NCBI RefSeq assembly: GCF_000024725.1
Contig: NC_013960.1
Span: forward strand, 1,014,261-1,078,260
DNA length: 64,000 bases
From: Nitrosococcus halophilus Nc 4
Lineage (GTDB): Bacteria; Pseudomonadota; Gammaproteobacteria; Nitrosococcales; Nitrosococcaceae
Reading direction: 5' to 3'
The notes beneath the pieces were generated by a model that saw only the letters and a list, made by a program, of their open reading frames with translations, was not told the DNA's origin and made no database searches. Both the position numbers and the translations under genes were made by a program. This document shows positions 1 to 64,000 of this stretch, one piece after another (the stretch's first letter is position 1; every line of letters starts with the position of its first letter).

Positions 1-23
1 CAATCTGCTTACGCTTGGAAGCG

Positions 24-956
24 TTATCCACCCACTTTATTGTATGCCAGTTCGATAAAAGGCTTAACCTGCTCAAACTCCGTCTCCGTGGAGAGCGTAA
101 ATTCTGTATCTCCGGTCCCGTAATGGCCCACATTCGTCACATCACGATACGATTTTGGCGGTGCCTCTACATCGCTCGCCCTTAATTTGACAAAAAGCTT
201 AATATTTTTGTTTTGGGGCTCCATGCAAACAATATTCTGGGATATCTTATAAGCGACATAAAATTTCTTGGGTACTTCTTCCACTGCGGGATCAAGGCCC
301 AGAATATATTCGCGAATGCTATGTATGAGCGACTGAATAGCTTTGGATTTTCTTTCCAAGTGTTCTTCAAAGGTGTAGGTGGCCGTTGCCCGCACCTGAG
401 CGGCCTTCTTGCCGGCTTCCACCATGACCGAGTTTTTGCTGTTCGCCTGCACTGAGGTAGGAATCTTGGCGGCCTGGAACACCTCTTCAAAATACAAAGA
501 ACCATTCTTAAACAAGCGGTATTTCCATAACTCGATGTTTGCCCCCATCACTTGAACGGCATGAAGGTCATATTTCTTGTAGTTGGGGGCGATACAGATA
601 ACCCGGACATCCGACCAATCCACCTCAACACCATTGCCTAATTCCCGCTGGACTGCAATCTCAAAGTCTCCCTTGTGGTCTTCAATCCAATGTAAATAGA
701 ATAGGCTCTGGTTAATGAGCTCAGAGGATTCGACCTTCTTGTATTCAATAATCACGGGGTTATTATCCTCGGATAACGCAAGGCTATCGATGCGTCCCGC
801 ATGCAGGGCGCCGGTGGAAAACTCTGAGGCCACAAAGCGACAATTGAAGACAGCTGCAAGGTTTTTCTCAATGAGAATTTGCAGTTCCTTCTCGATGGAG
901 AAATTCGTCTGCTCAACAGGAATGAGGCTATTGCCAGTAATTTCAAATAGGGGCAT
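24..956 (-). CDS. DUF5655-type protein with nuclease-like N-terminal domain
   Basis: A 310-residue protein with no signal peptide or membrane segment. The N-terminal half carries GRID (residues 54-57) followed by VIIEYKK (about 68-74). This D...E-x-K spacing resembles the PD-(D/E)XK fold of NucS/DUF91-like nucleases, so a DNA-acting role is inferred. The C-terminal ~105 residues (from about 205) look like a DUF5655 domain, a small domain often joined to such nucleases or to restriction-type proteins. It is transcribed leftward, 99 bp downstream of the DUF2971 gene, in what appears to be the cargo end of an integrated element. The start ATG is at 956; no strong ribosome site is obvious. The function is not known. 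A defence role is possible but unproven. Confidence 0.75.
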   Translation of the reverse strand: MPLFEITGNSLIPVEQTNFSIEKELQILIEKNLAAVFNCRFVASEFSTGALHAGRIDSLALSEDNNPVIIEYKKVESSELINQSLFYLHWIEDHKGDFEIAVQRELGNGVEVDWSDVRVICIAPNYKKYDLHAVQVMGANIELWKYRLFKNGSLYFEEVFQAAKIPTSVQANSKNSVMVEAGKKAAQVRATATYTFEEHLERKSKAIQSLIHSIREYILGLDPAVEEVPKKFYVAYKISQNIVCMEPQNKNIKLFVKLRASDVEAPPKSYRDVTNVGHYGTGDTEFTLSTETEFEQVKPFIELAYNKVGG

Positions 957-1055
957 TGTGCTCGATTCTTCTTTTCGTTCTTAAACTGCTCACACCATCC
1001 GCAAACCATACTGCTAGGGACGCAGCGTGCTAGATTGGCGGGTTTTACGGCTTTA

Positions 1056-1778
1056 TTATAATTCTACTGTCTTGAGACCAAAATCCATGGACTCATCCCT
1101 TACTATCTTGCACAGAGTCACTTCATAACCACAGTTCTCTATCAGCTCTTTGACCAATTGAATATCTGACTCGGAAGTACTCATGCCAAAGCAGATCTGT
1201 TTCAGATGTCGTCTATCGAGTCGCTGGACTCCATCGCTTCTGCGTATTATCCGAACTTCCTTTTCATAGCCCCACGATAAGGACTTCACAGTCAGCACTT
1301 TTTTAATCAAAGCGATACTCAGTTGCTCGAAAGAATTAATATTTGCTGCTTCCTCGATAAACCACTTGGACAAAGGGTTAAGACCATAGTCGACTTGGTC
1401 TATCCCGATAATGGGCTCAACGTAAAAAAATGACTCCGGGAAAGCATAGGTTAGGCAGACGCCGCGATGCCCATCCGCATAATGCGACCACATCAACGGA
1501 TTAATCAATTCGAGCGAAAATGAGCATACCCCAACATGCCGTAAATCTGCCTGAACCTTATCAATGAAACAATTCATAGCGCGGAGTTGTTCCAGTCTCG
1601 TTCGAATAGTGGACTGAGATCTTGAAATGGCCTTCTCTAAGGCGTTGAAGATATCCACACTGCAATCGAAGGGATCATTGAGTCGCTCCGGTTGCGCGAA
1701 ATAGATTTCACCGTGCACAAGGGACTTGAGTAGAGTCTTATCAATCTTCTTAAACTTGAAGAGAACGTAATCCGTCAC
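1056..1778 (-). CDS. DUF2971 domain protein
   Basis: A 240-residue soluble protein with the family signatures: an aromatic-rich N-terminus leading into FAQPERLNDPFDC (residues 27-39), and a central MWSHYADGHRGVCL (96-109). DUF2971 proteins are common on genomic islands and next to restriction and other defence genes, but their biochemical activity is not established. The gene is transcribed leftward, upstream of the nuclease-like DUF5655 gene, so the two may form a small operon. Its upstream side is a 1.2-kb AT-rich non-coding stretch, which fits an independently acquired cargo module. Confidence 0.8.
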   Translation of the reverse strand: MTDYVLFKFKKIDKTLLKSLVHGEIYFAQPERLNDPFDCSVDIFNALEKAISRSQSTIRTRLEQLRAMNCFIDKVQADLRHVGVCSFSLELINPLMWSHYADGHRGVCLTYAFPESFFYVEPIIGIDQVDYGLNPLSKWFIEEAANINSFEQLSIALIKKVLTVKSLSWGYEKEVRIIRRSDGVQRLDRRHLKQICFGMSTSESDIQLVKELIENCGYEVTLCKIVRDESMDFGLKTVEL

Positions 1779-2994
1779 TTTAAAATATAACCAGTAACTC
1801 GCAAATAAAGAGATTGTATACGAAGAATTGGATTACCTTTTTAAGAGATAACATTAAAGGAGAGTCCTCCGGCCAACACCTCGCATTCTCATGTGCTTTC
1901 CTTAGCAGACAGATTCCTTGCCATTTCTCTGGCGCAACCACCACCTATGAATAGCATCATTAATAGCACCATTTTATATATATATTCACCATCTTTTTAC
2001 ATAAAAATTAACATAATATATTTATTCAAATATAAATAGCGCGGCTTATCACCGTGCCAAGCTGTCCTTCGCTCCCACGCCCCTTGAACGAAGCCCCCGC
2101 GAACCGCGTTGCCAAGCCGCACCGTACCTAGCCATTTCATGCCATTGAGCGAAGCCACTGCGTGCCTCGTAAACAATAACTCTTGCCCAGTGACAAAACG
2201 ACTGCACTCTTGACAACCTTACCACGTTGTCACATCACATCGAACATCGCCCTGCGCCTCCTAGCCACCGAATTATATTGCCCATGGAAAAAAGAGGGGA
2301 GATCACTTCGTGCTTTGCAGCGAAGTCATTCGGTATCCAGTGCCAAGGGCGGAGTACGAGGGGCGAAGTTCCTTGGAACACCCACAAGGGCTATTGCTTT
2401 GGGAAAAAAGGTTGGTTTGAGCGGCAGGGTGCCAGGTCTTGAATGCTGAGATTAAAGCACTTCGCGCGACGCACATGGGTCCTCATCTCCTCTCTCCTCT
2501 GGTTTGGATTAGGTGTATTTTTCTATGGGGCGGCGAGGGACGAGTGGCCTGGGGGAGGTTGGCGAAAAATTGGAAAAATTTGCGGCGCTTGGGGGCCCCC
2601 CGGCGTAGATCTGAAAAGCAAAATCCGAAGGGGGGGTGGTTTTCTGGGAGGCCGGGGGGAGGGGCCCAGAGGCGGTGGGAGACTCAATTTTTATAAAAAT
2701 ATTGTAGATAAAATTAAGGGTACCTCTAAAAATTCAAAAATTCGGAGGCTTTTTTATGGGTTTAATGAGTATAAAAATTTTAAAAATTTTAGAGGTACCC
2801 TTAAGTTATCTATGTAGGTGCCGTTATCTATCAAAATTAGAATATTTTTATATGTAAGAAATAAATTAGAGAATTGCCTTTAGAACCCAATTAAATGCAA
2901 ATCTAGAAACGTTCTTAAATTAATTGGTAATTTTTGATTGCTAGGCAATAAACTTTTCTAGAATTATCTGAAATACTAAAATAAGGAGAAGAAT
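1779..2994. other. Non-coding stretch with AT-rich and G-rich blocks
   Basis: About 1.2 kb without a convincing gene. Positions 1950-2040 are very AT-rich. From about 2040 to 2700 the composition switches to GC-rich, ending in a G-run-rich block at about 2536-2690 that could form G-quadruplexes on the + strand. The short open frames here (for example 2439-2817) have biased, repetitive G/R/W-rich translations and no ribosome sites, so they look spurious. A palindrome follows at 2714-2804. The stretch lies downstream of the primase gene of the integrated element, where satellites can carry replication or packaging sites, but no such site is recognised. Confidence 0.5.
2714..2804. repeat. 18-bp perfect inverted repeat with 55-nt loop
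   Basis: The arm at 2714-2731 (TTAAGGGTACCTCTAAAA) is the exact reverse complement of 2787-2804. Weaker pairing extends outward (TAGATA / TATCTA) and inward (AAATT-rich segments), so the whole 2705-2813 stretch can fold as one long imperfect hairpin. The A/T-rich interior carries no credible gene. It could be a miniature inverted-repeat element, a transcription barrier or a replication-related site of the island. Confidence 0.6.
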
Positions 2995-3174
2995 ATGTCT
3001 GAAAACGTAGTAAATTTTTTATGGCTTTGGACAGCAATAATTATTGCTAATCAAATTTTCATATTTGGTGCCTGCTTTGCGCCATATTGCATTACTGCAG
3101 CCTTGCCGCATACATTAGTTTTAGCACTATTCTTCTTTTTTGGGTACAGAAAATTTATAAAAAGAAATTCTTAA
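2995..3174 (+). CDS. Small two-helix membrane protein (59 aa)
   Basis: A 59-residue frame starting ATG at 2995 with a good ribosome site (AAGGAG at 2983-2988, 6 nt upstream). The translation is strongly hydrophobic in two segments: residues about 7-26 (NFLWLWTAIIIANQIFIFG region) and about 34-51 (AALPHTLVLALFFFFG region). The tail YRKFIKRNS is basic, so the C-terminus is predicted to be cytoplasmic. No signal-peptide cleavage motif is seen. It stands alone between palindromes in the AT-rich part of the integrated element. No family is recognised. Holin-like proteins and small toxins share this size and topology, but nothing here specifically shows either. Confidence 0.5.
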   Translation: MSENVVNFLWLWTAIIIANQIFIFGACFAPYCITAALPHTLVLALFFFFGYRKFIKRNS

Positions 3175-3364
3175 AGTAGTTAGGGAAGCACTTGGGGCGC
3201 ATTCCCTCATGCCCAATAGGGAGATTTTCTCCCAATCCTAGAGAGCAGAATTCTCAGCGTGTGCCTGTGCTTAAATCCAATTGCTTGGACTTAGGTGGGG
3301 GATATGCTGTTCGGTGTTTTTCCCTATTGGATTCCGTTATTTTGCCTTTTACTTTTGGGGGTTG

Positions 3365-3465
3365 TGGACATTAAGGACATCAAAAGGACCTTTTTTAGAA
3401 CTTTTCTTTTTTAATTTTACTTGAGAAAGTTTTTAAATTAGAGGGTTTAATGTCCTTAATGTCCA
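3365..3465. repeat. 16-bp perfect inverted repeat flanking an AT-rich core
   Basis: TGGACATTAAGGACAT at 3365-3380 is exactly inverted at 3450-3465, with 69 AT-rich bases between. The motif holds a direct GGACATTAAGGACAT repetition of GGACA(T). It lies 40 bp past the stop of the Prim-Pol/helicase gene. In P4-like satellites the replication protein binds repeats in cis, so this is a candidate origin or crr-like site (inference). A transcription-termination role is also possible. Confidence 0.5.
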
Positions 3466-3505
3466 ATGGGGGGCAATAACCCCCCGACTGGACAACTTAA
3501 AGAGG

Positions 3506-5653
3506 CTAGGCCGCCTCCTTCCGGGCGTTGCGGAAAAAGCTCCTCCCCCCGGGGTCTACGTTTTTGCAGGCGATGCCTTGAAAGCCGCGCCCCCCTTGGA
3601 TCTTAATGCGGGTAAACCCCTTGGCCGCGAGTTTTCGCCCAAAGACCCGAGGGTCAAGGCAGTGTTTTTTCCCTCTAATCCCATATTGAGCCTCGCTCCA
3701 ATCTAAGTAATCCTGATAGAGGTCAGCGTTTTTGGCTTTATGCTCCGCTCCCTGCACACAACGCTCCTCTAACCACTCTCCCAAGAGGTCCATCTCGCTC
3801 CGGTACTCCCGCGTCGCTTCCTCAACCACCTGCGGGGGGGTAAGACCGCCCTTCTGCCAGGCGAGGCACCCCTGGATGGCCCAGTTCAGAATCCCGGGTA
3901 ATTCCTGCAGCAGGGCATGGCTAAGTCCCTTGTCCTGCTTTTTTCCCGCAAACGTCTGCTCAAAGGGAATCAGCTTGACTCGCCGCCAGATGGCATGGTC
4001 ATCCCCGCGAATAATGGGCTTATGGTTGGTCGCCATCCAGGGGGTGAATTGAGGCCGAAACTCAATGCTCGCTTTGCCATAGGGCACCCGTCCCGTGAGG
4101 GTATCATCGCCGGTCATCCGCTTGACCAGGTCCTCATTGAGGATTTCGCCTTCCCCCAGTTCGGAGGTCAACACCATGCGGGCGTCCTTGAGCCGGACAA
4201 TATCCTCCCGGGGGCCTCCCTGATTTTGGAACCGGTTGACGGTAAACAGGGCGTTCCCCGCTGCTCGCGCATAGGAGCCCATCAAGGTCTGGATAATCCT
4301 AAGGAGGGTGGATTTCCCGTTGGCCCCCCCTCCATGCAGAATAAAGATGACCTGGTCGCTATTGCCGCCCACCAGGGTCGCCCCGACTGCCCGTTGCAGG
4401 AATGACACCAGGTCCTTATCCCCGCCCATGACTTCCAGAACGAAGTGCTCCCACCGGGGGCATTGGGCCCCGGGTTGGAAGCCCACGTGCCCGAATTTCG
4501 TTAGGTAATCGACCGTATTGGGCGGGCGCAGCTGCCCCGTTCTGAGGTCCACTACGCCGTTCTCTACACCAAAAGCGTAGGGGTCCGCATCCAACTGGTG
4601 GGGCGCGAGGGCGATGCCCTCCAAGGTAGCGGCTAGGCTGAGCATATTACTGATCGCCGTCTTGCGCTCTGAATTCCGCCCGTGCTTTATCAGATTTTCT
4701 TTCCGGGTGGTGTCGGTCTCAGCGTCGGCTTCCACTTTGATCCCTCGGACCACGGCGTGGACCAACTGTTCAATTTCTCCCTTTTCGGATATTTGCCAGT
4801 GGGTACCATTCCATAGGAGCCAGTGGTGGTAGGCGGGCAGATAGCGAACCACCTCCCCAAAGCGGTCCACCAGCCGCTCCGCATTGCCTAACTCCGTCAG
4901 TGGCCTTTGGGGTGTGGGAGAGTAGCGCCCATAGGCCGAGTCGAGGCACCGAAGGGCCTCGTCCTCTGGCAGGGGCGGGTTACATTTCCCCGCCGCCTTG
5001 CCAATTAGAGTCTGGGCCTCTTCATAGCGTAGCCCCCGGTGAAGGAGGCTTGCCGCATAGCGGAATACGCTGTCATTCCGCTGTCCCTCAGCGACTCCTT
5101 TAAGGGCCTGGGCGGCGCCCCCTGGTACTGTCGGCTTCGGCCCCTCGTGGAGGAGTTCCAGCAGCCAATCCGGGGCCTCTGCGGGGGGGGTGCCTTCATT
5201 CAACCAGTTATAGGCTTTCCCTTCCACCACGGAGGGCGCCACCAGCACATATCCCCCATCACCCCGAATATCAAGGCCCGGACGAAAATTGGCGCGGTTG
5301 CCGAGCCGCCCGCCCGGATGCTGGAAAAAGTAATGGAAGCCCCCGCTCGGTGTTTTGGCTTTTAACGTTTCGGGGAGTACTCCATATTCCGATTCTAGTT
5401 CCTCGAGAGATTGCTCCCCCGGTGCACCTTTCTTGACGTCCACATCCAGGACGAAGCAACCACTGTCTTCCCCAGTAGCCAGACCAATATTAGCTTTGGG
5501 CCACCGTCGCCAATAGTCTTCAAGAATGGCTGGATCCCGCGTGGCTTTTTTCGTCCACTCCTTCAGGAGAGGCACCTTGCCGTTAGGCGTCACAGGTAAC
5601 AGGCGATAGCCCTGTTGAGCATAGGTAATAGCATGACTAAGTTTCGTATCCAT
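3506..5653 (-). CDS. Phage/plasmid Prim-Pol-helicase, P4 alpha-like
   Basis: A 715-residue replication protein of a satellite or plasmid-like element. It would make primers and unwind DNA at the element's own origin. The N-terminal ~200 residues are a bifunctional primase-polymerase domain: LDVDV (69-73) gives the two metal-binding aspartates, and GGFHYFF (104-110) and LDIRGDGGYVL (about 127-137) follow in the usual order. A PriCT-like segment follows. The C-terminal part is a D5/P4-type superfamily 3 helicase with Walker A GGGANGKST (441-449). Length is normal for the family. The gene starts at 5653, 17 bp downstream of alpA in the same orientation, so alpA and this gene probably share a transcript. 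A possible origin palindrome lies just past its stop. Confidence 0.92.
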   Translation of the reverse strand: MDTKLSHAITYAQQGYRLLPVTPNGKVPLLKEWTKKATRDPAILEDYWRRWPKANIGLATGEDSGCFVLDVDVKKGAPGEQSLEELESEYGVLPETLKAKTPSGGFHYFFQHPGGRLGNRANFRPGLDIRGDGGYVLVAPSVVEGKAYNWLNEGTPPAEAPDWLLELLHEGPKPTVPGGAAQALKGVAEGQRNDSVFRYAASLLHRGLRYEEAQTLIGKAAGKCNPPLPEDEALRCLDSAYGRYSPTPQRPLTELGNAERLVDRFGEVVRYLPAYHHWLLWNGTHWQISEKGEIEQLVHAVVRGIKVEADAETDTTRKENLIKHGRNSERKTAISNMLSLAATLEGIALAPHQLDADPYAFGVENGVVDLRTGQLRPPNTVDYLTKFGHVGFQPGAQCPRWEHFVLEVMGGDKDLVSFLQRAVGATLVGGNSDQVIFILHGGGANGKSTLLRIIQTLMGSYARAAGNALFTVNRFQNQGGPREDIVRLKDARMVLTSELGEGEILNEDLVKRMTGDDTLTGRVPYGKASIEFRPQFTPWMATNHKPIIRGDDHAIWRRVKLIPFEQTFAGKKQDKGLSHALLQELPGILNWAIQGCLAWQKGGLTPPQVVEEATREYRSEMDLLGEWLEERCVQGAEHKAKNADLYQDYLDWSEAQYGIRGKKHCLDPRVFGRKLAAKGFTRIKIQGGRGFQGIACKNVDPGGRSFFRNARKEAA

Positions 5654-5670
5654 ACGAAAAAACCTCCGTG

Positions 5671-5892
5671 TTACTTTTGATTACATTTTAAGGGAACCGT
5701 CTCTTCACTATGATAAGAGACGATAGGTCGAGAGGCGCACCAGGCCTCGATTTCTTCCTCTAGCCACGCCACCGCATTGGGTCCAATTTTCCGAGGCGCC
5801 GGAAAGCGGTTGGCCCTCACATCTCGCCAGATGGAGGTGCGGCTGCGGGCGGTCCGTTTCGAGACTTCCGGGAATCGAAGATATCGTTGCAT
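5671..5892 (-). CDS. alpA: AlpA-family transcriptional activator
   Basis: A 73-residue MerR-like winged-helix protein. The N-terminus reads RYLRFPEVSKRTARSRTSIW (3-22), the typical AlpA recognition-helix region, followed by FPAPRKIGPNAVAW and the EEIEAW motif. In P4 and cryptic prophages AlpA controls excision and integrase expression. Here it sits directly upstream of the primase-helicase gene in the same direction and may act both as excisionase-like factor and as operon regulator (inference). The tail beyond residue 55 is not conserved. Confidence 0.9.
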   Translation of the reverse strand: MQRYLRFPEVSKRTARSRTSIWRDVRANRFPAPRKIGPNAVAWLEEEIEAWCASRPIVSYHSEETVPLKCNQK

Positions 5893-6047
5893 ATGAAGCT
5901 CCTTTTCAATAGATGTCCTGTTGTTTGCAGCTGTTTCAATCAGCTACAACCATAAGAATACAGGAGCCCGCAGAAAAGAAAATGGGGGTAAATTCAGGTA
6001 AATAGAGCGCAAAATAGGGGGAAATCGTAGCCCGATTACCCCTATTT

Positions 6048-6788
6048 TCAACGGGGAAAAAGTTGCTCTAAGACATTGTTTTTTCGGGATCGTGTGCCGC
6101 GCCGAAAGCGCGCGCCAATTTCACGTAAATCGTCGGCGAGGGTGGCGGCTGCACAACCAGGAATGTCTTTGTAGATACGGAAGAATACTTTATGGAAGTC
6201 TCTCTTAGTGACGGGAATAGCATCTATTCGAAATAGAGAATATCCTTCCTTTTCAGCCCGCTTTTGGGCTTCCTCAAGGAACTCTCTGAGCCGTTGTCTA
6301 CGCTCAGCCTTAATGCTTCGCTTGGCCTGAAGCGCGGCGGCATTGCGAGGCGAACCGGTTCGAGGCTGTGTAGTCTGGCACTGTACCTGTCGTTCGAAGG
6401 TGCTTTTGGAAGGGAGACAGGCCGGATAAGGCACCTGGTGGCGCTCGCAAAAATCGAGGACCTGCTCTAGAGCGATTTCATGTTGAGCGAACCCATCTGG
6501 GAGGAGTCTTGCAGAATAAAACTCGGTCTCATGAAGCCCCCTGACGCGAGCATTCGATTCGGGCCTATTCATGGGAGTAAAAAAGCGCGCCACATTAGGG
6601 TCGTATTCGATAAAGTCCCCCCGAGCATCTAGATATAGTATGACCGTCATGATATCTGCCTCTCCCTGAACCTCGCGAGCCCATGCTTCGACGATTCGCT
6701 TAATAGAGAAAGTTTGGTCTGATAGCGATTGGGACTCGTTACGCCAAAGGGTATCGGCGGAAGAGTGGAAGGTCGATTTTTCTTGCAT
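6048..6788 (-). CDS. Hypothetical island protein (246 aa)
   Basis: A 246-residue soluble protein with no recognised domain. The middle (about 150-200) is rich in Lys, Arg, Glu and Gln and looks like a helical or coiled-coil segment; the C-terminus (RGTRSRKN) is basic. No catalytic motif, signal peptide or membrane segment is seen. It lies between alpA and the integrase operon and is transcribed in the same leftward direction, with about 155 bp on its alpA side. Its place in a P4-like element suggests a mobility or regulatory accessory protein, but that is only context. Confidence 0.6.
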   Translation of the reverse strand: MQEKSTFHSSADTLWRNESQSLSDQTFSIKRIVEAWAREVQGEADIMTVILYLDARGDFIEYDPNVARFFTPMNRPESNARVRGLHETEFYSARLLPDGFAQHEIALEQVLDFCERHQVPYPACLPSKSTFERQVQCQTTQPRTGSPRNAAALQAKRSIKAERRQRLREFLEEAQKRAEKEGYSLFRIDAIPVTKRDFHKVFFRIYKDIPGCAAATLADDLREIGARFRRGTRSRKNNVLEQLFPR

Positions 6789-6959
6789 TAGGCCAATCTT
6801 GGAGATGGGATTAAAGATGGTTCATGTGGATGGAGATATCGGCAAAAGTTTACGATTTTTAAGAACATGGCATAATTGAACGGCGGTATCTCTTCACCAC
6901 ATCAGTGAAAAAACCAGAAAAAGCGGCTTTTCAGGAGCACATAGGTTAGATAAAAGACT

Positions 6960-7160
6960 CTAAGCGATGTGCGTGTCGACCTTATCAAACTGGACAGGAT
7001 AGTAGCCTGCCTTGCGGGCTTCCAAAATAGTAATCTCACCGATGCCGTCTCGGGTATAACCAATATTGACATTCCAGTTTACGGATTCATCTCTAATGAT
7101 CTTCCCCTTGCTTAACTCAATAAAAAGGATATCATCATCCTCGTAGTAGGTAATCTTCAT
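6960..7160 (-). CDS. DUF2283 protein, partner of the DUF4258 gene
   Basis: A 66-residue protein starting MKITYYEDDD and containing the DUF2283 pattern (Y-x-x-D-D-I-L-F-I-E-L, then an acidic/Gly segment and ITILEAR). The ATG at 7160 overlaps the stop of the upstream DUF4258 gene as ATGA, which is why this start is preferred over one 24 nt earlier. DUF2283 proteins are regularly found as the second gene after a DUF4258 protein and are thought to be antitoxin-like. It is the last gene of a three-gene coupled unit with the integrase. Confidence 0.8.
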   Translation of the reverse strand: MKITYYEDDDILFIELSKGKIIRDESVNWNVNIGYTRDGIGEITILEARKAGYYPVQFDKVDTHIA

Positions 7161-7429
7161 GGGGCTTTCTCTCTTAACGTCCAATTCACCATGATGGTTT
7201 TCACAATGACTGCTTGTTCCACGATTACGGCAGCACAGATCAAATTATCAGTACGCTCTGGATAGCCTTTGAATATCCAAGCGTGGGCACCCTCCTGAGG
7301 CTTAATCTCTCCCGTTTCTATCAAATCAAGCACCGTATCAAGTACAACATCGCGCTTGGCCATGGATTCAATGGCATGGTTAGTTAACCATACTTGGCGC
7401 CGGAACCGATGACTGTACCAATTATTCAT
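7157..7429 (-). CDS. DUF4258 protein, putative toxin-like
   Basis: A 90-residue protein with the DUF4258 arrangement: LTNHAIESMAKRDV (about 15-28), then VLDLIETGEI, and a C-terminal strand VIVKTIMVNW. DUF4258 is distantly related to RelE-type folds and is commonly followed by DUF2283, as here. Toxin activity is an inference. Its ATG overlaps the integrase stop (ATGA at 7426-7429) and its stop overlaps the next gene the same way, so all three are probably translationally coupled. Confidence 0.8.
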   Translation of the reverse strand: MNNWYSHRFRRQVWLTNHAIESMAKRDVVLDTVLDLIETGEIKPQEGAHAWIFKGYPERTDNLICAAVIVEQAVIVKTIMVNWTLREKAP

Positions 7430-8628
7430 CGCACTGCGGCGAGTGAGGTAGGATTGCTTTCCTTACCCCTGATAATGGCTTCTAACTTTTTCCCCCAAGC
7501 TTCCAGCGCGTGCCGCTTTTCCGAATCGTAGCTATGGCGATCATAGACCGCTGTGACGCCGCTTTCCGCATGGTTGAGGATCTTGGAGACGACTAGACGC
7601 GAAATGCCCATCCCGGTCATGTGGCTGGCGGCAGTGCGGCGTAGATCGTGAGGGGTAAAGGGAGCGATCCCGAGCACATCAAGGTTTTTACGAACCGCAT
7701 GGTCAATAGAGGTATCCAAGAGAGGCTTCTCTCCATTTCTGGAGGGAAATAGGAAAAGAGAATGGAATCCCCGGAGTCCCTCGATCGATTCAAGGGCGAG
7801 GGGGGAGAGTGGTACTCGGTGTGCCAGGTGATTTTTCGTTCTCTCGGCGGAGATCGTCCACCAGCCTAAGGCAAAATCAAAATGTGACCACTCCGCCCTG
7901 ATAAGCTCTCCTTTGCACTGTGCAGTGACAAGCTGCAGCTGCAGCGCAAGCCGGATCGGGAGTGATATTCGAGCTTCCTTGAGTCCATGCCAAAAGGTTC
8001 GAATCTCCTCTTCATTTAATACCCGATCACGTTTTCGTTCCTTACCGGGCATTTTGACGGCAGAGCAGGGATTCATCTCAATGAGACTGCGCTCAAGGGC
8101 ATAATTAAACATCTTACGTACGCAGGCAAGCGTTCGATTGGCGACAATGGGAGAGCCCCGGTCGATGATGTCATCCAGCAACGCGACCACATCACGCCGG
8201 ACAATATCCTTCGCTTTGCGATGGCCCCAGCGGGGAAGGACATCTTTCTTGAGTAGGCGCTCGTCCTCGCGCCAGGAGCGCTTCTTTGCCTTAGCGTAGC
8301 GCTCAAGGTAGAGTTCAGCAAGCTGCGCCATTGTTGGAGCTTGGCGTTCCTCCTCTTTGTGGATCCGCTCAATGTGCGCGGGATCAAGCCCTCGGTTGAG
8401 AAGGGATCGGCGCTGACTGACTTCTTCACGCGCCCGGGCAAGGCTCATCTCGGGATAAACCCCTAAGGTAATTCGATTGAGCTTACCGCCCTTGCGGTAG
8501 GTGAAGAGCCAGGATTTGCGTCCCACTGTCGATACTCGCAGACGTAGTCCCGTGCGCCCATCCTCGAGTACTTCATATCGCTGCTCCTTTGGTTTTAGCG
8601 CCCGGATGGCGCGGTCGGTAAAATTCAT
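7426..8628 (-). CDS. P4-type tyrosine integrase, first catalytic Arg replaced by Cys
   Basis: A 400-residue site-specific recombinase of the P4 integrase group. It has the N-terminal DUF4102 arm-binding domain (about 1-90), a core-binding domain (about 95-190) and the catalytic domain. Visible catalytic residues are Lys265 (AERTKNH), His327 and Arg330 (HDLRR), His353 (LNHAE) and the likely nucleophile Tyr362 (AVYDR). The first arginine of the R-K-H-R-H-Y set should lie in a TGQR-like motif. Here it reads TAQC (Cys238), a change that one CGC-to-TGC transition would give. This residue is normally essential, so the enzyme may be dead. The start lies about 170 bp from the tRNA-Lys fragment that marks the element's end. 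Confidence 0.93.
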   Translation of the reverse strand: MNFTDRAIRALKPKEQRYEVLEDGRTGLRLRVSTVGRKSWLFTYRKGGKLNRITLGVYPEMSLARAREEVSQRRSLLNRGLDPAHIERIHKEEERQAPTMAQLAELYLERYAKAKKRSWREDERLLKKDVLPRWGHRKAKDIVRRDVVALLDDIIDRGSPIVANRTLACVRKMFNYALERSLIEMNPCSAVKMPGKERKRDRVLNEEEIRTFWHGLKEARISLPIRLALQLQLVTAQCKGELIRAEWSHFDFALGWWTISAERTKNHLAHRVPLSPLALESIEGLRGFHSLFLFPSRNGEKPLLDTSIDHAVRKNLDVLGIAPFTPHDLRRTAASHMTGMGISRLVVSKILNHAESGVTAVYDRHSYDSEKRHALEAWGKKLEAIIRGKESNPTSLAAVR

Positions 8629-8796
8629 ATACGGCTATTTCTCCGCTTGGGTATACTTTGGGTATACTTTTGTACTTGGCAACAGACGAAATAGTCTGAA
8701 TCATCGTGAAACAAAAATCAAATTAAGTTACTGTTATATAAATGTTTGTACTGATACATTTGAAGAGGCATGAAACAGGGTGAAAAGGGTTTGGGC

Positions 8797-8845
8797 CTGA
8801 CTCTTAATCAGTAGGTTCAAGGTTCGAGTCCTTGATGGCCCACCA
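8797..8845 (+). other. Attachment-site remnant: 3' part of tRNA-Lys(CTT)
   Basis: The sequence from CCTGA through CCACCA is the 3' part of a tRNA. It shows anticodon loop CTCTTAA (anticodon CTT), variable loop AGGTT, T-arm CAAGG-TTCGAGT-CCTTG, acceptor strand ATGGCCC, discriminator A and CCA. No D-arm or 5' acceptor strand precedes it, so it is not a complete tRNA gene. P4-type integrases recombine at tRNA 3' ends, and the integrase gene begins about 170 bp away. This is therefore read as one end of the integrated element. The matching intact tRNA gene is not in the window and should lie beyond the left edge. Confidence 0.8.
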
Positions 8846-8854
8846 AAGAAATCA

Positions 8855-8886
8855 AAGGCTTACCATAATTTGGTAGGCCTTTTTTA
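8855..8886 (+). terminator. Rho-independent terminator after the tRNA-Lys 3' end
   Basis: AAGGCTTACCA (8855-8865) pairs with TGGTAGGCCTT (8871-8881) with one G-T wobble, and a T run follows (8880-8885). It sits 10 nt past the CCA and is probably the native tRNA gene terminator. Confidence 0.75.
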
Positions 8887-9232
8887 TTGCCTGTATGGAT
8901 TTGCGGTGAGCTATACGGTGACCTTTGGCAGGGGCTAAAGGGAGTGAAATCTTCCTAGCCACTTCATCATGAAGTGGTTTGAGTTTCATGTTTCTTCTCC
9001 TATGAAGCTTCTCTTCACTGAAGATAATCGACCACCCAGCGCACCACTTTATCTATGCTGTAAGTCCCTGTTGATTCAGGGTAGCCCGCGCCTGTATTTT
9101 TTTCTAAATACCTACTAGACAGGGGTGACAAAAGTGACGAAAGGGGCTTTTAAGGGACCCGAAAACTCCCGCCAAGGAGTAAGGCCTGGCATTTAATCCC
9201 CACGTCCTGACCCCTATGAAACAATTGGGGAA

Positions 9233-9670
9233 CTACTCTGGCAAAAACTCCATATCTAATACCTGCTCCCACGTCCACCCGGTTTCTTCGAATGTGGTGG
9301 GAAAAGTGCTTTTATCTCGGTTAGTCTCCCGTGCCGCCAATACCACGGCGCGCCGGTAAGCTTTTTCGCCTATCTGTGCTACTTGTGGCTTAAGACTTGG
9401 GCTATCCTCCAACGAGTCCTGTATGGCTATGCGCTGTTCTTCAATGGTGAGTTGCCAACTCCGGCCCCGGCGCTCCGGCTGATACCTCCACTTAAGCAAG
9501 TGCATCAGCAGCACCGATAAACGGTTTCTAAGCTCACGCCGGTCGCTTGACGCCATGTCTTCTAATTCCTCGATTAAGTCCTCCATATTCACCTCGTTTA
9601 ATTTCCCCTGGCGCAGTTTTTCAATGGTTTCTTGGGTCCATGCGTAATGATCTTTATTGGGGTCAATCAT
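9233..9670 (-). CDS. DUF29 domain protein
   Basis: A 145-residue soluble protein. It has the DUF29 layout: DHYAWTQETIEKLRQGKLNEVNMEDLIEELEDM at residues about 7-40, a helical HLLKWRYQPERRG region in the middle, and a closing W-T-W-E-Q-V-L-D-M. DUF29 proteins are found on islands and plasmids in many bacteria and have no assigned function. It stands alone between the tRNA-derived attachment site and the restriction-modification operon, transcribed away from the latter. Confidence 0.85.
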   Translation of the reverse strand: MIDPNKDHYAWTQETIEKLRQGKLNEVNMEDLIEELEDMASSDRRELRNRLSVLLMHLLKWRYQPERRGRSWQLTIEEQRIAIQDSLEDSPSLKPQVAQIGEKAYRRAVVLAARETNRDKSTFPTTFEETGWTWEQVLDMEFLPE

Positions 9671-10409
9671 GATCTGCCCTCCAAAGGGGAACCCCGCCAG
9701 GGTGAGCCATAGCGGGGTATGATAAGGATTTTAGGGTTAGTAACCTTTCAACCAGAATGCGGGTTCCATGCTTTATTTTGGTAGCTTGGTTATACATACT
9801 ATACATATATGTATAATGTTATATCCGACATTCCGCACCCTTATTTTTAACTTACTAGTTTTTTGGTCTTTTTTAATCCCAGCTTAAAACTGGCACGAAA
9901 TTTAACCTATAATTTTCAGCAAGTTACGAAGGGGGTGCGGAAAGTGGGTTATATATTCCGGGAGTGCAGTTTGTCTTGTATAGCAATATAGTAAGGCGAT
10001 TCTGACTTGGATGACTTACCTCGCTGCATCACCAGTCGATAGCCATAGTAGGTGGGTATCGAAGTGGTGAATTTTCCTATCCTCTATAATTGGCCTTGCA
10101 TATATTTTTGTTACTGGTAGAAAAGAAGAAAAACTGGAAAAGAAGGATAAGCCTCTCCCTGAATCGCCCGAAGAGCCTTCCTAATTCTCTTTCTAAGAGG
10201 GCTAGTTGAGCGTTCTCCCCTCTGAAGTCTTCACAAGATCTACCATGCGAGTCTGCACTTCGGTATTTCCGGTATGGTTTGCCCTGAAGGAGGTTTGTCT
10301 TTCTAACTGTAGTCTAGATAAAACTAGAATCTGGTCTCGATGCGGCTTTCCCTCTAAGCACTGTTAGCGTTATTGTTCCCCCCTCATTAGCAGATAAGAC
10401 CACCCACGC
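9671..10409. other. Intergenic region before hsdM
   Basis: About 740 bp with no convincing gene. It includes an AT-rich alternating stretch at about 9790-9830. A 37-codon open frame at 10071-10184 encodes a single hydrophobic helix followed by a charged tail (…GRKEEKLEKKDKPLPESPEEPS). That frame has no ATG, GTG or TTG start and could be the end of a lost membrane protein. Promoter elements for hsdM are presumably in this region but none stands out. Confidence 0.4.
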
Positions 10410-12629
10410 ATGGCCATTAAAAAATCCGAACTCTATAGCTCCCTATGGCAAAGCTGCGACGAGCTGCGTGGCGGCATGGATGCTTCCCAGTACAAGGATT
10501 ATGTGCTCACCTTGCTGTTCGTCAAATACATGTCCGACAAATACGCCGGCAACCGCAATGCCCTGATTGTGGTGCCCGAGGGCGGCTCTTTTGCCGATAT
10601 GCTCAAGCTCAAGGGCGACAAGGAAATCGGCGACAAGATCAATACCATCATCGGCCGCCTGGCGGAGGAAAACGATCTCAAGGGCGTCATTGATGTGGCC
10701 GATTTCAATGACGAGGATAAGCTGGGCCGGGGCAAGGAGATGGTGGACCGGCTTTCCAAGCTGCTCACCATTTTCAACGACATTGATCTGCGCGCCAACC
10801 GGGCCGAAGGGGACGATTTGCTGGGGGACGCCTACGAATATCTGATGCGCCATTTCGCCACCGAATCCGGCAAGAGCAAAGGGCAGTTCTATACTCCCGC
10901 CGAGGTCTCCCGCATCATGGCTAAGGTGCTGGGCATCAGCCGGGATACCCGCCAGGACCAAACGGTTTACGATCCCACCTGCGGCTCGGGATCATTGCTG
11001 CTCAAAGTCGCCGACGAAGCGCCCCGGGGTCTGTCCATCTTCGGTCAGGAGATGGATAACGCCACCTCCGCCCTGGCCCGCATGAACATGATTTTGCATG
11101 ATGCCCCGACGGCGGAGATCTGGCACGCCAACACCCTGGCCAGCCCCTATTGGAAGCACAAGGATGGCAGCCTCAAGACCTTCGACTTCGTGGTGGCCAA
11201 TCCCCCCTTTTCCCAAAAGAATTGGACCAGCGGCCTGGACCCGGCCCATGATCCCTTCGGCCGCTTTGAGTTGGGGGCGCCGCCGGCCAAGAACGGGGAC
11301 TACGCTTTCCTGCTGCATATCATCAAATCCCTCAAGAGCACCGGCCAGGGCGCGGTCATTCTGCCCCATGGAGTGCTGTTCCGGGGTGGCGCCGAAGCGG
11401 TGATTCGCAAGAACCTGATTCGGCGCGGGCTTATCAAGGGCATCATCGGCCTGCCCCCTAACCTCTTTTATGGCACCGGCATTCCCGCCTGCATTATTGT
11501 CATCGACAAGGAACAGGCCCCGACCCGCACCGGCGTCTTCATGATGGACGCCAGCAAGGGCTACATGAAGGACGGCAACAAAAACCGCCTACGTAGCCAG
11601 GATTTGCACAAGATCGTCGATGTATTCACCCGGCAGATCGACAGGGACCCCAAATACGCCCGACTGGTCAGCCTCCAGGAAATTGAGGCCAACGACTTCA
11701 ACCTCAACATCCCCCGCTATATCGACAGCTCCGCGCCGGAAGATCTCCACGACCTCAACGCCCATTTGAACGGCGGTATTCCCAATCGGGATATCGACGC
11801 CTTGGAGGACTACTGGCAAGCCTTCCCCACTTTGCGCCCGGCGCTCTTTAAACCCAGCGACCGGGAGGGTTACCGTTATGCCCGCGTCCCCGCCCAGGAA
11901 GTGAAGGTCACCATCCTGGGGCGGCCCGAGTTCACGGCTTTTTCCGAGCGGGTATTGGCCATTTACCGGGCCTGGCGGGAGCAGCATTTGCCCACCCTCC
12001 AGGGACTCCATATCGGCGCCGAACCCAAGGCCCTCATTCACGCCCTCTCGGAAGATCTGCTGGAGCGGTTTGCCCAGGCCGAGCTGGTGGATAAATACGA
12101 TGTCTACCAGCACCTGATGGACTACTGGGCCGAGGAAATGCAGGACGATGTGTACGTCATTGTCCAGGACGGTTGGCTGGAGGCCGCCAAGCCCCGCTTG
12201 CTGGTGGAGGAAAAGGGCAGGAAGACCAAGGAAACCCCGGATCTGGTCATCCACAAAAAGAAATACAAAACTGATTTGATCCCTCCCGCTTTAATCGTCG
12301 CCCGCTATTTTGCCCCGGAACAAGCCGCCATCGACGAGTTGCAAGCCGCCAAGGAGGCCCTGGATGAAAAAGTCTTCGCCCAATACGGCAAACTGGATGA
12401 AGCCGAAATCAAGCAATTGGTGGTGCAGGACAAATGGCTGACCGCCATGGAGGCCCAGGTCATGGCCGAGGTGGAACGGGTCACCCAAACCCTCGCCGGC
12501 CGGGTCAAGGCGCTGGAAGAACGTTACGCCGAGCCGTTGCCCCAACTCACCCAGGAAGTCGAAATGTTATCGGCGCGGGTGGATGAGCATCTAAAGCAGA
12601 TGGGGCTGGTGTGGGGTGCTGACGGATGA
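10410..12629 (+). CDS. hsdM: Type I restriction-modification methyltransferase subunit
   Basis: A 739-residue N6-adenine methyltransferase subunit of a type I system. The N-terminal helical domain starts AIKKSELYSSLWQSCDELRGG. The catalytic domain has the SAM-binding motif DPTCGSGSLLLK (about 190-201) and the catalytic NPPF (about 264-267, in VVANPPFSQ). It is about 200 residues longer than compact HsdM proteins. The extra C-terminal region (about 470-739) ends in a helical coiled-coil-like segment that may contact HsdS. The stop overlaps the hsdS start (ATGA). With hsdR broken downstream, this subunit and HsdS may survive as a stand-alone methylation system. Confidence 0.96.
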   Translation: MAIKKSELYSSLWQSCDELRGGMDASQYKDYVLTLLFVKYMSDKYAGNRNALIVVPEGGSFADMLKLKGDKEIGDKINTIIGRLAEENDLKGVIDVADFNDEDKLGRGKEMVDRLSKLLTIFNDIDLRANRAEGDDLLGDAYEYLMRHFATESGKSKGQFYTPAEVSRIMAKVLGISRDTRQDQTVYDPTCGSGSLLLKVADEAPRGLSIFGQEMDNATSALARMNMILHDAPTAEIWHANTLASPYWKHKDGSLKTFDFVVANPPFSQKNWTSGLDPAHDPFGRFELGAPPAKNGDYAFLLHIIKSLKSTGQGAVILPHGVLFRGGAEAVIRKNLIRRGLIKGIIGLPPNLFYGTGIPACIIVIDKEQAPTRTGVFMMDASKGYMKDGNKNRLRSQDLHKIVDVFTRQIDRDPKYARLVSLQEIEANDFNLNIPRYIDSSAPEDLHDLNAHLNGGIPNRDIDALEDYWQAFPTLRPALFKPSDREGYRYARVPAQEVKVTILGRPEFTAFSERVLAIYRAWREQHLPTLQGLHIGAEPKALIHALSEDLLERFAQAELVDKYDVYQHLMDYWAEEMQDDVYVIVQDGWLEAAKPRLLVEEKGRKTKETPDLVIHKKKYKTDLIPPALIVARYFAPEQAAIDELQAAKEALDEKVFAQYGKLDEAEIKQLVVQDKWLTAMEAQVMAEVERVTQTLAGRVKALEERYAEPLPQLTQEVEMLSARVDEHLKQMGLVWGADG

Positions 12630-13861
12630 GCAAGGAAGGGATGGCAGTTGAAGAGGCGGCTGTTGATTATTCGGCATTGGGGACGAAGCACGATGTGCCA
12701 CCGGGGTATAAACGGACTGAGATTGGGGTGATTCCGGAGGATTGGGCGGTCCGGTATCTCGGGGATATTGCACTTCTTGAACGCGGGAAGTTTAGCGCCC
12801 GCCCGAGAAACGACCCAAAATTCTTTGGTGGTGATATTCCATTCATTCAAACTGGTGATGTAACCAACTCAAACGGCAGTATCATATCTTATTCTCAAAC
12901 TCTAAATGATGAAGGTTTGCGCGTCAGCAAATTATTCCCTCGAAACACACTTTTCTTCACCATTGCTGCCAATATTGGGGATGTCGGAGTTGCATCATTT
13001 GAGACGGCATGTCCCGATAGTTTGATTGCAATTTTTCCTAAACCAAATGTTGAAAAACGATGGCTTTTTAATGCTCTCAGAAGCCAGAAAAAAAAGTTTG
13101 AAGGTTTAGCGACACAAAATGCTCAGTTAAATATTAACCTTGAAAAGCTAAATCCTTATCTACTGGCGCTGCCACCTCTCCCGGAACAACGCGCCATCGC
13201 CGCCGCCCTGTCGGATTTGGATGCCCTAATCGCCGCACTGGACAAACTTATCGCCAAAAAGCGCGCCATCAAAACCGCCGCCATGCAGCAACTCCTGACT
13301 GGCAAGCAGCGACTGCCGGGGTTTGAGGGAGAGTGGGAGGTGAAGCGGCTGGGGGATGTATCAGTAGTTAAGACAGGCAAGAAGAACAACGAAGATAAGG
13401 CCGAGGATGGAAAATATCCATTCTTCGTTCGTTCGCAAACAGTCGAAAGGATAAACACGTATTCTTTTGATGGCGAGGCTATCCTCGTGCCAGGCGAAGG
13501 AGGAATTGGCAGCATCTTTCATTATGTGAATGGAAAGTTTGATTACCATCAACGCGTTTACAAAATTAGTAATTTTGCTGCCGACACCAACGGTAAGTTC
13601 ATCTACTATTGCCTGCTTCAGACCTTTAATAAGCAAGCAATGCGTAATTCTGTCAAGGCAACGGTTGATTCACTTCGCTTGCCTACGTTTATCGAGTTCG
13701 AATTTCTCGCTCCCTGTTTTGATGAGCAGCAAGCCATTGCCACCATCCTCTCCGACATGGACGCCGAAATTACTACCCTAGAAGCCCGCCGAGACAAAAC
13801 CCAGGCTATCAAACAGGGCATGATGCAGGAACTCCTCACTGGCAGGATACGACTGGTATGA
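12626..13861 (+). CDS. hsdS: Type I restriction-modification specificity subunit
   Basis: A 411-residue HsdS with two target-recognition domains and two conserved helical spacers. The first recognition domain (about 25-185) ends at LPPLPEQRAIAAALSDLDALIAALD. A second one starts around residue 230 (WEVKRLGDVSVVKTG) and ends at CFDEQQAIATILSDMDAEITTLE. The two half-repeats imply a bipartite recognition sequence. The base composition of the recognition domains is visibly more AT-rich than the spacers, as is usual for exchanged TRDs. ATGA overlaps link it to hsdM upstream and to the DUF3800 gene downstream. Confidence 0.95.
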   Translation: MSKEGMAVEEAAVDYSALGTKHDVPPGYKRTEIGVIPEDWAVRYLGDIALLERGKFSARPRNDPKFFGGDIPFIQTGDVTNSNGSIISYSQTLNDEGLRVSKLFPRNTLFFTIAANIGDVGVASFETACPDSLIAIFPKPNVEKRWLFNALRSQKKKFEGLATQNAQLNINLEKLNPYLLALPPLPEQRAIAAALSDLDALIAALDKLIAKKRAIKTAAMQQLLTGKQRLPGFEGEWEVKRLGDVSVVKTGKKNNEDKAEDGKYPFFVRSQTVERINTYSFDGEAILVPGEGGIGSIFHYVNGKFDYHQRVYKISNFAADTNGKFIYYCLLQTFNKQAMRNSVKATVDSLRLPTFIEFEFLAPCFDEQQAIATILSDMDAEITTLEARRDKTQAIKQGMMQELLTGRIRLV

Positions 13862-14565
13862 ATGGACTGATTCACCTCTATTGCGATGAATCCTGCCATT
13901 TAGAAAAGGATAGGCAGAATGCCATGGCGCTAGGTGCGGTGTCTTGTCCGGCGGATGTTCGCAAGCGGGTGGAGCGGGCCATCAAGTCACTTAAAAAAGC
14001 CTATGGCATTCCAACAAGCCGAGAGATTAAGTGGGCGCAAATATCGCCGTCCAATTTGGCATTTTATCGTAAGCTCATTGATCTTTTCTTCGATGAGTCG
14101 AGGCTTGGCTTCCGCGGTGTAGTGGTACCCGATAAAAACACACTGGAGCACGCACGCTTCGATCAAAGCCATGATGACTTTTACTACAAGATGTGGTGGT
14201 TGTTGCTGACACGGATGATTGATGACGAGCACGGATTCCGAATTTTTGTCGACATCAAGGACACACACAGCGCGGTAAAGCTCACCAAGCTGCATGAGGT
14301 GTTGTGTAATGCCCATTACGATTTCGACAACAGCCGGATCAAGAACATCGAAGCGGTACATTCCCATGATGTTGTGCTCGTCCAGATGGCCGATGTTCTC
14401 GCGGGCGCGCTATCTCATCTTTTCCGGCGTATTGATGGCAGTAAAGCCAAACAGGCGCTTATCGCGCATGTCCAGACAAGGAGCGGGCTGACCCTTGCGA
14501 AATCGACGCCGCCTGCAGTTAGGAAATTTAATCTATTCATCTGGCAACCACAGGAGAGGGCGTGA
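13858..14565 (+). CDS. DUF3800 domain protein
   Basis: A 235-residue protein with the DUF3800 signature: an N-terminal LIHLYCDESCH with acidic Asp-Glu (8-14), a central FRIFVDIKDTHS and a C-terminal VQMADVLAGALSHL. The family has an RNase H-like fold with a conserved acidic cluster and is often found with mobile and defence genes. Nuclease activity here is an inference. Its start overlaps the hsdS stop and its stop overlaps the next gene, so it is translated as part of the restriction-modification operon. Confidence 0.85.
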   Translation: MNGLIHLYCDESCHLEKDRQNAMALGAVSCPADVRKRVERAIKSLKKAYGIPTSREIKWAQISPSNLAFYRKLIDLFFDESRLGFRGVVVPDKNTLEHARFDQSHDDFYYKMWWLLLTRMIDDEHGFRIFVDIKDTHSAVKLTKLHEVLCNAHYDFDNSRIKNIEAVHSHDVVLVQMADVLAGALSHLFRRIDGSKAKQALIAHVQTRSGLTLAKSTPPAVRKFNLFIWQPQERA

Positions 14566-15047
14566 TTGACCCGCCGGCGCTACTGCCGTTTCAAGGAGAT
14601 TGGGCTGCATATGAAGATGCGGTCTATGAGGCGTTTCTTGCAAGTTTTGTCCGTGCGGAAGTGCGCTTCAGGGAAGTGCGGGTTAAAGCGCAATATCGAC
14701 CCGAAACTCGGGGCAAGGGATATAGCTTTTGGCATGTCATTTCCGAAGCCCCTCATCCTGGAAACCGAAATGAAGAGGATCGGATACCAGATTTCAACCG
14801 CTGTGCGCGGATTCGCTGGATTGCCTGGGCTATTGAGCAGGCCTCCAATGGCACAGAGGGGTTCAGTTGGTGGGAAAATCGTCGTGGCCGGGAAACTCGC
14901 GTGGTAATTTGGGCGGAATTGTGGGATTTCGCCGTGATTCTGAGTAAGCGCCGGGATTATTATCTACTCAAGACAGCTTATTGCGATCTAAAGCCTCACC
15001 GCCGTAGGAGCTTTGAAAAGGAGCGGAAGAAATTTTGGAAGCTTTAG
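14562..15047 (+). CDS. Hypothetical protein, possible RelE/PBECR-like nuclease fold
   Basis: A 161-residue protein that starts at GTG 14562, overlapping the DUF3800 stop as GTGA. The N-terminal part is acidic and aromatic. The C-terminal part reads VVIWAELWDFAVILSKRRDYYLLKTAY followed by a basic helix ending KERKKFWKL. That strand-strand-helix ending, with a Thr-Ala-Tyr motif, resembles phage-associated RelE-like nuclease domains (the PBECR group). This assignment is tentative. The tight coupling to DUF3800 suggests the two proteins act together. Confidence 0.65.
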   Translation: MIDPPALLPFQGDWAAYEDAVYEAFLASFVRAEVRFREVRVKAQYRPETRGKGYSFWHVISEAPHPGNRNEEDRIPDFNRCARIRWIAWAIEQASNGTEGFSWWENRRGRETRVVIWAELWDFAVILSKRRDYYLLKTAYCDLKPHRRRSFEKERKKFWKL

Positions 15048-15333
15048 AAAGGCTGAAGCCCCGCGACATTGCTGCCGAAGGGCTTCGGATGCTCCTTCCA
15101 CATCAGGTGGATGAGACTGTTTATAAATATAGCATCCACAGGGCGAGAAAATCAAGCCCATTTCGTTGTACCTGGAGCACGGTAATTGACCAAACATCGT
15201 CGCCCCACTTCCCTCAGAGAATGCTCTGCTTGGACTTCTACGCTGAGATGTGCCGCCTTGAGTGGCGAGCAGGATAGGATGCAGAAGCTACTCGCCAGCA
15301 AAATACAATTACTGAAAAACTGCAATAGTTGAT

Positions 15334-15789
15334 ATGGAAAAGGAACTCTCCGAGTATAGGATTGTACGCATTTTAGCTGAAGAGGTATGTCAGCGGATCG
15401 CCCGCAAGACTATTCGTGACCTCCAACGCATGGCGTCTAGTGACGGTCTGCTCTCCGGGGAAGACTCGGGCCTAAACAATACCTGGGAGGAAATTTGCGT
15501 TCAGCTCCAGGATGAAGAGTCCTTATATTGGAATACATATGAATTTACTATTCATGAGTTGGTCAGCGCCTATGTCACGGAATTGCCAGAGTATGAGCGT
15601 GATGCGGTTTGGTTGATAACCCAAGCAGGTGAGGAGCGGGATTGTGAGCTTGAAGAAGAGCGAGATCCTGACCCCGTGTGGAACGGCGATATAGTCACTC
15701 ATATTGTGGACTGCGTAATTACCTTAGGCAATGATTGGAGCAATCGCCGGATTCGGGCATTTTTAAACCGCCGATATGCCGCTATTTAG
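15334..15789 (+). CDS. Hypothetical acidic protein in the hsd operon
   Basis: A 151-residue acidic soluble protein. It has a Glu-rich segment (about 108-116, EERDCELEEERD) and a C-terminal WSNRRIRAFLNRRYAAI. No domain is recognised. It lies between the DUF3800/nuclease-like pair and hsdR, in the same direction, about 290 bp after the former and 42 bp before the latter. The ATG follows AAAACTGCAATAGTTGAT without a strong ribosome site. It may be an accessory of the R-M cluster or an unrelated passenger. Confidence 0.6.
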   Translation: MEKELSEYRIVRILAEEVCQRIARKTIRDLQRMASSDGLLSGEDSGLNNTWEEICVQLQDEESLYWNTYEFTIHELVSAYVTELPEYERDAVWLITQAGEERDCELEEERDPDPVWNGDIVTHIVDCVITLGNDWSNRRIRAFLNRRYAAI

Positions 15790-15830
15790 ATGAGGGCTGA
15801 CTTGAAGAATAAGCGCAAGAAAAAACAAAG

Positions 15831-18800
15831 ATGACCACCGTCGGCCAAAAAGAACGCCAAACCCAGGCGCAGGTCATCAAATTATTCCGGGAGCAACTGG
15901 GCTACGAATTTTTGGGCAATTGGAGTGACCGGGAAGGGAATCGCAATATCGAAGAGGGTCTATTGCGGTCCTGGCTGGCCAAGGGGGGTGTCTCCAACGC
16001 CCTTATCGCCCGCGCCCTCCATCAGCTCGGCAAGGCCGCCGCCCTGGGGGAGGGAAAACACCTCTATGACGCCAACCGGGCCGTGTATGATTTGCTGCGC
16101 TACGGGGTGAAGGTCAAGGAAGGGGCGGGGGAACATCACCAGACCGTGTGGTTCATTGACTGGGACCACCCGGAGCAAAACCACTTCGCTATTGCCGAAG
16201 AAGTCTCCATCCGGGGCGAGCATACCAAGCGTCCCGATATCGTGCTCTATGTCAACGGCATCGCCCTGGGGGTGCTGGAGCTGAAACGCTCCACCGTGGC
16301 GGTGAGCGAGGGTGTCCGCCAGAACCTGGATAACCAGAAAAAAGCTTTCATCCGCGGTTTTTTTATACCAATTTCATGTAATTTTGCACTGTATAGGTCT
16401 AATTTAAACAAACACTTACAACCTTAATAAATTGCATTCTTTTGTCAAATTGGTATTACCACCCTGCAACTGCTCATGGCCGGCAATGATAGCGAAGGGC
16501 TGCGCTACGGCACCATCGAGACGCCGGAAAAACATTACCCGAGCTGGAAGGAAGAAAGCGATATTGAGAACGCCCTGGACCGGCCGTTGCTTCAACTTTG
16601 CAACAAGCCCCGTTTTCTAGAACTCATCCATGATTTCATGGTCTTCGATGCCGGGGTCAAGAAGACCTGCCGCCACAATCAATACTTCGGGGTCAAGGCG
16701 GCCCAACAGAGCGTGCGCAACCGGCAGGGAGGCATCCTCTGGCACACCCAGGGCTCCGGCAAGTCCCTCACCATGGTGTGGCTCGCCAAGTGGATACGGG
16801 AGCATATAGAAGACGCCCGGGTGCTCATCATCACTGACCGCACCGAGCTGGATGAGCAGATCGAGGGGGTGTTCCTGGGAGTGAACGAAGCCATCTACCG
16901 CACCCAAAGCGGCGCCGACCTGATGACCCAACTCAATGCCACCACGCCCTGGTTACTATGCTCCCTCATCCATAAATTCGGCGCCAGTGAAGAGACGGCC
17001 ACCGAGGCCTTTATCGAGGAACTGGAAAGGAGCTTGCCCTCTGATTTCCAAGCCAAGGGCCAGCTCTTCGTGTTTGTGGACGAGTGTCATCGCACCCAGT
17101 CCGGTAAGCTTCATCGGGCCATGAAGGCCCTGCTGCCCCATGCCCTGTTCATCGGTTTTACCGGCACCCCCTTGTTAAAGGCCGATAAGCAAAAGAGTAT
17201 CGAGGTCTTCGGCCCTTACCTCCATACCTACAAGTTCGACGAGGCGGTGCGCGACGGCGTGGTGCTGGACTTGCGCTATGAGGCCCGGGACATCGACCAG
17301 AACTTGACCTCGCCCCAGCGGGTGGACCAGTGGTTTGATGCCAAGACTCGGGGGCTCTCGGATCTGGCCCGGGTTCAGCTCAAGCGGAAATGGGGCACCC
17401 TGCAAAAGGTGCTCAGCTCCTAGTCGCGCCTGGAGAAGATTGTGGCCGACATCCTCTTCGACATGGAGACCCGGGACCGGCTGATGAGCGGCCGGGGCAA
17501 TGCCCTGCTGGTCTCCAGCAGCATCTACCAGGCCTGCAAGCTCTATGAACTGTTTGCCCAGACTCCCCTGGCGGGTCAATGCGCCATTGTCACCAGCTAT
17601 AAGCCTTCGCCTAACGATATCAAGGGCGAGGAGAGCGGCGAGGGGCTGACGGAGAAACTGCGCCAATATGACATCTACCGAAAAATGCTGGCCGATTGGT
17701 TCGAGGAGCCCGAAGACAAGGCCATGACTCGGACTGAAGAATTTGAAAAAGCGGTCAAGGAAAAATTCGTCAAAGCGCCGGGGCAGATGAAGCTCCTTAT
17801 CGTGGTGGACAAGCTTTTGACCGGCTTCGACGCCCCCTCGGCCACCTATCTTTATATCGACAAAAAGATGCAGGACCATGGCCTGTTCCAGGCCATCTGC
17901 CGGGTGAACCGGCTGGATGGAGACGACAAAGAATACGGCTATGTCATCGATTACAAGGACCTGTTCAAGTCCCTGGAGGGGGCCATTGGCGACTACACCG
18001 GCGGCGCCCTGGAGGGCTATGACCGGGCGGATGTGGCGGGCCTGCTGGAAAATCGCCTGGAGAAGGGCCGGGAACGACTGGAAGAAGCCCGGGAGGCGGT
18101 CAAGGCCCTCTGTGAGCCAGTAGCGCCTCCCAAAGACACGGGGGCCTATCTGCATTATTTCTGCGCCGCTGATACGAGCGACCAGGAGGCCCTCAAGGAC
18201 AACGAGCCCAAGCGGATCGCCCTCTACAAAGGGGTGGCGGCCCTGGTGCGGGCCTTTGCCAATCTAGCCAATGAAATGCCGAAAGCCGGTTACCGCAGTG
18301 CTGAAATCGAGGCCATTCGGCAAGAAGTGGACCACTACGAGAAGGTCCGCCATGAGGTGAAGCTTGGCAGCGGCGACTACGTGGACATGAAAGTATTCGA
18401 GCCCGCCATGCGCCATCTGCTGGATACCTACCTCCAGGCCGAGGATAGTAAAGCGATTTCGGCTTTCGATGATCTGGGTCTGGTGGAGCTGATTGTGGAG
18501 CAGGGACTAGGGGCCTTGGACAGGCTGCCCAAAGGGATTCGCGACAACCCCGAGGCCATGGCCGAAACCATCGAGAACAATGTGCGCAAGTTGATTATCG
18601 ATGAGCAGCCGGTGAATCCCAAATATTACGAGAAAATGTCCCAATTGCTGGATGCCTTGATTCAGGAGCGCAAGGCCCAGGCGTTGGCATACCAAGAATA
18701 TCTCAAAAAGCTGGTGGAATTGTCCGGCAAGGTGAAAAAGCCTACCGCGACTACTGCCTATCCCACCTCCCTGGACACCCCGGCCAGGCGGGCCCTTTAC

Positions 18801-18992
18801 GACAACCTTGACCACAATGAAGCGCTAGCGGTCAAGATCGACACTGCTGTGCGTTACACTAAGAAGGACGACTGGCGGGGTAACCGCTTCAAGGAGCGGG
18901 AAGTGGAAAACGCTATTCGGGAAGAACTCGGCGAGTATGCAGTGAAAACACCCGAGATCTTTGAACTGGTGAAAAATCAGCGTGAATACTAA
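15831..18992 (+). pseudogene. hsdR: Type I restriction endonuclease subunit, disrupted (hsdR)
   Basis: One long reading frame for HsdR, broken twice. The N-terminal nuclease domain is intact, with PDIVLYVNGIALGVLELKRS (the D...E-x-K motif). The frame then runs into a 90-bp MITE (16366-16455), which adds two in-frame TAA codons but keeps the downstream frame. The helicase part resumes with Walker A TQGSGKS, DECH, FTGTPL and later LTGFDAPSATYLY and QAICRVNR. A TAG at 17421-17423 (LSS-stop-SRLEK) interrupts it again. Without the MITE and the amber codon this would be one normal-length HsdR of about 1,020 residues. Restriction activity is probably lost. The end overlaps the metalloprotease gene by 11 bp. 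Confidence 0.93.
16366..16455. mobile_element. 90-bp MITE inserted in hsdR
   Basis: The insert has 9-bp terminal inverted repeats, TACCAATTT at 16366-16374 and AAATTGGTA at 16447-16455. It is flanked by a 3-bp direct repeat TTA (16363-16365 and 16456-16458). Removing the element and one TTA restores GGTTTTTTTACCACC, reading Gly-Phe-Phe-Thr-Thr, so the insertion site is exact. The interior is AT-rich with no gene. No second copy was found in this window. Confidence 0.85.
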
Positions 18993-19713
18993 ACGCCATT
19001 TTATTGAGGTCAGCGGCCTTCGGGTGGAAGTGGTGCGCAAGGCCATCAAAAATTTGCATTTGGGCGTTTATCCGCCGGCCGGCCGGGTCCGGGTAGCGGC
19101 GCCCCTGCGAGTGGATGACGAGGCTGTTCGCCTGGCGGTGATCTCCAAGCTAGGTTGGATTCGCCGCCAGCAGGCCCGCTTTCTCGAACAGCCGCGCCAG
19201 TCTCCGCGGCAGATGGTCACCGGCGAAAGCCACTATTTTCAGGGGCGGCGCTATCGTCTCCACGTTATCGAGGAAAATGCCGCCCCCAGGGTGCAGTTAA
19301 AAGGGAACACCGCCCTGGAATTATTCGTGCGGCCTGGGACCGATGCCGCCAAGCGCCAAGCGATTCTCAATGAATGGTACCGCCGGGAACTGAAAGTCCT
19401 CGTGCCGGATCTCATTGCCCGGTGGGAACCGGTGATAGGCGTTCAGGTGGCCGAATGGGGTATCAAGAAAATGAAGACCAAATGGGGCACCTGCAATATC
19501 GTTGCGCGGCGGGTTTGGCTCAACCTGGATTTGGCCAAGCACCCTTTCCGGTGCCTGGAGTACATCCTTGTTCATGAGATGGTGCATCTGCTAGAGCGAT
19601 ACCATAACGATCGCTTTCGGCATTTAATGGACCAATTCCTCCCCCCATGGCGCCTGCGGCACGAGGAGTTGAACCAAATACCATTGGCCCATGAGCATTG
19701 GGAGGATGAGTGA
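18982..19713 (+). CDS. YgjP-type (DUF45) zinc metalloprotease-like protein
   Basis: A 243-residue protein starting at GTG 18982 inside the end of hsdR (11-bp overlap). It contains the zinc-binding HEMVHLLERYHNDRF (H-E-x-x-H plus a downstream His), preceded by KTKWGTCN and LNLDLAKHP, the standard DUF45/SprT-like order. Family members are predicted metalloproteases and are repeatedly found as the last gene of type I restriction operons. Their role there is not known. The catalytic residues are all present, so this gene appears intact even though hsdR is not. Confidence 0.88.
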   Translation: MNTKRHFIEVSGLRVEVVRKAIKNLHLGVYPPAGRVRVAAPLRVDDEAVRLAVISKLGWIRRQQARFLEQPRQSPRQMVTGESHYFQGRRYRLHVIEENAAPRVQLKGNTALELFVRPGTDAAKRQAILNEWYRRELKVLVPDLIARWEPVIGVQVAEWGIKKMKTKWGTCNIVARRVWLNLDLAKHPFRCLEYILVHEMVHLLERYHNDRFRHLMDQFLPPWRLRHEELNQIPLAHEHWEDE

Positions 19714-19742
19714 GGCTAGATGCTAAAGGGGGAGGATAGATT

Positions 19743-19783
19743 TTGTTAAGGCCTCTATTCAGTACTATAATTTGGTACTGAAT
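19743..19783 (+). promoter_or_regulatory. Promoter with overlapping palindromic operator for hicAB
   Basis: TTGTTA (19743-19748) and TATAAT (19766-19771) are separated by 17 bp, a near-consensus sigma-70 promoter. The -10 box lies inside a perfect 9-bp inverted repeat, ATTCAGTAC (19757-19765) and GTACTGAAT (19775-19783). HicB-type antitoxins repress their own promoters through such palindromes, so autoregulation is the natural reading (inference). Confidence 0.65.
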
Positions 19784-19795
19784 TTAAGTGGCGCC

Positions 19796-20071
19796 ATGAA
19801 GCTCAATAAGAAGCAAAAACGAACGCTTGAGGCTATCTTTGCTCGCCCAACTCCCCATTTGCAGATTGCCTGGCAGGATATTGAGCAGCTGATGCTGGCC
19901 TGCGATGGGAGAGTGTTAGAGGGAAGCGGCTCAGCGGTGCGCTTGTTATTAGGCGAACGGCGCGCTTATTTGCATCGTCCCCATCCTCATAAAGAGGCCA
20001 AGGCCTACCAAGTCAAAGCGGTTAAGCATTTGTTAGAGGCAGCGGGGATCACTCCGGCCACAGTGAGGTAG
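19796..20071 (+). CDS. hicA: HicA-like toxin (mRNA interferase)
   Basis: A 91-residue protein of HicA type, starting at ATG 19796 (MKLNKKQKRTLEAIFARP). Features include the dsRBD-like strand-helix pattern, an invariant-type Gly-Ser-Gly-Ser (LEGSGSAVRL) and a histidine in the C-terminal strand (YLHRPHPHKEAK). HicA toxins degrade mRNA and stop translation until neutralised by HicB. A start 24 nt earlier (TTG) would lie within the operator palindrome and is rejected. The hicB start follows 3 bp after the stop. Confidence 0.85.
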   Translation: MKLNKKQKRTLEAIFARPTPHLQIAWQDIEQLMLACDGRVLEGSGSAVRLLLGERRAYLHRPHPHKEAKAYQVKAVKHLLEAAGITPATVR

Positions 20072-20074
20072 TTG

Positions 20075-20419
20075 ATGAACAGACTTTTTCATAAAGGCTA
20101 TTACGGGAGTGTGGAATACAGCACCGAGGATGACGTGCTCCATGGGCGCGTGCTCAATATCAACGATATCGTGACCTATGAAGGCACGACAGTATCCGAA
20201 ATTAAGGCCAGCTTCGTGGAGGCTGTGGAAGGCTATTTACAGATGTGCGCCGAGCTTGGGGTGCCACCAGATAAGCCCGCCTCGGGCAAATTCAACGTGC
20301 GCATCGATCCCAGCTTACACCGCAGGGCTCAGGAGAAGGCGGCGGCGTTGGATGTGAGTCTCAATGATTTGGTGGCCAAGGCTTTGCGGGAGTATATTGA
20401 GGATCGGCTGAGCCCTTAA
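20075..20419 (+). CDS. hicB: HicB-like antitoxin
   Basis: A 114-residue antitoxin. The N-terminal ~70 residues form the partial RNase H-like HicB fold (YYGSVEYSTEDDVLHGRVLNI, then EIKASFVEAVEGYLQMC). The C-terminus is a ribbon-helix-helix DNA-binding domain (KFNVRIDPSLHRRAQEKAAALDVSLNDLVAKALREYI). It binds HicA and probably the palindrome over the operon promoter. The ATG at 20075 is used; a TTG codon just before it is also possible. Confidence 0.9.
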   Translation: MNRLFHKGYYGSVEYSTEDDVLHGRVLNINDIVTYEGTTVSEIKASFVEAVEGYLQMCAELGVPPDKPASGKFNVRIDPSLHRRAQEKAAALDVSLNDLVAKALREYIEDRLSP

Positions 20420-20464
20420 TTTCTCATCCTGGATGATCGGTAAGGGGCTGGGTGATCACAGGAT

Positions 20465-22915
20465 TCAATTGCCCTCCCTATTCTCCGAGACTGGCAGGAA
20501 TTGCTGCCGTCGCCGGGCCAACTCCGCCAGATTCGAACTGATTTTGCCATTTAAACTATCGGCTGGATAGTTGCCCTGTTCGTCGGCTTCCCCGGCAGGC
20601 AGACCCGTAAGCATTTCCATGGCTTGATCGATGGTATTGAGCGGGTAAATATGCAATTTGCCAGCCTCCACAGCATCGATGACCTCCTGGCGCAGCATCA
20701 GGTGCTGAACGTTCGCCGCGGGGATGAGCACCCCCTGCTCCCCGCTAAGATTACGGCTCCGACAGACGTCAAAAAAACCTTCGATCTTTTCATTAACTCC
20801 GCCAATGGCCTGAATTTGGCCGTGCTGATTGACTGATCCGGTGATGGCCAGCGACTGCTTGAGGGGCACCTCGGCGATGGCAGAAAGCAGAGCGCACAGT
20901 TCCGCCGCTGAGGCGCTGTCCCCTTCGACCTCGGCATAGGATTGCTCGAACACCAGACTCGCCGATAGGGAAAGCGGTTGAGTGCGCGCATAGCGGCCTG
21001 CCAGGAAACCGGCCAGTATCAGCACCCCTTTGCTGTGCAGGGGTCCACCCAAGGCCACTTCGCGCTCGATATCGATAACCTCGCCCTTGCCCATGTGCAC
21101 TCGTGCCGTGATCCGGTTGGGTCGTCCGAACAGCAAGTCGCCAAACGGCGTCACGGCTAGTCCATTGATCTGGCCCACCTTAGCGCCTTCCGTGTCAATC
21201 AAGATCAGATCGCGCTGGATCAGTTCCTGGGCCCGCTCATACTGACGGCTCGCCCGATAGCGCTGGGCATCGATGGTCCGCTGTACATCCTTGACCCCTA
21301 CCGCATCATGACCATTCTGGCGCGCCCAGTAATCAGCTTCCCGCATCAGATCGGCCACGCTGCGCATATGTATTGACAGCTTCTGCGCATCGCCGGCCAG
21401 CCTTGAGCTGTGTTCGATCACCCGCGCTACGGCAGCACGATGGAACGGTCGTAGCTGGTCCTTTTGGGCCAAGGTCCCCAGTAGCCGGGCATACAACTGG
21501 ATATTTTCGTCGCCCCGATCCATGTCGATTTCGAAGTCTGCCGGTACCTTGAATAATTCTGCAAATTCCGGATCTAGAGCATTCAGCAAATGGAAGAATA
21601 GGGGGGGACCTAATAACACCACCTTGATGTCTAGAGGAATAGGCTCGGGTTCCAGGGTGACGGTGCTGATCAACCCCATCATTTCTTGTGGCGACTCGAT
21701 GCGGATTTCCTTGGACTGGAGGGCCCGCTTTAATGCCTCCCATACAAAGGGTTGTGGCAGCAATTTATAGGTATCCAGGATTAGATATCCGCCATTAGCC
21801 TGGTGCAGTGCGCCCGACCTGATCAGATTGAAGTCCGCAATCAAGGCGCCCATCTGGGCCAGATGCTCGGTCCGGCCGATAACATTTTGGTGAGTGGGAT
21901 GGTCCTCGGATATGACTGGAGCCCCCTCTGAGGGATCGTGTTTCACCAGCACATTGACCCTATAGCGGCGCAGCAGTGCCGACTCCATGATTGATTTGGG
22001 AATCGGTGCGCCGGCTGGCCCCATCGGTTGCTTGGGTTGCTTTTGTTCGTGTTCTTCACGCTGCAACTTCAGCAGTTCCTCAGCCTGAGCCACCAGATCC
22101 CCCTTGACGGCCTCTAGATAGCTGAGCACTCGGGGATGATCCTCGTAGTGGGAACGCAGCTCATCAATCAAGGGTTCAACCGCCTGTTCGGCTGCCTGAT
22201 GGTTCAGTTCCTTGAGCTCCCGGCGGGCCTGGCGTTGCGCGCGAGGGGTCTCCTCCATAATCCGTTGCGCTTCCTTCTCCATCTCCTGTGCCGCCGCCTG
22301 GAACTCCTGGCGTCGTTCTTCCGACAATTTCTGCACCTCCTCTGGACTCATCGGCTTTCCATGGGGATCCAAGGGAGCAAAGACCAGTCCGGCTGGAGTC
22401 TGCATAAAGGTTAGACCCCGTTCCCGGGCTTTTTGCTGGAGTTCCTCAACGACCTTTTGTTGTTGTTCGGTGAATCTTTCCTGCAGCGATTGCCGCCGCT
22501 GGCGGTATTCATCGCTCTCAAAAGCGCCGGATAGTGCGCTTTGTACATCTTCCACCAGTTGTTCCATGTCATCGCGCAGCTGCGGTCCCTTGCCGGTAGG
22601 CAGCCTGAGGGCAATGGGTTTATGGGGTTGGTCGAAATTATTGACATAACACCAGTCATCCGGAGTTGGCTCCTCTGGTGCCCGCTGCTCTAGAAATTCC
22701 CGCACCAGGGTTCGCTTGCCCGCACCTGACGGGCCAAGTACGAAGACATTGTAGCCTTCCTGATTGATGTCAATCCCGAACCGTACCGCCTCTACGGCTC
22801 GCCGCTGGCCAATGATCTCGGTCAGTGATTCCAGTTCCTCGGTGGTTTCAAAGGAGAACTGCTTGAGATCACAGGCGTGATATAAGTCGGACGCATTAAG
22901 TTCTGGCAATCTCAT
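20465..22915 (-). CDS. Lon-like ATP-dependent protease (LonB/YcbZ type)
   Basis: An 816-residue protein with an N-terminal AAA+ ATPase (Walker A GPSGAGKRT, about residue 60), a long helical insertion (about 130-330, Glu/Gln/Arg-rich and coiled-coil-like), and a C-terminal Lon-type protease domain. The serine-lysine dyad is visible: EGDSASAA supplies the Ser and GGVNEKIEGF the Lys. There is no Lon N-terminal substrate domain, so this is the YcbZ/LonB-like branch, a proteolytic housekeeping or stress protein. The start chosen is ATG 22915, preceded by an AGGAG-like site; an upstream in-frame ATG at 22963 lacks one. It is convergent with hicB. Confidence 0.92.
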   Translation of the reverse strand: MRLPELNASDLYHACDLKQFSFETTEELESLTEIIGQRRAVEAVRFGIDINQEGYNVFVLGPSGAGKRTLVREFLEQRAPEEPTPDDWCYVNNFDQPHKPIALRLPTGKGPQLRDDMEQLVEDVQSALSGAFESDEYRQRRQSLQERFTEQQQKVVEELQQKARERGLTFMQTPAGLVFAPLDPHGKPMSPEEVQKLSEERRQEFQAAAQEMEKEAQRIMEETPRAQRQARRELKELNHQAAEQAVEPLIDELRSHYEDHPRVLSYLEAVKGDLVAQAEELLKLQREEHEQKQPKQPMGPAGAPIPKSIMESALLRRYRVNVLVKHDPSEGAPVISEDHPTHQNVIGRTEHLAQMGALIADFNLIRSGALHQANGGYLILDTYKLLPQPFVWEALKRALQSKEIRIESPQEMMGLISTVTLEPEPIPLDIKVVLLGPPLFFHLLNALDPEFAELFKVPADFEIDMDRGDENIQLYARLLGTLAQKDQLRPFHRAAVARVIEHSSRLAGDAQKLSIHMRSVADLMREADYWARQNGHDAVGVKDVQRTIDAQRYRASRQYERAQELIQRDLILIDTEGAKVGQINGLAVTPFGDLLFGRPNRITARVHMGKGEVIDIEREVALGGPLHSKGVLILAGFLAGRYARTQPLSLSASLVFEQSYAEVEGDSASAAELCALLSAIAEVPLKQSLAITGSVNQHGQIQAIGGVNEKIEGFFDVCRSRNLSGEQGVLIPAANVQHLMLRQEVIDAVEAGKLHIYPLNTIDQAMEMLTGLPAGEADEQGNYPADSLNGKISSNLAELARRRQQFLPVSENREGN

Positions 22916-23512
22916 TGTTGGCTGCTCCTGGTTTTTTTTCGTTAGGGAATTTCTATCCCGCACTTTCTTATGGCGGCGGCGATACGGTTGATACTAACCA
23001 AAAGGGTCTGGTGCAGTGTTCCGCGCTGGTTCTCAGGGATTTGCTGTCGGCCGGTTTTTTGCCCCTGTGTATTCCAATTAAGTCTAGAGTTTTATATAAA
23101 ACCTTCCAGCCTCCGAAAGTCGCTTACCCTTCAGCGTGAAGTGTTAATGTCAATATTTCACCAGGATAGAGTGTTGTAAATTACCGAAAAACCCCAGCAC
23201 CTACAGTAGGCTGATAAATAGCTTGATTGAGAGACAACAGAGATAAAAGCAGTAAAGAATCTACGCCGGAATTCAGCTCTGAACTGCCAAAAAAACAAAA
23301 CTTGGAGGTGCCCCCCGCAACTAAGAGTATTGCCCCTCTCTGCGGCGATTGGTTTATTTATTGGATTTACCGTACCCACTTGGTATCGGGAACGTCTGTT
23401 AATTAAAGAAGTGACCGATCTGAGGTAATCTGATTATGTCCTACCAAGAAACTTTTCCTTGGGTTTTCTTTCTTATCGTCCACCTTTCATGCTTCTATCA
23501 ATCCAAGCACTG
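22916..23512. other. Intergenic region upstream of the Lon-like gene
   Basis: About 600 bp of mixed composition without a supportable gene, RNA or repeat. It must contain the promoter of the Lon-like gene (leftward), but no clear consensus stands out. Short overlapping frames on both strands lack ribosome sites. Confidence 0.4.
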
Positions 23513-23878
23513 TTAATATCGGCTTAACCAATCCATGATTAGTCTGTAAGAAATAAATAATACTAATCCCGTGGTTAAGATAAACAACAATCCAAGTACT
23601 AAAAACCAAAATCGATATAAGCGAACTTTAATTCGAGCAAACCACCCGTCTTCTGGCTCTATTTTTCTCGGAATATTTTGAAAATTCGATATCAATACAT
23701 AGATGCAGAGAAACCATACAAAGCCCACAATAGAAGGTATCAATAGGATATCTTCATCACGGGAGCTTGAGCTGACCGCTATAGTTACCGCGACAACTAA
23801 TAAAGCAATTGAAATGATTAGCGCTGGCCACTTCAATGGACTGATAAAAATGGCTAGTTTGTTTAGTTTTTCAATCAT
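23513..23878 (-). CDS. Small inner-membrane protein (121 aa)
   Basis: A 121-residue protein with three strong hydrophobic segments: about 17-36 (WPALIISIALLVVAVTIAV), 45-63 (LLIPSIVGFVWFLCIYVLI) and 92-114 (FWFLVLGLLFILTTGLVLFI). Between the second and third is a charged loop with RKIEPEDGW. No family is recognised. It lies about 430 bp from the first double-glycine-leader peptide and points away from it. A link to that peptide pair as exporter accessory or immunity protein is conceivable, but rests on nearness alone. Confidence 0.6.
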   Translation of the reverse strand: MIEKLNKLAIFISPLKWPALIISIALLVVAVTIAVSSSSRDEDILLIPSIVGFVWFLCIYVLISNFQNIPRKIEPEDGWFARIKVRLYRFWFLVLGLLFILTTGLVLFISYRLIMDWLSRY

Positions 23879-24309
23879 TTATAGCATCTCCCTAAAATGA
23901 GGGCGGGGTGGCAATCAGGCGTTAAACTTTGATCCTTTATTCTCTCGAGTACTTATAAATTTTGCGCTTGATGTTCGAGCAAAGACAAGGTGGGTGCGAG
24001 CCCTGATCCGAGTCTCACTCTCCTTGATGTTATTCCGGCTTCCCATTGCACTACGTTATTGAGAAGCCAACATAGTGGTACTGCTTTGTTTTCTGAAAGG
24101 CAACTTTTTAATAGCATAGGGGTGTCAACAGATTCATTGCTTTCCCTATAAAAAAAATTGCAATTCAGAAAGTTAAATTTTAAAGCGGAGAAGCTGGCAT
24201 ACTGGTTGCTCCTGATCTTATTAAGAGCGGGCAATAGCTTTAAAGGCGAGAGCCAAAGTATTGCGCTTGATTGAACAGCTTTAATGTTCACCGATTAGGA
24301 GGACAAATC

Positions 24310-24540
24310 ATGACTCATTTGGTAATCAAAGATCTAGAGAGGAACGAAGCACTTGATAAAAAAGCAATGGCCCTTGCTATCAAAGGCGGTAAGGGTAGAG
24401 CGTCTAGCATTATCTATCCCCGTCCGGGACCCACGTTTCCTGAGCCAGGGCCTACCTTTCCTGGACCGACATTCCCCGATCCAGGGCCCACATTTCCCCG
24501 TCCGGGACCCACGTTCCCTAATCCCGGACCCATTTTTTGA
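24310..24540 (+). CDS. Double-glycine-leader peptide with Pro-rich repeat core
   Basis: A 76-residue peptide starting at ATG 24310, 7 nt after AGGAGGA. An in-frame ATG 39 nt earlier lacks a ribosome site. The first 27 residues form a leader (MTHLVIKDLERNEALDKKAM, then ALAIKGG) ending in Gly-Gly, the pattern cut by C39-peptidase ABC exporters. The remaining 49 residues hold tandem units of the form P-x-P-G-P-T-F: five heptads with x = R, E, D, R, N (the last ends PIF) and one shortened PGPTF unit. The DNA repeats in 21-bp steps. The leader closely matches that of the next gene. It is inferred to be an exported peptide, possibly a RiPP or microcin-like product; no modifying enzyme is adjacent. 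Confidence 0.7.
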   Translation: MTHLVIKDLERNEALDKKAMALAIKGGKGRASSIIYPRPGPTFPEPGPTFPGPTFPDPGPTFPRPGPTFPNPGPIF

Positions 24541-24601
24541 TTTTAATTAGAGAACTGATGTTTTGCTCTATTCACCCCTATCAAACGAGGAGGATACGGC
24601 A

Positions 24602-24805
24602 ATGACATACTTAATTGTTAAGGATTTAGAAAGGCACGAGGAACTTGATAACAAGACTATGGCCAGCATGCGGGGAGGGTCTCTCGCCATAGGCGGCCTG
24701 GTGGGAGGGATAACCGCGGCGGCGTTGGGCGAGAAAGTCGGCGAGACAGCCGCCAAACTCTGGCTTCACTATGGGGAAGGCAAGGAATGGGAGGACCTTC
24801 CTTGA
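24602..24805 (+). CDS. Double-glycine-leader peptide, Gly/Ala-rich core
   Basis: A 67-residue peptide starting at ATG 24602 with a strong GAGGAGGA site 8 nt upstream. The leader (residues 1-26) runs MTYLIVKDLERHEELD, then NKTMASMRGG, sharing the K-D-L-E-R-x-E-x-L-D-x-K-x-M-A pattern with the gene 61 bp upstream. The core of 41 residues is different: SLAIGGLVGGITAAALG with GxxxG-type motifs, like class II bacteriocins, then an amphipathic stretch and an acidic end (GKEWEDLP). A strong terminator follows. The pair looks like a duplicated leader with swapped cores. Function is inferred only. Confidence 0.7.
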   Translation: MTYLIVKDLERHEELDNKTMASMRGGSLAIGGLVGGITAAALGEKVGETAAKLWLHYGEGKEWEDLP

Positions 24806-24828
24806 TATTCATTCCTACGAAAAATCTG

Positions 24829-24870
24829 ATCGAAAAAAGCCCTGTTTCTTTGAACGGGGCTTTTTTCGAT
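24829..24870. terminator. Strong palindromic terminator after the peptide pair
   Basis: ATCGAAAAAAGCCC (24829-24842) is the exact inverse of GGGCTTTTTTCGAT (24857-24870), with a 14-nt loop. The A and T runs on both sides make it a bidirectional Rho-independent terminator. Confidence 0.9.
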
Positions 24871-24951
24871 CATGGTCAACAGTTGGGTAATTTTCGTGAT
24901 GTTTTGATAAAGTAAGGCCAGCACTGTACAGGGCATGATGCTGGAGGAGGG

Positions 24952-25569
24952 GTGTTGCAGTCAAATTCTATTCCAACGCTTATTGATCTGATCCGCCATG
25001 GTGAGCCGGTGGGAGGGCGCCGTTACCGAGGGCATCTGGATGACCCCCTGAGTGAAAAGGGTTGGTCCCAAATGCGGGCTGCTGTCGGCGAGCATTGTCC
25101 TTGGGATCGGATCATTAGTTCTCCTCTCAAGCGCTGTGCGGAATTTGCTTATGAACTTAGCCAGCGCCAGGGGCGACCTTTGCAATTGGAGGAACGGTTA
25201 AAAGAGATTAGTTTTGGCGCCTGGGAAGGGTACACTGCCGCTGAAGTCATGGCACGGGAGACCGAGGCTCTCCGTCGCTTTTATGAAGATCCTGTACGGC
25301 ATACGCCGCCGGGCGCGGAACCCCTTTTGAAATTTCGAGATCGGGTTATTGCCGCTTGGGAAGAATTGCTGAGCCGCCATAGTGGAGAGCATTTGCTGGT
25401 GGTTGCCCACGCGGGAGCGATGCGGATGGTGATACGCCATGTGTTGGGTATGCCCCTAGAAACCATCTTTCGTATTCATGTTCCCAATGCTGGCATCAGC
25501 CGGATTCAAATCGGGGGTAATGGCCCAAGAGCGGGGTCGCAACTGATATTTCATGGGGCCAGTCTTTAG
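24952..25569 (+). CDS. Histidine phosphatase family, alpha-ribazole phosphatase-like
   Basis: A 205-residue phosphoglycerate-mutase-like phosphatase. The catalytic LIRHGEP motif (about 12-18) supplies the phosphohistidine. SSPLKRC, GAWEGY and VVAHAGAMRM give the other conserved residues. The length and the HGEPVGG…YRG opening are typical of CobC, which removes phosphate from alpha-ribazole phosphate in cobalamin assembly. The B12-riboswitch/btuB unit 1 kb downstream supports this, though other small-molecule phosphatases look alike. The start is GTG 24952 or TTG 24955; the GGAGGAGG site fits the TTG better. Confidence 0.8.
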   Translation: MLQSNSIPTLIDLIRHGEPVGGRRYRGHLDDPLSEKGWSQMRAAVGEHCPWDRIISSPLKRCAEFAYELSQRQGRPLQLEERLKEISFGAWEGYTAAEVMARETEALRRFYEDPVRHTPPGAEPLLKFRDRVIAAWEELLSRHSGEHLLVVAHAGAMRMVIRHVLGMPLETIFRIHVPNAGISRIQIGGNGPRAGSQLIFHGASL

Positions 25570-25747
25570 CCGAATAGGGTGGAAGGGCAGTCTGTCTCTG
25601 CTCCCGATAAGTATCTCGGCAAAAATTTTGGGAGGAATGGGGTCGTTTTCGTTCTGTTCAACCGCTCTACAGGCCGACAAGTAGCATATGCTAGGCGCAC
25701 GAAGAGGAAGGATGAGAGGCAGGAAAACCAACCCCTTACCTGTTTTG

Positions 25748-26515
25748 TTAAGTTCGCTGGTGGGCAATTTCACGCAAGGTGGCGACCTCTAGCCCAGCTT
25801 CTCCCGCCAGTTGTAAGGCCCGTTCCAGGCGGGCGGGCGCTGATCGGCCTGTACATTTATGTTGGGGGTCCGCCTCAATAGCGGCCACCATGCCTTCAAT
25901 AAGCCGTTCTCGGGGAAGGGAGGTTCCCGCCAGCCACTCCTGAAGGTCCAGGACATCCTTCGCTACCCTTTTGGCCAGGTCCTGATGCTGGTTCCAGAGG
26001 GTGGTCACATCGCCTCCGGTGATGAGCCCGGCAATGTTCACAGTCAAGATATAGACATTCTTGCGCACTAGCTCAAAGAGGAGTTCTGCTTCTGTGGTCA
26101 GAACCTGGGCGGGGATGGTCAATGCCTTTAAGGACGAGGCCAGCAGGGGGGCTCCCGGGCCATGAGCCGGAGAAGGGAGCAAAATTTTAACATCTTGCCC
26201 TGCTTTTTTCTCAAACCAGACTGAAATAACGGTCAAGTCAGTAAATGGGTAGGGTTGCCAGTCCCGGGGTAGAAGCTCGTTTTGCAATAGGGCTAGCCGG
26301 TTTTGCCAGGGCCCTGGTATTTGCTTTAGTATCGGGTGGAGATCCGCTTCTGCAACGGCGACTAAGACCAGGGCTGGGTAAGGCACTTCCTGGGCGACCT
26401 CCTCCAGGGCCAGATCCCGAGGGACGGGGTAAACCGGATGCCCCAAGCGCAGGAAGCCTCGGGCGAATACTCCGCCCATTTCGCCGATACCGATAATCAC
26501 AATAGGTGGTTTCAT
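25748..26515 (-). CDS. NAD(P)-binding protein, ketopantoate reductase-like
   Basis: A 255-residue protein with an N-terminal Rossmann motif VIIGIGEMGGVFARGFLRLGH (the G-x-G-x-x-G type) and a helical C-terminal half, like the ApbA/PanE or 6-phosphogluconate dehydrogenase layout. Catalytic Lys and Asn residues cannot be assigned with confidence by eye. It is transcribed leftward, convergent with the phosphatase gene and divergent from the btuB riboswitch. Its substrate is unknown. A panE role is conceivable, since panB, panC and panD are elsewhere in the window, but nothing specific supports it. Confidence 0.6.
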   Translation of the reverse strand: MKPPIVIIGIGEMGGVFARGFLRLGHPVYPVPRDLALEEVAQEVPYPALVLVAVAEADLHPILKQIPGPWQNRLALLQNELLPRDWQPYPFTDLTVISVWFEKKAGQDVKILLPSPAHGPGAPLLASSLKALTIPAQVLTTEAELLFELVRKNVYILTVNIAGLITGGDVTTLWNQHQDLAKRVAKDVLDLQEWLAGTSLPRERLIEGMVAAIEADPQHKCTGRSAPARLERALQLAGEAGLEVATLREIAHQRT

Positions 26516-26617
26516 TGTTTTTTAACTCTCATTCTGCACTAAACCTCCTTTCATGATAACGGTATGGGCGATAAATGTTGACAGTGAGGCGCCATTTCCC
26601 TAGATTGCCCAGCTCAC

Positions 26618-26797
26618 TACAGGTGCCCCGATCCTGACCAGGGGTTAAACGGGAAGTCGGTCAAAAGCCGACGCTGCCCCCGCAACGGTAGGCAAGATAG
26701 AGACTGGTTACTAAGCCACTGCGGATTTTCGCGGGAAGGCGATCAGTACTGGCGGATATTGTGATTTCCGCCACTTGCGAGCCCGGAGACCGGCCTA
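26618..26797 (+). promoter_or_regulatory. Cobalamin (AdoCbl) riboswitch
   Basis: The region has the cobalamin riboswitch hallmarks in order: AGGTGCC near the 5' end, GGTTAAACGGGAAGTC, the GCTGCCCCCGCAACGGTA core, the B12 box AGCCACTG (about 26714-26721) and the closing GCCCGGAGACCGGCCT. It lies upstream of the BtuB-type receptor. A small hairpin CCGTGC...GCACGG (26891-26908) just before the ribosome site could be part of the expression platform. B12 binding would lower receptor synthesis. Confidence 0.95.
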
Positions 26798-26927
26798 GAG
26801 TGCCATGCGATGTTGCGGAGGGCGACGGTGCTGGGTGACTCCCTTTAGTCCCCTCTGTTGTCTTCCTCTTCACCGTGCCTGTAATGATTTCCGTGCGGGT
26901 GTGCACGGTCCCAGAGGAGAGAGACCG

Positions 26928-28859
26928 TTGAAAATATTTTCAGCGTTTGGACTAGGCAGCTTAGCCATTTTGGGGTTCCCGGCCTATGCTGATGAGCCAC
27001 CGACCCAAAAAATCTTGGAGCCCATAGTGGTGACGGCGACCCGTACCCAAACTCCAGTGCGCCAGGTAGGGAGCGCCGTGAGTGTCATCACCGCCGAGGA
27101 TCTCGCCCAGCGGCAAAGAATGCCGGTATTGGAGGTGTTGCGGGGTTTGCCGGGAGTCGATGTGGTCCAAAGTGGGGGTTTAGGGCAGCAAACTTCGGTA
27201 TTCTTGCGGGGGGCCAACGCCAACCATACTTTGGTGCTCATCGATGGGGTAGAGGCTAATGATCCCAGTAATCCCGGTGGACTCTTCGATTTTGCCAACT
27301 TGCTAACGGATAATATCGAGCGCATTGAGATTTTGCGAGGACCGCAAAGTACCCTTTATGGTTCTGATGCCATTGGCGGAGTCATCAATATTATTACCAA
27401 GAAGGGGAGCGGCAAGCCCCAGCTAACAGCCCGTGCCGAAGGCGGTTCTTTCAACACCTTCAAGGTGACCGGCGGCATCAACGGAGGGGGTGAGTTGATC
27501 AATTACAGCTTGACCGGGGCTCGCCTGGAAAGCGAGGGCATTTCAGCGGCTGATTCCCGGCTAGGCAATTCTGAAGAAGACGGCTATCGAAATACCACCT
27601 TTGCAGGGCGTTTGGGTCTGACCCCTGGACCAAATTTTTCCCTGGATGTCACTCTGCGCTATAACGATGGGCATACGGAAATTGATGGATCCACAGTAGA
27701 TGCCTTGGGCCGCTTCTTGCCCATTGATGATCCGAATTCGACTCTGGATACGGAGCAGCTTTTTCTTCGAGGCCAGGGGCGGCTCACCTTATTCGAGGGA
27801 TTATGGGAGCAAATGCTAGGGATCTCTTTTACCCACCACGATAGGGAAAACAAGGATCGGCCGGATCCCCAGAATCCCTTCCCCTTTCCAGGCGCCTTTA
27901 AGGGTGAAAAAGTCAAAGTGGATTGGCAAAACAATGTGTACCTTTCTAGAAGCCATACTTTGACTTTGGGGATTACCACAGAAGAAGAGCGACTGGAGAT
28001 CGAATCGCCAACTTCGACACTTCCCCGGAAAACCGCCCACACCACCGGGTACTATCTGCAAGAGCAACTGGATTTATGGGACAGGCTGTTTCTTACCGGG
28101 GGGGTGCGCCTGGACGACCATAATCGTTTTGGTTCCAAAATCACCGGGCGAGTCACCGCTGCACTGGTATTAGACCCTCTTGGCACCAAGCTCAGAGGCA
28201 GCTACGGAACGGGCTTCAGAGCCCCTTCTTTGTCCGAGCTGTTTGATGATCGCTTCAATACCACTACCATGGACACCCGGTTTGAATTCAACAATCCAGA
28301 CTTGGACCCTGAAGAAAGCGAGTCTTGGGAAATTGGGGTGGAGCAATCCCTTTGGAGTGATCAGCTGGTCTTGGGGGCGGCCTATTTTGACAATGAATTT
28401 ACTGATCTCATCCAATTTAGCCAAGTGGCTTCTGATAAGTTCCAACTGATTAACATCGCCGAGGCTGAAGCTCGAGGCTGGGAGGTTTTCATGGCCTTGA
28501 CCCCCCTTGAGGGGCTGACCTTACGGGGAGACTATACCCAAATGCGAACCAAAGACAGGCAAACCGGCGAGTTCTTGGTTCGGCGTCCTGAACACAAAGC
28601 GGCTGTCAATGTGAATTACCATTTTCTCGGCAAAGCGAACTTCCATCTTCAGGTGCTCTATGTGGGTAGCCGGCAAGATGTGGGAAATATTCCCTTATCC
28701 AGCTATACGGTGGTTAATCTCGCTGCTTCCTACGATTTAACCGACAATTTTCAATTATTCGCCCGGGTGAATAATCTTCTGGATAAGCAATATCAGGAAG
28801 TTTTCGGATTCGGCACACCGGGTCTCTCCGGTTTTGGGGGCGTCAAGCTTTCTTTTTGA
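26928..28859 (+). CDS. btuB: TonB-dependent vitamin B12 receptor
   Basis: An outer-membrane receptor of 643 residues that imports cobalamin with energy from TonB. It starts at TTG 26928 after GAGGAGAGAG. A longer reading into the riboswitch is rejected. Residues 1-21 form a signal peptide (IFSAFGLGSLAILGF…YADEP). The TonB box region is EPIVVTATR, followed by the plug (VLRGLPGVDVVQSGG, FLRGANANHTLVLIDGV, RIEILRGPQSTLYGSDAIGGVINI). The beta-barrel ends with aromatic Phe (GFGGVKLSF). Control by the upstream riboswitch identifies the substrate. Confidence 0.95.
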   Translation: MKIFSAFGLGSLAILGFPAYADEPPTQKILEPIVVTATRTQTPVRQVGSAVSVITAEDLAQRQRMPVLEVLRGLPGVDVVQSGGLGQQTSVFLRGANANHTLVLIDGVEANDPSNPGGLFDFANLLTDNIERIEILRGPQSTLYGSDAIGGVINIITKKGSGKPQLTARAEGGSFNTFKVTGGINGGGELINYSLTGARLESEGISAADSRLGNSEEDGYRNTTFAGRLGLTPGPNFSLDVTLRYNDGHTEIDGSTVDALGRFLPIDDPNSTLDTEQLFLRGQGRLTLFEGLWEQMLGISFTHHDRENKDRPDPQNPFPFPGAFKGEKVKVDWQNNVYLSRSHTLTLGITTEEERLEIESPTSTLPRKTAHTTGYYLQEQLDLWDRLFLTGGVRLDDHNRFGSKITGRVTAALVLDPLGTKLRGSYGTGFRAPSLSELFDDRFNTTTMDTRFEFNNPDLDPEESESWEIGVEQSLWSDQLVLGAAYFDNEFTDLIQFSQVASDKFQLINIAEAEARGWEVFMALTPLEGLTLRGDYTQMRTKDRQTGEFLVRRPEHKAAVNVNYHFLGKANFHLQVLYVGSRQDVGNIPLSSYTVVNLAASYDLTDNFQLFARVNNLLDKQYQEVFGFGTPGLSGFGGVKLSF

Positions 28860-29124
28860 CCGCTCTAGCGGCAAAAATTGCCGGTTTGCTTGCTAGGGAG
28901 GGGCTGTTTCTTCGGCTGACAAAAGGGATGGGGTTGTGTTTTAAATGGGGAGAATTGAGCAAATGAAGAGGAGGCAAGCCTATCCGTTTCGGGCAATGAC
29001 CTTGCCTAGGAGGCGCTAATAAACCGCCCGTAGGCTGGAGGTTAAGCGTCGCGTATATCCGGCAAAACAATACTTGGTATGTAATTTGCCTGTAGCCTTA
29101 TGGTTACATTCGGAGAATTTCGTG

Positions 29125-29754
29125 ATGTCAATCCCGGTCGTAATGAACCCGCTCACCACTTCCGCTTTTCCCCAGGCCAAGGAGCCCGCCCAGGAGATTT
29201 CTTCGAATCCGGAATTTAAACCCTTTGGAGAGGATGGATTGACTTTTGGTGATCTGCTGGATGTGGTCAATCCCTTGCACCACTTGCCGGTGGTTGGCAG
29301 TTTTTACCGCGAGCTTTCCGGGGATACTATTGATCCGGCTTCCCGGCTAGCGGGTAGCGCCCTATTCGGCGGTCCCATCGGGGCAGCGGTGGCCGCCGCC
29401 AATGTGGCTCTTGAGCACTTTAGTGGCGATGATATCGAGGGACATGTGGTTGCTCTCTTGCACCAGGAGCCAAGAGAGGAGGTTTTGTCCCAGGCGGCGG
29501 TATCGATTGAGTCGGTGGCTTCTTCCCTGGATGCCGGCCCGCTTAAATCGCAGGGACCGGAGGAAAGTCTCACCGCAGGATTGGAAAATGCCTCTGTCCA
29601 AGTAGCAAGCCGGGGTGTTGCCCCGGCCAATGAGCGCTATAGCCATCGCCCTGGGGGGTGGCTGGTCGGTGCTGCCCATGCCGGGATTGATGCCTACCGT
29701 GAGGCGCTGACGGCGAAGAAAGAGGACCCGCTTACCATTAATAAGACGGTTTGA
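29125..29754 (+). CDS. Conserved hypothetical protein
   Basis: A 209-residue protein starting at ATG 29125, 7 nt after GGAGAA; an upstream GTG lacks such a site. The centre reads DLLDVVNPLHHLPVVGSFYRELSGDTIDPASRLAG, followed by ALFGGPIGAAVAAANVALE, a moderately hydrophobic glycine/alanine stretch. This block occurs in many alphaproteobacterial and gammaproteobacterial hypothetical proteins, but no function is known to me. The N- and C-terminal parts are low in complexity. It stands 83 bp upstream of hemH in the same direction. Confidence 0.65.
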   Translation: MSIPVVMNPLTTSAFPQAKEPAQEISSNPEFKPFGEDGLTFGDLLDVVNPLHHLPVVGSFYRELSGDTIDPASRLAGSALFGGPIGAAVAAANVALEHFSGDDIEGHVVALLHQEPREEVLSQAAVSIESVASSLDAGPLKSQGPEESLTAGLENASVQVASRGVAPANERYSHRPGGWLVGAAHAGIDAYREALTAKKEDPLTINKTV

Positions 29755-29837
29755 GTTGTGGGTATAATATAGAAGTTAATGTTTTCGTCTTCCCTTTAGG
29801 GGGAGTACTTCACGACCAGGGTAGCAGGGGTTAACAC

Positions 29838-30944
29838 GTGGATTTTAAAGGTAATTCGGACTATCGCCATGACGCGCCTGGTTGCACAGGGGTGCTAGTG
29901 ACTAGCTTAGGGACCCCGGAAGCCCCGACGGCTCTTGCGGTACGGCGCTTTTTGGCGGCATTTTTGTCTGATCCTCGGGTGGTGGAGATACCCCGTCCCC
30001 TGTGGTGGTTGATTCTCCATGGCATTATCTTGCGGGTCCGGCCCTCCCGGGTGGCGCGCCTCTATGAAAGCGTTTGGCGTGAGGATGGGGCTCCGCTACT
30101 GAGCTTTGCCCGGCGGGTGGGCAGTGCTCTGCAGGAGGAACTGGATACCCGGGGTGGTCCCCTCAAGGTGAGCTTGGGAATGCGCCATGGCACCCCTTCG
30201 ATTGAAGAGGCTTTGGAACAATTGCGTCAAGCCGGGGCCCAGCGGCTGTTGGTTTTTCCCCTTTATCCCCAGTATTCGGGCAGTACTACCGGTTCCGCCT
30301 TTGATGCGGTAGCCCAGGTTCTTTCCACTTGGCGTTGGATACCGGAGCTGCGGATGATCACCCAGTATCATGATCACCCTGGCTATTTGGAGGCCTTGGT
30401 GGAGACTATTCGGCGCAGTTGGGAGGAAGCAGGGCGTGGAGAGCGTTTGCTCTTTTCCTTCCATGGTCTGCCGAAGCGTTATTTACTGGCCGGCGATCCT
30501 TATCACTGCCACTGCCATAAGACCGCCCGTCTGTTGGCAGAACGCCTAGGGTTGAAAGAAGGGGAGTGGCAAGTGGCTTTCCAGTCCCGTTTTGGCCGTG
30601 AAGAATGGCTCAAACCTTATACCGATCACCTTTTGCGGGAGTGGGCTGAGGGTGGAGTGAAGCGGGTGGACATCGTTTGCCCGGGTTTTGCCACCGATTG
30701 CTTGGAAACTTTGGAGGAAATTGACCAACGGAATAGGGAGTTATTTTTAGAGGCGGGAGGGAAAGAATATCACTACATCCCTGCCCTTAACGATGAGCCT
30801 GCTCATATCCGCGCTTTGGCCGACTTGGTTGAACAGCATATTCAAGGGTGGCCAGAGGCAAGCTCGGTTTGGGATGAAGAGGCGGTGACGCAAGCGGCTA
30901 AAATAAGCCGCCAACAGGCCCTGGCTCTGGGGGCCAAACAGTAA
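29838..30944 (+). CDS. hemH: Ferrochelatase
   Basis: A 368-residue enzyme that inserts Fe(II) into protoporphyrin IX, the last step of heme synthesis. It has VLVTSLGTPEAPT near the N-terminus, the metal-handling FSFHGLPKRY (with the active-site His), the family motif QSRFGREEWLKPYT and the CPGFATDCLETLEEI block. Length is standard. It starts at GTG 29838. An ammonia oxidiser needs much heme for its multiheme cytochromes, many of which are encoded later in this window. Confidence 0.97.
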   Translation: MDFKGNSDYRHDAPGCTGVLVTSLGTPEAPTALAVRRFLAAFLSDPRVVEIPRPLWWLILHGIILRVRPSRVARLYESVWREDGAPLLSFARRVGSALQEELDTRGGPLKVSLGMRHGTPSIEEALEQLRQAGAQRLLVFPLYPQYSGSTTGSAFDAVAQVLSTWRWIPELRMITQYHDHPGYLEALVETIRRSWEEAGRGERLLFSFHGLPKRYLLAGDPYHCHCHKTARLLAERLGLKEGEWQVAFQSRFGREEWLKPYTDHLLREWAEGGVKRVDIVCPGFATDCLETLEEIDQRNRELFLEAGGKEYHYIPALNDEPAHIRALADLVEQHIQGWPEASSVWDEEAVTQAAKISRQQALALGAKQ

Positions 30945-30971
30945 CCGAAAAAGGGGGGGCGGTTGTGCAGG

Positions 30972-31379
30972 TTAAGGGTCACGGATAAGGGTGCATACCA
31001 GGGTTCGTTTTTTCCGTGGCCCATCGAATTCGCAAAAAAAGATATTTTGCCAGGTTGACAATCCCAGCTCTCCCTCGATAATAGGAATAGTTTCTGAAGG
31101 GCCGATGAAACCGGCCTTGAGATGAGCATCGCCATTGCCGTCTTGGCGATCATGTAACCACACTCCCCGTGGGATCAGTTCCTGGAGGCAGTGAATCACA
31201 TCCGTGCGTACGCTGGCGTCCCAACCTTCCTGAATCATCAGTGCCGCAGTTGCCCCCTGGGCGTAAAGTGCTGCAAGGCCGTTGTCGATACCGCTTTCTT
31301 TTACTGCCTGCTTGACAGCTTCAGTGATATCTACCAACTCTTCTCGATAATGAGTCTGGAGCTCAATCAACCGCCGCAT
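30972..31379 (-). CDS. yjbQ: YjbQ/UPF0047 family protein
   Basis: A 135-residue compact protein with the UPF0047 signatures: TEAVKQAVKESGIDNGLAALYAQGATAALMIQE, HDRQDGNGDAHLKAGFIGPSETIPI and a closing TWQNIFFCEFDGPRKKRT. The His/Asp/Glu residues around GDAHLKA form the presumed metal or active site. Family members can complement thiamine-phosphate synthase defects (secondary thiamine-phosphate synthase activity). The gene converges on hemH and is divergent from the asparaginase gene, with 26 bp between starts. Confidence 0.9.
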   Translation of the reverse strand: MRRLIELQTHYREELVDITEAVKQAVKESGIDNGLAALYAQGATAALMIQEGWDASVRTDVIHCLQELIPRGVWLHDRQDGNGDAHLKAGFIGPSETIPIIEGELGLSTWQNIFFCEFDGPRKKRTLVCTLIRDP

Positions 31380-31405
31380 GTTCAGTACCTAAGTGTGATA
31401 AAACT

Positions 31406-32263
31406 ATGAAGTATACATTCCCCGCCATCATCGTCCATGGGGGAGCAGGCCGGATGGCTGATCATCATATAGAAGCAAGCCAGGTGGGATGTCAAGAAGC
31501 GGCGCTCGTGGGCTGGCGCCTGCTGCTAGAGGGTGGCTCGGCTTTGGATGCGGTCCAGATGGCGGTGGAGAGTTTAGAAAACAACCCCCTCTATAATGCG
31601 GGGACAGGATCAACACTCAATAGGGTTGGGGAAATTCAAATGGATGCTTCCATCATGGAGGGTTCCTCCCTGGCTGCTGGAGCAGTAGCGGCCATAGATC
31701 GTATTCGCAACCCTATTCGGCTTGCCCGCAAGGTGCTGGATAGGGGCCGAGAGGTGCTCTTAGTCCGAGAGGGTGCCTTGAGCTTTGCTAGAAAAGTGGG
31801 CATTGAACTATGCGCCAATGGGGAATTGATTGTGGAACACCAGCGCCAGCGCTGGGAGAGAAAGCACGGTACCGTGGGGTGTGCCGCTGTGGATCAGCTA
31901 GGGCGCAGTGCGGCAGCCACTTCAACGGGGGGGTTATTCGATGCTTTACCGGGCCGGGTCGGGGATTCGGCCTTGATTGGTTGTGGCACTTATGCCAATT
32001 GCTTCGGCGCGGTGTCTTGTACCGGTATTGGAGAGGCGATTATTCGCACCGTGTTGGCAAAGACGGCGATGGGAGAGCTACAGGCGGGTTATCATCCCCT
32101 GGTTGCGGTACAACGGGCCCTGGCTGTTCTGGTGAGAGGAACCCATAGTGAGGCAGGTCTTATTATCGTCGATCGTAAGGGAAGGGTGGGCTATGCCCAC
32201 AATACCTCCCACATGCCTGTCTGTTGGTTGTCCAATGACGGTCAATGGGGTCTGGATATTTAA
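31406..32263 (+). CDS. iaaA: Isoaspartyl peptidase / type 2 L-asparaginase
   Basis: A 285-residue Ntn-hydrolase precursor. Self-cleavage should occur before the catalytic Thr in RKHGTVGCAAVD (about residue 155), giving alpha and beta subunits. PAIIVHGGAGR at the N-terminus and NPLYNAGTGSTLN are typical. It removes isoaspartyl residues from damaged peptides. Its neighbour downstream, pcm, repairs the same lesion in intact proteins. Confidence 0.93.
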   Translation: MKYTFPAIIVHGGAGRMADHHIEASQVGCQEAALVGWRLLLEGGSALDAVQMAVESLENNPLYNAGTGSTLNRVGEIQMDASIMEGSSLAAGAVAAIDRIRNPIRLARKVLDRGREVLLVREGALSFARKVGIELCANGELIVEHQRQRWERKHGTVGCAAVDQLGRSAAATSTGGLFDALPGRVGDSALIGCGTYANCFGAVSCTGIGEAIIRTVLAKTAMGELQAGYHPLVAVQRALAVLVRGTHSEAGLIIVDRKGRVGYAHNTSHMPVCWLSNDGQWGLDI

Positions 32264-32451
32264 TGGGGATTATTTTTGAAAACTATTAGATGTTGCGCAC
32301 CTTCTTTACCTCAATGTTAGGGCGTCCTTTTGGGTGGGTTTTGCAAAGGGTAATGACAATGAGAGCTCGTCGACAAATGTTGTAGGATATCCAGCGGGAA
32401 GTTGACATTACCCAACGCTGGATTGGTAAAGAAGCTCTCGACAAGCGGGTT

Positions 32452-33024
32452 ATGGAGGCCATGAAAGCCGTGCCGCGCTATGAATTTGTGCCGGATGAGC
32501 TCCGTCCCTATGCCTATGATAATGGCCCCCTTGCTATTGGGCATGGACAGACCATTTCCCAACCCTATATCGTCGCTTTAATGACTGATCTTTTAGAACC
32601 CGCCCCCGATGATATCATCCTGGAGGTAGGCACAGGTTCGGGATACCAGGTGGCGGTTCTCTCTAAGCTAGTCAAAAAAGTTTACACTATTGAAGTTATT
32701 GAGGAATTAGCCCAACAAGCAGAGGCTCGGTTGTGGCGGCTGGGTTATACCAATGTCGAAGCCCGAGTCGGCGATGGTTATTTTGGGTGGCCGGAGCAGG
32801 CGCCCTTTGATGGAATCATAGTGACTGCGGCGGCACCTTCTATTCCAGCGCCACTGATTGAGCAGCTCAAGGTAGGTGCACGATTGGTGCTTCCCCTGGG
32901 AGTGAGCTTTGATCAAGAGCTTATGGTGATAGAAAAGAAGGAAAATAACGAAATCGATACACGTAGTATATTCAGGGTATCTTTTGTGCCTTTAACCGGA
33001 GAGCATCAGGAATATTCCCCCTAA
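32452..33024 (+). CDS. pcm: Protein-L-isoaspartate O-methyltransferase, N-terminus interrupted by amber codon
   Basis: The body of Pcm is complete. Visible parts are VPRYEFVPDELR, the substrate-site IGHGQTISQPYIVALM, the SAM motif LEVGTGSGYQVAVL, and GVSFDQELMV near the end. The frame begins earlier, at ATG 32359 after AAAGGG, with MRARRQML and continues DIQREVDITQRWIGKEALDKRV. A TAG at 32383-32385 separates the two parts, where homologues have a sense codon. The first ATG after the stop is 32452, without a ribosome site, giving a 190-residue protein lacking the first helix. It is either a recent pseudogene, read-through, or restart. Confidence 0.85.
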   Translation: MEAMKAVPRYEFVPDELRPYAYDNGPLAIGHGQTISQPYIVALMTDLLEPAPDDIILEVGTGSGYQVAVLSKLVKKVYTIEVIEELAQQAEARLWRLGYTNVEARVGDGYFGWPEQAPFDGIIVTAAAPSIPAPLIEQLKVGARLVLPLGVSFDQELMVIEKKENNEIDTRSIFRVSFVPLTGEHQEYSP

Positions 33025-33054
33025 TGTGGGAATGAAAAGGCCACAAAATAGGCA

Positions 33055-33939
33055 ATGTCTGCCATCGATATCCCGACGCCTTGGCGAACTGCCGCCGAAC
33101 AGATCTTAAAGCAGCAATGGCATCGAATCCTAGTGCTTGGGGCGACCGATCGGGGTAAAAGCACCTATTGCGCTTTTCTAGGGCAGACCTTGTCTGCGGC
33201 AGGCTTTAGGGTGGCCTTTGTGGATGCCGATGTGGGGCAGAAAGATGTTGGCCCCCCGGCGACCATTTCCCTCGCCTATCTTGATGAGGCGCTTGAACTT
33301 AGCCAGGCACCACTGGCTGCGCTCTATTTTGTGGGGGCTGTTTCTCCCATAGGGCATTTACTGCCGGTGGTGGTGGGAACCAAACGGATGGTGGAGCTTG
33401 CACAAGCTCCTTTTGTGATCATTGATACCTCTGGTTTGGTCACCGGCAGTGGCAGGGTACTTAAGACCTTCCAGATTGATTCCTTACGCCCTCAGGTTAT
33501 CGTGGCGCTAGAAAAAGAACAGGAGCTGGGTCCTATTGTGAGGGCCTGTCGCAATTATAATGTGATCCGGCTTCGTTCCTCGCCCCAGACAAAAGCAAAG
33601 TCTATTGATATCAGAAGGGCGGCCCGCGAACAAGCGTTTCGGACCTATTTTGAAGGTGCCAGAGAGCATCGCTTACGGCTCAGGCAGTTGGTGGTTCAGC
33701 GAGGCTTCGTCTCCGTTAGGCTTGCCCATCATCTGCTTTGTGGCTTGGCTGATTCTCAAGGGGAGGGGTTGGGATTGGCTATCGTTCGGCAAGTGAATTT
33801 TCGCCGCGGTACGGTTTCACTCCTAACGCCTGTTGCAAGGCAAGCAATTCGCATATTGCAACTTGGGAGCCTTTATCTTAGTTCTGATGGGTGTGAGTTG
33901 TCTTCCCCTTTCCAGGGGGATAAGTCACCGGCTAAATGA
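33055..33939 (+). CDS. Clp1/Grc3-like polynucleotide kinase
   Basis: A 294-residue P-loop protein of the CLP1_P type, otherwise best known from eukaryotes and archaea. Walker A is GATDRGKST (29-37). VAFVDADVGQKDVGPPATISLA supplies the Walker-B-like and lid-side residues. FVIIDTSGLVTGSG follows. Clp1/Grc3 proteins phosphorylate the 5'-hydroxyl ends of RNA or DNA, which suggests an RNA repair or processing role here (inference). The C-terminal third does not match the eukaryotic accessory domain. It lies between pcm and an MFS transporter, with no obvious RNA ligase partner nearby. Confidence 0.8.
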   Translation: MSAIDIPTPWRTAAEQILKQQWHRILVLGATDRGKSTYCAFLGQTLSAAGFRVAFVDADVGQKDVGPPATISLAYLDEALELSQAPLAALYFVGAVSPIGHLLPVVVGTKRMVELAQAPFVIIDTSGLVTGSGRVLKTFQIDSLRPQVIVALEKEQELGPIVRACRNYNVIRLRSSPQTKAKSIDIRRAAREQAFRTYFEGAREHRLRLRQLVVQRGFVSVRLAHHLLCGLADSQGEGLGLAIVRQVNFRRGTVSLLTPVARQAIRILQLGSLYLSSDGCELSSPFQGDKSPAK

Positions 33940-34000
33940 AAAATTAAATGGCTAGAGGAAAGTTGGTACTCAGTGAGCAAATTAGGTAAAGCGCTGCAAT

Positions 34001-35356
34001 ATGGTACGTGAGCTACAATCCATCTCTTCGTTGCTTTTCGGCATCGCCATTGTGCTATTGGGATCAGGACTATTAGGCACCTTAGTCGGGGTACGAGCCA
34101 ATCAGGAGCAATTCGGTCCGGCGATTATTGGCCTCATCCAATCCGCTTTTTTTCTGGGCTATGTGCTTGGCACCTTCTTTTGCCCCCCTTTGATCAAGCG
34201 AGTGGGGCATATCCGTGTTTTTGCCACCATGGCGGCCCTGGGCTCAGCAGCAGCGATGGGTTTTGCGCTATGGATTCATCCCCTCTGGTGGGCTATTTTG
34301 CGAATCATTTCGGGTATCTCCATAGTGGGCCTTTATATGGTTGTTGAAAGTTGGCTTAATGAGCAGTCTTCCCACCATCGTCGGGGTCGGGTGTTTGCTA
34401 TCTATATGAGCATCACCCTGGTGGCTTTGGGGCTGAGTCAATTCCTCCTCTTAATAGAGGATAGTCAGGGTTTCATCCGCTTTGCCTTGGCCACAGTATT
34501 CATTTCCCTGGCGCTGATCCCGGTGGCATTGACTCAAATGGTGGAGCCAAAGCCGGTCCCCGCACCTCAATCAAACCTCAAAGCCCTTTATTCTGTCTCC
34601 CCCCTAGGGGTAGTAGGAGCCTTGGTTGCTGGTCTTGCCAGCAGTGCTTTCTGGGGGATGGGGGCCGTCTTCGCCCAAAGTATTGGGCTCTCAGTCTCTG
34701 GGACCTCGGCTTTCATGAGCGCAGTTATCTTTGGGGGCGCGCTGTTGTTATGGCCGGTAGGGCATTTATCAGATCGTTGGGATCGCCGCGATGTGCTCAT
34801 CGTGGTCAGTTTGGCCAGTGCTGCGACTGCTTTTGGCGCTTTAATGGTTTTAGATGGTTCGGTCGTGGTGTTACTGCTGCTCGCTTTTCTTTACGGAGGC
34901 GTTTCTTTTCCAGTTTATGCACTGGCTGTAGCCCATTTAAATGATCACCTTAAACCGGGGGAAGTCCTGGAGGCGACCCGAAGCATCTTATTAGTCTATG
35001 GTGCCGGTTCTGCCCTAGGGCCGGTGGTTGCCGGCTTCTGTATAGCCACTTGGGGAGCGCCCTCTTTCCTAGAGTATTTGGCGGCAATTCTAGCTTTGCT
35101 TGGACTGTTTGGCCTTTACCGCACGCGGCGGAGTGCTCCTGTACCGGTTGAAGAACAGGGGGAGTTTGTCCCCATGGTACGAACTTCTCAAGCTGCCCTT
35201 GAAATGTATCCGGGAGCCGATTTAGAGCCAGAACTGGATTTGAAGCCAAGCGCTGGCTCTGAAGAGAAACCAAAAACTGGCTCCCCGTCGAATGCTTCTA
35301 GAACTGACTTAGACGCCTCCCTGTCCTATGAACAAAAGGGGAATAGCTCACTTTAG
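34001..35356 (+). CDS. MFS transporter (YcaD-like)
   Basis: A 451-residue membrane protein with about 12 hydrophobic segments, for example residues 10-32, 44-64, 73-92 and 98-116. The MFS loop motif GHIRVFATMAAL and the second-half signature GHLSDRWDRRDVLI are present. The last ~60 residues are an acidic, Pro/Ser-rich cytoplasmic tail (LEPELDLKPSAGSEEKPK), which is unusual in length. The substrate is not evident. Confidence 0.88.
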   Translation: MVRELQSISSLLFGIAIVLLGSGLLGTLVGVRANQEQFGPAIIGLIQSAFFLGYVLGTFFCPPLIKRVGHIRVFATMAALGSAAAMGFALWIHPLWWAILRIISGISIVGLYMVVESWLNEQSSHHRRGRVFAIYMSITLVALGLSQFLLLIEDSQGFIRFALATVFISLALIPVALTQMVEPKPVPAPQSNLKALYSVSPLGVVGALVAGLASSAFWGMGAVFAQSIGLSVSGTSAFMSAVIFGGALLLWPVGHLSDRWDRRDVLIVVSLASAATAFGALMVLDGSVVVLLLLAFLYGGVSFPVYALAVAHLNDHLKPGEVLEATRSILLVYGAGSALGPVVAGFCIATWGAPSFLEYLAAILALLGLFGLYRTRRSAPVPVEEQGEFVPMVRTSQAALEMYPGADLEPELDLKPSAGSEEKPKTGSPSNASRTDLDASLSYEQKGNSSL

Positions 35357-35394
35357 CGTTTGCCCAAAATAGGCACAGGCATGGGGGTTGAAGT

Positions 35395-36441
35395 TCAAGT
35401 GATGGGGGGCTCTTCGGGAAGGGGAAGACTGCTTTCTGGGCTATGTTCCAGTTGGAAGGCCTCCAAGGCCTCGGCAACTGTTTCAGGTTTTCCAAACCGG
35501 GCTAGGTGGTAGATGGCTTCGCCTTCGTGGACCAAGGGCAGGTTGGTGCGTCCCACTACAATTCCTGAAAAAGGGGCGATGACGGCTTCGGTCTTTTCCC
35601 CAAAGGGGTCGGCAACCATGGCCATGGTATCTCCTTTTTTGACATGGTTGCCCAGGGCGGTCAGTGAACGCAAAATTCCGCTCTGGGGCGCCCTAACCCA
35701 GCTTGAAGAACGGGCAACCACGGGCCCGGCCCGGGGTTTTTTCTTTCGGCGTGAGGGGAGCATTCCCAATTCTCGCATGACAGAGACAATCCCATTAACG
35801 CCGGCGCGGATAGCAAACTCGTTAAAGCGCAGCGCTTCCCCCGCTTCGTACAACAAGACCGGGATACCCTGGTCGGCCACTGCTTGGCGTAATGAGCCGT
35901 CCCGCAGATCGGAGTTGAGAATGACGGGGGAGCCAAAGGCCTGGGCTAACCGTTTGGTTTCCGGATCATCTACTAAGGCTCGGATCTGAGGCAAATTGTC
36001 CCGGTGAATCGCGGCGGTATGTAGATCAACCCCGTGAGTACAACGGGCGACGATTTCTTCCATAAACAGGTAGGCTAAGCGGGCTGCTAAGGAGCCGGTT
36101 TTAGAGCCTGGGAAGGAGCGATTCAGGTCCCGCCGATCGGGAAGATAGCGGGACTGATTGACAAAGCCGTAAACATTGACCACCGGCACGGTAAGCAAGG
36201 TTCCTCGAAGTCGCCGCAGGGCCGGAAGCCCCACTAACCGGCGGATGATTTCAATCCCGTTAATTTCATCCCCATGGATAGCGGCGCTGACAAACAATTT
36301 TGGCCCCGGGCGTTTCCCATTAATTACCTGGACTGGCATGGAGACGGCAGTATGGGTGTAGAGGTGGGGGACGGTGAGATCAAGGGTTGTCCGTTCCCCC
36401 GGACCTACCTTATGGGTTCCGATCTGAAATGTGTGGTTCAT
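35395..36441 (-). CDS. Succinylglutamate desuccinylase/aspartoacylase family protein
   Basis: A 348-residue M14-like zinc hydrolase. The zinc site is visible as AAIHGDEINGIE (His and Glu), with a later His in CTHGVDLHTAAI. The C-terminal ~90 residues form a lipoyl/biotinyl-like barrel (RAPQSGILRSLTALGNHVKKGDTM), as in this subgroup. It starts 3 bp after the rimK stop in the same direction. With rimK and the rimB-like gene it forms an operon of amide-bond enzymes probably acting on Glu- or Asp-containing tails. Confidence 0.9.
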   Translation of the reverse strand: MNHTFQIGTHKVGPGERTTLDLTVPHLYTHTAVSMPVQVINGKRPGPKLFVSAAIHGDEINGIEIIRRLVGLPALRRLRGTLLTVPVVNVYGFVNQSRYLPDRRDLNRSFPGSKTGSLAARLAYLFMEEIVARCTHGVDLHTAAIHRDNLPQIRALVDDPETKRLAQAFGSPVILNSDLRDGSLRQAVADQGIPVLLYEAGEALRFNEFAIRAGVNGIVSVMRELGMLPSRRKKKPRAGPVVARSSSWVRAPQSGILRSLTALGNHVKKGDTMAMVADPFGEKTEAVIAPFSGIVVGRTNLPLVHEGEAIYHLARFGKPETVAEALEAFQLEHSPESSLPLPEEPPIT

Positions 36442-36444
36442 GGT

Positions 36445-37350
36445 TCAGCCTTTACCGCGGGTTCGGGTTCGGCCTCGAGTAGCATTTTTCTCAATAAATT
36501 CAATTATTTTTCCGGCAATGTCCTTGTCGGTTGCCGCTTCAATGCCTTCTAGGCCCGGGGAGGAGTTCACTTCCATGACTAAGGGGCCATGGTTCGAACG
36601 TAAGACGTCAACCCCAGCCACATTTAAACCCATGGTTTGGGCGGCGCGAATGGCCGTGGACCGCTCTTCTGGGGTGATGCGGACGAGGGTGGCGGTACCC
36701 CCCCGGTGGAGGTTTGAGCGAAATTCGCCTTCTGGAGCTTGTCGTTTCATTGCCGCCACGACTTTATCGCCAATGACAAAACAGCGGATATCAGAACCTG
36801 CAGCCTCTTTAATGAACTCTTGCACCAAAATGTGAGTTTTAAGCCCCATGAATGCTTCGATGACGCTTTGAGCCGCTTTTTTGTTATCGGCAAGCACCAC
36901 CCCAATGCCTTGGGTGCCTTCCAGTAGCTTGATAACGACCGGCGCGCCCCCCACCATTTTCAGGAGATCATCGATATCGTCCGGGGCATGGGCGAACCCG
37001 GTCACTGGCAGTCCAATGCCCTTCCGTGCCAGAAGTTGCAATGAGCGTAACTTATCTCGGGAGCGGGTGATGGCCACGGATTCGCTTAAGGGATAGACCC
37101 CCATCATTTCGAATTGACGCAGTACGGCGGTGCCATAAAAGGTGACTGAGGCCCCTAGTCGGGGAATCACTGCATCAAAATCAGTTAAATCTTCACCCTT
37201 GTAGTGAATGGAGGGCCTGTGGGAGGCGATATTCATATAGCAGCGTAAAACATCCAGGACGCGGACCTCGTGTCCCCGCTCTTTCGCTGCTTCTATTAAC
37301 CGTCGGGTTGAGTACAGTTTGGCGTTGCGGGAGAGGATCGCGATCTTCAT
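36445..37350 (-). CDS. rimK: RimK-type alpha-L-glutamate ligase
   Basis: A 301-residue ATP-grasp ligase. Visible features are the N-terminal [18 protein letters not shown], the ATP-binding [36 protein letters not shown] and the metal-binding [14 protein letters not shown]. coli RimK adds glutamates to the C-terminus of ribosomal protein S6. The partner aspartoacylase-like and protease genes in the same operon suggest that tails are trimmed as well as added. The C-terminus ends in a short Arg/Gly/Thr run. Confidence 0.96.
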
Positions 37351-37363
37351 GAGCGGTACTCCA

Positions 37364-37873
37364 TTAGTTATCTTTGGGTTTTTTATGGCGATGGGGTTTT
37401 GGGGGATATTGGTGGGCCAGGGAAGGACCTGCGAGATAGGAAGCGCCTGGGGCTATTTTTGCCCTTCCTGCCACCAATGCAGTGCGTCCCAACAGCATGC
37501 GGAACTGCATGGTATCACGATTGGTCAGCGTGATTTCAATGGGCCATTGTTGATCTCCGATTTGAACGGGCGTTTGGATAACGTAGCGCTTTTCCCGGTG
37601 TCCTCCAGAATCTGCCACCACCCGTTCGTCAACGATTTCAGCGACACAGATGAGTTCCACATCGACTCGGCCCTGCAGGGGATGCAGTCCAAAGCGGACT
37701 TTAGTTTGGCGGCCTTCTTGGAAGGGCTCTAGCCAAAAGGCGTGTAAAGCCGAAGTACGCGCACCCGTATCAATCTTTGCTTTTATGCCAGGGACTCCTA
37801 GTTCTGGTAGCCTCACCCACTCCCGCCATCCGAGTACAAGATCTTCTCTGTCTGGTTCTTGTTTTATGCTCAT
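37364..37873 (-). CDS. rimB: RimB-like retropepsin-fold protease
   Basis: A 169-residue protein with the retropepsin-like motif [16 protein letters not shown] (about 31-46). Its Asp-Thr-Gly matches the single catalytic aspartate of dimeric aspartic proteases. The family is annotated as ATP-dependent zinc protease or RimK-associated RimB. In Pseudomonas RimB works with RimK in controlling S6 glutamation. Here the gene is directly upstream of rimK (13 bp between), which supports the name. Confidence 0.9.
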
Positions 37874-38106
37874 CAGCTTTCCTGAATATTAAAAGACCTA
37901 GACAACTTTCTGGCTGCAAGAAAAACCTAAAAACTTTAAGAATATATAAAACCTACCTGCAAATGCACCCACAACCCAGAGGGGAAAAGACTGTTTTTGT
38001 GTCTCTTTAAATTTATTCCAATCCATTCGGTGTAGCCATAAATTCGATTACACTTATTAGTATCATTAGTATTAGGCGTTATTCTAAACATGTTACTGAG
38101 GGAGCA

Positions 38107-40455
38107 ATGAACCCAGACCTTGGTAAAGATACGACAGGGACCGCCACTGGGCTATCGGGTTTGACTACCGGGTCTCCTAGTTCTCGTACTCTCGACTCTC
38201 TCAGCCATATTGTGCGGGAAGTGAGCCTTGCCGCCAGCCTTGAAGAGGTGTTGCAGGTCATCGTGGTGCAAACCCGTAAGGTGATGGCGGTAGACGTGTG
38301 CTCTGTGTACCTTACAGAGAGTGATGGTAGTCATGTTCTCATGGCCACCCAAGGGTTGCACCCCGAAGCAGTGGGACTGGTGCGGCTTATTTCCAGGGAA
38401 GGATTGGTGGGGTTGGTTGCGGAGCGAGCTGAACCCGTGAATCTGGAAAACGCCGCTGCCCACCCTCGTTTTAAGTTTATTCCTGGTTCAGGTGAAGAAC
38501 CCTTCCGGGCCTTTTTAGGCGTACCCGTGCTCCACCAACGGGAGTTGTTGGGGGTGTTGGTAGTGCAACAGCAAGCGGCGCGCCAATTCACTGAAGCTGA
38601 TGTGTCTTTTTTATTTACTCTCGCTGCCCAACTAGGTGGCGTCATCGCCCATGCTAGGGCTAGTGGCGTTTTGCAAAAGCCAAAAGGCGGCCGGAATGGG
38701 GATGCCTCTGAGCGATACCTTACGGGTATCGCCGGGGCTCCAGGTGTGGCCCTAGGCAAAGGGGTGGTCATTTATTCTGCAGCCGATCTAGATACGGTGC
38801 CGGAACGCCAGGCAGTTGATGCCGGGGAAGAAGAGAGGGTCTTTCGATTAGCCGTAGCCCATGTTTCTCGGGAGATGCAGTCTTTAGGAAATCATCTGGA
38901 GCGGTCATTGGCGAATGAATACCGGGCTTTGTTTAAAGCCTATGCCATGCTTGCGGGAAGCCACAGCCTAGTGGAGGCCACAGTAGAACGCATCCGTGCC
39001 GGTGAATGGGCGCCAAGCGCCTTAAGTGCTGTCATCAAAGAGCAAGCTAAACGTCTTGAGACCATGGAAGATCCTTACTTGCGGGAGCGGGCCAATGACC
39101 TGCGGGAGATCGGCCGGCGTATTTTGGCCTATTTGCAGAATGCAGCGCCTGTCAATCTGGAATACCCGGAAGATACCATCTTGGTAGGTGAAAACTTAAC
39201 CGCCATGGATCTTGCCGAAGTGCCCATTAAGCGCCTCGTGGGAGTACTCTCAGCCCATGGATCGGGTTTCTCCCATGTGGCAATTCTAGCCCACGCCATG
39301 GGTATCCCCGCCATCATGGGTATCAGCACGGGAAATCTCGGTCAACTTGACCAGCGAGAGCTGATACTGGACGGATACCAAGGCCGGGTATATCTGGAAC
39401 CAAGTGCTCCAGTACGTCGGGAATTTGCCCGCCTTGCCCGGGAAGAACGCCAGTTCACGGAAGATCTTAAGTGTTTGCGAGAATTGCCCGCCAAAACACC
39501 AGACGGTTTTCAAGTTCATTTATATGCCAATATCGGTCTACTGGCAGATACGGAGCCTTCTCTTGCTGCTGGTGCCGAAGGGGTGGGACTCTACCGGACT
39601 GAGTTGCCATTTATGGTGAGAGACCGGTTCCCTACTGAAGAAGAACAATATGCCATGTACCGGCAACTTCTCCAAGCTTTTGCCCCTTCTCCGGTAGTCT
39701 TGCGAGTCCTCGATGTGGGAGGGGATAAATTCTTGCCCTATTTTTCGATCCGGGAAGCCAACCCATTTCTCGGGTGGCGGGGAATCCGGGTTGTGTTGGA
39801 TCACCCCGAAATCTTTTTAACTCAAGTGCGAGCAGCCCTCCGCGCCGCTGAAGGGTTAAATAACCTGAGTCTGTTGTTGCCTATGATTAGTAGTGTCTCT
39901 GAGGTGGAGGAGGCTACGCGCCTAGTGCGGCAAGCTTATGAAGAACTGGAGAATGAAGGCATTGAGGTCGCTTGGCCGTGTATGGGGGCTATGATTGAGG
40001 TTCCTGCGGCGGTCTATCAGGTGGAAGCCTTGGCACGGCGGGTGGATTTCCTCTCTGTGGGGACTAATGACTTGGCTCAATATTTGATGGCGGTGGATCG
40101 CAGCAATGAACGGGTCGCGGGATTGTATAACTCTCTCCATCCCGCGGTTTTAGCAGCCATCCTCAAGATAGTTGAAGCAGGGCGCCGACAGCACAAGCCG
40201 GTCAGCGTCTGTGGCGAAATGGCGGGTGAGCCTACGGCAACCATACTGCTGCTGGGTATGGGGGTAGATAATCTCAGCGTTACTGCGGGTGATTTACCTC
40301 GAGTCAAATGGGTCATCAGAAACTTTAGCCAGCAGCACGCTAAAGAATTGCTGAACCGTGCATTGCAGGAAGAAAAACCAGAACCCATTTACCAGATGTT
40401 ATGCCAGGCCCTTGATGCTGCTGGGCTGGGGGGACTCATCCGGGTAGGAAAATAA
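38107..40455 (+). CDS. ptsP: PTS-Ntr enzyme I (PEP-protein phosphotransferase with GAF domain)
   Basis: A 782-residue EI-Ntr. The N-terminal GAF domain covers about 35-180 (MAVDVCSVYLTESDGSHVL). The EI core follows: the phosphohistidine domain (VGVLSAHGSGFSHVAILAHAMGIPAIMG, His near residue 398) and the PEP-binding barrel (GLYRTELPFM, RVLDVGGDKFLPYF, GTNDLAQYLMAVDR, SVCGEMAGEP). It starts the PTS-Ntr phosphorelay, which links nitrogen status to potassium and other controls. The first ~30 residues are a loosely conserved, Thr/Gly/Ser-rich extension. The ATG has GAGGGAG upstream. Confidence 0.96.
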   Translation: MNPDLGKDTTGTATGLSGLTTGSPSSRTLDSLSHIVREVSLAASLEEVLQVIVVQTRKVMAVDVCSVYLTESDGSHVLMATQGLHPEAVGLVRLISREGLVGLVAERAEPVNLENAAAHPRFKFIPGSGEEPFRAFLGVPVLHQRELLGVLVVQQQAARQFTEADVSFLFTLAAQLGGVIAHARASGVLQKPKGGRNGDASERYLTGIAGAPGVALGKGVVIYSAADLDTVPERQAVDAGEEERVFRLAVAHVSREMQSLGNHLERSLANEYRALFKAYAMLAGSHSLVEATVERIRAGEWAPSALSAVIKEQAKRLETMEDPYLRERANDLREIGRRILAYLQNAAPVNLEYPEDTILVGENLTAMDLAEVPIKRLVGVLSAHGSGFSHVAILAHAMGIPAIMGISTGNLGQLDQRELILDGYQGRVYLEPSAPVRREFARLAREERQFTEDLKCLRELPAKTPDGFQVHLYANIGLLADTEPSLAAGAEGVGLYRTELPFMVRDRFPTEEEQYAMYRQLLQAFAPSPVVLRVLDVGGDKFLPYFSIREANPFLGWRGIRVVLDHPEIFLTQVRAALRAAEGLNNLSLLLPMISSVSEVEEATRLVRQAYEELENEGIEVAWPCMGAMIEVPAAVYQVEALARRVDFLSVGTNDLAQYLMAVDRSNERVAGLYNSLHPAVLAAILKIVEAGRRQHKPVSVCGEMAGEPTATILLLGMGVDNLSVTAGDLPRVKWVIRNFSQQHAKELLNRALQEEKPEPIYQMLCQALDAAGLGGLIRVGK

Positions 40456-40526
40456 GGCTATCCGGGTATCCTTAGTTCACTATACAAATATAAGGTCTTT
40501 TTTTCGGCTGTGTTCAATTTTTTCGC

Positions 40527-42446
40527 CTATAGGGTGAGCCAGCCTGAGCCGAATTGCTGGATAGGGGATTGATCGGGCTGACGGCCGCTTCCCCGTGCTT
40601 CTTTGATTGGGGTTTTTTCTGGGATCACATAGTTGGCGTTTGGGAGCTGATCGACTTGGCGCAAAGCAGCTTGAGCTGCGGCATGGAGGGTTCCATCTGC
40701 ATTCTTTTCTAAGGCCTGGAAATTTTGTTCAATGGCTCGGCTGGCCAAATCAAAGAAATGTTCAACCATTGCCCTTTGAAGACCGATGTGCTCGCTTTTC
40801 ATTCCTAATCGAAGATTTCGCTCCAGATGAGACAGGCTGCAACTCATGGCGTAGAGCCAGATGGCAATCCAACTTAGCCGCCCCTGGAGCAGTTGCCGGG
40901 TGATAAGCTTTTCCCGGTGTTGGTGGAACATGCGTTTGATTTGATGGGAGAGCTGCTGGGTATAGTTTTCCAGCTTCTTTTTCAGTGGCGCTAGGGAGGG
41001 GTGAAGGCGGGTGATCCTAGGTCTTGGTTTTTTTACTCCCAGGAAAAGCTCGGCGCTTAACTGCAGCGCCTGGCCCAAATGCTTCAGAGGGTTTTCTGCA
41101 ATTTTTAAGAGGGATTCGCCAAGTTGTTTCGAACCATAGCCAAAGATAAAACTTAGCATCACCTCGTTGGCTCCCTCGACAATGAGGTTGATCCGGCTGT
41201 CTCGCCACAGGCGTTCAATTTCATTCTCGGTCATATAGCTTTCGCCTCCCATGATTTGGAGGGCTTCATCGATGACCCGGTAACCCATTTCCGAGCAAAA
41301 GACCTTGCAAATTCCCGTCTCTAGCATGATGTCCTCATCATGGCGATCTAACATGCCGGTCGTCATGTAGAGCATGGCCTCCATGGCATAACAATAGGCC
41401 GCCATGGCAGCGATTTTGGCTTGGATCTGCTCAAATTCCGCCAGAGGGCAGCCAAACTGATAGCGGTATTGAGCCCACTTTACCGCCTGCTCGTAAGCCA
41501 TGGTGGCTGATCCCACCATTCCGGCCGCAAGCGTGCAGCGACCATAGTCCAGGCAGGTAAGGGCAACTTTGAGCCCTTTTCCTTCCTGGTGGAGGAGGTT
41601 TTCTTTGGGAACCTTTACATCGCGGAAGCGGATTCTGGCCTGCCAAGTTCCCCGAATGCCGCATTTGCTGCGGTTGCGGGAGTAGATATCGATGCCTTCC
41701 ATATCCGGGGTGCAGATAAGGGCGGTGACATGGTCTTTTTCTTTTCCGCTCTGTGGGTCCTGGATCTTTTGTTTGGCCAGGACAGTAAAGAGACCCGATA
41801 AGGCAGCGGAGGAGGCCCATTTTTTCTCGCCATTGAGAATATAAAACCGGCCATCCTCAGAAAGCTCGCAGCGGGTTTCTTGGCCACCCGCATCGGAGCC
41901 CACATTAGGCTCGGAAAGGCAAAAGGCGCTGAGATAGTCCTTGGCCATGGAGGGAAGGAAGCGTTTTTTTTGCGCTTCTGTTCCAAATAAGATAATGGCG
42001 CCGCAACCAATGGATTGGTGGGCGGAGACCATGACCGCGGTTGAACCGCAACGCCGCCCAATCCGGGAGAGCACCCGGTTATAGCTGGTAATCCCAAAGC
42101 CCCCCCCTCCATATTCCTTGGGGACAATCATCCCCATGATTCCCATGCTGAACAGACGCTTGACTACCCACTCGGGGATTTTTTGCTCCTGATCAATGGC
42201 GATAGCGGGGTGCTCGTTTTCCAGGTACTGGTCCAGCTCGGCCAGGAGCTGATCGCAACGGGTGGTTTCTTCTGGGTTGACTTGGGGGAATGGAAAAACC
42301 AGCTCCTCCCGGAAATGACCCCAAAAGAGGTTTTTCACGAATCCCATGGTTTCAGGCTCAGGCCCTAGCATTTCCTGGGTTGCTTCGATTTGTTGGCGAT
42401 CGGCCTTGGAAAGGCCCTTTAGGCGTCCCAGTGAATCTTTGGCCAT
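40527..42446 (-). CDS. Acyl-CoA dehydrogenase family protein
   Basis: A 639-residue flavoprotein. The FAD/substrate motifs are AFCLSEPNVGSDAGG (about 175-189) and IMGGESYMTENEIERLWRDSR. The middle AMEAMLYMTTGMLDR and EGANEVMLS are typical of ACAD proteins. The length and the C-terminal ~160-residue extension match the very-long-chain branch (ACADVL/FadE-like). It would carry out the first step of fatty-acyl-CoA beta-oxidation. It is a single gene, and no partner beta-oxidation gene is next to it. Confidence 0.92.
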   Translation of the reverse strand: MAKDSLGRLKGLSKADRQQIEATQEMLGPEPETMGFVKNLFWGHFREELVFPFPQVNPEETTRCDQLLAELDQYLENEHPAIAIDQEQKIPEWVVKRLFSMGIMGMIVPKEYGGGGFGITSYNRVLSRIGRRCGSTAVMVSAHQSIGCGAIILFGTEAQKKRFLPSMAKDYLSAFCLSEPNVGSDAGGQETRCELSEDGRFYILNGEKKWASSAALSGLFTVLAKQKIQDPQSGKEKDHVTALICTPDMEGIDIYSRNRSKCGIRGTWQARIRFRDVKVPKENLLHQEGKGLKVALTCLDYGRCTLAAGMVGSATMAYEQAVKWAQYRYQFGCPLAEFEQIQAKIAAMAAYCYAMEAMLYMTTGMLDRHDEDIMLETGICKVFCSEMGYRVIDEALQIMGGESYMTENEIERLWRDSRINLIVEGANEVMLSFIFGYGSKQLGESLLKIAENPLKHLGQALQLSAELFLGVKKPRPRITRLHPSLAPLKKKLENYTQQLSHQIKRMFHQHREKLITRQLLQGRLSWIAIWLYAMSCSLSHLERNLRLGMKSEHIGLQRAMVEHFFDLASRAIEQNFQALEKNADGTLHAAAQAALRQVDQLPNANYVIPEKTPIKEARGSGRQPDQSPIQQFGSGWLTL

Positions 42447-42494
42447 TGCTCTTCTCCTGGATAAGTACCTATGAATAAAATATGAGGTGTTTTA

Positions 42495-42594
42495 GGAGCG
42501 AGCCGGTGGTGTTCCGCAAACCCGTTTTTCCTCCCTGAAAAAAGGGTTGGTGGGGACTTCACTGTCCCCTGGCTCCACGCCACCGGCTCGCTCC
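42495..42594. repeat. 100-bp palindromic element with 15-bp arms
   Basis: GGAGCGAGCCGGTGG (42495-42509) is exactly inverted at 42580-42594. The interior contains further pairing (GGGGACTTCACTGTCCCC). It lies in the 305-bp gap between the acyl-CoA dehydrogenase and RNase Z genes and resembles a REP/MITE-type dispersed repeat. No second copy was seen in this window. Confidence 0.6.
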
Positions 42595-42751
42595 AGGAAT
42601 ACTTCAAAACTTTTGCTGAGATACTTAGGGGTACACGATCTCTGTCTTAATTCAGACTTCAGCAGTGGCAAGAGGTTTTCCCCATAACGCAATAGCCGAA
42701 ATTTACCTATAAGCTTGGAGATATCTAGGCCTGCTTTGAGCCGCAGCGATA

Positions 42752-43759
42752 TCAGCCTGCAAATGCCTCTTGGGCTTCTGCTATCAGCTCTTGTCGCTGG
42801 TCAGAATAGCGGGGTGAGAAGTTGATGGGGATGAGTTGTTTGACTCTCGCCTCCCGGGCAATCCAGCCAGCCTGTCGGGCAGTAAGGTGATATTTTTCTG
42901 CCGCCATCTCTGCATCTTGGTGGAGAAAAGTGGTCTCGATGAATAGGAAATGAGAGTCATGAATCAATTCCACCACCTTTTTGAGGTTGCTCTCCGAATA
43001 GCCTATGTCAACGATATAACTGATTTTTTGCCCGGGCGTAATATGTAAAACTCGTTGTTTCAACAGGCCAAGAGGCAGGAATTTTGGGTGCTCTTCTTTA
43101 TTTTTCTGCTTCCAAATCCTTATGGGGGTTTCATTAGGCTGTCCGGTTAAGATAGCCTGCTTTAAATCCCGCAGCCAGGGGCCTACAGGTAGCCCCATCT
43201 CTTGCAGACGATTCTTCCATATGTTGATATGCTGGCTCTCTTCGACTGCAAAGCCTAAGCAGGGAATGCCATGGTCTAGGATCTTGGTGCGTACCCTAAA
43301 GTTAGGTTCGTCCACCAGGATGCCCGCGGGAAGATGGGGATCTTCTTGGTGCTCTTGGGCAAAGGCCCGGTGGCAGCGAAAAATTGACTGCCGACCGCTT
43401 TCCTCAGAGTGTAGCTCGGTGACGATAAGGTCTAGGTTATTCTCATAGTTATGGACTAGGTTCCAGCTGTAGGCCCCCAGTTTATGTTTTAGATGGTCGA
43501 TAAAACCAGGAGGTCCGAATAGCCGCAACCGCTTCTCTCTCCCCAGAACCAACCGTAATAACCAGTCAAAATCTGCAAAGTGGTCCATATGGGTGTGGGA
43601 AACGAAGATATCACTAATGCGGAGAATCTTTCGTGCAGGAAGGGCCCGGATATCTCCTAGGTCAAACAACAGGGCCCGTTTCTCAAAGAGAAAGTCCAGG
43701 TAGAGGACGGGATCATCAAAGGGATCATTGACGACCAAGGGTTGTAGTAGAGGTTTCAT
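42752..43759 (-). CDS. Ribonuclease Z-like metallo-beta-lactamase protein
   Basis: A 335-residue MBL-fold protein. The zinc motif is SHTHMDHFADF (about 54-64). A further His is in FRCHRAFAQ, and ETTFLHQD and YHLTARQAGWIAREA follow, as in RNase Z (ElaC) exosite-less proteins. It would process tRNA 3' ends or act as a related phosphodiesterase. The C-terminal NFSPRYSDQRQELIAEAQ is the typical RNase Z end. A large insert around 130-200 makes it longer than E. coli ElaC. Confidence 0.85.
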   Translation of the reverse strand: MKPLLQPLVVNDPFDDPVLYLDFLFEKRALLFDLGDIRALPARKILRISDIFVSHTHMDHFADFDWLLRLVLGREKRLRLFGPPGFIDHLKHKLGAYSWNLVHNYENNLDLIVTELHSEESGRQSIFRCHRAFAQEHQEDPHLPAGILVDEPNFRVRTKILDHGIPCLGFAVEESQHINIWKNRLQEMGLPVGPWLRDLKQAILTGQPNETPIRIWKQKNKEEHPKFLPLGLLKQRVLHITPGQKISYIVDIGYSESNLKKVVELIHDSHFLFIETTFLHQDAEMAAEKYHLTARQAGWIAREARVKQLIPINFSPRYSDQRQELIAEAQEAFAG

Positions 43760-43829
43760 TACCTATTGACGCTAGGTCTGTTGCAGCCCCGGTCAAGAAA
43801 GGAAAGAAGAAGGCTAGAATAAGCAGTGG

Positions 43830-44228
43830 TTAGAGGGTTGGGTAAGCTTTTTCCGCGTGGGTTCGCTCGTGTCTGGCTTGACAATCAAGGCATCGTTTTG
43901 CTGCTGGATTAGCTTGAAGGCGCTGATAATCTATGTCGGCGCCGCAATCGGTACAGGTGCCATAACTGCCCATGGGAAAGCGCATCAGCGCATGCTCAAT
44001 ATCCCGAATTTCCTCAATGTGAAGATCAATTATGGCAAGGTCGATATCTACGAGGAGATCAGCCAGAGAGGCCTCTTCTGGATCATGCACTTTTCCGGCA
44101 AGTTCAATGTAGTGTTCATTATCACTTTCCCGAAGTTCCTGCCGTACCTGTTCCCGCAATTCATCAAACCGCTGTTGTAGCTTTTGCTTAAATTCACTGC
44201 GTTGTTTATTTGAAAGGCTCTGTGCCAT
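43830..44228 (-). CDS. DksA/TraR-type zinc-finger protein
   Basis: A 132-residue protein with a long N-terminal coiled coil (about 8-80, ending EIRDIEHALMRFPMGSYGTC) and a C4 zinc finger (CTDCG…CLDC, about 92-116). The coiled-coil tip carries ADLLVDIDLA, which has two acidic residues in the place of the DksA Asp pair. Such proteins bind the RNA polymerase secondary channel. It is probably a DksA paralogue. It lies 70 bp upstream of the RNase Z gene in the same direction. Confidence 0.88.
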   Translation of the reverse strand: MAQSLSNKQRSEFKQKLQQRFDELREQVRQELRESDNEHYIELAGKVHDPEEASLADLLVDIDLAIIDLHIEEIRDIEHALMRFPMGSYGTCTDCGADIDYQRLQANPAAKRCLDCQARHERTHAEKAYPTL

Positions 44229-44494
44229 GGTTGCTCCCGTAAAAAAACTAGCTCTATCAAATAATTATATCGCTTCTAATCGCTACTAACCCTTATATCT
44301 ATTAAACAGTAAAGTGTAGTTATGAGTAAGTGTCAATAAGCTTCCTACAAAATTGCAAAAGGGTTGGGGTAAGCCCTAAGGCAGTCCATAAATATACCCT
44401 TACCTTGGGCGCTTCCTCCTCGGACAGCAGTCCGAGGTTTCCGCGCTTGTGCCAAAGGGACAAATTCCGACCCTTTAGTGTAGCTATCTAAATC

Positions 44495-45088
44495 TTAGTG
44501 TCCGTGCTCTGGCTGATGCCCATGCTCTTTATGTGTGTTATGTTCATGATCTTGTTCCGAAGTATTAGGCTCGGAATGTCCATGATCATGCTCATGTTGG
44601 TGCTGATCTTCTGCCTTCATGCCTTTTTCCGAGGTGGCAGTGAGGGTGGGTAAAAAGCGTAATAATGCCCAAATCTCCTTATCAGTCAGAATACCGTTGA
44701 AGGAGGGCATAGTTGATCCCGGGATGCCGTGTTTGATGACCCAGAAAACTTCTCCTTCGCTATGATGTAACCAGGTAGGATGTGCTTGGAAGTTGCGCGG
44801 AGGAGGATCTAGGTCGGCAGCCAGGGGTCCATCTCCAGCGCCTGTTTGCCCATGGCAATTGGCGCACCCGCCTTTACCTTCATAAATTTTCTTGCCCTTT
44901 GCTATGGCATCGGGCGATTTAGGTAAAGGATTTTCCAGAGCACGGATTTCCTCGACTTTATCGGCGGGGAGGTTTCCGAGGAGATTCCTGTGGGCATCAT
45001 GTTGATGTTGCTGTTCTGCAAAAAGGGGGAGGGCAGTAGAAGAGGCAATCACCGTTGAGATTAGCAAGAGGTGTTTTGGTTTCAGCAC
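44495..45088 (-). CDS. Periplasmic monoheme cytochrome c with His-rich tail
   Basis: A 197-residue exported cytochrome. The signal peptide (LLLISTVIASSTALPLFA) ends near residue 24. One heme site GGCANCHG (about 73-80) and a likely axial Met in GIPGSTMPSF (about 123-132) define a class I cytochrome c. The last ~40 residues are extremely His-rich (12 His, with Asp/Glu), and the mature N-terminus also carries QHQHDAH. This suggests metal binding in the periplasm (inference). Homologous cytochrome domains often sit beside copper proteins. Here the gene is transcribed alone. Confidence 0.88.
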   Translation of the reverse strand: MLKPKHLLLISTVIASSTALPLFAEQQHQHDAHRNLLGNLPADKVEEIRALENPLPKSPDAIAKGKKIYEGKGGCANCHGQTGAGDGPLAADLDPPPRNFQAHPTWLHHSEGEVFWVIKHGIPGSTMPSFNGILTDKEIWALLRFLPTLTATSEKGMKAEDQHQHEHDHGHSEPNTSEQDHEHNTHKEHGHQPEHGH

Positions 45089-45335
45089 AATTAGGATCTC
45101 CTAATTACAAAGCTACAATGAGCAAAAAAGTAACTTGAGTGAGCTTATCCCTAATTTGGAATCAAGTAAAATTAATTCATGTACGAGAGAGTGGATATAC
45201 CCACCAGCCTCATAGAATGGAATATTTGGGCATCTACATTTAATTGATGCCTATCTTACTGATGGTAAGGCAAATACGGCTTGACGGTCAATTCTGGGGT
45301 AGGGCTTTAAGAGGAGATCAAGGGTTTGAGAAAAA

Positions 45336-45410
45336 TGGCGCTCCCAAGGGGAATCGAACCCCTGTTACCGCCTTGAGAGGGCGGCGTCCTAACCGCTAGA
45401 CGATGGGAGC
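45336..45410 (-). tRNA. tRNA-Glu (anticodon CTC)
   Basis: The minus strand begins GCTCCCATCGTCTAGCGG. The anticodon arm is CCGCC-CTCTCAA-GGCGG with anticodon CTC, the T-arm is CAGGG-GTTCGAT-TCCCTTG-like, and the acceptor strand TGGGAGC pairs with GCTCCCA. CCA is encoded. The anticodon and the match to the gammaproteobacterial tRNA-Glu body identify it. Confidence 0.93.
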
Positions 45411-45658
45411 AAGTGCCAGGAATAAAAAACTGATATTATACATATCCTCGCAGGCTGCTCAAGCAGATGTTGAATTCAGGTGGGCAGGCACCTATGCATA
45501 AAATACCTATATTTCAAAGTGTGCTGATAGTGTAGGGTGGGGGAAGATATTTGGGAAGGTGGAAAAGAGGGGATTAAATGCCCTTTCCCCTACCAGGTGT
45601 CTAGGAGAGACTAATTTATTTTAACTTTTAACTTGAAAATAATAAACGAGCTATAGCT

Positions 45659-46942
45659 ATTGATTCGCCTATAATTATTCCTCGCTCTGAGCATGTAATC
45701 TCGCGCGCCAATATCAGCGAGCCTGCTCTCAATGTGTTATATCGTTTGAAAAAAGCGGGTTTTAGCGCCTATTTGGTTGGAGGTTGCGTGCGTGATCTGT
45801 TACTTGGCCATGAGCCCAAGGATTTCGACGTAACCACAGATGCTAGGCCAGAGCAAATTCGAGATCTATTCCGCAGTTGCCGGTTGGTTGGACGCCGGTT
45901 TCGCTTAGCCCATGTTCGCTTTGGACGGGATATTATTGAGGTGGCTACTTTTCGCGGCCCTCCAGGGAAAGGGTTGAGCGAGAATGGGCGTATCGTGAGC
46001 GATAATGTTTACGGAACCCTGGAACAGGATGCCTGGCGGCGGGATTTCTCGGTTAACGCTTTATATTACAATATCAGGGATTTCTCCGTGGTGGATTACA
46101 CGGGGGGTATGGAAGATCTTAAAGCCGGCCGATTGCGCTTGATCGGCGATCCGGTGACCCGTTACCGGGAAGATCCGGTGCGGATGTTACGTGCAGTTCG
46201 ATTTGCCGCCAAGTTGGGGTTTACTTTCCATCCTGAGAGCGAGAAGCCCATTTGGGATCTTGCCCCTTCTCTGCAAGAGATACCTTCGGCAAGGTTATTT
46301 GAAGAAGTGTTGAAACTGTTTCTTGGGGGGTGTGCGGTACAGACTTTCGAGTTACTTCGCCATTTTCATCTGTTCCAATGGTTATTTCCACAAACTGAGG
46401 CTTGTTTAGCCGAAGAGGAAAAAGGTTTTCCTCGAACTTTCTTGGTTCAGGCCCTGAGCAACACGGATACTCGAATTGAAGAGGGTAAGCCGGTGACACC
46501 CGCATTTTTATTTGCGGCTTTACTATGGGAACCTACTCGAAAGCTTACCGAACGCTACCAGCAAGAAGGCATTCCGGGAGCTCAAGCGATGCGCAAAGCT
46601 GCAGAAGTCGTGTTAGCCAATCAGGCCGTCCATGTGGCCTTGCCCCGGCGGTTTTCGTTGCCCATGCGTGAGATCTGGTATTTGCAGCCCCGCTTTGCTT
46701 ATCGCCGGGGTAAGCGACCCTTGCGCCTACTGCAACACCCACGCTTTCGAGCTGCCTATGATTTCCTCTTGTTGCGGGCCCAGTCGGGTGAAGAGCTGGA
46801 AGAGCTTTGTCAATGGTGGACTAAAATTCAGGAGATGGGAGAAAAGGAACGTTTACGCTATGTTAAGATTGTGACAAAGTCCCGCCATCGCCGGAAGCCG
46901 AGGAAGCGTGTGGGTAAGTCTGCGACCCCAACGGAGGCTTAA
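45659..46942 (+). CDS. pcnB: Poly(A) polymerase I, likely non-ATG start
   Basis: The nucleotidyltransferase that adds A-tails to RNA. Conserved parts include AYLVGGCVRDLLLGHEPKDFDVTT (the G-G…D-x-D active site), RRDFSVNALYYN, YREDPVRMLRAVRFAAKLGF and a basic C-terminus (KSRHRRKPRKRVGK). Conserved N-terminal residues IPRSEHVISRANISEPALNVLYRL lie upstream of the first usable GTG (45734). No ATG, GTG or TTG exists in frame between the stop at 45629 and 45734, but ATT codons do (45659, 45674, 45677). E. coli pcnB is known to start with AUU, so an ATT start is chosen here, with the exact one uncertain. folK follows after 5 bp. Confidence 0.9.
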   Translation: MDSPIIIPRSEHVISRANISEPALNVLYRLKKAGFSAYLVGGCVRDLLLGHEPKDFDVTTDARPEQIRDLFRSCRLVGRRFRLAHVRFGRDIIEVATFRGPPGKGLSENGRIVSDNVYGTLEQDAWRRDFSVNALYYNIRDFSVVDYTGGMEDLKAGRLRLIGDPVTRYREDPVRMLRAVRFAAKLGFTFHPESEKPIWDLAPSLQEIPSARLFEEVLKLFLGGCAVQTFELLRHFHLFQWLFPQTEACLAEEEKGFPRTFLVQALSNTDTRIEEGKPVTPAFLFAALLWEPTRKLTERYQQEGIPGAQAMRKAAEVVLANQAVHVALPRRFSLPMREIWYLQPRFAYRRGKRPLRLLQHPRFRAAYDFLLLRAQSGEELEELCQWWTKIQEMGEKERLRYVKIVTKSRHRRKPRKRVGKSATPTEA

Positions 46943-46947
46943 GGATC

Positions 46948-47424
46948 ATGGTTCGAGCTTATATTGGGTTAGGAAGCAATCTTAACCAGCCTCAGGAGCA
47001 AGTTTGTCAAGCCCTGGCTGAGCTCGCTGCTCTGCCCCAAACCCGCCGTGTAGCCCATTCTAAGCTCTACCGAAGCGCTCCGATGGGGCCTCAAGATCAA
47101 CCGGATTATATTAATGCAGTTGCGGTCCTGGACACGGGGCTGGGACCTTTTGACTTGCTAGCTAAGCTGCAAGCTATTGAGCAGAGCCATCATCGAGTCC
47201 GCAAGCGCCACTGGGGTGAGCGCACTTTGGATCTCGATTTGCTCTTGTACGGTGACTTAGAGATTGCGACGGAGAAGTTGACCATACCCCATTCCCAATT
47301 GCATGAGCGGGCCTTTGTGCTCTATCCCTTAGCAGAAGTCGCCCCCCAGGTGGTGGTCCCTGGGCGAGGAAGGGTGGTTGATCTTGCCCAGTGCTGTTCC
47401 CCTCAGGGCTTACAACGGTTATGA
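46948..47424 (+). CDS. folK: 2-amino-4-hydroxy-6-hydroxymethyldihydropteridine pyrophosphokinase
   Basis: A 158-residue folate-pathway kinase. It has AYIGLGSNLNQPQEQV at the start and the signature RVRKRHWGERTLDLDLLLYGD (about 83-103), whose Asp-x-Asp binds Mg-ATP. HSQLHERAFVLYPLAEVAP follows. It starts 5 bp after pcnB, and its stop overlaps the panB ATG (ATGA at 47421-47424). Confidence 0.96.
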   Translation: MVRAYIGLGSNLNQPQEQVCQALAELAALPQTRRVAHSKLYRSAPMGPQDQPDYINAVAVLDTGLGPFDLLAKLQAIEQSHHRVRKRHWGERTLDLDLLLYGDLEIATEKLTIPHSQLHERAFVLYPLAEVAPQVVVPGRGRVVDLAQCCSPQGLQRL

Positions 47425-48215
47425 GCCGCTTGACTTTAACTAAATTACGGAAAATGAAACAGCAGGGCGAGAAGATCGCCATGCTGACGGCCTATGATGC
47501 CAGCTTTGCTGCCTTGCTGGAAACTGCCGGAGTGGAGGCATTGCTCGTAGGTGATTCCTTAGGCATGGTCGTCCAGGGACAAGAGAGTACATTACCGGTC
47601 ACTATGGATGACATGGTTTATCATTGCCGGAACGTCGTGCGAGGAAGCCACCGTGCTTTTGTTCTGGCAGATATGCCTTTTATGAGCTATGCCACTCCCA
47701 CTCAGGCGGTTGATAACGCTGCCCGACTGATGCGCGAAGGGGGGGCGCAAATGGTAAAACTCGAAGGAGGAAGCCTGCTGCGCAAGACTGTGGAGCAACT
47801 CACTACACGGGGTATTCCCGTCTGCGCTCACCTAGGACTGTTGCCCCAATCGGTGCACCGGATTGGGGGTTATCGCGTACAGGGCCGGGAAGAGAGTTCG
47901 GCACAACAGATTCACGAAGATGCTGTGATTTTGCAGCAGGCGGGGGCAGATATGTTGATTTTGGAATGCGTCCCAGCTCGCCTTGGCAACGAAATCACCC
48001 AGGCATTAGAGATTCCCGTCATTAGTTGTGGTGCTGGCCCTGACTGCGATGGCCAAGTATTGGTACTTTATGACCTGTTGGGCATTAGCCCTGGTAAGCC
48101 CCCAAGCTTTAGCCGGAATTTTCTTGATGGGGCAGATAGCATTCCAAATGCGATTCAGGCCTATGTCAGTGCGGTAAAAAAGGGCCAGTTCCCTACTCTT
48201 GAGCTGAGTTACTAA
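47421..48215 (+). CDS. panB: Ketopantoate hydroxymethyltransferase
   Basis: A 264-residue enzyme for the first committed step of pantothenate synthesis. It has KIAMLTAYDASFAALLETAG, the metal-binding LLVGDSLGMVVQG, and YRVQGREESSAQQIHEDA, the conserved signatures. The start at 47421 overlaps the folK stop, so it is preferred over an upstream ATG. panC starts on the panB stop codon (TAATG). Confidence 0.97.
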   Translation: MSRLTLTKLRKMKQQGEKIAMLTAYDASFAALLETAGVEALLVGDSLGMVVQGQESTLPVTMDDMVYHCRNVVRGSHRAFVLADMPFMSYATPTQAVDNAARLMREGGAQMVKLEGGSLLRKTVEQLTTRGIPVCAHLGLLPQSVHRIGGYRVQGREESSAQQIHEDAVILQQAGADMLILECVPARLGNEITQALEIPVISCGAGPDCDGQVLVLYDLLGISPGKPPSFSRNFLDGADSIPNAIQAYVSAVKKGQFPTLELSY

Positions 48216-49066
48216 TGCAAACCTTACGAACTATTGCCGCAGTGCGCAGTGCTGTAGAATGCTGGCGGACTTCCCGGGAGCGGGTAGCCTTGGTGCCTAC
48301 CATGGGTAATCTTCACGCAGGCCATTTGGCTCTGGTTGCACGGGCCGCTCAATTGGCGGATCGGGTCGTTGTCAGCATCTTCGTTAACCCTCTCCAATTC
48401 AATGATCAGGACGATTATGCTCGTTATCCCCGGACCTTTGAAAAAGATCAGCAATGGTTAGCCGAGCATGGAGTTGCGGTGCTCTTTGCCCCTTTGCTGG
48501 AAGATATTTATCCGCAGCAGTTGGAAAACGTCACACGGGTCGAGGTACCCGGACTTTCAGATATTTTGGAAGGCGCTTCCCGGTTAGGACATTTCCGGGG
48601 GGTGACTACTGTGGTGACCGCATTATTTAATATTGTACAGCCTCATGTGGCGGTATTTGGAGAAAAAGATTATCAGCAACTGCTTATTATCCGGCGCATG
48701 GTTGCCGATCTTGCTATGCCTGTAGATATTGAGGGCGTGGCTACGGTGCGGGATAAAGATGGTTTAGCATTAAGCTCCCGTAATAACTATCTTACGGAGG
48801 AGGAGCGGGCAAGGGCCCCCGCCCTCTTTGGCGCCCTCGGTAACACTGCGGAAGCAGTGAAGGGGGGACGGTGCGATTTTTCAACTTTAGAGGAAGAAGG
48901 CTGCCAAACATTGGCGAGTGAGGGGTTTCGCCCTGATTATTTTTGTATCCGAAGGGCAGAGGATCTCGCTGAGCCAATAGGGAGTGAAGAAAGCCTGGTT
49001 ATTCTTGCTGCTGCCTACCTAGGAAAGGCTCGTCTTATCGATAACGTGCCTGTTCGGTTGAAGTGA
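48215..49066 (+). CDS. panC: Pantoate--beta-alanine ligase
   Basis: A 283-residue ligase making pantothenate. It has LVPTMGNLHAGHLALVARA (the HxGH-like ATP motif), VFGEKDYQQLLIIRRMV and the KMSKS-equivalent LSSRNNYLTEEER. It is coupled to panB through the overlapping TAATG. The 66-bp gap before panD carries no visible terminator, so the genes may be cotranscribed. Confidence 0.97.
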   Translation: MQTLRTIAAVRSAVECWRTSRERVALVPTMGNLHAGHLALVARAAQLADRVVVSIFVNPLQFNDQDDYARYPRTFEKDQQWLAEHGVAVLFAPLLEDIYPQQLENVTRVEVPGLSDILEGASRLGHFRGVTTVVTALFNIVQPHVAVFGEKDYQQLLIIRRMVADLAMPVDIEGVATVRDKDGLALSSRNNYLTEEERARAPALFGALGNTAEAVKGGRCDFSTLEEEGCQTLASEGFRPDYFCIRRAEDLAEPIGSEESLVILAAAYLGKARLIDNVPVRLK

Positions 49067-49132
49067 ATTGGCTAAGACGTATAATTATAGAAGATATATT
49101 GGGCTTTTTATCGTTAGAAGGATTGTTAATTC

Positions 49133-49513
49133 ATGTACTTGACTCTACTCAAGTCCAAGTTACATCGCGCTTGCGTGACCCATGCCGAGTTAGAGTACGA
49201 GGGCTCTTGTGCTATTGATAGCGCTTTGCTAGAGACCTCGGGTATTCACGAGTATGAACAGATTCATATCTATAATCTGAATAATGGGGAACGCTTTGTC
49301 ACTTATGCAATCCGGGCTGAGGGCGATTCCGGTATTATTTCAGTAAACGGCGCTGCGGCCCATAAGGCTTGTCCCGGCGATCGGCTTATTATCTGTGCCT
49401 ATACGATGCTTGATCGCTCTGAAATGAGTTCATTTAAACCACTCTTAGTTTACCTGGACGATCAAAATCGTATCACTCATACTCGGAATACTATTCCAGT
49501 TCAAGCAGCTTGA
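49133..49513 (+). CDS. panD: Aspartate 1-decarboxylase precursor
   Basis: A 126-residue pyruvoyl-dependent enzyme that makes beta-alanine from aspartate. Self-cleavage occurs at YEGSCAID, between Gly and Ser (residue 25). The start [20 protein letters not shown] and [19 protein letters not shown] are diagnostic. It completes the panB-panC-panD set. Residues after ~115 are a short extension. Confidence 0.97.
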
Positions 49514-49609
49514 GCCGTTATTTTTGGTTCTGACACTCTTCTTGAAGCTTCTGCCCTGGATAGAAAATTATCGTTTTTATGCGCTCGTATCTATTTAGGG
49601 TCATGAGAG

Positions 49610-49897
49610 ATGCAGCAGGGGGCCGTGATGGTGGCTTGCGTTCGATGCCTCATTGATGGTCGGGTTCAAGGAGTATGGTTTCGTGCTTCTACCCGGGAAA
49701 GAGCAATGGAGTTAGGGGTGCGGGGATGGGTGCGTAATCTTCCTGATGGTAGAGTTGAGGCTCTTTTGCAGGGAGAAGCTGAAGCAGTTGAAGCGCTTAA
49801 GCAATGGCTGTGGCAGGGACCGGCCTTAGCAGAGGTGGTTGATATCCAATGCGAAACGGTAGCGGTTTCTGAGATTCAAACGTTTGAGGTGCGCTAG
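49610..49897 (+). CDS. Acylphosphatase
   Basis: A 95-residue enzyme hydrolysing acyl phosphates. It has the catalytic [27 protein letters not shown] (the Arg in the FR motif and the Asn in RN) and [21 protein letters not shown]. Its first ~7 residues are not conserved. An internal ATG (MVACVRC) 18 nt later is an alternative start. The insertion element begins just downstream. Confidence 0.93.
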
Positions 49898-49990
49898 GCA
49901 GCTAGCATACCATAACGGTTATCCATCTTTGCTGACTGTCTCATTTTACCCAATAGCGCGTAAAGCATCGCCCAATCGGGGGGTGATATA

Positions 49991-51258
49991 AGCGCAAGCC
50001 GCGAAGCGGCTTTACAGAATGCGCTGATCTTTGTAAAATACAAATATGACGAAGAGGGCGTACCAGGAACGATTCTATCCCACAGCTGAACAAGCCGAAC
50101 TGCTGGCTCGTTCGTTCGGCTGTGCGCGTTTTGTTTGGAACAACACACTCAAGCATCGTACCGATGCGTTCTATCAGAACGGCGAAGTCATTCCCCATTG
50201 GGCGCTGGAAAAAAGGCTTGTCCAACTCAAGCAGGACTTTTCTTGGCTGAATGAGGTTTCCAGCGTTATTTTCCAGCAGTTGCTGCGCGATCAGCAGCAG
50301 GCTTTCAAGCACTTCTGGGAGAAGCGAGCGGGGTATCCGCGTTTCAAATCCAAGCATCGGGGCCAGTCAATCCGACTGACCAAAGCCGCGTTCCGGTTCA
50401 AGGACGGCCAACTGTTCATTGCCAAGTCGAGCGAACCGCTGAATATCCACTGGAGCTTCAAGGACGGTCTGCCGTCAGAGCCCTCCGCTATCACGATTTC
50501 TAAGGACGCAGCGGGACGCTATTTTGTGTCCATGCTGTGTGAATTCGAGTCCGAACCGATGCCGGTGGTCAACAAGACGGTCGGCATCGATCTGGGTCTG
50601 AAAGACTTGTTCGTCACTAGCGACGGATTCAAATCCGGCAATCCCAAGTACATCAAGCAGTACGAAGCGAAGCTGGCCTATCTGCAGCGTAAGCTGGCGA
50701 AGAAGCGCAAAGGTTCCCGTAACCGCAACAAACTGCGGCTGAAGGTGGCCCGTGTGCACACCAAAATAGCTGACTGCCGTAGGGACGCCACCCACAAGGC
50801 GACCCGCACACTGATCAACGAAAACCAAGTCGTGTGCGTTGAATCTCTGGCGGTGAAGAACATGATCAAACACCCCCGGCTTGCCAAGCCCATAGCCGAT
50901 GCCAATTGGGGAGAGTTTGTCCGTCAACTGAAGTACAAGGCGCAGGGGGTAGGGCGAACCGTAGTCGAGATCGACCGCGGGTTTCCCAACTCCAAGCGTT
51001 GCCCCACCCCAGGGTGCGGACATATCAACGAAACGCTGCCGCTGGAGGTGCGTGAATGGCGCTGTCCCTCGTGCGGGAGTGTCCATGACCGCGACATCGC
51101 AGCGGCGATCAATATCAAAACCGCCGGGCTGGCGGGGTTAGCCTCTGGAGCGACTGGAACGGGGGCGACAACAGGCGTTGTCGCCTAGGGAAGGCGTGTT
51201 GAACGAGGAAAGTTCTTGGAGTGATCCAACAACCCTCGCCCGACAGGGCGGGGAGAAG
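49991..51258 (+). mobile_element. Solo-tnpB insertion element (IS200/IS605 group, IS1341-like)
   Basis: The element contains tnpB but no Y1 transposase gene, so it would depend on TnpA supplied elsewhere. The left-end hairpin is at 49991-50025: AAGCCGC (49996-50002) pairs with GCGGCTT (50006-50012), and AGCGC pairs with GCGCT outside. The right-end hairpin is CCTCGCCC-GACA-GGGCGGGG (51234-51253). Ends of IS605-type elements are subterminal palindromes with no inverted repeats or target duplication, so the outer boundaries are approximate and may extend some 50-80 bp to the left. The 3' part of tnpB and the right end would encode the guide RNA. Confidence 0.7.
50046..51188 (+). CDS. tnpB: TnpB RNA-guided nuclease (IS605 OrfB)
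   Basis: A 380-residue TnpB, the ancestor-like relative of Cas12. The N-terminal helix-turn-helix-like part starts RAYQERFYPTAEQAELLARSFG. The RuvC residues are present: Asp182 (VGIDLGLKD), Glu266 (VVCVESLAV) and Asp350 (HDRDIAAAINI). A zinc ribbon uses Cys319, Cys324, Cys340 and Cys343. The first pair is spaced CX4C (CPTPGC), where CX2C is usual. Length is normal and the frame is intact, so nuclease activity is plausible. TnpB cuts the donor site and helps the element persist. Confidence 0.93.
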   Translation: MTKRAYQERFYPTAEQAELLARSFGCARFVWNNTLKHRTDAFYQNGEVIPHWALEKRLVQLKQDFSWLNEVSSVIFQQLLRDQQQAFKHFWEKRAGYPRFKSKHRGQSIRLTKAAFRFKDGQLFIAKSSEPLNIHWSFKDGLPSEPSAITISKDAAGRYFVSMLCEFESEPMPVVNKTVGIDLGLKDLFVTSDGFKSGNPKYIKQYEAKLAYLQRKLAKKRKGSRNRNKLRLKVARVHTKIADCRRDATHKATRTLINENQVVCVESLAVKNMIKHPRLAKPIADANWGEFVRQLKYKAQGVGRTVVEIDRGFPNSKRCPTPGCGHINETLPLEVREWRCPSCGSVHDRDIAAAINIKTAGLAGLASGATGTGATTGVVA

Positions 51259-51468
51259 TCAGTACCCAGTGATCTTCATCATCGCTTCCGCAGGGAGCTG
51301 GTTCGCTAGCACCCTGGTCCTGAGACCATAATTAATAGCAATTAAGTGGGCGGCTTCCAGCACGTGGAATTCTGAAGCTAGTCTGTTGGCAACTTGCTCT
51401 TGCCCCAATCTCCACGAATCCCTTTGCAAGGCATTAAGCTGTCGCAAGAAAATAAATTTTCTTGACAT
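51259..51468 (-). CDS. Short frame cut by the tnpB element end
   Basis: A 69-residue open frame (MSRKFIFLRQLNALQRDSWR…) ending exactly at the element's right boundary, where the sequence of the element supplies the TGA. It has a reasonable helical composition but no recognised domain, and no ribosome site precedes the ATG. It may be the 5' end of an older gene truncated when the element inserted, or a chance frame. Low certainty. Confidence 0.25.
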   Translation of the reverse strand: MSRKFIFLRQLNALQRDSWRLGQEQVANRLASEFHVLEAAHLIAINYGLRTRVLANQLPAEAMMKITGY

Positions 51469-51497
51469 TTCTTTTAAGGGAAGATATAAATATCTTA

Positions 51498-51588
51498 AAG
51501 ATGTATTTGATATACATATTTATCAATAAACATACATATTAAATACATCTTTTTATTTATCTATAAAGATGTAAATAAAATATATTTT
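51498..51588 (+). promoter_or_regulatory. Three tandem NsrR-like palindromes
   Basis: Three 23-bp sites match the pattern AAGATGYATTT-N-AAATRCATCTT described for NsrR, the NO-sensing repressor. They are 51498-51520 (left half perfect, right half 9 of 11), 51529-51551 (right half perfect, left half 7 of 11) and 51566-51588 (left half 9 of 11, right half 9 of 11). They lie 125-215 bp upstream of the cupredoxin gene at 51714, in an AT-rich stretch. The NsrR gene itself is not in the window. NsrR control of the ncgABC-nirK operon is known in Nitrosomonas europaea, so the same control here is a reasoned inference. Confidence 0.6.
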
Positions 51589-51713
51589 ATAAAGGATAAG
51601 TCACCACAATGGGATTTCAGATCGATAAATTTTTTGCCTCGGTTTTCTATGGGCCATTGTGAGGCGGGCACGATTTAGGTGATTGTGACGTAAGCAAAAG
51701 AGGAGATAATCAG

Positions 51714-52226
51714 ATGAAATTTTTCAACACTTGGCAAAGTAATACCCCCCAGCCTAAATACCGCTTTTTGGCTTGGTTTGCCTTATTTTTTTTAGGGGTA
51801 CTCCTGTCTCCCCAACAAATTCTAGCGAAAGATTGGGAGTTTGATTTTCCCATTGGCGAAATGGGTACGTTTTCTTCCGAGGAGCAGATTCAGGGACCAC
51901 TTATCCATGTTGATGAAGGCGATGATCTCGTTGTTCATGTAAAGAACAATACGCCTTTTAAACATACCATTCGTTGGCATGGTGTCTATCAAATGGATAG
52001 CTGGCACAACGATGGTATGTCTGAAATGAAAAAAAGACTCTTGTCTATACAAAAGGCTGTCGAAGCAGGTGAGAGTTTTACCTATCGCTGGAAAGCAGAG
52101 AAAACGGGTACCTTTTGGTACCACTATCATATCAATGTCAACGAGCACGACGGAGTGCAAGGCGTGGCGGTGGGTTCTAAAGGGGCCATGGAACACGAAA
52201 GCCCTATGGCACAGGAAGGCGCATGA
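51714..52226 (+). CDS. Degenerate single-domain copy of the NcgA cupredoxin
   Basis: A 170-residue exported protein (signal segment WFALFFLGVLLSP, cleavage near QQILAKD). It copies the first domain of the multicopper oxidase gene that follows: GPLIHVDEGDD, HTIRWHG, YRWKAEKTGTFWYH and INVNEHDG all align. Key copper ligands are changed: Arg87 replaces a His in HTIHWHG, Tyr138 replaces the type-1 Cys of YHCH (here YHYH), and the Met ligand region is absent. The second domain is missing. It is preceded by AGGAGAT and by three NsrR-like sites. It is either a decaying duplicate or a copper-free binding protein. Confidence 0.75.
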   Translation: MKFFNTWQSNTPQPKYRFLAWFALFFLGVLLSPQQILAKDWEFDFPIGEMGTFSSEEQIQGPLIHVDEGDDLVVHVKNNTPFKHTIRWHGVYQMDSWHNDGMSEMKKRLLSIQKAVEAGESFTYRWKAEKTGTFWYHYHINVNEHDGVQGVAVGSKGAMEHESPMAQEGA

Positions 52227-52456
52227 TATTTTGGAGGAAAAGGCAACTTATTCTATGGCTCAAATTTTTGATAATAGCAAAAAGTACTTAACGCTTAGAC
52301 AGGAAGTTTGAGGTATTTTTGAAGTAAGTCAGAGGCACAAAGACAGGTGACAAGGATGTCCCTGCAAGCCTTATTAATGGGAGTAGATACCCTAGCCGAG
52401 CATAAAGATATTTAGTCTCGGGGGTAATAACAAAAGAATAAATTGGTATAACCAAA

Positions 52457-52479
52457 AAGATGTATTTTAAATAAATTTT
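52457..52479 (+). promoter_or_regulatory. NsrR-like palindrome upstream of ncgA
   Basis: AAGATGTATTT-T-AAATAAATTTT has a perfect left half and a right half matching 9 of 11 positions of the NsrR pattern. It lies 105 bp before the ncgA ATG. It is the fourth such site in this region and gives the ncgABC-nirK operon its own candidate NO-responsive control. Confidence 0.55.
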
Positions 52480-52583
52480 TTAAGGGTAAATGGTCTGAGC
52501 GGAATGTCAGCCCGGAGGTGCTTTACCTCAGTATTGGGGCCGTTGCTCGGCTGATCCTTAATGAATAAAGGAGGAAGGATTGC

Positions 52584-53678
52584 ATGAGTTTTCTTGAAGT
52601 ATGGCAGAAGAATGCTCGACAACCCAGACGTCAATTTCGAGACACGGTTGCATTAATCCTGTTAGGGGCGTTCTTGCCTGTTCACCAACTTTGGGCGGAA
52701 GAGCGAGAGTTTGAGATCACCATTGATGAGGTGAGTATGAAGGTAGCGCCTAGCCTGGACTATCAGGTATTTGCTTTTAACGGTCAAGTTCCAGGGCCGC
52801 TTATCCATGTCAAGGAGGGGGATGACGTCATTGTTCATGTAATGAATAACACCTCTCTCAAACATACCATTCATTGGCACGGCATCTATCAAATAAATAA
52901 TTGGCGTAATGATGGTGTGCCGGAGGTAACCCAGAATGCTATCGAGGCGGGGGAAACTTTTACCTATCGCTGGAAAGCAGAAAAGACCGGCACGCTTTGG
53001 TATCACTGCCACGTTAATGTCAATGAACACGTGGGAATTCGCGGTATGTGGGGCCCCATTGTGGTAGACCCTAAAGAGCCGGCTGAACTAGAAAAACAAG
53101 TGACCAAAGAAATGATCATGATGCTAAGTGCTTGGGAAAATAAGCATGCGGATAAATTCGGAGAAGGCGGTGGTCCTCTCGATCGACCCAACTTCTTTTC
53201 TATTAATGGTCGATCCTATCCCCTAACGCAGCCGTTGCGAGTCAAAAAGGGTGATGTCGTGCGGGTCCGTTTTATCGGTGCCGGCAGTGAGCTGCATTCA
53301 ATGCATATCCATGGCCATGACTTGTTAGTTACACACAAAGATGGCACGCCTTTACCTTATCCCTATTATGTGGACACTCTTCTGCTAGGTCCGGGCGAAC
53401 GCTACGACGCCATTATAGAAATGGATAATCCAGGGCGGTTCATCTTTCATGATCATATTGATCACCACACCACTAATAACGGGAAGTTCCCCGGCGGCCC
53501 TATGACCATTATCGAATACGAAGGAATTCCAGCAGATGATTGGTATGTCTGGCAAGACAAACAATATGACCCAAACTTTTTCTACGGCGAGTCCATGCAA
53601 AAGCCTTATGGCATGCATAACCATGAAGGTTTTAGAGGTAAATCGCTATTGCGCGAGCGCCGGCACAGGAGGAGGTAA
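52584..53678 (+). CDS. ncgA: Two-domain multicopper oxidase
   Basis: A 364-residue periplasmic copper oxidase (signal LILLGAFLPVHQLWA, mature from about 39). Domain 1 holds His94, His97 and His99 (KHTIHWHG) and the type-1 ligands around HCH (141-143), His149 and Met155 (HVGIRGM). Domain 2 has HSMHIHGHD and FHDHIDHHTTNN, with no Cys. The type-1 copper therefore lies in domain 1 only, as in the type C two-domain oxidases such as the N. europaea blue copper oxidase. It heads the cluster ncgA-ncgB-ncgC-nirK. Its partner substrate is not established; electron exchange with NirK or NcgBC is likely. The RBS is GGAGGA. Confidence 0.93.
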   Translation: MSFLEVWQKNARQPRRQFRDTVALILLGAFLPVHQLWAEEREFEITIDEVSMKVAPSLDYQVFAFNGQVPGPLIHVKEGDDVIVHVMNNTSLKHTIHWHGIYQINNWRNDGVPEVTQNAIEAGETFTYRWKAEKTGTLWYHCHVNVNEHVGIRGMWGPIVVDPKEPAELEKQVTKEMIMMLSAWENKHADKFGEGGGPLDRPNFFSINGRSYPLTQPLRVKKGDVVRVRFIGAGSELHSMHIHGHDLLVTHKDGTPLPYPYYVDTLLLGPGERYDAIIEMDNPGRFIFHDHIDHHTTNNGKFPGGPMTIIEYEGIPADDWYVWQDKQYDPNFFYGESMQKPYGMHNHEGFRGKSLLRERRHRRR

Positions 53679-53683
53679 TAAGT

Positions 53684-54415
53684 ATGCACATGGGAGATGC
53701 GATGATGAAGCTATTCAAATTGTTTGTCGTCCTGCTGTTAATTGGCGCTGCCAAGATCTCACAGGTTGAAGCTGCGTCTTTGGGGGAAAAGATTCTGAAG
53801 GAGCGCTGCAGTAGTTGCCATAATTTAACTGGGCCCGAGCCGGCAACATTAGGGGAACTGAGGGGACGTAAGGGGCCGGATCTCTTTTATGCCGGTAACA
53901 AATACCGGGCTGAATGGATTACGGAATGGCTTCAATCACCACAACGTCTTCGCCCAGCCGGCGTATTTTATCCCGATCATGTGAAGTTGGGCGAGGAGGG
54001 GGATGAAATTGATGCAACCAGTTTTTCTCCCCACCCCGAACTTTCTAAGGAAGAGGCCAAAGCCGTCGCTGAAAGCCTCATGGGCTTTAAAGCAAAGAGT
54101 CTGTTGATTAACCAAGGTGAATATAAGCCAGGAAAAATCCCACTCATGATGGGAGAGCTCCTATTTGATAAATTCCGGGGCTGCCTAGCTTGCCATCAGA
54201 TCGAGCCAGGCTATGGTGGTTTGTCTGGACCGGAAGTTTACACTGCCGCTGACCGTTTGCAGGATGATTATCTCCTTAGCTTCATGCGAGATCCACAAGC
54301 GTGGAATCCAAAGACATTGATGCCTGACAAGCACCTTAAAGAAAGTGATCTTCAAAAGCTGGTGCATTATCTGCATGCTTTGAAAGAGCAAGGTTTTAAG
54401 GAGGCTTCGAAATGA
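53684..54415 (+). CDS. ncgB: Diheme cytochrome c of the nirK cluster
   Basis: A 243-residue exported cytochrome with two heme sites, CSSCH (near residue 42) and CLACH (near 167). A hydrophobic signal (LFKLFVVLLLIGAAKI) follows the Met pair at residues 7-8. The ATG at 53684 is kept because AGGAGGAGGT is 7 nt upstream; an internal ATG is possible. It starts 6 bp after ncgA and overlaps ncgC (ATGA). As in N. europaea, it probably shuttles electrons to NirK. Confidence 0.9.
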   Translation: MHMGDAMMKLFKLFVVLLLIGAAKISQVEAASLGEKILKERCSSCHNLTGPEPATLGELRGRKGPDLFYAGNKYRAEWITEWLQSPQRLRPAGVFYPDHVKLGEEGDEIDATSFSPHPELSKEEAKAVAESLMGFKAKSLLINQGEYKPGKIPLMMGELLFDKFRGCLACHQIEPGYGGLSGPEVYTAADRLQDDYLLSFMRDPQAWNPKTLMPDKHLKESDLQKLVHYLHALKEQGFKEASK

Positions 54416-54789
54416 TCGCAAAGCATCGAATTTCTCTAGTAGGGGTATTGCTAGCCTCTTGTCTGTATGGAGCACAAGCCAACGCCGAGCAAAGCCAGAC
54501 TGAAAAGAATTATCAAGCCTATTGTGGGCAGTGCCATGGCATGAATGGCGATGGCAAGGGAATTAATGTTCGAGATATGTCAACCCAACCACGGGATCAC
54601 ACTGATCCGGAAGAAATGTCGGCCCGTTCTGATGAGGAGTTATTCACGGCGATTAAAGAAGGTGGACAGGCAGTGGACAAATCAGTGCTGATGCCACCGT
54701 GGGAAGATACTTTTACTGATGAAGAAATTTGGGATCTCGTGAAATATCTCCGCGCTTTGTGTGGGTGCGAGTACGGAAAAGCATCCTAG
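54412..54789 (+). CDS. ncgC: Monoheme cytochrome c of the nirK cluster
   Basis: A 125-residue cytochrome c with signal peptide (ISLVGVLLASCLYGAQANA) and one heme site YCGQCHG (about 38-44). A likely axial Met is in VLMPPWEDTFTDEEIW, the class I pattern. It overlaps ncgB by 4 bp and is followed by nirK after 46 bp, so the four genes are probably one transcript. Its job is electron donation to NirK (inference from family context). Confidence 0.92.
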   Translation: MIAKHRISLVGVLLASCLYGAQANAEQSQTEKNYQAYCGQCHGMNGDGKGINVRDMSTQPRDHTDPEEMSARSDEELFTAIKEGGQAVDKSVLMPPWEDTFTDEEIWDLVKYLRALCGCEYGKAS

Positions 54790-54835
54790 CCCCTGTGGCC
54801 CATGGGCTTGAATCCAAGAAGAAGAGAGATAAAGT

Positions 54836-55798
54836 ATGCACAATAAATTTAAATTAACTAATAAAACCGCAGCTGTATTATTCGCCGTTGCAAATTTTGT
54901 TTTTGTGGCACAGGTTGCATTTGCCAAGGAGGTCAAAGTCAAGTTTGAAGTTAAGGAGACAGAGGTTGTCATTGATAATAAGGGTACCCAATATTCGGCT
55001 TGGACTTATAATGGGACTATCCCTGGCCCCGTAGTCCGGGTTACAGAAGGGGATGTGGTTGATTTTGAACTCGTTAATCCGGAAAGCAATCAGCAAAGCC
55101 ACTCTTTAGACTTCCATGCTGCTGTGGTGGACGTTCTCAATGAGCTTGAAGACGTAAGGCCAGGGCACAGCAAGCATTTTACCTTTAAGGCTAAATATCC
55201 AGGTGTCTTTATCTATCATTGCGGGGCCGCTACTATGGCCCAGCATATAGCCCGCGGTATGTTCGGCGTTATCATTGTAGATCCTAAGGAAGGCTACAGC
55301 AATGATTTCCCCAAGCCGGATCGAGAGTACGTGTTAGTGCAGTCCCAATATTTTCCTGATGCTGGTGACAAGGATGCGATGATTGAAAACCGTGATTGGA
55401 CAGCTTCCCTTATCAACGGCAAGATCTTTCACTACGATCCAGTGCATGATGAGAACGCTACCTTGACATTACAATCCGAGCCAGGTGAACGGGTCCGAAT
55501 TTACTTTGTAAATGCCAATATTAACATGCCGGTGGCCCTACACCCCATCGCGGGTATTTGGGACCGGGTCTATGTCAATGGTAATCCGAAGAATGTGCTC
55601 TATGGAGTGCAAACCCATAATATCGCAGTGGCAACAGGGGATATGCTAGATATTGTTTCTCCAGCTGACCGGCCAACGAATAATGCCATTGTTGATCACA
55701 CCATGAGTGCTGCTATGCGTGGCGCCATTACTTTGTTGATGAACGCTCCTGGAGTTGATCCGACACTGGGAAAAGGGGATAAGATCCTCTTGCGGTAG
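54836..55798 (+). CDS. nirK: Copper-containing nitrite reductase
   Basis: A 320-residue periplasmic enzyme reducing nitrite to NO (signal VLFAVANFVFVAQVAFA). Type-1 copper ligands: His89, Cys129, His137, Met142. Type-2 copper ligands: His94, His128, His288. The catalytic Asp92 (SLDFHAA) and His236 (LHPIAGIWD) are both present, so it should be active. The end HTMSAAMRG is typical. In ammonia oxidisers NirK helps tolerate nitrite and supports nitrifier denitrification. It is the last gene before a strong terminator. Confidence 0.95.
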   Translation: MHNKFKLTNKTAAVLFAVANFVFVAQVAFAKEVKVKFEVKETEVVIDNKGTQYSAWTYNGTIPGPVVRVTEGDVVDFELVNPESNQQSHSLDFHAAVVDVLNELEDVRPGHSKHFTFKAKYPGVFIYHCGAATMAQHIARGMFGVIIVDPKEGYSNDFPKPDREYVLVQSQYFPDAGDKDAMIENRDWTASLINGKIFHYDPVHDENATLTLQSEPGERVRIYFVNANINMPVALHPIAGIWDRVYVNGNPKNVLYGVQTHNIAVATGDMLDIVSPADRPTNNAIVDHTMSAAMRGAITLLMNAPGVDPTLGKGDKILLR

Positions 55799-55800
55799 GA

Positions 55801-55830
55801 AAAAAGGGGCGCTAAGCGCCCCTTTTTTAT
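55801..55830. terminator. Terminator between nirK and the P460 gene
   Basis: AAGGGGCGCT (about 55804-55813) pairs with AGCGCCCCTT (about 55814-55823), and runs of A and T flank it. It terminates nirK and also faces the convergent P460 gene. Confidence 0.9.
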
Positions 55831-55910
55831 TATTTAATACTTTTATTTCGTGGGTAGTTACGCTTTGGTTTCTACCCCCATGAAGATGTCAAAGTATTTC
55901 CTTGCTGTTC

Positions 55911-56507
55911 CTATTCCTTAGGTTTTGCAGCCTGAAGGACAGGATAATATTGAGTGAAAACCCAATCGTCCTTGGCATTAGCTTCATGGCATGAATTGCA
56001 CTCAGCAGTGGGTTTGGGTGCAGCTTTACGAGCTAAGGGATATTCCATCCCAAACATGAAATAGGCCCAATTACCTGGCTCGTCAGGAAACCGTTTTGAG
56101 TCTTTGACTGCTGCTTCCAAACCAGTGAATTCACCCATGAAGTAACCGTTGCCTGTCAGCGCCTTTTTGGCACCCACGCTGAGAAGCTCTTTCACCACCA
56201 TGGTCCCATCTGGAAATTCGCCGGTTTTCTTCCAGTGGGCAAATCCTTCCGGATTGATATAGATGTTATGAAATTCAGGTACGATAGCCTTCCCATCATT
56301 CATGTCATTGGGGGTGACTGGCGTGCCCACATAGACCCACTCTCTGTAGTCCTTGGGTTGGAGAAGTTCGTTGTTGACATTAAAGAGAGCAGGAGATGAA
56401 TCTGCCGCGTAGGCTAAGGTATTGAGAGCGACATAACCTACAAAGGCAAAGCTGGCAACTTTCCGAAGATATTGGGTTTTATGACGTTTGGAATCGGACT
56501 GCTTCAT
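55911..56507 (-). CDS. Cytochrome P460
   Basis: A 198-residue exported cytochrome P460, a monoheme enzyme that oxidises hydroxylamine, and NO, to N2O or nitrite and protects ammonia oxidisers. The start is ATG 56507, preceded by AGAGGT; a longer frame reaches the MocR stop but has no ribosome site. The signal (VASFAFVGYVALNTLAYA) is followed by the P460 fold: NDMNDGKAIVPEFHNIYINPEGF, GYFMGEFTGLE, and the heme site ECNSCHEANAKDDWVF near the C-terminus. The gene lies 51 bp after the MocR-type regulator in the same orientation. The crosslinking Lys of the P460 heme cannot be fixed by eye. Confidence 0.92.
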   Translation of the reverse strand: MKQSDSKRHKTQYLRKVASFAFVGYVALNTLAYAADSSPALFNVNNELLQPKDYREWVYVGTPVTPNDMNDGKAIVPEFHNIYINPEGFAHWKKTGEFPDGTMVVKELLSVGAKKALTGNGYFMGEFTGLEAAVKDSKRFPDEPGNWAYFMFGMEYPLARKAAPKPTAECNSCHEANAKDDWVFTQYYPVLQAAKPKE

Positions 56508-56558
56508 AGGATACCTCTTACGAAAATTTATAGATTTTCTTTGTTGATAGAGTTGCAA

Positions 56559-58124
56559 TTAGTTTGAAAGCACTTTAGGTTTTGGCGAAGGGTGGCCCTT
56601 GCCTTGACCAGCATTAGGGTTGTCTGTGTAGCGTTGTTTTGAATGGCCCAGAGTGTTTGCTAGTGCTGTTGCCACCCTTGCAATTCCCTCGCGAATTTGA
56701 AGCTCAGGAAGGGAGGAATAACCCAGGATTAGCGTACGCTCACTGTATTCCTTATGGCCGTAATCGTAGGCGCCTCCGCTTTCTAAAGTGTAAATCCCAA
56801 CGCCCACTTCCTGGGCAATCGCCTGTACTTCGGCGGCTGTAGGAAAATCCGGAGGTAGGTGCCAGACAATATGCATTCCTCCCTCTAAGCCGGACAGAGT
56901 AACCTCCCCAAAATGTGACTTTAAGGCGGCTATTAGGCAGTCACGGCGGCGAAGGTACATGCGTCGGATTTGTCGCAGATGCTTAGCGTAGCTACCGCTG
57001 GAGATAAGATCAGCCAGGACGGCCTGATCAAGCCAAGGGTTGCCGCTATCCAGCAAAGCCTTGACTGTTTTTGCAGGTTCCACTAGCTCTCCAGGGACCA
57101 CTACATAGCCCAGGCGAAGCCCGGCACCAATCGATTTCGACACTGTTCCCATGTAAATCACGCAGCCATAAGGGTCCAACCCCGCTAGAGCCGTCAAGGG
57201 GGACCCATTATGCCGGAAATCGCTGTCATAATCATCCTCAATCAAGTACGCTCCCACTTGTCCGGCCCAGTCCAGTAATTGGACTCTGCGTTTTAGGGAT
57301 AGGGTTGAGCCCATGGGGTATTGATGAGAAGGGGTGACATAAGCCAAACTCACCGGTGTGGGGGGAAGTTTTGAAACTTGCAATCCATATTTATCCACCG
57401 GTACAGGATGGAGCTGGGCGCCATAACTTTCGAATACATAAGCGGCCCCCTGGTAACATGGGCATTCTGTGACCACTCGTGTTCCTTGACCCACCAATAA
57501 ACGGGCCACGATGTTCAGCGCCTGTTGGCTACCACTTACGACAATAACTTGCTCCGGGGTAACAACTATCCCACGGGCGGGTCCTAAGTGATTGGCGATG
57601 GCCTCTCGCAGTGCCAAAATGCCAGCAGGGTCTCGATACTCTGTCAGGTTAGCCCCGCCTGCATTCAAATGGCGTAAAATTAAGCGTCGCCAGGTTTTGA
57701 CCGGAAAAGAATGAGGATCCAGGCGTCCCACCCGAAAATCCAAGGCAAGGCGATTTTGTTGAGAATTGGCCACTTTTTGGGCCCGGCCTCGAAACAGTAC
57801 TGGATGCCGTCTTGCCTGAGGTTTTTCAGGAAGCACCAGCGGTTGGGTTGGTGCTTTGAGGACCAAGGAATCCATGGGTAAGTGGGAATTGACATAGGTG
57901 CCTACTGCTTCCTGGGTCTGAAGGTAGTCCTCAGCAATGAGGCGGTCATAGGCTAAGAGCACCGTATTGCGGGAGACCCCCAACTGTTCGCTTAAGGAGC
58001 GGGTGGCAGGCATGGGGGTGCCCGGTTTCAATTTACCGCTCAGGATCAAGCCACGAATTTGTTCAAAAAGTTGGCTTTGTAAAGTTTGCTTGCTCCGGCG
58101 CTCTAGCTTCAGCGGTAGTTGCAT
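56559..58124 (-). CDS. MocR-type GntR/aminotransferase-fold regulator
   Basis: A 521-residue regulator. The N-terminal GntR winged helix covers residues about 13-75 (LFEQIRGLILSGKLKPGTPMPATRSLSEQLGVSRNTVLLAYDRL). The rest is a type I aminotransferase fold with a PLP lysine in MGTVSKSIGAGLRLGYVV. MocR proteins sense PLP-linked or amino compounds. Here the regulator is in tandem with the P460 gene and divergent from haoA, so either or both may be targets (inference). The C-terminus is basic and Gly/Pro-rich. Confidence 0.93.
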   Translation of the reverse strand: MQLPLKLERRSKQTLQSQLFEQIRGLILSGKLKPGTPMPATRSLSEQLGVSRNTVLLAYDRLIAEDYLQTQEAVGTYVNSHLPMDSLVLKAPTQPLVLPEKPQARRHPVLFRGRAQKVANSQQNRLALDFRVGRLDPHSFPVKTWRRLILRHLNAGGANLTEYRDPAGILALREAIANHLGPARGIVVTPEQVIVVSGSQQALNIVARLLVGQGTRVVTECPCYQGAAYVFESYGAQLHPVPVDKYGLQVSKLPPTPVSLAYVTPSHQYPMGSTLSLKRRVQLLDWAGQVGAYLIEDDYDSDFRHNGSPLTALAGLDPYGCVIYMGTVSKSIGAGLRLGYVVVPGELVEPAKTVKALLDSGNPWLDQAVLADLISSGSYAKHLRQIRRMYLRRRDCLIAALKSHFGEVTLSGLEGGMHIVWHLPPDFPTAAEVQAIAQEVGVGIYTLESGGAYDYGHKEYSERTLILGYSSLPELQIREGIARVATALANTLGHSKQRYTDNPNAGQGKGHPSPKPKVLSN

Positions 58125-58643
58125 AGGCCTTAACTTTGGTGCTTGTCTAAAACATTATGATTGACTGGACCTATTATAATTTAATTTATTGAAATTAACA
58201 TAGGACCAATAGGGGCGATTCTATTGGTACCATTTTGGTGGTACATATACTTATATTTAGGGCCACAGTAAATTTGGGTAGCTCAATCCAATACCTCTCT
58301 CCACGGCTTTATTGCAATGAGCTGTTTTGTTGTTATACTCACGCCAGTTGCAGGTGTAGTACTGAGGCCTTGTTGACCGCAAATTATGGTCCTTGATTGT
58401 GCTTTTGTAAGCAATTTAAAAAACCAATATTTTATAGTTTTGTCAATCACTTAGTTACTTCATGTGCAGCTATGCTGGTATCAATTAGGAACAATGATTG
58501 GTGCCATGTTTTAGTATTGAACTGGTCCTAATGGTCTTCTTGTTTTTTTACTAGGCGGTACTTTCCATTGAGACCAGTAAACCCTATAACCACAAAAAAC
58601 ATAGCATTTATGCTTTAGGACCCCGGGTGCGAAGGAGGTCAAT
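58125..58643. promoter_or_regulatory. Shared regulatory region of MocR-P460 and hao
   Basis: About 520 bp without a gene between the divergent starts. It contains an inverted repeat ACCAATAG (58205-58212) and CTATTGGT (58221-58228) with an 8-nt loop, near the MocR promoter, plus several GGTACC/GGTGGTAC-like boxes (58226-58245). The remainder is AT-rich. The repeat is a candidate MocR operator. A hao promoter cannot be fixed by eye. Confidence 0.5.
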
Positions 58644-58676
58644 GTGAGTGACAGTGCAATTAGAGGTCAATTATGA
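58644..58676 (+). CDS. Ten-residue leader frame overlapping haoA start
   Basis: GTG 58644 follows GGAGGT (58634-58639) closely and opens a frame reading MSDSAIRGQL, ending in TGA 58674-58676. The TGA overlaps the haoA ATG as ATGA. The sequence around it is a duplication of the haoA start: GAGGTCAA…TGAGTGACAGT occurs at 58635 and again at 58663. The haoA N-terminus also begins MSDS. Translation of this leader may be coupled to haoA; it may equally be a silent duplicate. Confidence 0.4.
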   Translation: MSDSAIRGQL

Positions 58677-60415
58677 GTGACAGTATAATTGGAAGGCTTT
58701 TGCGAGCCACTGCCACGGTAGCCAGCGTAAGTTTGTTATTCGTGGGCAGTGCAAATGCTGAAATCCCCAATGAGCTTTACGAAGCTCTGGGAGTGGATAA
58801 GTATGAAGCTTCGCCTAAAGAGCTATATGAAGCAGTAACAGAGCGTTATTATGATCCAGCGCAAGGGCATGGGGAAGGGAAATATGCTGAATACTGGGAG
58901 CCTATCCCGTTCAGTCAATATATGGACCCTTACACCTACTACAAGCCGCCGAGTTCACCGGCCAAGGTCGCTACCCGCGAAGAGTGTGTAGAATGCCATG
59001 AAGATGAAACTCGGGGTTGGGTTCATGCCTGGAAAAAAAGTGTCCATGCAAATTTAGATGAGATCCGTAACCTACCAAAAGACGATTCCCGCTACTACAA
59101 GAAAAGGCTTATAAAAGAGGTCGAGGATAATCTCCGTTCCTTGGGCAAACTTGGGGAAGACGAAGAACTCAAAGAGGTGGCTTGTATCGATTGCCACGTT
59201 GGCATTGGTGCTGAAAAAGGCCATCATAAAGAAGATCTTCGCATCCCTGATGCGGCCACTTGTGGTGCCTGCCATCTGAAAGAGTTTGCCGAGCGGGAAT
59301 CGGAGCGTGATACGCTTACCTGGCCAACCACAGATGTGAAGGGTAATAAAATCGATCCGGTTTGGCCCCCGGGACGTCCCTCCCATGCCCTTGATTACCA
59401 AGCTAACGTAGAGCTTGCCACCTGGGCGGCAATGGAAGATCGGGAAGTGGCAGAAGGTTGCACCATGTGTCATATCAACCAAAACCGCTGCGACACCTGC
59501 CATACTCGCCATCAGTTCTCGACGGTAGAAGCCCGCAAGCCAGATGCTTGTGGTTATTGCCATAATGGGGCTGATCACAATGAGTACGAAAACTACTTGT
59601 TCTCTAAACATGGTGCCATTTACCTGATGTTAGGAGATGAGTGGGATTGGGAAATGCCGCTTCGGGATGCGATCGGAAGAAATGGACAAACTGCACCAAC
59701 CTGTGCTTTTTGCCACTTCGAGTACAAAGGCCGGTTTGGCCATAATGTGGTGCGCAAGGTACGGTGGGCCTTCAACCCTCAGGAAAAAATCGCCAACAAC
59801 CTTGAGCATGAGTGGTATGAGGACCGTAAGGACGCGTGGGTAGAAACCTGTAACAATTGCCACTCGCCCACCTTTGCCGAGGCTTATCTAGAATTCATAG
59901 ATAATGGGATTATTTCTGGCCTTAAAAAGCAGATCGAGGCGAAGCACATCATAGAAGGTTTATATGAAGATGGGTTGTTGCCGGGTCAGAAAACTAACCG
60001 TCCCGCTCCACCGAAGCCGGAGCATGATGCCCCCGGTGAGTTCTTCCAGCTCTTCATTGCAAAAGACAATAACCCCACCGCGGTTGAGCTGCAGTACGCA
60101 AAAATGTGGGAGCAGGATTTGCTCAAGCATTATAAAGCGCTTGCTCACGCAAACCCTGGATTTTGGACTTACACCGAAGGCTGGGGTCCGTTGCTGGAGC
60201 GTTACACCAATATCCAGGATGCTAATACCCAGCTCAGGGAGTTTGCCAAGCTGAAAACCAAAGTCGCTATGATGGAAGGCGATATAAAAGCTGCTGGCAT
60301 ATTAGACCTGGATAATCAGGTAGAGCGCGCTGTTGTGGGTGGCCTTGGCGGCGGTATGGTGCTTGCTGGCGTGGGTTTGGTGGCTTGGCGTCGTAAGCAA
60401 CAGTCGGAAGGTTAG
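58673..60415 (+). CDS. haoA: Hydroxylamine oxidoreductase (octaheme)
   Basis: A 580-residue periplasmic enzyme oxidising hydroxylamine, the energy-yielding step of ammonia oxidation. Eight CxxCH sites are present, with Cys at 105, 171, 197, 263, 273, 293, 344 and 393. The fourth (263-267) corresponds to the P460 catalytic heme. A Tyr in FWTYTEGW (about residue 500) is the likely crosslinking residue. The signal is residues 1-29 (LLRATATVASVSLLFVGSANA). The last ~30 residues have a hydrophobic helix followed by RRKQQ, like the C-terminal anchor of HAO homologues. A duplicated leader precedes the start. Confidence 0.98.
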   Translation: MSDSIIGRLLRATATVASVSLLFVGSANAEIPNELYEALGVDKYEASPKELYEAVTERYYDPAQGHGEGKYAEYWEPIPFSQYMDPYTYYKPPSSPAKVATREECVECHEDETRGWVHAWKKSVHANLDEIRNLPKDDSRYYKKRLIKEVEDNLRSLGKLGEDEELKEVACIDCHVGIGAEKGHHKEDLRIPDAATCGACHLKEFAERESERDTLTWPTTDVKGNKIDPVWPPGRPSHALDYQANVELATWAAMEDREVAEGCTMCHINQNRCDTCHTRHQFSTVEARKPDACGYCHNGADHNEYENYLFSKHGAIYLMLGDEWDWEMPLRDAIGRNGQTAPTCAFCHFEYKGRFGHNVVRKVRWAFNPQEKIANNLEHEWYEDRKDAWVETCNNCHSPTFAEAYLEFIDNGIISGLKKQIEAKHIIEGLYEDGLLPGQKTNRPAPPKPEHDAPGEFFQLFIAKDNNPTAVELQYAKMWEQDLLKHYKALAHANPGFWTYTEGWGPLLERYTNIQDANTQLREFAKLKTKVAMMEGDIKAAGILDLDNQVERAVVGGLGGGMVLAGVGLVAWRRKQQSEG

Positions 60416-60421
60416 TCCTCA

Positions 60422-61477
60422 GTGTCTGTGGCTGAAAAAACCATGCCACCTTCTTCAAAAGGAGTAAGCAGAGCTCCCCTGTTTATCGGGGTAATCCTGA
60501 TAGCAGGGGGGCTTCTCCTCTTAGGTTGGTTGGGATGGGCGATTCTCCATTCAGCCGGCGATGGGGAAGCGCCGTATCAATACAAAAAGGTGGCAGAAGG
60601 TGGGGTAGAAAAATTCCCTGATTTGGGCCTTGAGGCCTATGAGGGGATGACTATCCGTAAGTACGAACTACTTGCAGAAGAAGTACAAAAAGATCCCTTG
60701 GTAGAGTTTTACACAGGGTCTAAGGGGGACCATGCTCCCGTATTGCTGGAGTGGAAAAATAATCTTATTGAACCCGTGTTAACGGTTAGCGGCGACATTA
60801 AAGATTTGACTAAATTGGCTCGGGCAATTGCTGAGCATGTGCCATCTGAAGCGGTGGTACTGGGTTGGTGGGATACTTCCCGTCAGCTTGAATTGCTCGA
60901 GGGGGTGAATACCTTATTTGATGAAAATCTGGCTCAACCCCTGCTAATACCTGGCCCCTGGGCCAAGCAACAGAAGGCGATTGAAAATTTAGAGCACGAG
61001 TTTTGGCAGGTCACTGACTCAAGCGAGGCAAAAGTCCGCCAAAAGCGTATTGCGGAAGCGCTGTTGGCTGACGAAGCTACGGGTGCGTCAATACTGAGAG
61101 AATTGGCCGGGGGCCGTGAAGCCTATGTTGTCGTCCACTGGGCCGATGCCTATAAATTGGGGGGCATGGCGCCCGAGCGCTTTGGTATTGGTTATAATGA
61201 TTTTCCCGGCAGCAAGCAGACACATGCCTTAATTCCTCGTGTCAAGCAATGGATGGAAGAGAATGGCTATGAGACCTACCTGGTTCAGCGCCAGGGGGAA
61301 GATACGGTTCGCGCTTATTTTCTGACCGATAGTGCTTATAAAGATACTTTAATAGCCAAAATGTTGCCCTTTAGCACTTCACAACCAACAGAACTTGAAA
61401 AGCTCAAATTGGTTGCTCAGTATGGAGGTTACTGGGTCTATTCTTTACCGCCTGCTCCTGCTAATGACGCTGGTTAA
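60422..61477 (+). CDS. haoB: HaoB protein
   Basis: A 351-residue protein coded just after haoA in ammonia oxidisers, with GTG start 60422. One N-terminal membrane helix (APLFIGVILIAGGLLLLGWLGWAIL, about 15-39) is followed by a large soluble domain, presumably periplasmic. No heme motif is seen. The role is not settled; its fixed place suggests assembly or stability of HAO or the electron path. Confidence 0.93.
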   Translation: MSVAEKTMPPSSKGVSRAPLFIGVILIAGGLLLLGWLGWAILHSAGDGEAPYQYKKVAEGGVEKFPDLGLEAYEGMTIRKYELLAEEVQKDPLVEFYTGSKGDHAPVLLEWKNNLIEPVLTVSGDIKDLTKLARAIAEHVPSEAVVLGWWDTSRQLELLEGVNTLFDENLAQPLLIPGPWAKQQKAIENLEHEFWQVTDSSEAKVRQKRIAEALLADEATGASILRELAGGREAYVVVHWADAYKLGGMAPERFGIGYNDFPGSKQTHALIPRVKQWMEENGYETYLVQRQGEDTVRAYFLTDSAYKDTLIAKMLPFSTSQPTELEKLKLVAQYGGYWVYSLPPAPANDAG

Positions 61478-61507
61478 TTTTGGGTTTTCCTTTGAAGGAG
61501 AAAGTTT

Positions 61508-62230
61508 ATGAACCAGACAATTAGACATTTATGTTTTTATGCTCTGCTTGCAGTTGCCATGGGAACAACATGGGCCCAAGATGAACCCCCCTATGATGGG
61601 CTCAAAAAATGCAAAAGTTGCCATGAGCCCCAGTATGACTCATGGCTTGAAACAGCTCATGGGCAGGCGATGGAGTCCTTAGAGCCTGGTGAAGAAGCAG
61701 AGGCAAAGGAAAAAGCAGGATTAGATCCGGATGAAGACTACACCGAAGATCCTGACTGTGTCGGCTGCCATGTAACGGGGTTTAGAAAGTATGGGGGCTA
61801 TGAAATTGCTCTCCCTAGGCGTTTGAAAAAATATTTGCAGGGCGTCGGTTGTGAATCCTGTCATGGCCCTGGATCTGAATACAAGCATATTCATAAGGAT
61901 GCGGCTGATAAATTTGATGAAACCCAGGAAACTACCCCACGGGAAGAGCTTGTAGCTGCGGGCCAGGTCTTTACGGATAAAGAAATCGAGGAGCGCTGTA
62001 ATGCCTGCCACCTCAACTACGAAGGTTCCCCCTGGCCTCATGCCAGAGAGCCTTATACGCCTTTCACCCCTGAGGTGGACCCAAAATACGAGTTTAAATT
62101 CAAAGAAGCGGTGCGTAATGATGAGGAGATGCACGAGCATTATAAGCTAGAGGGCGTTTTTTCTGGTGATCCGGTGGCATCGTTCCATGAAGAATTCCAA
62201 AAGCACGCTACGCCACCGAAGAAGAAGTAA
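61508..62230 (+). CDS. cycA: Cytochrome c554 (tetraheme)
   Basis: A 240-residue periplasmic cytochrome that accepts two electrons from HAO. Four heme sites are visible: KCKSCHE (35-39), DCVGCHV, GCESCHG and RCNACHL. The signal is residues 1-23 (YALLAVAMGTTWA). The mature protein is acidic. It starts 30 bp after haoB with GAAGGAG upstream, and is followed by cycB after 19 bp. Confidence 0.97.
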   Translation: MNQTIRHLCFYALLAVAMGTTWAQDEPPYDGLKKCKSCHEPQYDSWLETAHGQAMESLEPGEEAEAKEKAGLDPDEDYTEDPDCVGCHVTGFRKYGGYEIALPRRLKKYLQGVGCESCHGPGSEYKHIHKDAADKFDETQETTPREELVAAGQVFTDKEIEERCNACHLNYEGSPWPHAREPYTPFTPEVDPKYEFKFKEAVRNDEEMHEHYKLEGVFSGDPVASFHEEFQKHATPPKKK

Positions 62231-62249
62231 ATGCTAGGAGTGAAATAAT

Positions 62250-62909
62250 ATGTTGTCTAAATTAAAGCAATGGTGGCAAGCCATTAGCGAGTATTTTAAG
62301 GTTCATTGGCGCCCGATTGCGGTTGGGGCGGGTGGTTTATTTGGTCTGATCGTTATCGTTTTCGGTGGTGAGGCGGCATTGTCGACCACCACTTTTTGTA
62401 CCAGTTGCCACTCCATGTCTTACCCCTATGAGGAATTGCAAGAATCTGCCCATTATGGTTCGTTTGGGCTAGAACCCCAGTGTAAAGATTGCCACATTCC
62501 CCAAGGCTTAGGGAACTTTCACAAGGCGGTTTACACCCATGTGGTGGATGGGGTGCGAGAACTATATTTAGAATTTACCAACGATTATTCTACACTTGAA
62601 AAATTCAATGAGCGGCGGTTGGAAATGGCCCACCATGCTCGCATGAATCTCAGGGGTTGGGATAGTGTCACTTGCCGAGATTGTCACAAGAATCCGCAAC
62701 CTGTAGCTAAATCCGGCAAGCGAGCTCACAAAAAGCTGAACGAAGGATGGACCTGTATTGATTGCCATCAGAATCTAGTACATGCGCCCGTAGAGCATAC
62801 TGATCTTGATGCCAGTGAGCGTAGGGGCGAGATGATTATTAGGGAGAAAATAGACTGGACAGACCGTAATCCATTGGCCTCGGTGGAGACTCGTTCAGTA
62901 AGGAATTAA
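62250..62909 (+). CDS. cycB: Cytochrome cM552 (NapC/NirT family)
   Basis: A 219-residue membrane-anchored tetraheme cytochrome. One N-terminal helix (about 24-43, IAVGAGGLFGLIVIVFGGEA) precedes four heme sites: FCTSCHS, QCKDCHI, TCRDCHK and TCIDCHQ. It belongs to the NapC/NirT quinol-dehydrogenase family and probably passes electrons from c554 to ubiquinone. It is the last gene of the hao operon, before a terminator. Confidence 0.97.
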   Translation: MLSKLKQWWQAISEYFKVHWRPIAVGAGGLFGLIVIVFGGEAALSTTTFCTSCHSMSYPYEELQESAHYGSFGLEPQCKDCHIPQGLGNFHKAVYTHVVDGVRELYLEFTNDYSTLEKFNERRLEMAHHARMNLRGWDSVTCRDCHKNPQPVAKSGKRAHKKLNEGWTCIDCHQNLVHAPVEHTDLDASERRGEMIIREKIDWTDRNPLASVETRSVRN

Positions 62910-62942
62910 ATACAAAATAACGACAATATTTTAGATCTTATC

Positions 62943-62970
62943 AAAAACCCCGGCCTTGGTCGGGGTTTTT
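62943..62970 (+). terminator. Terminator of the hao operon
   Basis: AAAAACCCCG (62943-62952) pairs with CGGGGTTTTT (about 62961-62970), around the loop GCCTTGGT, with a T run following. Confidence 0.9.
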
Positions 62971-62999
62971 GTTTTTGGCGGGTATGATATGACCTGGTG

Positions 63000-63563
63000 T
63001 TATTGCCAACGGCGAAGGGCTTTATAGACTCGGCTCGGGTACCATATTTTTCCAATACTGCCATTATAACGGGCTAGGGCTCGAGTAAGATTGCCTTTTT
63101 CTTGGTCGATATAGTGACGAAGGATAGTGCAACCAAAACGCAGGTTGGTCGCAATATCCAAGAGATTATCTTTTCTATGGCCAATTTCTTTGCGCCAAAA
63201 AGGCATGACTTGCATGAGGCCTCGAGCACCGGCCTCAGAAATGGCAAAACGGTCGAAGTTGCTTTCCACTTCGATGACCGCTAATACCAGTTCAGGAGGT
63301 AAATTTGCCCGGACTGCTTCCCGGTGAGCCAGACGCAGGATTGTTAGGCGTTCTTTAAGATTAGGGAGCCGGCTTTTAAGGCGGTACTCCATATCTAGTA
63401 ACCAAACCTGGGCATGGAATCGGTCTTTAAAACCATCTTTCATGCCAACAGCGGCAATAAGTTGTTGCCGCAACTGGGCATCGGGTCGCTCAGTAGTGGC
63501 TGCACCCAACAGGGTAGAAAAGGAAGCTAGAATAAATAGCAAACTGTAACCAAGGAGATTCAT
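63000..63563 (-). CDS. Lytic transglycosylase (SLT domain)
   Basis: A 187-residue exported murein-cleaving enzyme. The signal is residues 1-21 ([14 protein letters not shown]). The SLT motifs are [29 protein letters not shown], with the catalytic Glu in IEVES, followed by [13 protein letters not shown] and ALARYNGS. It is a single-domain form. Its ATG overlaps the stop of proS (ATGA), so the two genes are coupled. Confidence 0.94.
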
Positions 63564-64000
63564 GACCTCCCGGGTATCGGAGTTTTTAATTCAGACTTGA
63601 GTCCAGGAATTAAGTTGTCTAACTGAATTGTGCTCGTTTTACCATCTCGGCGCCGCTTGTATTCGACAGTACCCGCATCCAATCCTCGGTCACTAATCAC
63701 TAGGCGGTGGGGGATACCAATCAAATCCATATCAGTAAATATTACTCCAGGACGCAATTGACGGTCATCGAGCAATACTTCAAAACCTGCTGCTTGTAAC
63801 TGGCTATAGAGTTGATCGGCTGTTTCCCGTACCCGTACTGACTTATGGGCATTAATAGGTACGAGAGCCAACTGGAAGGGGGCAATGGGATCAGGCCAGA
63901 TAATGCCGTGCTCATCATGATTTTGTTCAATGGCCGCAGCGACTACTCGAGAGACCCCAATACCATAGCAGCCCATCGTCAAGATAATAGCTTGTCCTGT
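63560..64000 (-). CDS. proS: Prolyl-tRNA synthetase, C-terminal part
   Basis: The gene runs off the right edge. The visible 146 codons start within the class II motif 3 region ([24 protein letters not shown]) and end with the anticodon-binding domain ([35 protein letters not shown]) and a short tail. The 5' part with the editing domain is outside the window. The stop lies inside the start of the transglycosylase gene. Confidence 0.96.

Follow-up and report, generated by a model that had tools for sequence, protein, structure and literature searches.

The adjacent genes P1 and P2 of Nitrosococcus halophilus Nc 4 probably form an operon that encodes orphan substrates for a dedicated type I exporter with its own peptidase domain. 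This reading, which was reached from sequence comparison, is given a probability of about 0.7; the value refers to export alone and not to the role of the cores, and cleavage of P1 and P2 by the exporter is a predicted step. The result supports the central claim of the original prediction, that one leader family serves to export different peptides through machinery located elsewhere, with 16 leader matches (E ≤ 0.01) and a distant C39 ABC exporter found in this genome (denoted G000). Unlabelled coordinates refer to the window, the whole 64,000-nucleotide stretch that was analysed.

Organization of the P1–P2 unit

P1 and P2, arranged head to tail, probably constitute a two-gene operon. The features of the region are as follows.

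24310–24540, + strand: P1, 76 amino acids, MTHLVIKDLERNEALDKKAMALAIKGG (leader) followed by KGRASSIIYPRPGPTFPEPGPTFPGPTFPDPGPTFPRPGPTFPNPGPIF (core)
24310–24390, + strand: P1 double-glycine leader, 27 residues
24391–24540, + strand: P1 core and stop, 49 residues, 35% Pro, Cys-free
24418–24537, + strand: six P1 repeat units, PRPGPTF PEPGPTF PGPTF PDPGPTF PRPGPTF PNPGPIF
24602–24805, + strand: P2, 67 amino acids, MTYLIVKDLERHEELDNKTMASMRGG (leader) followed by SLAIGGLVGGITAAALGEKVGETAAKLWLHYGEGKEWEDLP (core)
24602–24679, + strand: P2 double-glycine leader, 26 residues
24680–24805, + strand: P2 core and stop, 41 residues, 34% Gly+Ala, net charge −3, Cys-free
24297–24302, + strand: P1 ribosome-binding site AGGAGG, 7 bases upstream of the ATG
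24587–24593, + strand: P2 ribosome-binding site GAGGAGG, 8 bases upstream of the ATG
24824–24876, + strand: intrinsic terminator hairpin closing the P1–P2 unit, from folding, z = −8.4
24195–24210, + strand: sigma54-type −24/−12 box TGGCATACTGGTTGCT, 115 bases upstream of the P1 start
23513–23878, − strand: gene for a 121-residue membrane protein, oriented divergently from P1; the product may be a partner or an immunity protein

Most elements of this layout had been proposed from the sequence and are confirmed here. The two leaders, of 27 and 26 residues, follow a common pattern that ends in Gly-Gly, and an HMM built without P1 and P2 ranks both at the top (see below). Strong ribosome-binding sites precede both starts, and a single terminator closes the unit: the hairpin folds at −33.1 kcal/mol, and none of 200 shuffled sequences folds as well. 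This hairpin is missed by a simple terminator scan, and the same scan gives no sigma70-type promoter in 24000–24960. No third gene lies ahead of the terminator. The claim of five P-x-P-G-P-T-F heptads plus a short PGPTF unit in the P1 core holds, and the 21 bp DNA repeat is among the periods (36 and 21 bp) reported by TRF for the array. The P2 core, which starts SLAIGGLVGGITAAAL, is Gly/Ala-rich as described; GxxxG is present in P2 and absent from P1. The two cores are unrelated to each other and neither contains cysteine, in agreement with the view of unlike cores under one leader. AlphaFold modelling of P2 alone gives a single long helix with low confidence (mean pLDDT 65, pTM 0.22), and the model was not used.

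Coding status and evolution of the P1 repeat

Pairwise comparison of the P1 units gives 80 base differences, distributed 8/11/61 over codon positions 1/2/3, and 52 synonymous and 14 non-synonymous codon differences. The non-synonymous differences are confined to the x position and to the T/I position, the latter because the last unit has Ile. The excess of synonymous over non-synonymous differences (52:14) argues that the repeat is translated and conserved. A second member of the genus, G002, has both genes, adjoining and intact. Relative to this orthologue the P2 core shows eight synonymous and no non-synonymous codon changes and the P2 leader four synonymous and two non-synonymous changes, and P1 has six units here versus two in G002 (PRPGPTF-PNPGPIF). 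From these codon patterns the P1 repeat is judged to be translated and kept, with changes of length between species.

Beyond these two genomes there was no convincing match to the P1 core. Weak P1 matches at E ≤ 0.01 occur in 19 other genomes of the class, and a wider spread of the repeat was rejected after inspection of one frame from each of eight of these 19, all of which are proline-rich or biased and leaderless. Among the 148 leader peptides recruited at exporter loci (see below) a single core exceeds 15% Pro (L179), and it is unlike P1. A BLAST search of plasmid records with the low-complexity filter on gave no match to either peptide, and a plasmid home for the pair was discarded on this ground. 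The two same-genus genomes that lack P1–P2 (loci L187 and L188) carry different genes upstream of the histidine phosphatase gene, presumably coaD-like and ferredoxin-like by inspection; the neighbourhood differs and neither genome offers a clean empty site.

The leader family

The leaders of P1 and P2 show the hallmarks of double-glycine leaders: about 15–30 residues, conserved hydrophobic and acidic positions and a Gly-Gly end. Their likeness to one another is detectable in whole-genome searches (E = 0.0012–0.0018), and either peptide used as query retrieves further members of the family from this genome. The consensus is roughly M-x-x-[LI]-x-[IV]-x-D-L-x5-L-D-x3-M-x4/5-G-G. With a profile of 17 sequences and a threshold of E ≤ 0.01, this genome and G002 give 16 leader matches each, and the two other genomes of the genus give none; across the order (63 genomes) the profile adds only G056, with a single weak match that contains an internal stop. 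In G002 two leaders lack the second glycine and a third peptide is truncated.

All 16 peptides here and 15 of the 16 in G002 were inspected. The cores of 22 of 30 family peptides (15 from each genome) are 22–32% Asn/Gln, and several are encoded by gene pairs. The exceptions to this composition are P1 and P2, one Arg-rich peptide encoded close to the exporter, and a small number of others. None of these 30 cores, P1 and P2 included, contains cysteine, and cysteine is found in some leader-family cores of other bacteria. The cysteine-crosslinked RiPPs (lanthipeptides, sactipeptides and disulfide microcins) were set aside because the cores lack Cys. In NCBIfam P1 and P2 have no match at E ≤ 10, and six sister peptides reach a best E of 0.015, under the cut-off; P1, P2 and the sister peptides have no Pfam match above cut-off. 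Assignment to the modelled RiPP or bacteriocin leader families (NHLP, Nif11 and others) was likewise rejected, all curated models scoring below cut-off.

The Asn/Gln-rich paralogous leader peptides (loci L019, L022, L023, L025, L041 and L049) carry motifs such as NNVANFG and NTNTQNQ and map to contig C2 of this genome at about 158–161 kb, 813 kb, 2.05–2.07 Mb and 3.116 Mb, some of them paired. They are candidates for functional amyloids. Elsewhere in the class, L098 (G265:C122:1267-1335) combines a family leader with a proline-rich core, LTPPTPPAPPGGPIPIPYPN, in a genome without a close exporter.

The exporter and its gene cluster

The absence of an adjacent exporter, as originally described, is upheld: only two C39 peptidase domains were found genome-wide, both outside the window, one in an ABC exporter and the other in a stand-alone FapD-like enzyme. 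The whole-genome search for related leaders and C39 transporters that had been proposed thus yielded, besides the 16 leader matches, the following candidate.

G000:C2:845242-848286: exporter with double cNMP-binding, C39 and ABC parts, 1016 residues, about 190 kb from P1–P2

The protein comprises two cyclic nucleotide-binding domains, a C39 domain spanning approximately residues 301–428, an ABC membrane domain and an ATPase. Residues Gln306, Cys312, His385 and Asp401, which are taken to be the catalytic residues of the C39 domain, are all present. This domain aligns with solved C39 domains, over nearly its full length with 7n87, 4ry2 and 4s0f (annotated 'ABC-type bacteriocin transporter' and presumably PCAT1), with Cys, His and Asp in register; 7n87 has Ala at the position of the catalytic Cys, and ComA chains also match. 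These solved exporters are not known to have a double cNMP-binding N-terminus, and they act in Gram-positive bacteria.

Adjoining the exporter gene are genes for a rotamase, an HlyD protein, an FHA protein, an outer-membrane channel, a PP2C phosphatase and two sigma54 activators. The HlyD model match is under the cut-off, as is a further match of the rotamase to TIGR04500, a family putatively involved in peptide maturation. Both activators contain Sigma54_activat domains and one also contains an FHA domain. Some 7–11 kb past the exporter lie a Ser/Thr kinase, a VWA-FHA protein and a leader peptide. The regulatory genes have the following positions.

L021:13025-14362: FHA-sigma54 activator
L021:1167-1958: PP2C phosphatase
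L020:8768-10057: Ser/Thr kinase

Together these three suggest phospho-threonine control of peptide export.

The full-length exporter is present in two of four members of the genus, the same two that have leaders, and the other two show just matches to the ABC part at about 30% identity. In G002 the exporter frame (L060:1501-4545) is broken by shifted frames and stops, which may reflect decay of the system or a faulty assembly. The leader–exporter pairing is not clean, because P1 and P2 are intact in that same genome.

The second C39 peptidase, which is FapD/FilB-like, belongs to a Fap-like locus (L018:5835-9595); by inspection, an apparent outer-membrane protein is encoded beside it, together with apparent secreted proteins that carry Sec signals.

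Linkage of the leaders to the exporter

The exporter occurs at 71% identity or more in three of 369 genomes of the class (G000, G256 and G223), and leaders at E ≤ 0.001 occur in four (the same three and G265, which has a leader match without an exporter match of that kind). Excluding this genome from the estimate, because it supplied most of the leader profile, both of the two exporter genomes fall within the three leader genomes among 368, with a chance probability of about 4 × 10−5.

Adjacency was assessed at exporter loci taken as the best 80 of 271 stretches encoding a relative of the exporter in a scan of 84,980 species' genomes. These best 80 are mostly from Paraburkholderia, Caballeronia and Noviherbaspirillum, and also from Nitrococcus, Aromatoleum and others. 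Paraburkholderia xenovorans LB400 (locus L141) is one relative that has the cluster. A leader HMM for related genomes had been suggested; in the version that omitted P1, P2 and their orthologues, it places the same kind of leader (at least 25 bits) in the flanks, within 10 kb of the exporter, at 72 of the best 80 loci, giving 148 leaders, and the remaining eight have no leader of 25 bits in the fetched flanks. An earlier HMM that included P1 and P2 gave 155 leaders at 71 of these best 80 loci; four of its nine leaderless loci are contigs under 16 kb. An HMM of the 148 leaders scored P1 at 31.9 bits and P2 at 28.7 bits among 1578 window frames, with the next frame at 7.8, a test that is not wholly independent because the 148 had been collected for their similarity to leaders from this genus; the adjacency is independent. 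Reversed proteins reached 9.9 bits at most. No leader hit of 12 bits or more was obtained in 27 control loci (130,043 bases), of which 26 contain ABC or C39 transporters of other kinds and one, L067, holds the weak G056 match.

The association has limits. Leader matches are lacking in 53 of the 56 class genomes that have an exporter match at E ≤ 1 × 10−110, including all seven with a full-length exporter at 35–37% identity, and the link is therefore limited to close exporters. Nine exporter loci (two of the close type and seven at 35–37% identity) showed no leader in flanks that extend no further than about 1.5 kb and are too short to be informative. In this genome P1–P2 is not adjacent to the exporter, and the nearest leader gene, 833962, is 11 kb from it. 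Three leader genes (158–161 kb) lie 10–14 kb from the FapD-like C39 peptidase, with no leader nearer to the exporter here.

Sigma54-type boxes

The box upstream of P1 matches ten of 12 positions of what is taken to be the sigma54 −24/−12 consensus, a score reached by 1.6% of the controls (610 stretches, each 400 bases long). Its counterpart in G002 scores nine of 12 and lies 117 bases upstream of the P1 start. Judged by spacing, 12 of the 16 leader genes here are first in their operons and four are second genes. A box of at least 9/12 occurs within 400 bases of ten of these 12 operon-first genes (7.9% of the 610 controls), and the 12 are not 12 independent events because many are paralogues. 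Nine of the ten boxes lie at 98–115 bases and one at 63; genes 833962 and 2069025 score below nine within 400 bases. The first genes of the Asn/Gln-rich paralogue loci have a sigma54-like box upstream, with the exception of 2069025. In other bacteria a box of at least 10/12 within 250 bases precedes 82 of the 148 leader genes, a total that counts second genes as well; 2.1% of 4320 random stretches reach this score, and all 82 boxes sit 56–104 bases upstream. Given these boxes and the pair of sigma54 activators encoded beside the exporter, the simplest reading would be a sigma54-controlled regulon that includes P1–P2.

Proposed mechanism and role of the cores

Transcription would start from the sigma54 promoter at 24195–24210, driven by the activators of the exporter cluster, as the boxes and genes suggest. 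Both precursors would then be translated, in keeping with their codon conservation. The leader is predicted, from its linkage to the exporter and from the C39 residues, to dock on the exporter C39 domain and to be cut after Gly-Gly, and the cores would leave through the ABC part, HlyD and the outer-membrane channel. The leader would thus act as a common address and the cores would be interchangeable, with the number of P1 repeats free to change. The role favoured for the cores outside the cell is at the cell surface or in the matrix, by analogy with Synechococcus EbfG peptides, and it is given not quite an even chance of being right.

The main rival to a surface or matrix role is a microcin-like bacteriocin unit, in which P2 would be membrane-active, P1 its partner and the 121-residue protein the immunity protein. 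This reading concerns the role of the cores, is compatible with export and is considered unlikely. Class II microcins combine a CvaB-type exporter carrying C39, a Gly-Gly leader and a small core, and the use of such leaders and exporters by microcins counts in its favour, as do the GxxxG-rich hydrophobic stretch of P2 and the 121-residue membrane gene, which within the genus is found only with P1–P2 (two of four genomes) and beside them in both. The product of that gene gives weak matches to DUF3995 (below cut-off) and to the PADLOC '2TM effector' (E = 0.012). However, P1 lacks GxxxG, unlike a partner in a two-peptide bacteriocin, and fits no class known to the authors; the candidate immunity gene is divergent and outside the operon; neither peptide has a Pfam or NCBIfam match above cut-off; and the Asn/Gln-rich cores that predominate in the two genomes (22 of 30) are unlike bacteriocins. 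The unit also departs from class II microcins in that the exporter is not adjacent, the operon has no immunity gene and one core is a proline repeat. A class IIb two-peptide bacteriocin was rejected because GxxxG occurs in P2 alone and the operon lacks an immunity gene. Proline-rich antimicrobial peptides have an Arg/Pro-rich cationic core that acts inside bacteria; the P1 core is 35% Pro, with a net charge of +2 over 49 residues. A signalling role, with the peptides perceived by the producing cell or by its neighbours, would accord with small peptides behind sigma54-like boxes and with the kinase and phosphatase genes near the exporter, but a signal would not usually be as long as these cores (41 and 49 residues) or vary in repeat number, and this role appears improbable.

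Two further alternatives bear on export and on coding. Recognition of the leader by the stand-alone FapD-like peptidase instead of the ABC exporter is suggested by the finding of only these two C39 domains genome-wide and by the three leader genes 10–14 kb away. It is quite improbable: the enzyme matches the FapD and FilB models (below their cut-offs), its immediate neighbours seem by inspection to be Sec-exported and none has the leader, and elsewhere the leaders adjoin the ABC exporter. That the P1 repeat is a chance low-complexity frame without a product is scarcely credible. Biased frames are common, as the eight inspected among the 19 class genomes with weak P1 matches illustrate, but the third-position bias, the synonymous excess, the leader, the ribosome-binding site and the conservation in G002 all argue against it. 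Export of both cores by the ABC exporter is preferred.

Relation to known systems

Among the cyanobacterial long-type C39 clusters described by Wang et al. (2011; PMC3140520), those of groups I, II and VI have an exporter with an additional N-terminal CAP_ED part, which is cyclic-nucleotide-binding-like, before C39 and ABC, together with HlyD and a rotamase-domain SurA, and their Gly-Gly precursors have little-conserved cores. The present exporter is similar by make-up, joining cNMP-binding, C39 and ABC parts in one protein accompanied by HlyD and a rotamase. The system differs in its proteobacterial hosts, its sigma54-like boxes and activators, and its FHA proteins, kinase and phosphatase; the outer-membrane channel and the FHA proteins are additions, the leaders have no above-cut-off match in Pfam or NCBIfam, and the precursors are scattered over the genome. 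According to two papers (PMC4997328, PMC9981879), EbfG1–4 of Synechococcus elongatus are four small Gly-Gly proteins that are secreted with the help of the C39 exporter PteB. Mature EbfG1 starts TTYNPPSYPYPSYPK and is proline-rich, as is the P1 core; unlike P1–P2, the ebfG genes adjoin pteB. A biofilm role is shown in those papers for EbfG, whereas the role suggested for P1 and P2 is drawn by analogy and not from a sequence relation. An Azoarcus paper (PMC3262810) was dismissed as unrelated.

Many-core Gly-Gly leaders and the cyanobacterial long-type C39 clusters were already known, and the apparently new element is a proteobacterial leader family linked to sigma54. No description of such a family was found in searches of open-access papers, which is weak evidence of novelty.

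Implications

In this organism many small peptides of unrelated sequence probably share a single secretion machine. A more specific picture, put forward tentatively and somewhat doubtful as a whole, is a proteobacterial regulon under sigma54, FHA and kinase control, in which a C39 exporter with cyclic-nucleotide domains uses one leader for unrelated, mostly Asn/Gln-rich candidate matrix or amyloid cores; P1 would be a rapidly changing matrix peptide whose repeat number tunes surface properties. If the proposed export is correct, the leader HMM and the sigma54 box together would predict the substrates of the exporter, distant ones included, and scattered unannotated small frames would become a testable regulon. 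Relatives of the exporter are many, with 271 stretches in the scan of 84,980 species' genomes, and the system would be the proteobacterial equivalent of EbfG/PteB in cyanobacteria.
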